A stretch of DNA of 27,343 bases. Source: a virus. The stretch lies in the IMG/VR virus record IMGVR_UViG_3300027896_000183, positions 1 through 27,343 of that record, one strand, 5' to 3'. The translations under genes were made by a program, and so were the position numbers. Positions 1-27,343 of this stretch are shown here, one piece after another (the stretch's first letter is position 1; the number at the start of each line of letters is the position of its first letter). The notes beneath the pieces were generated by a model. It worked only from the letters and a program-made list of their open reading frames with translations. It was not told the origin of the DNA and ran no database searches.

Positions 1-4
1 CATT

Positions 5-2869
5 ATGAAGATTGGCGACAAAGTCATCTTTGTGGATGCCTGGGGTTTTGCGGAACTGAACGAGTCTATAAAAGAAGCAGAGGAAGAGGACATCTTCAAA
101 GGTGCATCCCAGGAAGAACTTGAACAGCGGCCAGGCTGGCGAGAGGCGCAGGATGAAGAGTCGCGATGGCGGGCTGAGAGGGAAGAAAGACGACGCCGGA
201 TCGAACAGCGTCATATTACTCAGCCGGATTCCCGGGCTTTGATAGATCAATTCGTCAATGGCAGCCGGACCAAAGGCAAAGCCGCTTCATTGAGTGTTCA
301 AGGTAACGCGCTCTTCTCTTACGCGACACCGATCGCTGTGCGCTACAACGGCATAATTTACATGGTCAATCAAAAGTTCTCACGGACAACATCGAAGCAG
401 CAGTCTTACATCCGGATGGCAGCGCGGGGTACAGTGACTGCGGTTCCGGTGCCTGAGTTCAAGCGGATGCTTGATGAATTGGGTGTAGATTACGGATACA
501 GCCGGTTGCGCGAACATGTGAGCGAATCCCTGGCCTTCAAGCCAACTCTGTGGAAGATCCGTGAGAAAGACATCTTCAAAGGCGCAAGTAAGAAAGAACT
601 TGACCAGCGCAAGATGGAATGGGTTAAGGCATTGCATAAAACAGGCGTGCAAATCGATTATATTAAGGAACCAATTCCGGATCGGCTGAGCAGTTTCTGG
701 TATGAAGGTGATGTTGCTAAGGTTACCTATGCGACTCCTGAGGGCGAAGTGCGCTCGATCTCGATTGTAGCCAATGGAGATATCAGAGTGACATTTGTCG
801 GTGATGAACAAGACTATCAAAATTGGCGAGCAGTAGAAGAAGCAGAATCCAGGGGTTACACGGATGAGGATCTTGGTGAGGCTGACTACGAAGAGCCGCA
901 TGGTGAGTATCATGGGAAAGTCACCAATTGGGAAAACAACAATTGGTTTGAGTTGTTTTACGGCAGTTCCAAATGGCCCGGCCATGAAGAAGATATTATG
1001 GGTGACACATACGGCAGTTATGATGAAGCATTGGAAGCCGCGGTAGCCGCGGTCAAAGATGAGGAATTCTGGAGTCAGTTTAATGAATCAGTGAACGAGA
1101 AAGACATCTTCAAAGGTGCATCAAAAGAAGAGACTGCCAAAAGACAGGCTGAATGGCAAGCAACTCATCCCTTTATGTATCATGTGTTTGATTGGGATGA
1201 TCTCAACAATAAAACTGATGAATGGTTCGAGGGCCCGCATGCTTATGAGGATGCGGAAGAATATGCAAAGAAACTTGTCCGGTCAGGATACGAAAAAGTC
1301 AGGATCGAGAAACTCGAACATGAAGAGCAGGATCCGGGTGATATGGTTTGGTCTGGCGGTGGAAGTCCTGAAGACAAGGACTGGGGTGAGGACGACTACA
1401 CTCGGGAACAGGCTGAAGCGGATCTTAAAGCCGGACTCCAAGGTATTGAGGAATCAGTGAACGAGAAGGACAAAGATATCTTCAAAGGTGCCAGCCAGGC
1501 TGATTTGGTGGCCCGCGGGACGATTAAATATCTTCCTAAGCCGGGGCCAGTGGATTATCAGTTCCTTAAATATATTGACGTTGCGGATCCGGATGATAAG
1601 AACTGGAAGTTTGTCGGTGTCGGTGAACTTGTGAACTACGACCTCAGCGATGTTTACTTCTATAAAAATGATGAACCTGAGTTTAATATTTACTACGACA
1701 CTGAGACTATCATCCATGACAATATGGAGAAGAGCGACAAACTCACCGACGAGGTTCAGGTATTTACAGAAGAAGAAAAGGGAGATGAGGAAGACTGGAT
1801 AAAGTCCAAAGGCTGGGAGGTAGAATACTCAGGCTCCTCGAGTAATGAAGACCCGTCGTACTTCTGGTCAGACACAGATTTCAGTTACGTATCTTTCAGC
1901 GCACCTGACGACGACATTCGTGGGGGTGCGGTTATAAATTTCGCCGGCCGAGCGCCGGTGGTATATTTAGGGGATCTGAATGATGTTTTTAGCGCATTGC
2001 ATGCAAGCGATCCGGAGCAGGATATCGCAGATATATTTGGGTACACGCATTATGAGAATCTGATCCACGACATGAAGAAATACCGCGGGACGCTGACTCC
2101 GGAAGAAGAGCAGGCACCTCGGTCTCCGGAAAGGGTTCCTGGGCAATTGAACTGGACCTTTGGTACAAAGAACGCCGGCCCGGAATATTATGTCGAATCT
2201 AAGATGAATGAAGCGGACGACAGCATCTTTGTCGGCGCCTCAAATACAGAAGTCACAGCGCGGCGTGCAAGAGCCAAGCAGTTAGAGAAAGAGCGCAAGG
2301 CTAAGCGCAGCGCAGAGATGAAAGCATATTATGGGGCGATCCCTTATACATACGACGACATTATCAATCTTCCTCAATACAAGGCACTTGTGAAATTACC
2401 TGGGGTTGGGGATTTTACTACCAATCTTCAGAAGGCACACAGAACGTTGACATTTCAGTTGGCGTATACGTTAAAGCGGGATGGGACTGTGCGGACTGTG
2501 TATTATTACGTGTATGCGAATGGCTATCTCAGAGCAAAATCTTGGGGAGAGCAGAGCATTATCACGAAACGAGACCTGGCTACGACCATTGAAGCATACG
2601 GCGTATTGCTGGATATTATGAAAGATGTTCTGAAAAGAAAGATCGCTAAAGAGAAACGCAGGCCGCCGTTTGATACGAGTTATGAGTGTGAAGTCTGCGG
2701 GACGCCAGGATCATTGTTTCACAATGCGTACATCCGGTGGTCTTACTTGCCGCGGCACAACTACGGAACGCGGCTTGGCAACTTACATTTGAAGGACCCC
2801 AGGAATGCAGCAGAACTGGCTCGGCTTCAGGCCAAAGCAGTAGCAAATGGATCGGAGATAAAACTATGA
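5..2869 (+). CDS. Modular repeat protein, putative prohead core/internal head protein
   Basis: This is a 954-residue protein I do not recognise as a known family. It is built of unlike segments, each introduced by the short motif DIFKGAS, at residues 29, 189, 367 and 491, with a diverged SIFVGAS at 740. The motif is usually preceded by an acidic linker of the type (hydrophobic)-x-Glu-Ser, such as LNES, VSES, FNES, IEES and YVES. The segments between motifs differ in sequence and length (about 125-250 residues) and look like small alpha/beta domains. Near the C-terminus there is a CEVCG pair but no second Cys pair. The ATG lies four bases from the window edge, so its ribosome site is not visible; the N-terminus MKIGDKVIFVDAWG looks like a natural start. 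It ends in an ATGA overlap with the next gene. Linker resemblance to the protein at 5288 and to T4 gp21 cleavage sites suggests a processed core protein; this is inference. Confidence 0.6.
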   Translation: MKIGDKVIFVDAWGFAELNESIKEAEEEDIFKGASQEELEQRPGWREAQDEESRWRAEREERRRRIEQRHITQPDSRALIDQFVNGSRTKGKAASLSVQGNALFSYATPIAVRYNGIIYMVNQKFSRTTSKQQSYIRMAARGTVTAVPVPEFKRMLDELGVDYGYSRLREHVSESLAFKPTLWKIREKDIFKGASKKELDQRKMEWVKALHKTGVQIDYIKEPIPDRLSSFWYEGDVAKVTYATPEGEVRSISIVANGDIRVTFVGDEQDYQNWRAVEEAESRGYTDEDLGEADYEEPHGEYHGKVTNWENNNWFELFYGSSKWPGHEEDIMGDTYGSYDEALEAAVAAVKDEEFWSQFNESVNEKDIFKGASKEETAKRQAEWQATHPFMYHVFDWDDLNNKTDEWFEGPHAYEDAEEYAKKLVRSGYEKVRIEKLEHEEQDPGDMVWSGGGSPEDKDWGEDDYTREQAEADLKAGLQGIEESVNEKDKDIFKGASQADLVARGTIKYLPKPGPVDYQFLKYIDVADPDDKNWKFVGVGELVNYDLSDVYFYKNDEPEFNIYYDTETIIHDNMEKSDKLTDEVQVFTEEEKGDEEDWIKSKGWEVEYSGSSSNEDPSYFWSDTDFSYVSFSAPDDDIRGGAVINFAGRAPVVYLGDLNDVFSALHASDPEQDIADIFGYTHYENLIHDMKKYRGTLTPEEEQAPRSPERVPGQLNWTFGTKNAGPEYYVESKMNEADDSIFVGASNTEVTARRARAKQLEKERKAKRSAEMKAYYGAIPYTYDDIINLPQYKALVKLPGVGDFTTNLQKAHRTLTFQLAYTLKRDGTVRTVYYYVYANGYLRAKSWGEQSIITKRDLATTIEAYGVLLDIMKDVLKRKIAKEKRRPPFDTSYECEVCGTPGSLFHNAYIRWSYLPRHNYGTRLGNLHLKDPRNAAELARLQAKAVANGSEIKL

Positions 2870-3285
2870 GTTTTGAGCAGGACATTGAAGGGATTGCTTT
2901 AGAGATGAAGAGCAAGGACAAGCCGAAGCATCGCCGGTTGGATGAGGCAGTTACCATACCGACATTTACCCATACCGGGGAAGCATTCCAGTTCGGCAAG
3001 GAAAACGCGGGCGATCCTGAGGTTATAGCGGAATTGAAGCGGCTGCGGCAGGAAGCACTGGCTGCAGCGCAGAAAGTGCGCAAGGATCCGGATGCGACCG
3101 ATGTAGATCTTCAGTTAGGGATGGACCTTGCGACCAAGGCACAGTTCTATCGCGAAGCACTGGAGGGAGCGGGGATTATGGAAAAGAAGATCGATGTAAA
3201 GGACCGTAAGACTGTACCAGTAAAAGAGTTACTGGAGAGACGGGAACGAGCACAAAAAGCATCAGAACCAAAAAAGGAGAAGTAG
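2866..3285 (+). CDS. Small helical protein of unknown function
   Basis: A 139-residue, charged, mostly helical protein. I take the ATG that overlaps the upstream TGA (ATGA) because it implies translational coupling and because a further upstream in-frame ATG would run deep into the preceding gene. The middle ([19 protein letters not shown]) is a clear amphipathic helix and the C-terminus is Lys/Glu rich. No catalytic motif or membrane segment is visible. Two bases separate it from the cold-shock gene, so the two are probably co-translated. Function unknown; a virion or assembly role would fit the neighbourhood but is not shown. Confidence 0.75.
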
Positions 3286-3287
3286 AA

Positions 3288-3509
3288 ATGGCACATGGTA
3301 AGGTGAAATGGTTTTCGAATCAAAAGGGATATGGGTTCATCAGCCAGGACAGCGGTAAAGACGTGTTTGTGCACTTCAGCGGTATCGTGTCTGAAGGGTA
3401 CAAGAGCCTGAAAGAAGGCCAGGAAGTCGAATTCGAAGTTGTCCAGGGCACCAAGGGTGAACAGGCGGCAAACGTAAAGATCCTCAGCGAAGGAGTTAAG
3501 GCAGAATGA
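3288..3509 (+). CDS. Cold-shock domain protein (CspA family)
   Basis: A 73-residue single OB-fold cold-shock protein, full length for the family. The two nucleic-acid-binding motifs are intact: RNP1 as KGYGFI at residues 13-18 and RNP2 as VFVHF at 26-30, with the conserved GKVKWF start at 4-9. CspA proteins bind single-stranded RNA and DNA and melt RNA structure, acting as RNA chaperones or antiterminators. A strong ribosome site (aaaaggagaag) precedes the ATG. The last codon overlaps the next start in an ATGA arrangement. A phage-borne copy among structural genes may aid phage mRNA translation or antitermination; that role is inferred. Family assignment is secure. Confidence 0.96.
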
Positions 3510-3991
3510 GCGAGACCGGCATTGGAACTGTAGCATTCATCGGAACGATTCTGGTGGCAATAGGCTGCTGGTTCTATATGCTTGGCGGCCGAGATGGTAA
3601 ATGGAAACGCAGATTCATAGGAAGTCTGATCTGCGCCACTGCGATCTGGGTTGAAGCACTGCTGCTTGGAGTGTTTCAATGGATCCAGTTGCTGGTGTAT
3701 CCGCTGCTGATTCTGTGCTTCTCACTGGGATACGGATCAGATATTCCGCTGGAAAAGATCATTAAAAGGACGATTGTTGTATTAACCTCACTGCTTACGG
3801 GGCTGCTATTCTGCTTGACGATCGGGGGAACTTCGTGGTTGATCTTCCCGGTCCAGGCAATCGTAGCAGCAATGTCAATCTGGCTGGGAGTCAAGAACCC
3901 GATCCCGGCTGCGGCGGAAGAATACTTTGTCTGCCTGCTGTTGACAGAATGCACTCTTATGTATCCGTTTGCAGCAACGATGATTAAATAG
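3506..3991 (+). CDS. Polytopic membrane protein, unknown function
   Basis: A 161-residue, very hydrophobic protein with about five or six predicted membrane helices, roughly at residues 8-26, 38-56, 60-76, 88-106, 110-127 and 140-158. Short basic loops (GKWKRR near 31-36 and KIIKR near 84-88) probably face the cytoplasm. It begins in an ATGA overlap with the cold-shock gene, which suggests coupled translation. I see no transporter or enzyme motif. The length and number of helices are larger than most simple holins. A host-membrane modifying role such as superinfection exclusion, or lysis, is possible but unsupported. Confidence 0.8.
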
Positions 3992-3994
3992 ACT

Positions 3995-4282
3995 ATGTCC
4001 GAAGAGATGTTATCAAATGAAGAACGGAACAGACTTCTGAGTCAGGTTCTCGCGCAGCCTGATCCTAAAGTGGAAGGTACTACCCCAAAGAAAAGCAGCG
4101 TTGTCTCCGAGAAGACAGCTGACCTTTCCCAGCTGTCTTTCGGGGAGCTGCTCGAGAAGACGATGGAAGCGCGAGCGGAAGTACACGAAGCAGACGAAAC
4201 TGAAGAAAAACGAATTGACGAAGCGCGGGTACAGGCAATTTCCTTATCCCGGTTCGATATCTTGAAAGACTGGCGACTCTGA
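3995..4282 (+). CDS. Small acidic hypothetical protein
   Basis: A 95-residue charged protein with no recognised domain. The first half is polar and probably disordered (a KSS/SEKT stretch) and the second half (about 47-78) is a glutamate-rich helix. It starts three bases after the preceding stop with no clear Shine-Dalgarno sequence, so it probably relies on termination-reinitiation; an in-frame ATG four codons later is an alternative start. It ends 19 bases before a stem-loop. Function unknown. Confidence 0.65.
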   Translation: MSEEMLSNEERNRLLSQVLAQPDPKVEGTTPKKSSVVSEKTADLSQLSFGELLEKTMEARAEVHEADETEEKRIDEARVQAISLSRFDILKDWRL

Positions 4283-4300
4283 TCTTTCACATGTACCTTG

Positions 4301-4327
4301 TTTGGGCTAACACTTTTTAGCCACAAA
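4301..4327 (+). terminator. Intergenic stem-loop, possible terminator or processing site
   Basis: TTTGGGCTAA (4301-4310) pairs with TTAGCC-a-CAAA (4317-4327) across a six-base loop: ten base pairs with one bulged A. It lies in the 73-base gap between two small genes. A purine-rich stretch rather than a U tract follows, so a classical rho-independent terminator is doubtful; an mRNA-stabilising or processing hairpin is equally likely. Confidence 0.4.
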
Positions 4328-4355
4328 AAGGAAAACCTAAAAAGGGAGAACCCAA

Positions 4356-4661
4356 ATGAACGGATTGACGATATCAGAAGGAATGGTACTGCAAAGGACC
4401 ATAAACCAAAGGAAGAACGACCTTCAGCAGATGCGGAATGCCAACTTGGTTCGCAGCCGGCACTTCTCGTACCTGGGGGACGGGGAACCTAAGGAAAGAA
4501 CAGAAACAGAACCGCAGTACGACCCGAAGATCGTAGATGCGAAGATAGTGGAGCTGGAAACGTTCCTCTTCAAGTTAGATGCGGCCATCAAGAGAGCGAA
4601 CGCTAAAGCGATCATTGACATAGAGGCCGATGTAGACAAACTCCTCGCCCCGATTCTTTAA
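4356..4661 (+). CDS. Small helical protein, weakly DIP1984-like
   Basis: A 101-residue helical protein with a good ribosome site (aaagggag). Residues 5-30 form a charged helix and residues 58-95 (DAKIVELETFLFKLDAAIKR followed by an acidic helix) form a second, longer one. The pattern of two coiled-coil helices, with an Ile-Lys-x-x-Asn step in the second, recalls the DIP1984/septicolysin-like family, but I cannot confirm this by eye. Its product would be a small soluble helical hairpin. Function is unknown. Confidence 0.7.
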   Translation: MNGLTISEGMVLQRTINQRKNDLQQMRNANLVRSRHFSYLGDGEPKERTETEPQYDPKIVDAKIVELETFLFKLDAAIKRANAKAIIDIEADVDKLLAPIL

Positions 4662-4902
4662 GCAGCACGGGCTAGGAGAGCGTTGTGGGTAAGGGTAGGA
4701 ATAACATACTTGGATTATTCCAAGTTACCCTTGGCAATGCGAAAAGTCTAGGTATCTCTGACAAATAACTAGAACGCGGGATCATACCTGCAAATTATTA
4801 TTGATTGTTGTAATCAGAGGACCCGGGCCAAGCATCTTGTAGATTATAGTTAATTATTATACTATTTCTACTCTTACCACATCGGCTCTATAAAAAGGAA
4901 CC
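4662..4902 (+). other. Largest non-coding spacer, structured RNA candidate
   Basis: This 241-base spacer contains no plausible gene. Its first part carries a long stem-loop: AAGGGTA+GGAATAA (4691-4704) pairs with TTATTCC (4715-4721) and TACCCTT (4726-4732), 14 pairs with a four-base bulge. Downstream, two helices that share bases are possible: TCTAG 4747-4751 with CTAGA 4769-4773, or AGGTAT 4750-4755 with ATACCT 4784-4789. A shorter hairpin TGATT/AATCA occurs near 4802-4816. The last 60 bases are AT-rich. A 5' leader or small RNA is plausible; it matches no riboswitch I know. Confidence 0.4.
4835..4863 (+). promoter_or_regulatory. Weak sigma70-like promoter candidate
   Basis: TATACT at 4858-4863 is a good -10 hexamer in an AT-rich stretch, with a poor -35 match (TCTTGT, 4835-4840) 17 bases upstream. 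It would transcribe the gene starting at 4903 with a leader of about 30 bases. It is one of the few places in the window with enough non-coding sequence for a promoter. The weak -35 keeps confidence low. Confidence 0.25.
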
Positions 4903-5274
4903 ATGGAAAATTACAGCAATATATTACTGAAGATGAGCAGAGACTACAGCGGAACCAAATACGAGCCGCTGGTTGAGAATGCGACTGCAGCGTATGTCCG
5001 TGGAGACTACGCAAAGATCGACGAAATCCTCACGCAGTTCCCGGACGACATCAAGTTGCTTGCGGAACTGGTCGAGAAGCTCAAAGGCAAGTCAGTCTAT
5101 ACGAACCTGCAGAAACTTCTGGAAGGCAAAGAAACTTCCACCGAGCAGGCTGTGATCTCGACTGCATCCCTGATCACCCATGTAGCAATAGATTTGAAGG
5201 AAGGCAACAAAGAGTACAAGAGGCTGATGCCGTCTTTATACGCCAAGCTAGGAACACTTATCAATAAACTGTAA
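4903..5274 (+). CDS. Helical hypothetical protein
   Basis: A 123-residue, predominantly alpha-helical soluble protein preceded by an AAGGA ribosome site five bases before the ATG. It has alternating hydrophobic and charged helices, including VEKLKGKSVYTNLQKLLEGK around residues 57-76, and no Cys, membrane segment or catalytic motif. It is the first gene after the largest non-coding spacer and sits 13 bases before the large zinc-ribbon protein. Function unknown. Confidence 0.75.
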   Translation: MENYSNILLKMSRDYSGTKYEPLVENATAAYVRGDYAKIDEILTQFPDDIKLLAELVEKLKGKSVYTNLQKLLEGKETSTEQAVISTASLITHVAIDLKEGNKEYKRLMPSLYAKLGTLINKL

Positions 5275-5287
5275 AGAGGAGAATGCT

Positions 5288-7486
5288 ATGGATTTCCGGG
5301 GAATATTTAACCACCTGCAGGAAGATCTAAAGAAAGCTGAGAACGTAGTCGAACCTGTGGTCGAGAAGGAAATAGATTCTGTTGCTACTGAAGGCGATGG
5401 GAAAATAAAGCGCGGAAAAGAGATCGATTCTGTTGCCGTTGAAGAAGCAGAGATGGTCACCAAGAAGCGCAATCGCTGGGGCACGAAATGCCGCCGGAGG
5501 AACAGGATGCACGAACGTAGGCGTATAGCGAAGGATGACGCTGCGCATTTCAGTGATCTGATCACCCGGCTGACGAATGAGCGGGCTGCTCTGACTAAGA
5601 CTATGGCTATCTGTGAGAAAGCCGAAGACACCGCAAAGTTAGAAAGCATGCGCAAACGGGCCCACGAACTCGACTACAAGCTGCGCCGGCTGTCTGAGAA
5701 GGTTGACTCCAACATGAAATACTGCCCCGGCTGTGATCAGGCTACTCCGCATCAGGCCAATGGGACTTGTGTACAATGCGGCGCGACTAAAGAAGAACAG
5801 GCAGAACAGGAGAAATATCCCCGGGAAGGCGGCGGTGCAAACAATGAGTTCAATGAGTCCAAAGAGAAGAAGGCTGATGAACAAGAGATGTGCCGCTGCG
5901 GTAAAGCCAAAGTTGAAAAAGGCTATCAGCAATGCACCGCGTGTTTAGATAAAGCCGATGCCGAGAAATATCGGCATGAGAATGAATCTAAGGTGTCTGA
6001 GGAAATTGACTACGATGCAGTCGAGGCCGCGATCAAGAAGGCCGGCTTCGGTGATGCTGCAATGAACAATACCGAGGACTTCGAGAAGTCCCATAAAGGT
6101 ATCAAGGGTACCTCTGAATATATCAGCAAGTTCAAAGCATACATGAACAAACAGAAAGTCGGGGAATCCAAAGTTAACGAGGATGAAGGTATCAGTGGCG
6201 GTGCTACCCGGGCAAATGATGGGGATCGGGCCCAAGATCCTAATTTCGGCGCACCGGATCCGGTTGTCAAGCCGACTCCTGAACTGAAGAAAGAAGAGCC
6301 GATCAAACCAGGAACACCGGAGGAAGAAGAGATTCCGCCGGAAGGTGAGAAAGAATATCTCGGGAACAAAGGCGGTGAGATGTATTACTACTTCGTCATC
6401 GTCCCTGCGGAAGACGGAACCAAGGATCTGCAGATCCAGGACGCCAATGACGAAACAGTATTCAGCGCCAAAGAGAATCAAATAGATCCTTCCAACATGC
6501 AGGATTTCTTATGGAAGGGAATCCAGGAACTGCAGTTGTCGAACGTGGCAACAGAGATCGTGGATCAGTACCTGATGCCGGAAGAGGCACCTGAAGATAT
6601 AGAGAAAGAAGAAGGTATACCGGAAACCGGTGATGAGCAGGAGCAGACTGAAACTGAGAAGCCTAAGGAAAGCGGCGTGATCCCATCGCTTGGCGCTCCG
6701 GCATTCAAGAGTCACATGGGCGAATCTGTTATGGCCAGCCTGATGGAGAAGTACGGATTGACGGAAGCAGAAGTCCAAACTAAGGAATCTACGATGAAAG
6801 CGCTAATGGAGAAATTCGGATTGGTAGAATCCGCTGTTGAGAAGTTACTTGAGAAATACGGGCTGACCGAAGCAGAAGGCCCTGGAGTCAGAGCACCGAA
6901 GAACGTGGAGGATCTGGAGAAGGCAACCGGCGATAAGCCGCAGACTGCTGATGTCACACCTGGCGATGCGATGGATTCTGAAGTCCCAGCAGAGGCTCCG
7001 GCACCAGAACCTGGTATGGGTGCACCGGGGGCAATCGAACCGGCACCGGAAGGCGGAGAGCCTAAAGCAGAGGATATGACATCGCCTGAGTCAGCGCAAG
7101 CGGACCTCAGGATGAAGTATCCGGAAGAGCCCTACACCACGACAGCGCTCGCATACGCGGACAGTCTGATTGACGATCCTAAGGTGTACGGCGCGGTCCG
7201 GAATCTGAAATGGCAGGGTGTCTATGCGAACTCTGAGACATTCCTTAAACAGGCCAAAATCGTAGGGAATTACAATGAATTCAGTCCTGATATCGCAAAG
7301 CGGTTGGTTGACGCGGTTGGTGAAGGCGCGAAGTTCAGGCTTGCTCGGGAAGGCTCGGTATCAGTGTACTTCACGATCAGGGATCCAAACAAAAAGATGT
7401 CCCTGGATACACTCCGTGATCTGGTGCGGGCTGATGAGGCAGATGCAACAGGCAACGCTGGAGAAGCGCGGCTTTGGTGGGATTAA
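5288..7486 (+). CDS. Large modular zinc-ribbon protein, putative prohead core component
   Basis: A 732-residue mosaic not matching one known family. The N-terminus carries a repeated KEIDSVA element (27-33 and 44-50), a basic patch (59-80) and a coiled coil (about 86-140). Two zinc ribbons follow: C146/C149/C161/C164 and C202/C204/C216/C219. Acidic linkers contain FNES, ENES and VGES sites (190, 233, 293). A Pro/Glu-rich spacer leads to a small domain (about 356-430), then three short repeats of the form MEKYGLTEAE (480-530), another Pro/Glu spacer and a C-terminal alpha/beta domain (about 615-732). Linker style and zinc ribbons resemble the protease fusion at 8041 and the protein at 5, suggesting a common core compartment. 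The role is inferred from composition and from its position two genes before the protease. Confidence 0.65.
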   Translation: MDFRGIFNHLQEDLKKAENVVEPVVEKEIDSVATEGDGKIKRGKEIDSVAVEEAEMVTKKRNRWGTKCRRRNRMHERRRIAKDDAAHFSDLITRLTNERAALTKTMAICEKAEDTAKLESMRKRAHELDYKLRRLSEKVDSNMKYCPGCDQATPHQANGTCVQCGATKEEQAEQEKYPREGGGANNEFNESKEKKADEQEMCRCGKAKVEKGYQQCTACLDKADAEKYRHENESKVSEEIDYDAVEAAIKKAGFGDAAMNNTEDFEKSHKGIKGTSEYISKFKAYMNKQKVGESKVNEDEGISGGATRANDGDRAQDPNFGAPDPVVKPTPELKKEEPIKPGTPEEEEIPPEGEKEYLGNKGGEMYYYFVIVPAEDGTKDLQIQDANDETVFSAKENQIDPSNMQDFLWKGIQELQLSNVATEIVDQYLMPEEAPEDIEKEEGIPETGDEQEQTETEKPKESGVIPSLGAPAFKSHMGESVMASLMEKYGLTEAEVQTKESTMKALMEKFGLVESAVEKLLEKYGLTEAEGPGVRAPKNVEDLEKATGDKPQTADVTPGDAMDSEVPAEAPAPEPGMGAPGAIEPAPEGGEPKAEDMTSPESAQADLRMKYPEEPYTTTALAYADSLIDDPKVYGAVRNLKWQGVYANSETFLKQAKIVGNYNEFSPDIAKRLVDAVGEGAKFRLAREGSVSVYFTIRDPNKKMSLDTLRDLVRADEADATGNAGEARLWWD
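6725..6877 (+). repeat. Three imperfect MEKYGLTEAE-type coding repeats
   Basis: Within the 732-residue protein (residues 480-530) three consecutive units share the core LMEKYGLTEAE / LMEKFGLVESA / LLEKYGLTEAE. DNA is also similar between units 1 and 3 (gagaa.tacgg..tgac.gaagcagaa), consistent with tandem duplication followed by drift. Each unit ends in a hydrophobic-x-Glu step that could be cut by a gp21-type protease. Confidence 0.75.
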
Positions 7487-7495
7487 CGGTAGATT

Positions 7496-7576
7496 GCGGG
7501 GGCATTAGCGCAGACGCTGCCATCAAAAGGATGGAGTGACAATGTCTCTCACGGGCCAATAGGCTTGAGCCCCCGC
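7496..7576 (+). other. Multi-hairpin element closed by an 8-bp GC helix
   Basis: GCGGGGGC (7496-7503) is perfectly complementary to GCCCCCGC (7569-7576). Between them lie four short helices: AGCG/CGCT (7507-7518), CCATC/GATGG (7520-7534), GTGA/TCAC (7536-7552) and GGCC/GGCT (7554-7565, one G-U). The overall outline is a closed multibranch RNA in the 117-base spacer. It is not a normal tRNA: there is no TTC-type T loop and no U-turn anticodon loop. It could be an attenuator, an mRNA stabiliser or a degenerate tRNA-like element. The outer helix is solid; the inner ones are short enough to be chance. Confidence 0.45.
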
Positions 7577-7603
7577 CCAATCACAAAGTAAGAGGAGAAT
7601 GAA

Positions 7604-8029
7604 ATGCCAAAATACACGAACTCAGGAGCAACAGTAGTATCGATCGGAAGTTTGAGGCTGGAACCTGGTGAATCAAAGAAGACTTTGGAGTTTGTTCCTG
7701 GTTCGCTGCCGGTTGGTGTAACGCTGGACAGTGTTCTTCCGGTATTCACTCCGGTCATTCTGTCCCAGAAGATGACAACAGCAACAACGGTCACGGTCCC
7801 GGATACGTATGTCGATTCTCTTTCCGGTGCGACAATCAACCTGACCGGGAACTACCTGATCACCATATATTCTACCGGTGAAACAACGGTGCAGTTGAAT
7901 GGCCAGGGTGTATCCAGATTGCTTGGCCAGGAACAGTATTATGAGGTCAGATGCTTGAGCAGGATTGTGAATACATTGGTAATTACCCCGGCGTCCGGTA
8001 CGGTCTACGTTACCGTAGAAATGGTATAG
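7604..8029 (+). CDS. Beta-rich putative virion decoration or head protein
   Basis: A 141-residue protein rich in Thr, Val and Gly with alternating beta-strand patterns and no enzyme motif. A strong ribosome site (agaggagaatga) precedes the ATG. Its N-terminal 40 residues (tNSG...LRLEPGESK...LPVGVTL) resemble the 68-residue protein at 20715 (TNTSD...LHPGEKM...LPKGAKL), suggesting a shared small beta domain. It sits directly upstream of the prohead protease and capsid gene. Composition and place suggest a capsid decoration or head-fibre protein, but I recognise no specific family. Confidence 0.7.
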   Translation: MPKYTNSGATVVSIGSLRLEPGESKKTLEFVPGSLPVGVTLDSVLPVFTPVILSQKMTTATTVTVPDTYVDSLSGATINLTGNYLITIYSTGETTVQLNGQGVSRLLGQEQYYEVRCLSRIVNTLVITPASGTVYVTVEMV

Positions 8030-8040
8030 GAGAGGATAAA

Positions 8041-10146
8041 ATGGCAAAAACACAAATCATAGAATCATTCATCACTCAGGGTAAAATTCTCGAGCAAGCG
8101 GGAACGAACGATGCGATCTTGTGTCGAGCCAAATACCAGATCTGCTCGATCGGGGAAAAGAACCGGAACAACAGAGTTTATGAGAAGGCGGTCTGGGACA
8201 AGGTTCTTGCTGACCCTGACATCTCAGCCAAGCTGAAGAATAAATCTCTGTTCTTCCACGCAGAGCACCCAACGACGACTCAGAGCAATACCGAGAAAGT
8301 CGCCGGTGTGGTCACGAATATGGAACTGAGCGAGAACAAAGTCTACGCCATCATGGAAGTGCTTGATACTCCGTACGGCCGGATCGTAGACACGCTGCTT
8401 CGCGCCGGCTGCGGGATCGGCGTTTCAACCCGCGCTGACGGCGAACTTGAGGAAGCGCTTGATGAGGCTGGTGGTAAATACCAGCGCGTTATACCGGAAT
8501 CATACAGATTTGTAACGATCGACTTTACCGCGGATCCCAGCACCTTTGGATCTGAACTGCCACTGACTGTGGAACGGGATGTGACTAAGGTGATCAAGGG
8601 CGGCCTGGACGACAGCAAACTGGACCGGGACTTCGCGACAGTCCTGCTTGAGACGATGCATTCTCCTGAGGCTGTCTCATTGCTGGAATCGATCAAGCAC
8701 GACAAGCATCACGCTGGCTGCACATGCAAAGCATCAGAGAAGAAATGCGCATCCGGATGTCCGCATGCTCTTGAGAAAGAGGTCGAGTCGGATGGCGGCT
8801 CGAGTAGTATAAATGAAAAAGGCGGTGAGTGTGTCCGCTGCGGCGCTACTGCCGACCATCTTTATGCTGAGAAATACTGTGCAAAATGTGCCGGGAAGGT
8901 AGACAGTATCAATCGGGAACTTGATAAAGACGGGACTGGCCAAGACGCTGAGATGAATGAAGTGATCAAGAAGGTCGGAAGCAAATGGCAGGTTCAGTCT
9001 CACAAAGGCAAAAATCTCGGCACTTATGGCAGTGAAGCAGAGGCCAAGAAGAGACTCGGCCAGGTGGAGTTCTTCAAGCACAAGAACGAGAAGTACACGA
9101 CCAGTTCTGACAAGTCCGGCCAACCGGCGAACGCCAAGGCTGCATCCCGGGATGTCAGACGATCAGCAGCGCGGAATAAGATCAAGGTTACAGAGCAAGA
9201 GGTTCAGACCTGTCCGAAATGCGGCGACACTTTCAATGCTATCCGGCAAGGTTCAAATCCACACAGATGCAAATACGATTACCTGGCTACGGAAGGAGTT
9301 ATGGACGGCATGCATACAGGCGAAAAGGCTCAGAATTTCTTAATGGACAATTGGGATAAATTCATCGATCGCGACGACGCGGTTGTAAACCTGACGCGGA
9401 TATTCAAAATCGGAGAATCAGATGCTAAGAAACTTGTTGATTCATTGGAGAAGTCTAAAGGCAAAATCTCAGCAGCCGACGGCGCAATGAGCAACGAGAA
9501 GGCGTTACCTTCGGGCATCAACCCTCAATTGGACGAGATGTCAAAGAGGCTTGCGTCTGTTACTGCTGAGAGAAATCAACTGGTGGAGAACTATGGAAAA
9601 GACGCCATGGCTTTCACCAATCAAATAAAGGAACTCAAAGGGCAGATCGAGAAAGTCTATGGGCTTGTGCGGACTCACGAAGGTGCGATCATCCAGAAGG
9701 ATAAGGATATCGCAGCCTTGAAAGAACAAGTGGAGAAGTCAACTGAAGATAAAAGAGTTCTTGAAACAACTCACAAGCAGGCTGTCAAGCATATTCAAGA
9801 GAAGCAAGCAGCCGAAGTCAAGCGAATCACTGAGGAACGAGAGCAGGAAATAACGAAATTGAAGGAGTCCCAAGGTCGGGCACTCATTAAATTTTATGTT
9901 GGCGCTAAGACAAAGAGCATGGGACTTAGCCTACCTGAGTCGGTTCTAACACTTTTAGAATCCTGCAAAACGGTAGACGAAGTTGATGCTATGGTTAGGA
10001 AAAGTCAAAACGCTCTAAGGGAACACCTGGTACAATCTGCCGGCGTGGTATCCGAGATCGTTATTGAGTCACAATCTGACCCTAATCCGGTACTGGCTGA
10101 CATACGTAACAAAGTTGGTATTGCACTGAAGCATTTTGGAATCTAA
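8041..10146 (+). CDS. Prohead protease (T4 gp21-like) fused to zinc modules and scaffold-like coiled coil
   Basis: A 701-residue fusion. Residues 1-170 are a T4 gp21/herpesvirus-fold prohead protease: the NRNNRVY start (41-47), the catalytic-type His in AEHP (H76), the serine motif GIGVST (S129) and the following RFVTIDFTADPS block (156-167). T4 gp21 is only about 212 residues. Beyond it come a Cys-rich knot (227-240), a zinc ribbon (C264/C267/C280/C283), a small domain with KWQVQSHKGKNLGTY (315-329) found in other phage virion proteins, a CPKC...C finger (391-410), and a long coiled coil (about 497-612) resembling a gp22-type scaffold. I start at the ATG with AGGAGAGG before it rather than 30 codons upstream inside the previous gene. 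It sits immediately upstream of the capsid gene, as in T4. It should mature the prohead and remove its own core. Confidence 0.88.
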   Translation: MAKTQIIESFITQGKILEQAGTNDAILCRAKYQICSIGEKNRNNRVYEKAVWDKVLADPDISAKLKNKSLFFHAEHPTTTQSNTEKVAGVVTNMELSENKVYAIMEVLDTPYGRIVDTLLRAGCGIGVSTRADGELEEALDEAGGKYQRVIPESYRFVTIDFTADPSTFGSELPLTVERDVTKVIKGGLDDSKLDRDFATVLLETMHSPEAVSLLESIKHDKHHAGCTCKASEKKCASGCPHALEKEVESDGGSSSINEKGGECVRCGATADHLYAEKYCAKCAGKVDSINRELDKDGTGQDAEMNEVIKKVGSKWQVQSHKGKNLGTYGSEAEAKKRLGQVEFFKHKNEKYTTSSDKSGQPANAKAASRDVRRSAARNKIKVTEQEVQTCPKCGDTFNAIRQGSNPHRCKYDYLATEGVMDGMHTGEKAQNFLMDNWDKFIDRDDAVVNLTRIFKIGESDAKKLVDSLEKSKGKISAADGAMSNEKALPSGINPQLDEMSKRLASVTAERNQLVENYGKDAMAFTNQIKELKGQIEKVYGLVRTHEGAIIQKDKDIAALKEQVEKSTEDKRVLETTHKQAVKHIQEKQAAEVKRITEEREQEITKLKESQGRALIKFYVGAKTKSMGLSLPESVLTLLESCKTVDEVDAMVRKSQNALREHLVQSAGVVSEIVIESQSDPNPVLADIRNKVGIALKHFGI

Positions 10147-10172
10147 CAATAACACCTATTAAGGAGATCAAC

Positions 10173-11639
10173 ATGTCAAAAGGTATTGAGAGTTTGGTAG
10201 AGTCGCGCTTGGCCGCTATGGCACAAGATCGCGATCGTCTTACCAAGGCATGGGGACCTCATATCAGTTCAGTAGAGTCTTATTTTGCAAAACAGGGTAA
10301 GAGCATCACTGAAAATGATAAGAGGAATATCGCCCGCTGTCTTGAGAACGCCCTGTTAGAAGGCGGCATCAAATCCAGATCAAGCATCTTTGAAACGACC
10401 GACTCCAGCGCGATCCAGTTCTTAGGGATCCAGTTGCCGGTTATCGCGGCCCTGCTTCCCAGTTTGGTTCTTAACAAACTGGCAGTTACTCAGGCCCTCG
10501 ATCGTAGATCCGGTGCTGTGTTTTATCTGGACGTGAAATACGGATCGAACAAAGGTTCTGTCTCTGCAGCGCAGAGCATGATCGCAGCAACGACTGGCCA
10601 TAACGCGACCATCGGTGGCCGTGAATATGCGTCCGTCCGCGTCAAGAATGAAGTTGTCACAGGATCAACCTCACCGTTTACCCTCGGGTATTACCCGGTG
10701 GTTTCTGGTTCGACGGTTATCGTGGACAATGTGACCGGCAACACGTTGACAGTTGTTTCCTCAAGCGGTGGTGTGGATGTTCTTGCTTCCTCACTGTCTG
10801 CTGGACACACTGGAACCGTCACGCTGGCAACCGGTGTTGTAACAATCGCTGGTGGTGGTTTAAGCAACGCAGGTACCGTCTCCTACCTGTATGATTGGCA
10901 GACCGGTGGCGCTGGTGGCGCAACTACAGCCAACGTCCCTGAAGTTAACATCGCGGTTACCGCTTCGACGATCACAGCCGAAGACTTCCCGCTCAAAGCA
11001 TTGTTTACTCTTGGTGCTGCAATCGACCTCGAGAAAGCACATGGCTTGAATCTGGAAGACGAGCTCGTGAAATATCTCGGCGGCGAAGTGAAATTCACCA
11101 TGGACCACCTGGGCATCGATCTGATCAACAATGCCTCCCAGGGTAGTGGTGCTGCAACTTCACCTGGTATCTACACTGCTACGCCGTCCGTTGGCGAAGC
11201 ATGGGTCTGGAAAAAGTATCAGTTCATCGACTTCGTGGAAAAAGCGAACGTCGCCATCATCCAGAAGACATTGCGTGCAGTTTGCAATTTCTTGGTTGTT
11301 GGTAACGATGCTGCAAGGTTGATCCGTCAGTTGGCACCGAACTTCGTGCCTGCGGCTGGATTGAACACCTTGGTACCCACCGGTCCTTACGAACTGGGTA
11401 CTTTGGACGGCCGTCTCGTGATTCACGATCCGTTACTCGGGAATACCGAGATCCTGTTCGGTTTCAAAGGCGACAACTACCTGTTCGCAGGTTTCTTGTT
11501 CGCTCCTTACATCCCGTTATTCGCAACGCCGACTCTGGTTACTGCAGACCTGAAAGCTCAGAAGGGCTTCCTCGCATCCGCAGGTTACAAAGTCGTGAAC
11601 GCGGGTATGTATACTCACGGAAATATTACCATAGTCTAA
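10173..11639 (+). CDS. Major capsid protein (T4 gp23-like, HK97 fold)
   Basis: A 488-residue capsid protein with a strong AAGGAG ribosome site. Hallmarks of the gp23 family are the block LPSLVLNKLAVTQALDRRSG (94-113) followed by AVFYLDVKYG, and the block FPLKALFTLGAAIDLEKAHG (271-290) leading into an E-loop/spine-helix-like region. The N-terminus is a helical propeptide; LLE|GG at residues 61-64 is a good prohead-protease site, close to the T4 gp23 cleavage after Glu65. Residues about 159-241 are a Thr/Val/Gly-rich beta insert before the conserved middle, likely a surface domain, related to one in the next gene. It follows the protease gene directly and precedes a strong hairpin. The product assembles the icosahedral shell. 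Confidence 0.93.
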   Translation: MSKGIESLVESRLAAMAQDRDRLTKAWGPHISSVESYFAKQGKSITENDKRNIARCLENALLEGGIKSRSSIFETTDSSAIQFLGIQLPVIAALLPSLVLNKLAVTQALDRRSGAVFYLDVKYGSNKGSVSAAQSMIAATTGHNATIGGREYASVRVKNEVVTGSTSPFTLGYYPVVSGSTVIVDNVTGNTLTVVSSSGGVDVLASSLSAGHTGTVTLATGVVTIAGGGLSNAGTVSYLYDWQTGGAGGATTANVPEVNIAVTASTITAEDFPLKALFTLGAAIDLEKAHGLNLEDELVKYLGGEVKFTMDHLGIDLINNASQGSGAATSPGIYTATPSVGEAWVWKKYQFIDFVEKANVAIIQKTLRAVCNFLVVGNDAARLIRQLAPNFVPAAGLNTLVPTGPYELGTLDGRLVIHDPLLGNTEILFGFKGDNYLFAGFLFAPYIPLFATPTLVTADLKAQKGFLASAGYKVVNAGMYTHGNITIV

Positions 11640-11675
11640 GACTAGGGTATCCGTTAGTTGACAACTAGGCCTTTG

Positions 11676-11715
11676 GGGGAAGGGAAGACTGCTATAAATG
11701 CAGTCTCCTTTCCCC
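11676..11715 (+). terminator. Strong stem-loop after the capsid gene
   Basis: GGGGAAGGGAAGACTGC (11676-11692) pairs with GCAGTCTCCTTTCCCC (11700-11715) through about 15 pairs with a small irregularity, leaving the seven-base loop TATAAAT. Only a short GTTT follows, so it may be a partial terminator or a 3' stabiliser that sets the capsid mRNA apart from downstream genes. A short palindrome TAGTTGaCAACTA lies just upstream at 11655-11667. Confidence 0.65.
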
Positions 11716-11762
11716 AGAGGGTTTAATAAAAACATACGCGAACCTACAATTTAGGAAAACAT

Positions 11763-12683
11763 ATGCTAAAAAATCAGATTTTAGATTGGGTAACACAGGA
11801 ATTTCAGCCAATAACCTTGGCTACGCCGGATGATACGATCTCCCAGATCATCGACAACTCCATACGATACTGGAATACGCATTCCGCTTTTCCTATTGTA
11901 AAGATGTTCCCGTGCTCTCAGGTTACGATCGCGTTGCCTTTGACTTCTGATTTCAAGACAGTCGTCAAGGTCTACCCCGCCACAACTCCTGACTGGGTTC
12001 TCCAGAACTATCCTCTGTGGACCCTGCTCGGTATCACTATCATCGACAATTTGACTTCTGACCTTGTCATGCTGTCAGAGGCTTACAGAAACTATACATA
12101 TTACATCGGCACTGATTTCCACTGGCATTATGAGAAGTCTGACAATCCGGCGGTTGGCGGCACATTGTACCTGGCCCAGATCCCGAACCCTACCGCGGCA
12201 GTGTGCGTGGTCGGAACCAAGAGGATAGTTAACGGGACTATTACAATACCGATCACCGGAACAAGCGGCACGTTTGATTACACGCCGTTGGAACAAGGCT
12301 CTGTTGTTTTGACAGACGGTACGGTTACATACACTGAGAATGGCAACGGAGCTTTGGTTGGATCTCAGAGTGGCTATACCGGGACTGTAGATTACGTGAC
12401 TGGCGCATGGAGTGTATCCGGATGGGCAAATCCTACGGGCGCTCTGACAGCATCCTATGTGTATTACGAAGACATCAAGAGCGAGTATATGCTTCAGTGG
12501 CTGCTGTATTACATCAAAGCATTGGTCAAGATGGTTGAAGGTAACGCGCTGCGTAAGACGATGGCGATCGACATCAAGAACGATGGGCAAGCGTTGTATG
12601 AAGAAGGCAGAACCGAGAAAGAGATGCTTGAGAAGAAACTATCTGATGAAGGCCGGTGGCTTACATTTGTCAGGAGATTTTAA
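11763..12683 (+). CDS. Virion structural protein, putative neck/connector
   Basis: A 306-residue protein. The N-terminal helical pair (residues 1-40, with DDTISQIIDNSIRYWN) and the C-terminal helices (about 238-295, ending in a charged KEMLEKKLSDEG run) are typical of a family of myovirus neck or connector proteins. Between them is a beta-rich insert (about 157-236) whose segment GTVDYVTGAWSVSG and ending TASYVYYE resemble the insert of the capsid protein. The start follows an AGGA ribosome site seven bases upstream. It ends in a TAATG overlap with the next gene. Head-tail joining is inferred from its position between capsid and tail genes, not from a firm family match. Confidence 0.72.
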   Translation: MLKNQILDWVTQEFQPITLATPDDTISQIIDNSIRYWNTHSAFPIVKMFPCSQVTIALPLTSDFKTVVKVYPATTPDWVLQNYPLWTLLGITIIDNLTSDLVMLSEAYRNYTYYIGTDFHWHYEKSDNPAVGGTLYLAQIPNPTAAVCVVGTKRIVNGTITIPITGTSGTFDYTPLEQGSVVLTDGTVTYTENGNGALVGSQSGYTGTVDYVTGAWSVSGWANPTGALTASYVYYEDIKSEYMLQWLLYYIKALVKMVEGNALRKTMAIDIKNDGQALYEEGRTEKEMLEKKLSDEGRWLTFVRRF

Positions 12684-13579
12684 TGAATTCATTGATCGAG
12701 CACATACTCAACGAGATCACGTTCAACAATCTCCGGGTCAAGCAGAGATCGATCGGCAAACTGTTCCCGAGTTTTGGCGCCCGGGTAAAGGCTGTGGCTT
12801 CGAACGGCGGGGTGTCCATGAAGGAGCAGATGCCGGAATACTGGCATTTTGAGGTCGCATCCGGAACAAAGCCAGGTGTCAAATACGATGTCTATGTCCA
12901 GTTCCTGAATCTGGAAGAGATGATCAGGAAATACGCTGGACAGAGACGCTTGTGGAATCAGGCTCAGGATAACGTAAATTACCGGCTTTTGGCTCAGGAA
13001 GTCTTAAACCATGTTGACATGCGGACCAGTTGCTCCTGCCCGGCTACCTTATATTGGGGCCAGGATTACATCAGGACGCAGCGGGACGCGCAGTTCGGCC
13101 GACAGGAAGACAGGGCACCCAATATCCGCAATCCGCGGCAGTACGGGGCTTATTGCAAGCACGGGCAGTTGGTTTTCGATGTGCTGCCCTTATATACGAC
13201 CACTTTTGCTTCATTCTTGAAGAAATATTGGGCTGGCGAAGTCAGCGACACATTCGAATTGGCCAAGGAGCAGATGCCGGCACCCGGGATGGGCAAGCCT
13301 ACACGCGGTGAGCAGGAAGAGTTCCCATTTGCAGCACGCGCAGGCAGAGAAACACCTGCGGCTGAAGAGAAGCCTGAGCAGATGGAATTCGAATTTCCTG
13401 AAGAAGAGGCTCCGCCTGAAGCAGAAGTTCCAGGGCCGCAGCGGGCCGCACCGGCTACCAAGGGTGCTGGCGCGATACTGCCGAAGGCAACGACACCGGC
13501 AGCCAAGAAACTTGGGATTGAACAAGAAGCCCGGCCAAAGGATCAGGGAAAGAAAGGAAAATACAAGCCAAATGAGTGA
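12683..13579 (+). CDS. SWIM-type zinc-finger virion protein
   Basis: A 298-residue protein beginning at the ATG that overlaps the upstream stop (TAATG), with CAGGAG upstream; an earlier in-frame ATG at 12656 is less likely. Residues about 112-180 contain C117-S-C119-P and C158-K-H160, fitting the CxC...CxH pattern of SWIM zinc fingers, here followed by LPLYTTTFASFL. Similar CSCP/CKH proteins occur in large tailed phages beside neck genes; I infer a virion or packaging role. From about residue 203 the chain is Pro/Glu/Ala rich and probably disordered, ending Lys rich. An ATGAGTGA overlap joins it to the next gene. Confidence 0.75.
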   Translation: MNSLIEHILNEITFNNLRVKQRSIGKLFPSFGARVKAVASNGGVSMKEQMPEYWHFEVASGTKPGVKYDVYVQFLNLEEMIRKYAGQRRLWNQAQDNVNYRLLAQEVLNHVDMRTSCSCPATLYWGQDYIRTQRDAQFGRQEDRAPNIRNPRQYGAYCKHGQLVFDVLPLYTTTFASFLKKYWAGEVSDTFELAKEQMPAPGMGKPTRGEQEEFPFAARAGRETPAAEEKPEQMEFEFPEEEAPPEAEVPGPQRAAPATKGAGAILPKATTPAAKKLGIEQEARPKDQGKKGKYKPNE

Positions 13580-14471
13580 TCTTGAGCGTATTGCAGACAT
13601 GATCTTTTCGAAGATAAATGAAGACGGCGATGCAACACCCGGGATGGTAGGGGTGGCAAAGACAACTGGAAGCCCATCAGTTGAGTATCTGCCGGGTAAC
13701 TTTACGCACATGCGCAATGTGTTGAATTCTCTTTCCACTGTCAAAAATAAGTGGAAGTTGGATGTCCTGGAGAAGAACGACAAGTATCACGTTATGTTCG
13801 AAGATGCTTTCAACGTGATAGTGCCTAAGTTTGCCTATGCCGAGTTCAATGCTAAGGTGTTACCGGTTATAGGTGTGACGGAGGCGGATCTGACTGGGAT
13901 AATAAATGAAGCGCGGTCTGCGGAGATCCATGGTTTATACGACCGGCTCGCCCATGTCCTGACGATTGACCTGCGCGAAAACAGGCAGATCAAGCGGACA
14001 TTGGTACTGATGAACTACTGGCTTACCGTATTCAAGAACTCCAAGTTCCTGCCTATGAGCGGCCAGGTTGCGATTCAGTTGAACACGTACGACAAGAGTA
14101 TCAGGGAACTGGTGGATAGGATCCAGAATATCCATTCAGACGATGTTGGGAATCTGGAGATGTTGATCAAAACAATACAGGATGACAGACCTCTGAATGC
14201 ATTTGAACCATTCGCAGAATACGATTATCTGGTGGGCTGCAGGATTCAGAGCGAGCACGGTGGGGCAGTACTGATTCTGGAATTGACTGTGAACTTAGGC
14301 ATGGTTGCGACTCAGTCAATTTACATCGAATCACAGGATGTGCTGGATGAGCTCGAAGGCTACAGGACCGTGAAGGTTCTGAAGGATATGGCTTTTCCAG
14401 TAGGAGAAATGTTCCAACCATCGATATTTAACAATATCAGAGATATTATCGATGGGGAAACCGGAGCGTAA
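13572..14471 (+). CDS. Putative virion protein of unknown function
   Basis: A 299-residue protein. I choose the ATG that overlaps the end of the preceding gene by eight bases, because upstream in this frame the sequence is an out-of-frame reading of the SWIM gene's basic tail. It opens with an amphipathic helix (LERIADMIFSKI), then a Gly/Pro-rich loop, then a mixed alpha/beta body with a helical stretch at about 115-200 and beta strands at about 215-255. No catalytic motif is seen. Position between neck candidates and the exported-protein pair suggests a virion component. Confidence 0.7.
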   Translation: MSDLERIADMIFSKINEDGDATPGMVGVAKTTGSPSVEYLPGNFTHMRNVLNSLSTVKNKWKLDVLEKNDKYHVMFEDAFNVIVPKFAYAEFNAKVLPVIGVTEADLTGIINEARSAEIHGLYDRLAHVLTIDLRENRQIKRTLVLMNYWLTVFKNSKFLPMSGQVAIQLNTYDKSIRELVDRIQNIHSDDVGNLEMLIKTIQDDRPLNAFEPFAEYDYLVGCRIQSEHGGAVLILELTVNLGMVATQSIYIESQDVLDELEGYRTVKVLKDMAFPVGEMFQPSIFNNIRDIIDGETGA

Positions 14472-14488
14472 CTAAAGGAGGAGTACAG

Positions 14489-15448
14489 ATGAAGCGGTTT
14501 ATATGTTTGGTAGTGGCTGCAATGTTCTTGATGGGCCAAGCGGGTATCGCGAAAGCGTTCACCTTCGATGTGAAGAAGATGACAGCGACAGTTGAATATC
14601 AGAATCTGGACAAAGACATTGATTCTGTAGGTGCCGCGGCCAACTATGGCAAATCTTGGACAGACACAGTTGATGGCGACAGCAACTGGATGTATTCCAT
14701 CGGTGGCAACATTGCATACGAGATCAACGATGTGAATATGAAGGGCATGATGGCCAATATCGGCTACAACTTAAGCGACACTCTCCAACCGTACATCCTA
14801 TTAGGGACTATGGATCTGGATTTTACCCAGAAACTTGTTGGGTCATATAATGAGAACGATGACGGAGATCTCTACGGTGGATCTATGGATCTGCTTCAAT
14901 CTCACTTTGATTCTCAGATGTTTACCTACGGCTTTGGTGCCAAAGGTAACTTGATGGACTTCAGCAAGACTGATGACAAAGGCGTATCTGACGGCCTCGG
15001 TATCAAGGTCGGGTATGACTTTCGTTATTATATGGGTGCAAACGGACAAAATGACGGCATTGTGGCTCTGCCGACCAGCGACTATGGAATGGTGGTCGAT
15101 AACCGTACCAAGGCCAATTTCAACGAAATGGACGCAAGCCTTATAGCGAGCAAAGCGTTCAAGATGAAGAAAGTGGTCCAGACGGTTACGCCGTATGTCG
15201 GATACAAATTCAGCAAAGTCAATCTGAATATAAAGAACAGCGTGAATATCCCGCTTAAATACCACGAAGGCAAACATGGTATTTATCAGGAAGGTATCAA
15301 TGTTTCTGAAGAGCAGAATCTGACGAGCAGCACTCAAAATGCATTAGTGGGTGTTGGCACCAAGATCAATGCTAACTGGTCTGCATCTGCCGGCGCGGTA
15401 ATCGGGCAGGATAAAGGCTGGGTAGCAAGCGTGACCTACTCGTTCTAA
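14489..15448 (+). CDS. Outer-membrane beta-barrel protein with signal peptide
   Basis: A 319-residue exported protein. The N-terminus is a classical Sec signal peptide: MKR, a hydrophobic core through residue 18, and a likely AKA|FTF cut after residue 23. The mature part shows repeated amphipathic beta strands with Gly and aromatic girdle residues (MKGMMANIGYNLS, TPYVGYKFSKVNLNI) and ends in ASVTYSF with a terminal Phe, the signature recognised by the BAM machinery. It is therefore probably inserted in the outer membrane of a diderm host. A very strong ribosome site (aaaggaggag) drives it. Lambda Lom is a precedent for phage-coded outer-membrane proteins; superinfection exclusion or surface alteration is inferred. 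Confidence 0.85.
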   Translation: MKRFICLVVAAMFLMGQAGIAKAFTFDVKKMTATVEYQNLDKDIDSVGAAANYGKSWTDTVDGDSNWMYSIGGNIAYEINDVNMKGMMANIGYNLSDTLQPYILLGTMDLDFTQKLVGSYNENDDGDLYGGSMDLLQSHFDSQMFTYGFGAKGNLMDFSKTDDKGVSDGLGIKVGYDFRYYMGANGQNDGIVALPTSDYGMVVDNRTKANFNEMDASLIASKAFKMKKVVQTVTPYVGYKFSKVNLNIKNSVNIPLKYHEGKHGIYQEGINVSEEQNLTSSTQNALVGVGTKINANWSASAGAVIGQDKGWVASVTYSF

Positions 15449-15524
15449 GTCAAGCGCCCACCAGATAAGCGTTTATTGACTTATAGAGTAACGATTATAA
15501 ACAGGACCAAATACGGAGAACGAA

Positions 15525-15908
15525 ATGAGAAAGACAGCGATCACAATATTGTTAGTGCTGGGAATCGTAACAGTGGCAATGGCGAAATCAGTGACCCTTA
15601 TGTGGACCGCGCCTGCAGATGACAAAGGCCTGCCCACCGAAGGTCCGGTAACTTCGTACATCCTTGGTTACTCGAACCAGACGATTACTGAAGCCAACTT
15701 CGCAAACTGCACCCGGCTGGCTACAGGGACACCGAAAGCGATCAATGCAACTGAAACATATACGTATGATCTGCCGGACAATAAAGTATATTTCTTTGCA
15801 GTGAAATCGGTAGACAAGGCCGGGAACGTATCACCGTTGTCAAACGTTCCTACGCTGGATTTTTTCTACCCGACCAATGTTACGGACTTACGGGCTTCCA
15901 ATCCTTAA
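15525..15908 (+). CDS. Secreted single fibronectin type III domain protein
   Basis: A 127-residue protein with a Sec signal peptide (MRKT plus a hydrophobic stretch; likely cut AMA|KS after residue 20). Mature residues about 23-107 form one fibronectin type III domain: SVTLMWTAPADD, then TSYILGY, and the late strand VYFFAVKSVDKAGNVS. No lipobox or membrane anchor follows, so it should be periplasmic or released. It lies 76 bases after the barrel gene, with a GGAGA ribosome site, and the pair probably acts together at the cell envelope. FN3 domains are common in phage surface proteins, but a free-standing exported one is less usual. Confidence 0.85.
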   Translation: MRKTAITILLVLGIVTVAMAKSVTLMWTAPADDKGLPTEGPVTSYILGYSNQTITEANFANCTRLATGTPKAINATETYTYDLPDNKVYFFAVKSVDKAGNVSPLSNVPTLDFFYPTNVTDLRASNP

Positions 15909-15926
15909 TGTGCCACCTGTGGCATT
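15907..15926 (+). terminator. Short hairpin after the FN3 gene
   Basis: TGCCA (15911-15915) pairs with TGGCA (15920-15924) around CCTG, with flanking AA/TT adding two pairs across a bulge. A T-rich stretch (ttggttgttt) follows. It begins at the stop codon of the exported FN3 gene. A weak terminator is plausible. Confidence 0.4.
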
Positions 15927-15950
15927 GGTTGTTTCCAAAGCGATAGAATT

Positions 15951-15968
15951 AAAAGGTCTCCTCAGACC
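15951..15968 (+). promoter_or_regulatory. Leader hairpin with CCUC loop before the 15987 gene
   Basis: GGTCT (15955-15959) and AGACC (15964-15968) form a five-pair hairpin with the loop CCTC. The hairpin ends seven bases before the ribosome site AGGAGG, whose GAGG is complementary to the loop. The 18-base element is the inverted copy of the one at 16547-16567. Confidence 0.5.
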
Positions 15969-15986
15969 GATAATAGGAGGATAGAA

Positions 15987-16544
15987 ATGAGCGAGCAAGA
16001 CATGGTAAAAGAGGCAGTAGCCCAAGCCGAAAAAGAGGCTAGAGACAAGCAGATAGGTGAAGTAAAGAAGATCGTAACAAAGACGTTGGAAAAACTCGAT
16101 GAAGTCCGGAAGGACATCAAGAAGTTGCAGGAGGAAGAACGAGTCCTAAAGATGGATATCGACGACCTCAAGGATGGCAGGCTGGACCGGATATCAGAGA
16201 GACAGGAAAAGGATCCAGAGGCAAAGAAAGTATCGGTGGTCCTGATCATCAAAGAGAAAGAAGTGATCAGGGAAGTCAGCCCCTGGTACTTCCCGTACCA
16301 AGTAATCTGGCAGACGCCATATGTGCCAGTGTACAGGCAAACACCGCTGATCGAAAACCGAAAAACGCTGTTCGGGGATGTATACGGTGTTGGTCTTGAC
16401 AATTCGGTTGATCTATCAAACGGCGCATCATTCTCAGCGACGAATACTGGTGGGGCCGGTTTGATGACGATTACATGCTCAGCGGCTAAGGATGCGAGCA
16501 TAGGAACATATGATGTCAACGGACACATTGTTCATTTAAGGTAA
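15987..16544 (+). CDS. Coiled-coil protein with C-terminal beta domain, putative virion protein
   Basis: A 185-residue protein with a strong AGGAGG ribosome site. Residues 1-75 are a continuous highly charged coiled coil (EKLDEVRKDIKKLQEEERV). A hydrophobic strand VSVVLIIKEKEVI (about 82-94) is followed by an aromatic patch SPWYFPYQVIWQ and a Gly/Ser/Thr-rich C-terminal domain (about 125-185) ending TYDVNGHIVHLR. There is no signal peptide. The shape, a helical stalk with a beta head, fits a trimeric structural protein, but I do not recognise a named family. Leader hairpins lie on both sides of the gene. Confidence 0.7.
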   Translation: MSEQDMVKEAVAQAEKEARDKQIGEVKKIVTKTLEKLDEVRKDIKKLQEEERVLKMDIDDLKDGRLDRISERQEKDPEAKKVSVVLIIKEKEVIREVSPWYFPYQVIWQTPYVPVYRQTPLIENRKTLFGDVYGVGLDNSVDLSNGASFSATNTGGAGLMTITCSAAKDASIGTYDVNGHIVHLR

Positions 16545-16546
16545 AC

Positions 16547-16567
16547 AAAAGGTCTGAGGAGACTTTT
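16547..16567 (+). promoter_or_regulatory. Leader hairpin with GAGG loop before the 16586 gene
   Basis: AAAAGGTCT (16547-16555) pairs with AGACTTTT (16560-16567), one bulged G, around the loop GAGG. It sits between the stop of one gene and the AAGGAGG ribosome site of the next. Reverse-complemented it nearly equals the element at 15951-15968, so the two could also pair with each other across the intervening gene. Confidence 0.5.
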
Positions 16568-16585
16568 AATTAAGGAGGAAGACAC

Positions 16586-18256
16586 ATGTCGGAGAATATG
16601 GTACACAATTTGTACAAATTCATTAAAGAAGGGGTGACGCCCGAACAGATGTTTGCAGCGACAGCAGAAGCATTTTGCGAGAAAGTAGTGACCGACGAGG
16701 CAATGCTCAGAGAAAATGCCGAGATGGAATCGAACCAAACTTTCATGCTCAATCACCTGAACGAAGTCGCCCCAGAAGGCTGGGAAGGCACTGTGAAAGG
16801 CATGAAGAAGCACAAGAAGATCTCCAACCCCTGGGCATTGGCGCATTACATGAAGGGCAAAGGTTACAAACCGCATGCTTCCGAGGGCAAGCTTCCGGCC
16901 GACTTGGCAAATATCCAGAAGCCTGATCAGTACATCCAGGATCTGAAAGAGGATGAGAAGAAAGAAAATATCGACGACGCAGCGAATCCGGCAATCAAGA
17001 CAGACAACGCCGGCGTAACACCCGCACCTGAGTTAACCAAGGTTTCCCAGGAGATGGACAAAGCGACGCCTACGGTCGATAAACTGACCCAGGACAAGAA
17101 CGGTATCGCGCCTGAAGTCGACGCCAAAGCACCTGCGGCCAAGGAAGAGAAGAAGATCGAACCGAAGGTCACCGATGTGAAGAAAGAGAACGAAGGCAAG
17201 TTGCCGGCAGCGATCGCAAACATCCAGAAACCTGGCGAATACATTCAGAATCTCGCGGAAGAAGCAGAGAGAGTCATCGCGGATGGCATCTCTGAAGAGA
17301 ACGTGGCCAAGGATCTCGCTTCCCGTCATAAGGGCGAAGCGGTGCAGAATCCATCAACCAAGCTCTGGAAAGTAGTCTCAGTCGTGAATCCTTCGATCGC
17401 GACAGCAATGCCGGCGACATCAGCGGCAACGACTGTTCCTGCGGTTGAGAAAAAGGTCAACACTTGCAGCAAATGCTCCAAAGAGAAATGCGAATGTCTC
17501 AAGGAAGAGAAGACCACTGAGCCCGCAACAGCAGCACCGGCTGGTGTTCCTGAAGTAAAGGACAAGGAAGATGTGAACGTCCCTCTGAAGACGATGGCTA
17601 CTGATAAATCAAACGCATTAGCCAGTGATGCTCAGGTGATGGATCCGGGTACTACGAAGACGACCAAACAGGAACAGCCTATGGCGCAAGCGCCGGCTCC
17701 TTCTGGTCAGGTAATCGATCCGGGTACGACAAGCACAGTGAAACAAGCGCAGGCTGCGAATGCCGGTGCAGACAACAAGACGACCGAGCCCAAGGGCACT
17801 ACTGTTTCCAGTAAGGTCCCTGAAGTAAGCGCTACTACAAGCGCGGTCCCGGACGTGAAATCGGCAAAGCCGGATGCGTTGGTCAAGGAAGATGTCGATG
17901 TCACGATCAGATCAGACGGCAAAGAAGTGAACGTTGTCTCAGCGGGTGGTGCAACAACCATAACCACTCAGGATACAGCGGCTGTGCCGATTTCTACTGA
18001 AACTCCGCTGCTTGGGGCAGAGACTCCAGCAGAAGAGGAAGAAGAGGAAGAACTGGAACTCGAGGAAGAGCCGGAACTTTCCGATGAGGAAGCGCTGGAA
18101 ATGGCGGAACGGTTGATGGTAGCAGAGCATCTCGGTAAACTCGACGAGAAGAACATGAGCGCCAAGCAGAAAAAGTTCGTCGAAGACATGAAGGCTAAAA
18201 AGTTCTCGAAGAAGAACACAGCGAAAATCGAGAAAAAGAAAAAGGAGATAAAGTAG
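16586..18256 (+). CDS. Repeat-rich low-complexity protein, putative head core protein
   Basis: A 556-residue protein with an AAGGAGG ribosome site. The N-terminus (1-45) is helical. Residues 62-97 hold a module seen in other phage proteins, with PEGWEGTVKGMKKHKKI then NPWALAHYMKGKGYKPH. Two 24-residue repeats (EGKLPA..ANIQKP..YIQ) begin at residues 100 and 203, and a (M/I)DPGTT repeat occurs twice around 351-385. One Cys cluster, CSKCSKEKCEC, could bind metal. Long Ala/Pro/Thr/Lys-rich linkers are probably disordered. The C-terminal part is very acidic (about 477-502) and then Lys-rich. A core or scaffolding role is inferred from charge and modularity. Confidence 0.68.
   Translation: MSENMVHNLYKFIKEGVTPEQMFAATAEAFCEKVVTDEAMLRENAEMESNQTFMLNHLNEVAPEGWEGTVKGMKKHKKISNPWALAHYMKGKGYKPHASEGKLPADLANIQKPDQYIQDLKEDEKKENIDDAANPAIKTDNAGVTPAPELTKVSQEMDKATPTVDKLTQDKNGIAPEVDAKAPAAKEEKKIEPKVTDVKKENEGKLPAAIANIQKPGEYIQNLAEEAERVIADGISEENVAKDLASRHKGEAVQNPSTKLWKVVSVVNPSIATAMPATSAATTVPAVEKKVNTCSKCSKEKCECLKEEKTTEPATAAPAGVPEVKDKEDVNVPLKTMATDKSNALASDAQVMDPGTTKTTKQEQPMAQAPAPSGQVIDPGTTSTVKQAQAANAGADNKTTEPKGTTVSSKVPEVSATTSAVPDVKSAKPDALVKEDVDVTIRSDGKEVNVVSAGGATTITTQDTAAVPISTETPLLGAETPAEEEEEEELELEEEPELSDEEALEMAERLMVAEHLGKLDEKNMSAKQKKFVEDMKAKKFSKKNTAKIEKKKKEIK
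16883..16954 (+). repeat. Coding repeat, copy 1 (EGKLPA..ANIQKP)
   Basis: First of two 24-residue coding repeats in the 556-residue protein (residues 100-123). The shared core is EGKLPA-x-x-ANIQKP-x-x-YIQ-x-L. It directly follows the NPWALAHYMKGKGYKPH module. Confidence 0.8.
17192..17263 (+). repeat. Coding repeat, copy 2 (EGKLPA..ANIQKP)
   Basis: Second copy, residues 203-226, starting 309 bases after copy 1. It differs at about a third of positions and at many silent sites, so the duplication is not recent. It is followed by a helical domain beginning ERVIADGISEENVAKDL. Confidence 0.8.
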
Positions 18257-18258
18257 CC

Positions 18259-18810
18259 ATGGACATACACAAAATAATCGAATCAACGCTTAAGGTTACG
18301 GAAGAGGAGATGATGCAGGCTAATGAGCCAGATGCTCCTATGGCCCCGGAAGCACCGATGGAGAAGCCTGCAGTTACCGAGAAACCGGAGATCACTCCTG
18401 AATTGATCGATTCCCTGATCGCGGACATCCCAGAATTGGCGGACTGCGACAAAGAAATGCTGCTCAAAGGGATGACCTCTGAGATGGAGCATTTTGATAC
18501 AGTCGGTGGAGATATCGCGATCATAGCACGGATCACCTGCGATCACATCAAGGAATTCCCCGGCAAGGACTATTATGCCGCGCTGGAAGAGATGGAACAT
18601 GAACTTGCTGAGACTCCTGAAGAGGAAGCAGCGGAACATGCACCCGGTGGCGAAGAAGGCCCAGCCGAAGAGGAAGTTCCAGCGGGTGAGGAAGCAACCA
18701 AGACACCGCGTGAGGAATCTCCTTTTGAATCCAAGAAAGAGATCAAAAAGGACGAGAAGGACATCAAGAAGGAGTTGAAGGCCGAGAAAAAAGAAGCAAA
18801 AAAGGCATAG
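18259..18810 (+). CDS. DUF5661-like protein with acidic and lysine-rich tail
   Basis: A 183-residue protein starting two bases after the preceding stop, with AAAGGAG just inside that gene's end. Residues about 75-113 (EMEH..TVGGD.....I..DHIKE....YY..LEEME) resemble the DUF5661 pattern common in phage genomes; the function of that family is unknown. Residues 1-45 are Met/Pro/Glu rich and 115-155 strongly acidic, then the last 30 residues are almost all Lys/Glu/Asp. The same acidic-then-basic tail order occurs in the upstream protein, so the two may work together in the prohead core; this is inference. Confidence 0.72.
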   Translation: MDIHKIIESTLKVTEEEMMQANEPDAPMAPEAPMEKPAVTEKPEITPELIDSLIADIPELADCDKEMLLKGMTSEMEHFDTVGGDIAIIARITCDHIKEFPGKDYYAALEEMEHELAETPEEEAAEHAPGGEEGPAEEEVPAGEEATKTPREESPFESKKEIKKDEKDIKKELKAEKKEAKKA

Positions 18811-18816
18811 TACTGA

Positions 18817-18847
18817 TGTGGGTTGACCCGATTGGTGACCACATTTT
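18817..18847 (+). terminator. Probable rho-independent terminator
   Basis: TGTGG (18817-18821) pairs with CCACA (18839-18843), extended inward by TGACC with GGTGA (one mismatch) around CGATT, then TTTT. It lies directly after the 18259 gene and before the cupin gene. The U run is short, so termination may be partial. Confidence 0.45.
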
Positions 18848-18861
18848 GCTAGGAGAACAGT

Positions 18862-19311
18862 ATGGATAAGTTACTTGAAAGGATCAGAGGACAGCAACTG
18901 ACTATTGATGCATTGCTGACCGGGGGTTACCTTGGCGCAAAGGCTAAGCCTGAGACATACAATGGCAGTGTCGGATTGGTAGAAGTAGTTTACCAAAAGG
19001 ATGATTGTACGATCGGGTTTGTTGAATATCCGAATGAAAGTATCGGAAAAGCCTATGAAATGCCTGGACACATCCACGACAATTCTATCCAGACTATCCA
19101 GGTGGTACGCAAAAGCGTACTGATGAAAATAACCAATAGGGATTATCCGACTAAAGTAGTCGAACGGATAATGAACGAAGGTGAAGTCTGTGTGATCAAG
19201 CCGTATGAGGAGCACAAGACTATTCCCTTGGAGGCTGGAGCAAAGATCGTATTCATTAACGTGCCTTGTGAACGTAAATTCCAAGCCTACCTGGGGGATC
19301 CCAGTGGCTGA
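18862..19311 (+). CDS. Cupin-fold protein
   Basis: A 149-residue protein with a cupin-like beta barrel. MPGHIHDN supplies the H-x-H pair (H70, H72), and the second motif region GEVCVIKPYEEHKTIP gives a third His (H118), the usual metal-binding set of small cupins. The N-terminal 20 residues form a helix. Such small cupins can be metal enzymes or purely structural; no substrate can be inferred here. An AGGAGA ribosome site precedes the ATG. Its end overlaps the following GTG start by eight bases. Confidence 0.7.
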   Translation: MDKLLERIRGQQLTIDALLTGGYLGAKAKPETYNGSVGLVEVVYQKDDCTIGFVEYPNESIGKAYEMPGHIHDNSIQTIQVVRKSVLMKITNRDYPTKVVERIMNEGEVCVIKPYEEHKTIPLEAGAKIVFINVPCERKFQAYLGDPSG

Positions 19312-19720
19312 TAATCCGATTACGTATGAACAGTTAAAGGTAATGATGGAAATCCAGTCTAAGGACACCGAGCAGATGGTCCTAGTGGCTGACAGACTAA
19401 AGGAAATAGCAGAGATCTTGAAGGATTTGGCTCCGAAGATTGCGGTAACTGAGGAGAATAAGAAGACTCTGGCAGAGATAAAGGTAAAAACTGATACTAT
19501 TCAGGAAAAGACGAATACGTTGCTGATAATCTACGGTGCTCTGACCGGTCTTGTGGCCATTGCATTCCTGATCGTACAGGTAGTCAACTGGAGTGACTCA
19601 CGGAAATCAAAGACAGAATTGTCAACCCAGATGACTAAGATCGAAAAAGAAGGATATGATCGCGGGCAGTTGCAGACAGAAATCAAGAACATTATCCAAC
19701 AGATGCAAAGCAATAAATGA
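19304..19720 (+). CDS. Single-pass membrane coiled-coil protein
   Basis: A 138-residue protein. I choose a GTG start at 19304, which overlaps the end of the cupin gene and has GGGGGAT at suitable spacing; the only in-frame ATG further upstream lies well inside the cupin gene, and the next ones, within codons 14-15, would lose a helix. Residues 8-72 form a charged coiled coil, 73-95 a membrane helix (TLLIIYGALTGLVAIAFLIV), and the C-terminal 40 residues are polar and helical. The topology resembles holin-like or envelope-anchored phage proteins. It is followed by a second protein of similar architecture, so the two may be partners. Confidence 0.68.
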   Translation: MADNPITYEQLKVMMEIQSKDTEQMVLVADRLKEIAEILKDLAPKIAVTEENKKTLAEIKVKTDTIQEKTNTLLIIYGALTGLVAIAFLIVQVVNWSDSRKSKTELSTQMTKIEKEGYDRGQLQTEIKNIIQQMQSNK

Positions 19721-19728
19721 GGTGGACG

Positions 19729-20223
19729 ATGGGTTGTGATGAACGCAGGCATAATGATCTGGTAACCCTGAAAGAATACTTCCAAGCAAAGTTTGACGCT
19801 TTGGAACAGGCCCGTGCCTTGGCGGACAAAACGATGAACATCCGCCTTGAGAGCATGAACGAGTTCAGAGCACAAATCAAAGACCAGACTTCTACTTTTA
19901 TAACGAGGAATGAGCATGACATCGTTATGAAAGACATACAGGATCTTCGGGAGTCTCGAGCAGAACTGGCTGCAAACTTTGTTACAAAGCGTGAGCATGA
20001 CAGTGTCCTCGGGGAGATAGCCAGTCTCCGAGAGTCCCGGGCAGAATTGAGAGGCAAGGCGGATCAGAGCGCAGTGGTCTGGTCTATGATTATAGGAGGT
20101 ATGGGGATAATTATTGCTCTTGCTACTTTCTATACGTCCAGTGTGAAGATGCAGCAAATAGAAGACAAGTCATACGGTTATCAGGATTACCTGACTCACA
20201 TGAAGAGCGAGGCTTCTAAATGA
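19729..20223 (+). CDS. Coiled-coil protein with C-terminal membrane helix and internal repeat
   Basis: A 164-residue protein. The ATG at 19729 has GAGGTGG in front; an in-frame ATG four codons earlier overlaps the previous stop but lacks a ribosome site. Residues 10-50 include LVTLKEYFQAKFDALE and a MNEFRAQIKDQ segment, a pattern I have seen in small phage and prophage membrane proteins near lysis genes. Two 23-residue repeats (xTxxEHD...LRESRAEL) start at residues 58 and 85. Residues about 117-136 form a membrane helix (WSMIIGGMGIIIALATFY). A lysis or envelope role is possible but unproven. It ends in an ATGA overlap. Confidence 0.72.
   Translation: MGCDERRHNDLVTLKEYFQAKFDALEQARALADKTMNIRLESMNEFRAQIKDQTSTFITRNEHDIVMKDIQDLRESRAELAANFVTKREHDSVLGEIASLRESRAELRGKADQSAVVWSMIIGGMGIIIALATFYTSSVKMQQIEDKSYGYQDYLTHMKSEASK
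19900..20049 (+). repeat. Two coding repeats ending LRESRAEL
   Basis: Residues 58-80 and 85-107 of the membrane coiled-coil protein share the pattern (I/V)T-x-x-EHD-x-V-x-x-x-I-x-x-LRESRAEL, a 27-residue period. The shared DNA (gagcatgaca and gagtc.cg.gcagaa) points to a tandem duplication. Confidence 0.85.
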
Positions 20224-20663
20224 GTGGAATAATTCCACAACGGTTGATTGATGTAGTCAAGACTTTCAATGATTTTGGAGTCCAGATCTATGGAATTGAC
20301 TGCACGCTTTATGTTCCCACAAATTTGACTGCACTTGAGCCGAACGACATCTACACGTCTCCGGCGGATGTGGTTTTTAAGACACATTACAATGTGCCTG
20401 TGTGGATCGAATGGTTTGTGAAGGACCTGCACCGGCTGCGCAAACTTGGCGTATTCGCAGAGAACGAGGCACCGATCGTAGCGCGGTTCAAGAATGTGCC
20501 TGAGGTTACGATCAATAGTTACATCAAGTTGAAGAGCCAATATATACCCGGGACTTTTGATACCGATGAGTTTGAGGTTGTCGACGTGCTGATGAAGAAC
20601 ATGTACGACAATGAGATCTACCGGTATTTCAAACTTGCACCAAGACGTCGTAAATCATCATAA
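20220..20663 (+). CDS. Putative virion structural protein
   Basis: A 147-residue protein beginning in an ATGA overlap with the membrane protein. It has mixed alpha/beta character: an N-terminal helix (LIDVVKTFNDFGVQ), beta strands (IYGIDCTLYVP), an aromatic segment VPVWIEWFVKDLHRLRKLG (residues about 60-78) and a C-terminal TDEFEVVDVLMKNMYDNE helix with a basic tail PRRRKSS. The gene lies at the entrance of the tail module. I cannot assign it to a specific neck or tail-completion family. Confidence 0.68.
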   Translation: MSGIIPQRLIDVVKTFNDFGVQIYGIDCTLYVPTNLTALEPNDIYTSPADVVFKTHYNVPVWIEWFVKDLHRLRKLGVFAENEAPIVARFKNVPEVTINSYIKLKSQYIPGTFDTDEFEVVDVLMKNMYDNEIYRYFKLAPRRRKSS

Positions 20664-20714
20664 GGATTACTATGTAATATTCATATGGGAAGATGAATTG
20701 ACTATGGAGAACGT

Positions 20715-20921
20715 ATGAAGATCCGAACAGTAACGAATACAAGCGACAAGGATATGGGCATCGTCCTGGAAGAAGGCAATACCGTATTTCTGCATCCTGG
20801 GGAGAAGATGAAAGACGTTTCAATTAGGTCCGCTCAAGGTTTGCCAAAGGGTGCAAAACTTGAATATGATCTATCAGAAGTCCCTGTGGTTAACGAGGGC
20901 AGAACACGCCTACTGGACTAA
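20715..20921 (+). CDS. Small beta-rich protein
   Basis: A 68-residue protein with GGAGA seven bases before its ATG. Its sequence, with NTSDKDMGIVLEEG and LHPGEKM then LPKGAKLEYD, resembles the N-terminal 40 residues of the protein at 7604. It may be a free copy of that small domain. No membrane segment, Cys or catalytic pattern is seen. It ends two bases before the next ATG. Function unknown, but position suggests a virion part. Confidence 0.65.
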   Translation: MKIRTVTNTSDKDMGIVLEEGNTVFLHPGEKMKDVSIRSAQGLPKGAKLEYDLSEVPVVNEGRTRLLD

Positions 20922-20923
20922 CT

Positions 20924-21169
20924 ATGCCTAGAGACCCGAAGAAGACTGAGAGCACAATACTCAAACATGCAGCGCTGCGGCTTCTTGCTAATAAGTTATT
21001 CTGTGATTTTATGACAGAGAACGAGAAACATCCGACTGAGCCGGAGTACTTCTTTGAATCCTGGCTGTCCAGGAATACAGACAGGGCCGACGAGGAAACC
21101 AAAGTGTGGACGTGGAGATATTTTATGGAGAACTTGATAGATTTTAGAAAGTTCAAAAAATCCCTATGA
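20924..21169 (+). CDS. Small helical hypothetical protein
   Basis: An 81-residue basic, helical protein rich in aromatic residues near its end (VWTWRYFMENLIDFRKFKK). It has no strong ribosome site, so translation is probably coupled to the upstream gene, and its stop overlaps the next ATG (ATGA). I see no known domain. Its place just before the tail-completion candidate and sheath genes suggests a tail or neck role; unproven. Confidence 0.65.
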   Translation: MPRDPKKTESTILKHAALRLLANKLFCDFMTENEKHPTEPEYFFESWLSRNTDRADEETKVWTWRYFMENLIDFRKFKKSL

Positions 21170-21828
21170 GCTCATTTATACAGACAATCGACAATGGCGT
21201 CAAGGCTTTGGTATTCAATAAATTCAAAAGTTATCTCAACTTAGCCGACCTGAATCGGGATATGGTATTCTTCCCGCTTGAGATCGCGCAGCGCAAGATC
21301 GCGGAGAAGCGCGGCGAGGCAACAGTTGAGTTTATGAGTGTTTGGCGCTACGGTATCCAGTTTGATTGGAACCGGCAGAGGTCCACACTGGCCCGGCGCG
21401 GGATGCAGATGCAGTATGTAAACAGCAGTTCGAAATCCCAGATCGTCACAGTCAAAGCCGTGCCTGCGACAATGAACTACAATTTCTGGCTATGGAGCCG
21501 CGACTTAGATTTGATTATGCAGGCAGCGGAGGCGTATCTGTTCTGGGTGCACGATCATCCTCAACTTGTCCTGTACTACAATGGCCTGTACGAGATGGAC
21601 ATGTACATGAAGTTCGGACCGATTATCGACCGGACAAACTACAATATATACGAGAAGGGCCAGTTCTTCGTATATGAGTTCCCAATATCCTTGGAAGGCT
21701 GGGTGATGACTTCAATAACCACAAAGACTATATTGAAGATCATTCTCGATCTGTATTTAAGGGAAGGACAGAAGCCCAACTACAGGGATACGTTGGTTGA
21801 CGAATATATTATCACCGCATCACCGTAA
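21166..21828 (+). CDS. Putative tail terminator / sheath-stabiliser-like protein
   Basis: A 220-residue protein directly upstream of the tail sheath. It has a compact alpha/beta pattern with RDMVFFPLEIAQRKIAEKRG (about 29-48), VWRYGIQFDWNRQRSTLARR (60-79), and NYNFWLWSRDLDLIMQAAEA, then aromatic beta strands and GWVMTSITTKT near the end. Proteins of this type in myoviruses occupy the slot of the tail terminator or of the T4 gp15 sheath stabiliser, which cap the tail. The assignment rests on order and general character; it could be another neck component. It begins with an ATGA overlap. Confidence 0.6.
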   Translation: MSSFIQTIDNGVKALVFNKFKSYLNLADLNRDMVFFPLEIAQRKIAEKRGEATVEFMSVWRYGIQFDWNRQRSTLARRGMQMQYVNSSSKSQIVTVKAVPATMNYNFWLWSRDLDLIMQAAEAYLFWVHDHPQLVLYYNGLYEMDMYMKFGPIIDRTNYNIYEKGQFFVYEFPISLEGWVMTSITTKTILKIILDLYLREGQKPNYRDTLVDEYIITASP

Positions 21829-21839
21829 CACCGGGGCCC

Positions 21840-21880
21840 AAACAACACCCTGGGCAGCAAGCGTAGAAAGTGGGTTGTTT
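21840..21880 (+). promoter_or_regulatory. Leader stem-loop upstream of the sheath gene
   Basis: In the 84-base spacer before the sheath gene, AAACA-ac-ACCC (21840-21850) pairs with GGGTTGTTT (21872-21880), nine pairs with a two-base bulge; a competing GCCCA/TGGGC helix (21837-21855) is also possible. An AT-rich stretch and the strong AAGGAGG ribosome site follow. It could end upstream transcripts or stabilise the abundant sheath mRNA. Confidence 0.35.
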
Positions 21881-21912
21881 AATTGAAGAGGCATTAACTA
21901 AGGAGGATACAA

Positions 21913-23526
21913 ATGAGTTTTTACCTGAGTCCAGGTGTTTACACCAAAGAAATAAATTTAAGCAACATCGTACCGACAGTCGCAACGACTACCGCTGCGC
22001 TTGTAGGATATTCACCAAAAGGTGATACAGTTCATATCAGGTTGATGACCAATACTCAGCAGTTCATCGCTGAATACGGCGAGCCGGTATTGGGTGAGCC
22101 TTTCCACTATGCCGCGTTGGCGTTCTTGGAGACCGGCAATCAACTTTGGTGCTATCGTGTACAGAACGGCGCATTATACGGTGGTATCAAGATCAAGACA
22201 TCAACAAGTCTTCAGGGCAACGCCTCAATCTCTGCGGGCGTAGCATCGCCTGACTTTGTATCGATCTCTGGCGAGGACAACCTGTTCAACGTCTACGGCG
22301 TGAATCCTGGCGTCTGGAACAACGGCCTGGGAGTTCAGGTTATCCGCACGACTGCAAACGATGCGATCTATGTGTTCCAGATCGACGTGTACGCAAAAGA
22401 TACGACCGGGACATTCCAGAAGGTTGAATCCTGGACAGTATCCAGAAAGCACCAGATCGATGGATATGGCAGACAGCAATACATGGAGACCGTCATCAAT
22501 GGATTCAGCAGTTACATAGTGGTTGCGGATAGCGCACTGGCGGATTCTACTCTGCCTAAAGCACAGACCAGCACGCTGCCGTTTGCGATGGGCGCTGATG
22601 GATCTGCGATCGCAGCCTCTCATTTGATGGCCGGCTGGGATATGTTCGCGAATCCTGAAGAGGTCGACATCAGACTTCTGGTCGAACCCGGGTTCTTCTC
22701 GACTTCAGTACAGGAGAAGATGAAGGAGATCGCGGAATCACGGAAAGACTGCATGGCTATCCTGAACATGGATCCCGCGCAGACCACATCCACCGCTTCA
22801 ATGATCACATGGAGAAACAGCACTCAGAATCTGAACTCCAGTTACGTAGCGCTGTATGCGCCTATGGTCCAGACATACGATCAGTGGAATTCGACATTGG
22901 TTGTCCTGCCAGGATCCGGCTATATTGCCGCGCAGTATGCGTACAACGATTACATCCGGAACGTCTGGAACGCTCCTGCTGGTTTGAACAGAGGCGTCCT
23001 GAACGTCCTGAATATCTGCGACCAGAATGGCAAACGGTTAGCATTCTCGCAGGGTGACAGAGACTCGCTGTATTCTGCGCAGATCAACCCGTTGCAGATC
23101 TGGCCGGGATCCGGAAATGTTATCTGGGGCCAGAAAACAGAAACCACAACGCCGTCCGCTTTGGACAGGGTCAATGTGCGTAGGTTGCTCATTATCCTTG
23201 AGAAAGCAATGGCGATATCATTAAGATCGTTCGTGTTCGAGCCGAATGATCCGAATACACGGTTCAGAGTCACCGCAATGCTGGATACGTATCTTGATAC
23301 ACTCAGTGGCGCTGGTGCATTCGAAACATCGTCCGCTGATACGAAGGGATATCAGGTAGTTTGCGACGAGACCAACAACACACCGGCGGTCATCGATCAG
23401 AACGAACTTCACGTTGATGTGTTCGTGAAACCGATCAAGATCGCGGAATTCATCCAGTTGCAGGTTATTGTCACGACAACCGGTGCTAACTTCAACGAGC
23501 TCATAGCAAGAGGTTTCAACCTGTAA
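21913..23526 (+). CDS. Tail sheath protein (T4 gp18-like)
   Basis: A 537-residue contractile tail sheath protein with a strong AAGGAGG ribosome site. The N-terminus FYLSPGVYTKEIN is diagnostic, followed by the TTTAALVGYSPKGDTV strand block and TNTQQFIAEYGEP. The C-terminal domain carries the typical AMAISLRSFVFEPNDPNTRF helix-strand and ends with ELHVDVFVKPIKIAEFIQLQ, the strand that links neighbouring sheath subunits. Contraction of the sheath drives the tube into the cell. The tube gene follows after 31 bases, the standard myovirus order. Sheath identity is secure. Confidence 0.96.
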   Translation: MSFYLSPGVYTKEINLSNIVPTVATTTAALVGYSPKGDTVHIRLMTNTQQFIAEYGEPVLGEPFHYAALAFLETGNQLWCYRVQNGALYGGIKIKTSTSLQGNASISAGVASPDFVSISGEDNLFNVYGVNPGVWNNGLGVQVIRTTANDAIYVFQIDVYAKDTTGTFQKVESWTVSRKHQIDGYGRQQYMETVINGFSSYIVVADSALADSTLPKAQTSTLPFAMGADGSAIAASHLMAGWDMFANPEEVDIRLLVEPGFFSTSVQEKMKEIAESRKDCMAILNMDPAQTTSTASMITWRNSTQNLNSSYVALYAPMVQTYDQWNSTLVVLPGSGYIAAQYAYNDYIRNVWNAPAGLNRGVLNVLNICDQNGKRLAFSQGDRDSLYSAQINPLQIWPGSGNVIWGQKTETTTPSALDRVNVRRLLIILEKAMAISLRSFVFEPNDPNTRFRVTAMLDTYLDTLSGAGAFETSSADTKGYQVVCDETNNTPAVIDQNELHVDVFVKPIKIAEFIQLQVIVTTTGANFNELIARGFNL

Positions 23527-23557
23527 AGAAAGAGAATCATAAATAAGGAGGATTAAG

Positions 23558-24076
23558 ATGCCGCAAATGGGAATTGACAGTTTGAAGACGAACTTAACAA
23601 ATCCTGCAAGGCCGTATCTGTGGGAAGTAGTAGTGCCGGTTCCGATCGGCGGTGGTGATTCTACTACCTATACGTTAAGGGCTCAGTCTACCGAGATCCC
23701 TGGCCGCAGCAATCCGCAGATCAAGATACCGTTCAAACAGACCGCGGGTATCGCTATAGCCGGGAAATTGGCCTACGATCAGACCTGGTCAGTTACATTC
23801 ATCGAAGGTGAAGACAAGAAAGTCTTCGATGCGATCCAGGGATGGCAGCAGTCGATCGTGAACAACTCGACTGGTATCGGGATTGGTGATCCATTTTACA
23901 AGACCGACGTGTATCTGACTACGATCACCGTGGCCGGAGACATCTACATGAAGATCAAGCTCAAGGGTGCATGGGTACAGAACATTGGCAAAGTTGCAGT
24001 CGATTATGCAGGCGGAGACGGAACGATCAAGTATCCTGTCACCTTCTCATTCGACAACTGGGAAGACGTGTCCTAA
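23558..24076 (+). CDS. Tail tube protein (T4 gp19-like)
   Basis: A 172-residue tail tube subunit, close to T4 gp19 in length (163). Typical features are the N-terminal NPARPYLWEVVVPVP strand, LRAQSTEIPGRSNPQI with the conserved small-residue turn, the YDQTWSVTFIEGEDKKVFDA strand-helix (about 76-95), and the C-terminal beta strand YPVTFSFDNWE. Hexamer rings of this protein stack into the tube inside the sheath. A strong AAGGAGG ribosome site and position after the sheath gene agree with high expression. Confidence 0.92.
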   Translation: MPQMGIDSLKTNLTNPARPYLWEVVVPVPIGGGDSTTYTLRAQSTEIPGRSNPQIKIPFKQTAGIAIAGKLAYDQTWSVTFIEGEDKKVFDAIQGWQQSIVNNSTGIGIGDPFYKTDVYLTTITVAGDIYMKIKLKGAWVQNIGKVAVDYAGGDGTIKYPVTFSFDNWEDVS

Positions 24077-24088
24077 TCGGAGTAAACT

Positions 24089-24631
24089 ATGCCAGGACTT
24101 AGTGTACCTGTTGATTGGATCCTAGCAAAAGCACGTTTCCAGAGGAACTATCTCTGGGACGTGCTCTTGCCGGACATTAGCCCGACTATTGGTGGAATAC
24201 CGACATTCGGGCTGATCGGGTTTGGTTTAGCGCAACTTGTCCGCGCTGTGCAGTTCGGTGACTACAGCATGAACGACGCGAATACGATGCGTGTTGGCCC
24301 GTATCAGGCTAATTTTGCTGGGCTGCTGACGGTCGACAAGATCCGTATTACCTTTGTAAAAACAATGCCGGATGCTGTCTCAGCGTACATCAATGCGTGG
24401 AAAAATCTGATCGTTGACAGCCAGGGTTTGTTCCAGCCGAAAGCAAAGTATCAAAAGACTATGTACGTGCGGTTCCTGGACTCAACAGGAATTGCCTTGG
24501 GGCGGTATAAGTTGATCGGGTGTTTCCCGACGACATTCCCTAAATACAACCTGGACTATGAGAACAACAACGTGACGACTGTGCAGGTGGAGTTTGCAGT
24601 GGACAAGATCGAATATGAGTTTTTCGGATAG
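24089..24631 (+). CDS. Tail-tube paralogue, tube initiator-like (gp54/gp19 superfamily)
   Basis: A 180-residue protein that looks like a diverged copy of the tube gene: FQRNYLWDVLLPD near its start matches the tube protein's RPYLWEVVVP, AVQFGDYSMND replaces the STEIPGRSN turn, and it has the same middle strand-helix (DKIRITFVKTMPDAVSAYIN) and final beta strand (TVQVEFAVDKIEYEF). In T4, gp19 and the tube-initiator gp54 are structurally related and differ in this way. I infer a baseplate-proximal or terminal ring. A second tube subunit is an alternative. The ribosome site is GGAG. The homing endonuclease follows immediately. Confidence 0.75.
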   Translation: MPGLSVPVDWILAKARFQRNYLWDVLLPDISPTIGGIPTFGLIGFGLAQLVRAVQFGDYSMNDANTMRVGPYQANFAGLLTVDKIRITFVKTMPDAVSAYINAWKNLIVDSQGLFQPKAKYQKTMYVRFLDSTGIALGRYKLIGCFPTTFPKYNLDYENNNVTTVQVEFAVDKIEYEFFG

Positions 24632-24638
24632 GATATGT

Positions 24639-25247
24639 ATGAAATACGATAAAATTATCGATTACAAAATATGCGCATGTGGATGTGGCGAGATTATTTA
24701 TATTTCTGCTTATTATCCAGCAAAGCGTTTTGTTAATGGACATAACTGGTTGGGTGTTAAAAGACCACCTCGATCTGTTGAGTATAGGAAGAATATCAGC
24801 ATGGCACATTTAGGTAAAAAACGATCGCAGATTTTCTGTGACCATATGCGTAAAGTTAGTGCTGGTAAGCACCATTCTATCGAAACAAAGCAGAAAATGT
24901 CTGCAGCGCATAAGGGATCAAAGAGTCATCTTTGGGAAGGGGGTAAGACTTCTCTGGCTACGTGTATCCGGCATTTATTGGAAATGAAACAGTGGCGTGT
25001 ATCTATCTTTGAGCGTGATAACTATACTTGTATAAAATGTGGAAAACGTGGTGGAGAACTTCATCCGCATCATATAAAGAAGTTTTCTAATATCTTAGCC
25101 GATTTCTTACATGAATATTCTCAGTTTAGTCCATTAGAGGATAAAGAGACGTTAGTAAGATTAGCCATGACTTATAAACCCTTTTGGGAGATTAGCAACG
25201 GTACGACATTGTGCCGAAACTGCCATATGCTAACATTTAAACTATGA
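24639..25247 (+). mobile_element. Free-standing HNH homing endonuclease gene
   Basis: A 202-residue endonuclease, an inserted selfish gene. Start chosen at MKYDKII with AGGAT upstream. The N-terminus has a CACGCG metal-like knuckle (12-17), two NUMOD3-like helices follow (YRKNISMAHLGKK, about 49-61, and KQKMSAAHKGSKSH, about 84-97), then the HNH nuclease: FERDNYTCIKCG (C131, C134), LHPHHI (H144/H145) and LCRNCH (C192, C195). Base composition is visibly more AT-rich than in flanking genes, and codon choice differs, consistent with recent transfer. It sits between the tube paralogue and the next tail gene, and its end overlaps the following ATG by four bases. No intron boundary is visible in either neighbour, so it is free-standing. 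Confidence 0.93.
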
Positions 25248-25492
25248 TTAACTTCCACGATCTTCTTGAGCATTGCAGAAAAGTGCAGGTGACAGAGAGT
25301 GCTATTACGACTCAGATCACTGACATGAACAACAAACTGCTCGGTGTCCTGGTAGAGGATGAAAAGATGATCGAGATCCGGACACCGATGGGCCAGGCGC
25401 TTGGCCGGTACATCAAGGCCTCTAACACGACTACAGATATGATGAACAAAGCACTAGCAAAAGGGAACATTTTGATGACATTGTTGAAGTAG
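25244..25492 (+). CDS. Small tail-module protein of unknown function
   Basis: An 82-residue protein beginning in an ATGA overlap with the endonuclease gene, without a clear ribosome site. It has a beta-hairpin-like centre (NNKLLGVLVEDEKMIEIRTP) flanked by helices, and a Met-rich end (TTDMMNKALAKGNILMTLLK). Composition returns to that of the other phage genes. It lies between the tube paralogue and the chaperone gene in the tail module, so a tail-assembly role is likely, but no family is recognised. Confidence 0.65.
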   Translation: MINFHDLLEHCRKVQVTESAITTQITDMNNKLLGVLVEDEKMIEIRTPMGQALGRYIKASNTTTDMMNKALAKGNILMTLLK

Positions 25493-25542
25493 GAGAACAA
25501 GATCAAAAACTTTCCTAACAAAAAGAAAAAAGGAGAGGGAAA

Positions 25543-26280
25543 ATGCAAGAGAACTATGTAACAGTGAAGTTACCTTCCAAATGCTTGGTCTATCCGGATA
25601 TAGACTTGGCAAAGAACCCCGATGCAATCCAGATCCGGACCTTCAAGGGCCGCGATGAGAAGTTGATCGCAGAACTCAGCAACGAGAACTTCGAGAAAAA
25701 GTTTCTGACTGTGCTTCACGGTGTTTTGAAGGGTATTGATCCTGTAAAACTGACGCTGGGAGACCGCCTGTATCTGGTAGTCTGGGAGACTATTAACTCG
25801 TACTCAAAAATGTTCAGTGTTGATTTTGAGTGCGAACATTGTTGGCAAAAGAATACGTTTGATGTTGATCTAACCAAACTGGAAATTATTGAACTTCCTG
25901 ATACATATAGAGAACCCTATGAGTTGAAGTTACCTGTATCCGGGCAACTGGTCAAATGCCGGATGTTGCGGGTAGAGGATGTTCTGAAGGTAAACGAGTT
26001 GGATAAGGCCGGCCAGAATGTTTGGTTGTACAGATACGCGCTTTCATTGGTGAATGATAAAGGTATCTGGGACAACGTGGACTTTCTGGAGAACCTCTCA
26101 ACCAAAGACCTTATGGTTATCCGTGCCTTTCATAATAAGTTTGAACATGGTCTAAAGATGGAAGCAGCATATGAGTGTCCGAAGTGCGGAGGTACCGGTG
26201 TGATGCCGGTTCCCTTTCGACTTGAGATGCTTCTTCCGTATGGGAAAAAACTTGAACGATATACTGGAGATGCAGTTTGA
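25543..26280 (+). CDS. Tail-assembly chaperone / gp26-like baseplate protein with zinc ribbon
   Basis: A 245-residue protein with a good AAAGGAGAGG ribosome site. The opening (VKLPSKCLVYPDIDLAKNPD...IQIRTFKGRDEKLIAEL) and length fit the T4 gp26/baseplate-hub assembly group (the T4_baseplate family, as I recall it) that precedes tape-measure genes in many myoviruses. Two Cys pairs, C97/C100 (CEHC) and C212/C215 (CPKC), frame the molecule and could form a split zinc ribbon. Immediately downstream a second reading frame overlaps its end in the +1 register, the arrangement of recoded tail-assembly chaperones (G/GT). Function as a chaperone for the tape measure is inferred from order and overlap. 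Confidence 0.72.
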   Translation: MQENYVTVKLPSKCLVYPDIDLAKNPDAIQIRTFKGRDEKLIAELSNENFEKKFLTVLHGVLKGIDPVKLTLGDRLYLVVWETINSYSKMFSVDFECEHCWQKNTFDVDLTKLEIIELPDTYREPYELKLPVSGQLVKCRMLRVEDVLKVNELDKAGQNVWLYRYALSLVNDKGIWDNVDFLENLSTKDLMVIRAFHNKFEHGLKMEAAYECPKCGGTGVMPVPFRLEMLLPYGKKLERYTGDAV

Positions 26281-26434
26281 TCTACTGTATTACCTGAATA
26301 TGACCATTCAGGATTACGACAATAATGACGCCCGGGATAATGATTGGATCCATAATAGGCTGATCCTTCAGAAACGGGAAGAAATTAAAGCAAATAGAGA
26401 GGCCAGAGGAGTATACGATGGCAGAACTCAATGA
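26240..26434 (+). CDS. Overlapping downstream chaperone segment (T-like), possibly made by frameshift
   Basis: In the +1 frame relative to the preceding gene, an open frame covers the last 41 bases of that gene and extends 154 bases beyond. From the in-frame ATG at 26240 it would give 64 residues with the core DILEMQFDLLYYLN and a helical, basic second half (NRLILQKREEIKANREARG). This resembles the downstream part of tail-assembly chaperone pairs. There is no ribosome site before the ATG at 26240, and the overlap holds a GGGAAAAAAC run (26242-26251) and a GTT TGA T stop context, so it may be expressed as a fusion by +1 or -2 recoding. Its end overlaps the next gene by 17 bases. Confidence 0.65.
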   Translation: MGKNLNDILEMQFDLLYYLNMTIQDYDNNDARDNDWIHNRLILQKREEIKANREARGVYDGRTQ

Positions 26435-27343
26435 GGAACTAAACCGAAGGCTGCAGGAAATTGAGAAAAAGTTAGATGCCGCGCATCGGCCGTCTGTAAC
26501 ACCACAGGATCCTATGCAAACGATGAAGGATGCTGGGTTTGCTGTTTTTACTCCTGCTGGTCAGAAAGCCTTAGAAACTATTAAGGAAAGATACAATGGT
26601 GACTTCAAGGTGTTCTTTACTGAGTTGTCTAAAAAATATGATCCAAAACAGAACACGGCAGAAATAAAGAGGCTAAGTGGTGTATTATCCCAAATTGGCA
26701 CGGTGACAGTTCTAGTAGACAAGTTGCTTAACTCTAAGGATTTCAATGCCTCTCTTGAAGATATTAAAGATCTTCGGAAACGAGTTAATGATCTCGACTC
26801 AGAGTTTGCATTTTTTACTGATTCATCAAATATTACAGATGTCTTATCTGAGAATGTTGCAAAGACTGCACAGACTACTGGTGTTAGCCTTGAACAGTTG
26901 AAGTACGCTCAGGGTCTGTTTGGTCGGAAAGTCCAACAGATAACTAAGCCACCTGCTTTCATGCCCGGGGCCAGAAAAAATCTCCAATCTATTGGTGAAG
27001 TGGCGCGTCTTGCCGCATTGACACCTTTTGAGCCTGCCTTGCGTAGCATAAATGCAATGGATAGAGAACGAGCCGCTAAAAAAGAGTCATTGGAGAATCT
27101 TGCTTTTGAACAGGCAGGTAACAATGTGAGCCCTGCTGCGAATGCTGCCGAATCTACTGAATCTGTCTCTGGAGGCGGCGGTGGCGGGGGTACTGGCGGA
27201 AGATGGAGTGGCAGTAGTGGTCTTGCTGCTGATTTATTCCTGTTCTTCAATACCAAAGCATACCAAGCAAAGTGGACAAAGGAGTTACTTGCTGCAGTTA
27301 GTGGTGGAGTAGGTGGTGGACGATGGGAAGGCGGCGGTGGTGG
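26418..27343 (+). CDS. Tape-measure-like protein, N-terminal part (runs off the window)
   Basis: An open frame of 308 codons that continues past the window end. It begins with ATG at 26418 after an AGAGGAG ribosome site. Residues 1-25 are a charged helix (LNEELNRRLQEIEKKL), followed by a long mostly helical region to about residue 250. Then come two glycine-rich blocks with a shared GGRW core (residues about 252-266 and from about 296) separated by a hydrophobic stretch (LAADLFLFF). It follows the chaperone pair, exactly where myovirus tape-measure genes lie, and a long helical protein with Gly-rich segments fits. The length cannot be judged here and other large virion proteins remain possible. 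Confidence 0.68.
   Translation, partial: MAELNEELNRRLQEIEKKLDAAHRPSVTPQDPMQTMKDAGFAVFTPAGQKALETIKERYNGDFKVFFTELSKKYDPKQNTAEIKRLSGVLSQIGTVTVLVDKLLNSKDFNASLEDIKDLRKRVNDLDSEFAFFTDSSNITDVLSENVAKTAQTTGVSLEQLKYAQGLFGRKVQQITKPPAFMPGARKNLQSIGEVARLAALTPFEPALRSINAMDRERAAKKESLENLAFEQAGNNVSPAANAAESTESVSGGGGGGGTGGRWSGSSGLAADLFLFFNTKAYQAKWTKELLAAVSGGVGGGRWEGGGG
27171..27343 (+). repeat. Glycine-rich GGRW coding repeats, continuing past the window
   Basis: Two blocks of Gly codons, ggaggcggcggtggcggg (from 27171) and ggcggcggtggtgg (to the end), each adjoin a Gly-Gly-Arg-Trp core followed by a Ser or Glu and Gly. They lie about 44 residues apart in the tape-measure-like gene; further copies may follow outside the window. 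Confidence 0.6.

Follow-up and report, generated by a model that had tools for sequence, protein, structure and literature searches.

A repeated FKxA tag and candidate prohead protease sites in a probable head-cargo polyprotein of an uncultured T4-like phage

Results

A five-tag open reading frame precedes the head genes

The stretch of DNA analysed here (hereafter the window) comprises 27,343 bases of the genome of an uncultured T4-like phage. This fragment contains a T4-like head and tail gene cluster, with a tail sheath gene at 21913-23526. Its first gene is a long ORF in which a short peptide tag occurs five times; the core protein, the gp21-type protease and the gp23-type capsid protein are encoded downstream of it. 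The main features are:

5..2869, + strand: five-tag ORF (putative polyprotein), 954 aa from the first ATG; first gene of the window
5288..7486, + strand: prohead-core-like protein of 732 aa containing the linkers ESKVSE and ESKVNE
7076..7483, + strand: domain at the C-terminus of the core protein, also present in L068:3637-4245, a single leader-and-tag protein
8041..10146, + strand: gp21-type prohead protease (Peptidase_S77); the C-terminal part is conserved and the middle varies
10173..11639, + strand: gp23-type major capsid protein; [IVL]FE[TA]T is conserved near residue 75

Since the frame of the five-tag ORF is open up to the left contig end, the true start would lie beyond the contig; residue 1 as numbered here is probably not the true start, and the ORF is probably longer. 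Modules upstream of the first tag may be missing from the contig, the first 17 residues may belong to the end of another module, and a leader of this chain would lie past the contig end and is not visible in the window. The protease gene product matches PF03420 at 7e-8 and is the candidate enzyme for the linker cuts considered below. The L010 counterpart of the core protein is a 1236-aa protein that carries one tag.

The tag separates mutually unrelated modules

The original prediction placed the motif DIFKGAS at residues 29, 189, 367 and 491 of the ORF, with a diverged copy at 740; these positions were confirmed, the diverged copy reading SIFVGAS. At this protein's composition the expected number of DIFKGAS copies is 3.4e-6, and the motif is the sole 7-mer that occurs four times. 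A blind search for repeated 14-mers also ranked the tag repeat first in the window. Beyond the seven letters the copies share an Arg-ended tail, the whole reading I-F-K-G-A-S-x-x-[ED]-[LVT]-x-x-R:

89..130, + strand: tag 1, DIFKGASQEELEQR
569..610, + strand: tag 2, DIFKGASKKELDQR
1103..1144, + strand: tag 3, DIFKGASKEETAKR
1475..1516, + strand: tag 4, DIFKGASQADLVAR
2222..2263, + strand: tag 5, diverged, SIFVGASNTEVTAR

The codons vary between copies (Ser as TCC, AGT, TCA and AGC; Arg as CGG, CGC and AGA). Since synonymous codons differ, the tag is conserved as a peptide and not as DNA. Each tag opens a module:

89..565, + strand: module 1 (tag and domain); over 99 aa it shares 41% identity with the second module of L010:1408-3003
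566..1099, + strand: module 2, no relatives found
1100..1465, + strand: module 3, no relatives found
1466..2212, + strand: module 4; across 249 aa it shares 34.5% identity with the module that ends L059:2385-5243
2213..2866, + strand: module 5, no relatives found

The claim that the intervening domains are unrelated to each other held: with the first 22 residues removed, no pair of window modules was alike at E 1e-3. We consequently rejected the possibility that the tags are parts of one repeated domain. Module 1 weakly matches phrog_5643, a family of 79 positions. In INPHARED, module 1 gave weak matches only (best E 0.02) and module 3 none; the window modules had no match in NCBIfam, the five-tag ORF had none in Pfam, and PADLOC models gave 0 matches for the five window modules and three relatives. 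An AlphaFold model of the whole chain (mean pLDDT 41.9) was too poor for domain reading.

The tag is found on single proteins and multi-module chains of relatives

Relatives were obtained via the capsid protein (17 related loci) and via the tag pattern. A tag model built from 13 sequence segments, which as its seeds make up 13 of the 51 tags reported here, was used for a profile search of 19 records. Tags were found in three of these (window, 5; G003, 23; G005, 10) and not in the other 16; a pattern scan added the contig G020, with 15 model matches. The 53 model matches are thus the 38 in the 19 records and the 15 in G020, with G021 and G022 set aside as 13-bit matches; two of the 53 (G003:13857-13883, E 0.065, and G020:23734-23781) were left out, and a degenerate copy at residue 18 of a 643-aa ORF of G003 lies below threshold. 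This left 51 copies of the tag, [VI]F[KR]xA[SG]xx[DE]ΨxxR, in 31 ORFs on four IMG/VR contigs (the window, G003, G005 and G020). Single-tag ORFs account for 23 of the 31, the tag mostly standing behind a short amphipathic N-terminal leader, and the remaining eight, including the window ORF with its five, have two to six tags placed between unrelated modules. A profile search with the motif had been proposed for the original prediction, and it places the tag both on the relatives' single small proteins and between unrelated domains.

Each contig has one variant of the tag: FKAA in G003 and G020, FKPPT (FKPPTEEEL) in G005 and FKGAS in the window. The form VFKAA[SG]xxELxxR recurs in several ORFs of G003, and most single-tag proteins of G003 and G020 start MSLEKDITxIKKMVEA-xPVFKAA or near it. 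The ten single-tag ORFs of G005 start MKKLLESLLEQ-IFKPPTEEEL or near it; nine of them carry, by eye, leucine-rich-like SLEGAPxxVGGxFxC repeats, and Pfam found LRR in two of the three scanned. SLEGAPKYVGGxFxC repeats also mark paralogues of leader-tagged proteins in L058:2554-10841 and L012:12871-13662; by eye these form a diversified family of internal proteins.

No whole-length relative of the five-tag protein was found in INPHARED, and none by peptide patterns in IMG/VR. The tag itself was not found in INPHARED, a cultured-phage collection, at tblastn level, where short tag peptides gave chance-level matches only (E 2-9). A specificity control with EKDIFK[GARP]A returned 6 matches, all to unrelated proteins; DIFK[GARP]A-S-x-EE returned none, and a GTDB scan gave one match, to an unrelated protein. 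Scans with the VFKAA form matched 45 stretches, with repeated matches only in G003 and G020; the FKPA form matched 25, every one single; and the FKGA form matched at least 119. Among the 119 in-frame FKGA matches listed, a cut site was present at three, in one context ([LH][EL]ETLK[NH]TVFKGA-like), which we take to be a recombinase family. Two unrelated contigs, L096 VFKAATQDEVRKR and L155 IFKPASAEELARR, have by eye lone tag-like peptides with no cut site, which may be chance or distant dialects.

A Ψ-x-E motif precedes nearly every tag

All five [LIVMFY]xES motifs of the window protein (LNES 18, VSES 172, FNES 359, IEES 481 and YVES 729) lie upstream of tags, 6 to 15 residues before the tag F, in agreement with the hydrophobic-x-Glu-Ser linker initially described; at 20,000 positions drawn at random away from the tags the rate was 0. 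Every copy is preceded in addition by a second, nearer Ψ-x-E (IKE, IRE, VNE, VNE and MNE). The candidate cut sites are:

56..76, + strand: LNE|S and IKE|A before tag 1, on the T4 gp21 motif L/I-x-E (as described in PMC9026906)
518..529, + strand: VSE|S, Ψ-x-E-S pattern
557..565, + strand: IRE| directly before tag 2, Ψ-x-E pattern
1079..1099, + strand: FNE|S and VNE| before tag 3, Ψ-x-E pattern
1445..1465, + strand: IEE|S and VNE| before tag 4, Ψ-x-E pattern
2189..2212, + strand: YVE|S and MNE|A before tag 5, Ψ-x-E pattern

Over all 51 tags, [LIVMF]-x-E stands 3 to 10 residues before the F in 47 (92%) versus 15% of random positions in the same ORFs, and [LI]xE in 31. The corresponding [LIVMF]-x-D is found in that span at three tags versus 14% of random positions. 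Where the tag F lies beyond residue 40, the site is present in 21 of 24 cases. Because the first model contained upstream columns, the search was repeated with a model of the tag alone; the site was then present at 44 of 48 matches, and at 23 of 27 when seed sequences and G005 paralogues were removed. The residue after the site E is Ala in 29 cases, Gln in 10, Ser in 3, Lys in 3, Asp in 1 and Glu in 1. Thus, of the original claim about cutting, likely sites at the junctions stand; the site common to the relatives, however, is the Ψ-x-E directly before the tag, followed by Ala more often than Ser. The acidic position inside the tag varies (at F+7, E in 33 and D in 16), and since D often replaces E there, we dropped the idea that the tag is itself an additional, S-x-E-type cut site.

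T4 gp21 is described as cleaving after L/I-X-E, and Asp at the cut position of the IPIII leader as blocking processing and not targeting (PMC9026906). The specificity of the protease in this lineage can be inferred by analogy with T4 and from the capsid protein: all ten capsid proteins compared, including that of the window, have [IVL]FE[TA]T near the expected maturation cut. This motif is likely the maturation cut itself and would fit a protease of [LIV]-x-E specificity.

The four tags that lack an [LIVMF]xE site are all from G020, and one of them has TNE. No S77 protease was found in the G020 contig; homologues are present in G003 and G005. A site-less G020 tag, FAAASEEEVARR (L088:10852-12546), lies by eye inside an Api92-like (DUF1281) domain, and this tag-like stretch is the only one that apparently interrupts a known domain.

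Leader and tag are separate elements

Among 17 leader matches in G003 and G020, 13 have a tag directly behind and four do not; in G005 the figures are ten and one of 11. The five ORFs with a leader and no tag directly behind it include the start of the six-tag chain. A leader-like stretch begins six of the seven multi-tag ORFs outside the window, a set in which the 643-aa ORF of G003 starts at a contig edge; the exception is a 565-aa ORF of G020. One single-tag ORF of G020 has the tag and no leader. Since the leader occurs once per chain, and also without a tag, leader and tag are separate elements: one leader, many tags. L010:11569-12330 (254 aa), which has a leader and no tag directly behind it, has a TnsA-like endonuclease domain and adjoins the capsid gene; it may be a homing enzyme or else a nuclease that is packaged.

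An AlphaFold model of a single-tag protein, made with six aligned sequences, reached a mean pLDDT of 76.9. In this model the leader is a helix (4-16), the site lies at the break that ends the leader helix, and the tag forms a short helix followed by a long one. A separate, confidently modelled C-terminal domain follows, the same domain that ends the window core protein, where it has no tag. Fold searches with this model and a PDB sequence search gave nothing significant. The original prediction took the motif for a shared address tag. A common tag on each module is indeed present, but the packaging address is more likely to be the N-terminal amphipathic leader, also found without a tag; the tag would mark the junction and stay on the products.

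Modules recur with different neighbours

We cut the tagged ORFs at their sites into 54 modules and compared these all against all by blastp with 22 tag residues removed. Outside G005, only four pairs were alike at E 1e-3. Two join the window to G003, module 1 resembling the middle module of a three-tag chain and module 4 the last of a six-tag chain; the third joins a single-tag protein to the core-protein domain, and the fourth lies within G020. In the window-G003 alignments the likeness starts at or shortly after the tag and stops at the next linker, that of module 4 to the 953-aa L059:2385-5243 extending through the VES-linker after it. As judged from these alignments, a module evidently moves whole, delimited by tag and site, and stands beside different neighbours elsewhere. 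Pfam and PHROG scans covered 45 of the 54 modules (seven G005 paralogues and two pieces of the L010 core protein being left out) and matched 16 Pfam families, among them two LRR, one Api92-like and several zinc ribbons at weak scores. To our knowledge, none of the 16 belongs to the described set of polyvalent-protein domains (ART, PBECR, MPTase and the like).

Tagless relatives carry an ES-type linker in their core-region genes

Other contigs of the clade have no FKxA tag; around the protease they carry long mosaic genes in which the linker ES[KV][VLIM]xE recurs. It occurs 30 times in 212 genes versus 1.9 expected by shuffling (L013, a near copy of L014, is left out of this count), spread over 17 genes that are mostly long core-like or protease genes near the capsid gene. 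The 2186-aa core-region ORF L009:2-6559 opens with a histidine phosphatase domain (1-139), followed by a linker near residue 160 and, further on, a WGR domain; it has several ESKLNE-type linkers and no FKxA tag. In L015, DUF5661 (277-319) lies between linkers at about 247 and 326. The window has both marks together (ESVNEK-DIFKGAS and ESKMNEADD-SIFVGAS), which links the tagged and tagless groups. Another core-region ORF, L022:3879-8114 (1412 aa), has a cysteine cluster, CPHRKRGKPCGYCYVED, between ES linkers; by eye it recalls radical-SAM enzymes, and it has no Pfam match.

Discussion

We consider the five-tag ORF to be probably a prohead-core cargo polyprotein that would be packaged as a single chain, from which the prohead protease would release tagged internal proteins, and we put the probability of this at roughly 0.7. 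From the tag, the sites, the leader, the shuffling of modules and the gene neighbourhood we infer the following course of packaging, cutting, docking and ejection. Several unrelated small proteins would be translated as a single chain, and a single amphipathic N-terminal leader, as in the relatives and probably capsid-targeting, would bring this chain into the core of the forming head. The gp21-type prohead protease would cleave after Ψ-x-E in each linker and so free the modules as separate internal proteins, each beginning a few residues before its FKxA tag. The tag would remain on every product and probably dock it to a common partner in the head (on the core, DNA or portal side), and the docked products would finally be ejected into the host along with the DNA. 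The role of the tag after cutting is the weakest step of this reading; its uniformity within each phage suggests one common partner.

Several observations argue for the cargo polyprotein: the spread of the tag over 51 copies in 31 ORFs, with a site before 47 of the 51 and with the Ψ-x-E-S of the window protein only at tags; the gene order by the S77 protease and gp23, together with the tag in the L010 core protein; the occurrence of a core-protein domain as a single leader-site-tag protein; and the ES linkers that flank known domains, such as the histidine phosphatase, in the core-region genes of tagless relatives. T4 provides a precedent in its capsid targeting sequence (CTS) followed by L/I-x-E (PMC9026906, PMC5694885). 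The relatives' single-tag proteins and the recurring modules likewise support the original picture of separate small proteins strung on one chain, here in a head-core setting. Against the cargo polyprotein stand the four site-less tags of G020, one apparently inside a domain, in a contig where no protease was found, and the restriction of the tag to three of 19 records and its absence, at tblastn level, from the cultured-phage collection, the family being known from four contigs.

Could the chain instead remain uncut, as a multidomain head protein on which the tag is a short binding motif repeated along its length, like a polyvalent protein with several effectors? Some phage and plasmid multidomain proteins are described as packaged or transferred at full length (PMC5512222), and site-less tags do exist in G020. 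A mere binding motif, however, needs no Ψ-x-E before it, and here one precedes 92% of tags with its E hardly ever replaced by D, whereas the acidic positions within the tag vary between E and D; moreover, a protease gene lies in the same cluster. We therefore regard an uncut chain as unlikely. The repeats would be explained quite differently if shared junction DNA merely permitted module swaps, as a recombination device with no protein-level function. Modules do move between chains, but the synonymous differences between tags, with serine codons drawn from both codon groups, mean that the peptide was kept and the DNA was not, and such a device is highly improbable.

A third alternative keeps the cargo reading but assigns core targeting to the tag: each module would attach to the core through its own tag, and cutting would do no more than separate the modules. 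The tag is on every module, its variant is uniform per contig, as expected for one shared partner, and one single-tag ORF of G020 has it with no leader. Five ORFs, on the other hand, have a leader with no tag directly behind, and the T4 precedent, as described, places targeting in the leader that is removed (PMC9026906); we would wager against targeting by the tag, while taking it seriously. Returning to the cargo polyprotein with leader-borne targeting, a more far-reaching form of it, to which we give somewhat less than even odds, would have one leader carry a chain of up to six or more unrelated effectors into the prohead. The prohead protease would then cut at the tagged junctions, and the FKxA at the new N-termini would be a second, mature-stage signal that holds and lines up the proteins for ejection. 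Each lineage would have its own tag dialect and receptor, and modules would be traded between chains and single genes.

The nearest precedent is found in the T4 internal proteins and, in concept, in the polyvalent proteins (PMC12373910, PMC5512222). The T4 proteins IPI-IPIII and Alt are described as having in common only an N-terminal leader of 10-20 aa, ended by an L/I-x-E cut (PMC9026906), and IP1-3 as injected anti-restriction proteins that block GmrSD restriction enzymes (PMC12373910). As with these CTS proteins, a short leader is met on otherwise unrelated proteins in G003, G020 and G005, a [LIVMF]xE motif precedes the tags (a likeness at motif level), and an S77 protease and gp23 are encoded in the same phage. 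Unlike T4, which has one protein per gene, several modules are here fused per chain, and the FKxA tag follows each site and would stay on the product; the T4 sources, so far as excerpted here, describe no such tag. In phiKZ and SPN3US, whose ejection proteins have propeptides cut by gp175/gp245, many head proteins are likewise reported to be cut after x-x-E by a gp21-like protease (S/A-X-E, A-X-E; PMC9026906, PMC10052503). For SPN3US the cuts described release N-terminal propeptides (bar the protease's own) and not strings of modules; the site residues differ as well, being [LIVM]-x-E here. Polyvalent proteins resemble the chain in having several distinct domains per polypeptide, many of them predicted to be packaged in the head and injected, and their authors liken them to polyproteins (PMC5512222). 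Their release has been proposed to occur via embedded peptidase domains (PMC5512222), whereas none was found in the present chain and a separate prohead protease gene adjoins; nor do they share the repeated junction tag that here marks each module. The T4 core proteins gp22, gp67 and gp68 are likewise encoded beside gp21 and described as cut into several fragments. Those fragments are said mostly to leave the head, unlike the diverse modules seen here, some of which in relatives are of known enzyme families. We found no description of this layout in the open-licence literature.

T4-like phages disarm the defences of the host with injected proteins, which are recognised by their leader. If the cargo reading is true, the grammar of tag and site within long chains would make whole sets of unknown injected proteins readable from sequence alone, and injected proteins hidden in large hypothetical ORFs near head genes would become detectable. 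Head cargo would be loadable as a polyprotein, bringing many proteins into one head at once, and the tag would offer a handle for finding the partner inside the head.

Other genes of the window

The protease ORF is itself a mosaic: its S77 part and C-terminus are conserved and its middle is variable, with lengths from 611 to 1545 aa among relatives (window 8041-10146, L012:5356-9990 and L008:1815-4325). Also in the head region of the window, at 3288-3509, is a cold-shock gene (NCBIfam CspE/CspD-like, below cut-offs) that has counterparts in L013 and L014. Among the structural genes, 14489-15448 shows a weak likeness to an outer-membrane beta-barrel (PF13505, below cut-off). An HNH-like ORF at 24594-25247, which overlaps a structural gene and weakly matches part of IscB in NCBIfam, is possibly a homing endonuclease.

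Follow-up and report, generated by a model that had tools for sequence, protein, structure and literature searches.

A predicted outer-membrane porin gene at a hypervariable site among the late genes of a T4-type phage

Here we present an analysis of a 27-kb virus record of environmental metagenome origin (27,343 nucleotides, the whole of which is called the window), a late block of a T4-type myophage in which two adjacent genes for predicted exported proteins sit among the virion genes. By far the best reading of the first product is an outer-membrane barrel, predicted from its profile relatives to belong to a family of cellular porins, OMP_b-brl / chlamydial-MOMP-like in type; the second appears to be an FN3 domain of the secreted type known from bacterial cells. 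We favour, tentatively, a reading in which a captured porin is displayed in the host outer membrane, where a receptor would be diluted, replaced or masked, with the FN3 protein as the product of a separate accessory gene.

The features of the window are listed in Table 1. The barrel and FN3 genes are read in the same direction, between an upstream virion-region gene and a coiled-coil gene whose order is kept in relatives. An earlier note on this DNA had described two ORFs here, a Sec-exported barrel ending in Phe and a lone secreted FN3 protein, as an interruption of the virion genes. Sequence and profile evidence confirms both ORFs where the note had put them, and the pair does lie between virion genes (capsid at 10173, sheath at 21913) with order-conserved flanks. 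A signal-peptide heuristic run on the window picked only these two ORFs on the plus strand. Both genes have the codon use and GC content of the rest of the window, and thus do not have the look of fresh arrivals. An assembly chimera at the slot was ruled out by the conserved flanks, the same strand and the matching composition.

Table 1. Features of the window, with positions counted from its first letter
Feature	Position	Strand	Remarks
Prohead protease	7951-10146		
Gp23-type major capsid	10173-11639		E 5e-30
Upstream slot flank, virion-region gene	13308..14471	+	true start probably near 13578
Putative outer-membrane beta-barrel porin homologue, 319 aa	14489..15448	+	signal peptide, profile homology
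76-nt gap before FN3	15449..15524	+	TATAAACA at 15496-15503
Predicted secreted single FN3-domain protein, 127 aa	15525..15908	+	signal peptide, FN3 homologues
Two small hairpins after FN3	15910..15968	+	GTGCCACCTGTGGCAT and GGTCTCCTCAGACC
Downstream slot flank, coiled coil	15987..16544	+	homologues in relatives
Conserved acidic late gene	16586..18256	+	homologues in relatives
Tail sheath	21913-23526		
Tail tubes	at 23558 and 24089		
Baseplate-hub-like gene	at 25543		

Elsewhere in the window, a NUMOD3/HNH-type homing endonuclease gene with a GC content of 38% and atypical codons (24594-25247) stands between the tail-tube genes and those that follow. In the 954-aa protein encoded at 5-2869, a motif resembling '(E)KDIFKGAS' occurs about five times, in several cases after 'ES(V)NE'. 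The small accessory proteins of one relative (L006) have a comparable start, 'LLEQ(E)DIFKPP', whereas in other relatives such proteins begin with leaders of the MKKLLExxLKE kind. These motifs and leaders resemble signals, on packaged internal proteins, for capsid targeting or for the prohead protease. A cold-shock-protein gene recurs in these T4-like phages (3288-3509 in the window, 1283-1480 in L019 and 4260-4478 in L008), and in L017 (9114-10962) the capsid gene is apparently split into two ORFs by an insertion, perhaps an intron or homing element.

The window protein is read as a barrel mainly on the basis of profile-profile homology to cellular outer-membrane porins, which extends over all 319 residues: with hhalign, the two T4-like phage barrels (that of the window and a homologue described below) matched a cellular-only alignment at a probability of 98.9 and E=1e-17 over residues 1-319. 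The sequence has both a Sec signal peptide (MKRFICLVVAAMFLMGQAGIAKA, about residues 1-23) and a C-terminal aromatic beta-signal, ending in ...VASVTYSF, with Phe last and Tyr at -3 in the outer-membrane barrel pattern. Pfam OMP_b-brl matched at E=1.8e-5 and 25.4 bits, below the curated cut-off of 28.7, and the alternating-strand score exceeded that of 296 of 300 shuffles, a home-made and weak heuristic that serves as support only. Of the signal-peptide and barrel predictions that the earlier note had proposed as a check, the export signals, the strand heuristic and the porin homology agree with a barrel; the AlphaFold model of the protein, built from few sequences, failed at a pLDDT of 28. Chlam_OMP (PF01308) gave no direct match to the window protein, and the T4-like phage pair alone gave none to MOMP or Chlam_OMP; cellular intermediates do match. 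No Pfam match to Ail_Lom was obtained at E<=1, and when the barrel was used as a single query sequence neither IMG/VR nor the GTDB genomes gave a match.

The cellular side of the family was searched in genomes of many phyla, chosen via an FN3 motif scan. A profile of the two phage barrels matched 3 of 384 Omnitrophota genomes at first, in full-length exported barrels of 254-278 aa that have landmarks in common with the phage proteins (Y.L.D.L..Y..LG, FAYGFG.KG, F.PY.G.KYS and TY.F). With a five-sequence profile, matches rose to 122 of 334 Omnitrophota genomes, together with 13 of 247 from Desulfobacterota and 12 of 295 from Elusimicrobiota; the family is thus common in the first phylum and rarer in the other two, at rates biased toward Omnitrophota because three of the profile's rows come from that phylum. 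A wider family profile matched the solved major outer membrane porin 9oq7 at E=2e-16, and OmpA too. Among the Omnitrophota members, one gave a Chlam_OMP match at 4.5e-15. In an Elusimicrobiota locus (L101, 1006-2370) the same barrel is fused to an OmpA peptidoglycan-binding domain. Two Omnitrophota porin genes (L114, 6211-7373; L117, 6900-8073) have a divergent XRE-type regulator upstream and an ORF6N-like gene nearby, surroundings that make a regulated or mobile unit possible.

The FN3 protein consists of a signal peptide (MRKTAITILLVLGIVTVAMA, about residues 1-20) and a single domain, modelled by AlphaFold with five strands at a pLDDT of 64.5. Pfam fn3 matched it at E=5e-4 and 20.7 bits, below the cut-off of 25. 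By tblastn, cellular FN3 domains matched at E values to 3e-15 and 36-45% identity, the best of them in Myxococcota, Zixibacteriota, Paenibacillus and others. A Zixibacteriota protein (L066, 147 aa) has the same build, with a signal peptide, a single TAPGDD-type FN3 domain and a short 'P..NITDLAAS' tail, and differs in being cellular and only about 40% identical. The 'NVTDLRASNP' tail raised the idea that the window gene is a truncated multi-FN3 gene; this was rejected, as the lone Zixibacteriota protein is intact and has the same tail. Searches for a phage homologue with tblastn, peptide patterns and a motif, IMG/VR scans included, came back empty. The protein may bind surface polymers or the wall. 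FN3 domains do occur in phage tail proteins, and the window protein matches PHROG 31 at 1e-5; with both genes lying among virion genes, the two products might be taken for virion components in spite of their signal peptides. We give this very little credence, since the Sec signals would take the proteins out of the cytoplasm, where T4-type virions are assembled, and the FN3 protein is closest to secreted bacterial ones.

Comparison of the window with 17 IMG/VR loci carrying related capsids defined the site. In the stretches examined of the three nearest relatives (capsid identity 83, 83 and 69%), neither the barrel nor the FN3 gene is present and the flank genes are kept. Homologues of the upstream flank gene are 69, 55 and 62% identical in L002, L003 and L004; those of the coiled-coil flank gene are 67% in L003, 55% in L004 and 45% in L008, with none in L002. 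The L002 slot is empty, the upstream flank gene being followed directly by the homologue of the acidic late gene. In L003, one of the nearest relatives, the slot codes for a coiled-coil membrane protein and for a 2H phosphoesterase (15917-16495; 2_5_RNA_ligase2 at 1.5e-8, Acb1 at 5e-5 and under cut-off), the latter an Acb1-like anti-CBASS candidate and typical accessory cargo. A nucleotidyltransferase/DUF5662 protein takes the place in L004, and unrelated small genes in the remaining relatives. With the PF13505 and PF00041 profiles, the relatives yielded no barrel and one weak FN3 match, to an unrelated virion-type protein. The barrel/FN3 site is a hypervariable accessory slot, and its occupants, in the manner of morons and accessory cassettes, are missing from close relatives at the same site between conserved flanks. 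No window promoter or terminator for a moron-type cassette stands out above chance.

Searching the full records of relatives revealed a full-length barrel homologue (33% identity, E 5e-24) in a 107-kb T4-like relative, G004, and the two barrels form one clade (100/99). In G004 the gene follows the terminase and portal genes and precedes the capsid region, with a cold-shock-protein gene directly upstream; the site is not that of the window, and the barrel gene thus sits at different places within the structural region. G004 has no FN3 match. A scan for the motif YG[FL]GAKGN returned the G004 barrel as the only family match, the rest being unrelated proteins, and neither the barrel nor the FN3 protein was found in INPHARED phages. 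These results bear on the partnership of barrel and FN3 that the earlier note had proposed. A dedicated pair, in which the FN3 protein would decorate the barrel either from outside or from the periplasmic side, would suit genes that are adjacent, codirectional and both exported. Nevertheless, co-occurrence in other phages, the note's own test of the pair, is absent: G004, the lambda-like phages described below, the nearest relatives and the IMG/VR motif scan offer no case, and because no related phage has both genes the pair is rejected on present evidence. The lone FN3 protein is also a known cellular architecture, and its gene has a separate ribosome site and a 76-nt gap between it and the barrel gene; on the whole we regard a dedicated pair as very unlikely.

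A profile scan of IMG/VR found the porin family in two contigs of an unrelated lambda-like phage, L112 (record G973, 43.8 kb) and L113, which come from different metagenomes and are 99.8% identical over 9.3 kb. According to PHROGs, the barrel gene is placed between the large terminase (phrog_15) and the head-tail adaptor (phrog_118), followed by the portal (phrog_21), and no FN3 gene neighbours it. The full G973 record has tape-measure-like and large J-like tail genes (named by eye), a primase and a large serine recombinase, and the phage is thus probably temperate. The search for host homologues of the barrel urged by the earlier note had led to the cellular porin family. For the L112 barrel, a gene in the Omnitrophota genome G281 shows 89% identity (227/254) and a second Omnitrophota gene, in G242, shows 78%. 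DNA similarity to the G281 contig covers 957 bp, from about 84 nt upstream to 100 nt downstream of the gene, the flanks being common to the phage and the host gene. Between the two copies dN is 0.061 and dS 0.394 (dN/dS about 0.15), which indicates purifying selection on the lambda-like copy. Over the rest of the G281 contig the sole other likeness to the phage is between serine recombinases, at 23%. Since a serine recombinase lies upstream of the G281 porin gene, that copy could itself sit on a mobile element, whereas the position of the G242 copy amid housekeeping genes argues for a chromosomal gene. The large serine recombinase of the lambda-like phage (L124, 1975-3672) is distantly similar to the one on the G281 porin contig.

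In the tree, the T4-like barrel pair groups with the G281/G242/L112 clade at moderate support (90/87). The family stands in three phage contexts and two unrelated phage lineages, and the lambda-like phage shows an independent capture of it. Its presence in both a T4-like relative and an unrelated lambda-like phage suggests that phages repeatedly capture this porin family to alter the surface of the infected cell. A hypervariable slot and patchy occurrence would also be expected of passenger genes caught by recombination and devoid of phage function, an explanation that we find improbable: the reading frames are intact and their codon use matches the window, the barrel is conserved over its full length between two phages at 33% identity, and the lambda-like copy is both under purifying selection and a case of repeated capture.

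The earlier note had credited both genes with strong ribosome sites, which holds for the barrel (aaaggaggagtacagATG) and not for FN3, whose site is only moderate (cggagaacgaaATG). In the gap before FN3, TATAAACA is a possible T4-late-like box, not enriched over chance; a T4-type late promoter was rejected, since TATAAATA-like sites are no more frequent than chance. The two hairpins after FN3 are possible terminator or processing sites; taken together, sites of the terminator kind do not exceed chance. Inverted repeats of 17 nt (AAAGGTCTCCTCAGACC / GGTCTGAGGAGACTTTT, at 15952-15968 and 16551-16567) bracket the coiled-coil flank gene, and each is a small hairpin too. We infer late expression of the barrel and FN3 genes from their position in the late block, and the same is implied by the finding of the barrel gene, in three phage contexts, within modules of virion genes.

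Late timing bears on the possibility that the barrel is a nutrient porin or maintains the envelope, supporting uptake or outer-membrane integrity during the shutdown of host synthesis, without exclusion. The cellular family is indeed porin-like, and the capture of an intact gene under selection by a phage that is probably temperate also fits a benefit to host fitness; however, the virion-module sites imply expression so late that little uptake would be gained, an argument from position only, and we hold this role to be rather unlikely. A role in release, in which the barrel, the FN3 protein or both weaken the envelope at lysis, could draw on the wall-active candidate found in another variable spot of the relatives (a 3D-domain protein, L009), but neither protein is enzymatic or spanin-like and the porin family is structural, making such a role quite improbable.

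In the reading that we favour, the barrel would be a captured bacterial porin, carried as an accessory gene in the hypervariable slot of the late operon. During infection Sec would export it and the Bam machinery of the host would fold it, so that it came to be displayed in the outer membrane of the infected cell, where it would most likely dilute, replace or mask the porin that serves incoming phages as receptor, resulting in superinfection exclusion. The FN3 protein would be a separate cellular-type accessory product, secreted to the periplasm or cell surface. The host, the display in the outer membrane, the late timing and the exclusion function are the parts of this model that we infer. 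A change in the receptor landscape is the most likely purpose, because porins are common phage receptors and the porin of phage PA-2 replaces that of its host. The host is probably an Omnitrophota-like Gram-negative bacterium, though a search of 384 Omnitrophota genomes gave no homologue of the capsid gene. The T4-like phage barrels have long branches and do not closely copy any known host protein, so that mimicry of a receptor by the window barrel is at most a possibility, and it counts against the explanation that the nearest relatives do without the gene. What stands of the host-surface remodelling suggested in the earlier note is the phage-coded barrel, with its cellular porin family and three phage contexts, as the leading reading; the FN3 partnership does not. 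A possible if doubtful generalization is that unrelated phages of Omnitrophota-type bacteria independently capture the major porin of their hosts into virion modules and, late in infection, display it again so as to swap or saturate the receptor, FN3 being a second surface modifier in the present case.

To our knowledge, there is next to no information on the phages of Omnitrophota and similar uncultured phyla, or on their receptors. A phage copy of a host porin, seen in the one case with 89% identity to an Omnitrophota gene, points to the host and nominates a receptor. Phage-borne outer-membrane proteins are already known; the new element is phage carriage of the MOMP-like porin family, which was not found in the characterised-phage collections searched and of which a partial literature search gave no description. 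Chlamydial MOMP and related porins (PF01308, PDB 9oq7) are sequence-profile relatives of the barrel family, matched by the phage barrels only through intermediate cellular members. The lambdoid phage PA-2 carries a porin of host type, Lc, which changes the set of porins made by the host and blocks the receptor. It is very close in idea to the lambda-like case, although it is an enterobacterial general trimeric porin, of a different family and with different hosts. Our findings suggest that porin capture, known from that one enterobacterial lambdoid phage, recurs in another porin family and in T4-type phages. The exclusion proteins of the Cor / Llp type are likewise exported phage proteins that block outer-membrane receptors; they are small lipoproteins, whereas the window barrel and FN3 protein both lack a lipobox cysteine at the cleavage region. 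Cor, for example, inactivates FhuA (PMC11436027). Finally, lom and bor are accessory lambda genes that affect lysogen fitness (PMC3430580). Lom, like the window barrel, is a phage-coded outer-membrane barrel among late genes. It is a member of the Ail/OmpX family with a role in lysogens, whereas the window barrel is MOMP-like and carried by a T4-type phage, and by sequence Lom is an analogue of the window barrel rather than a relative.
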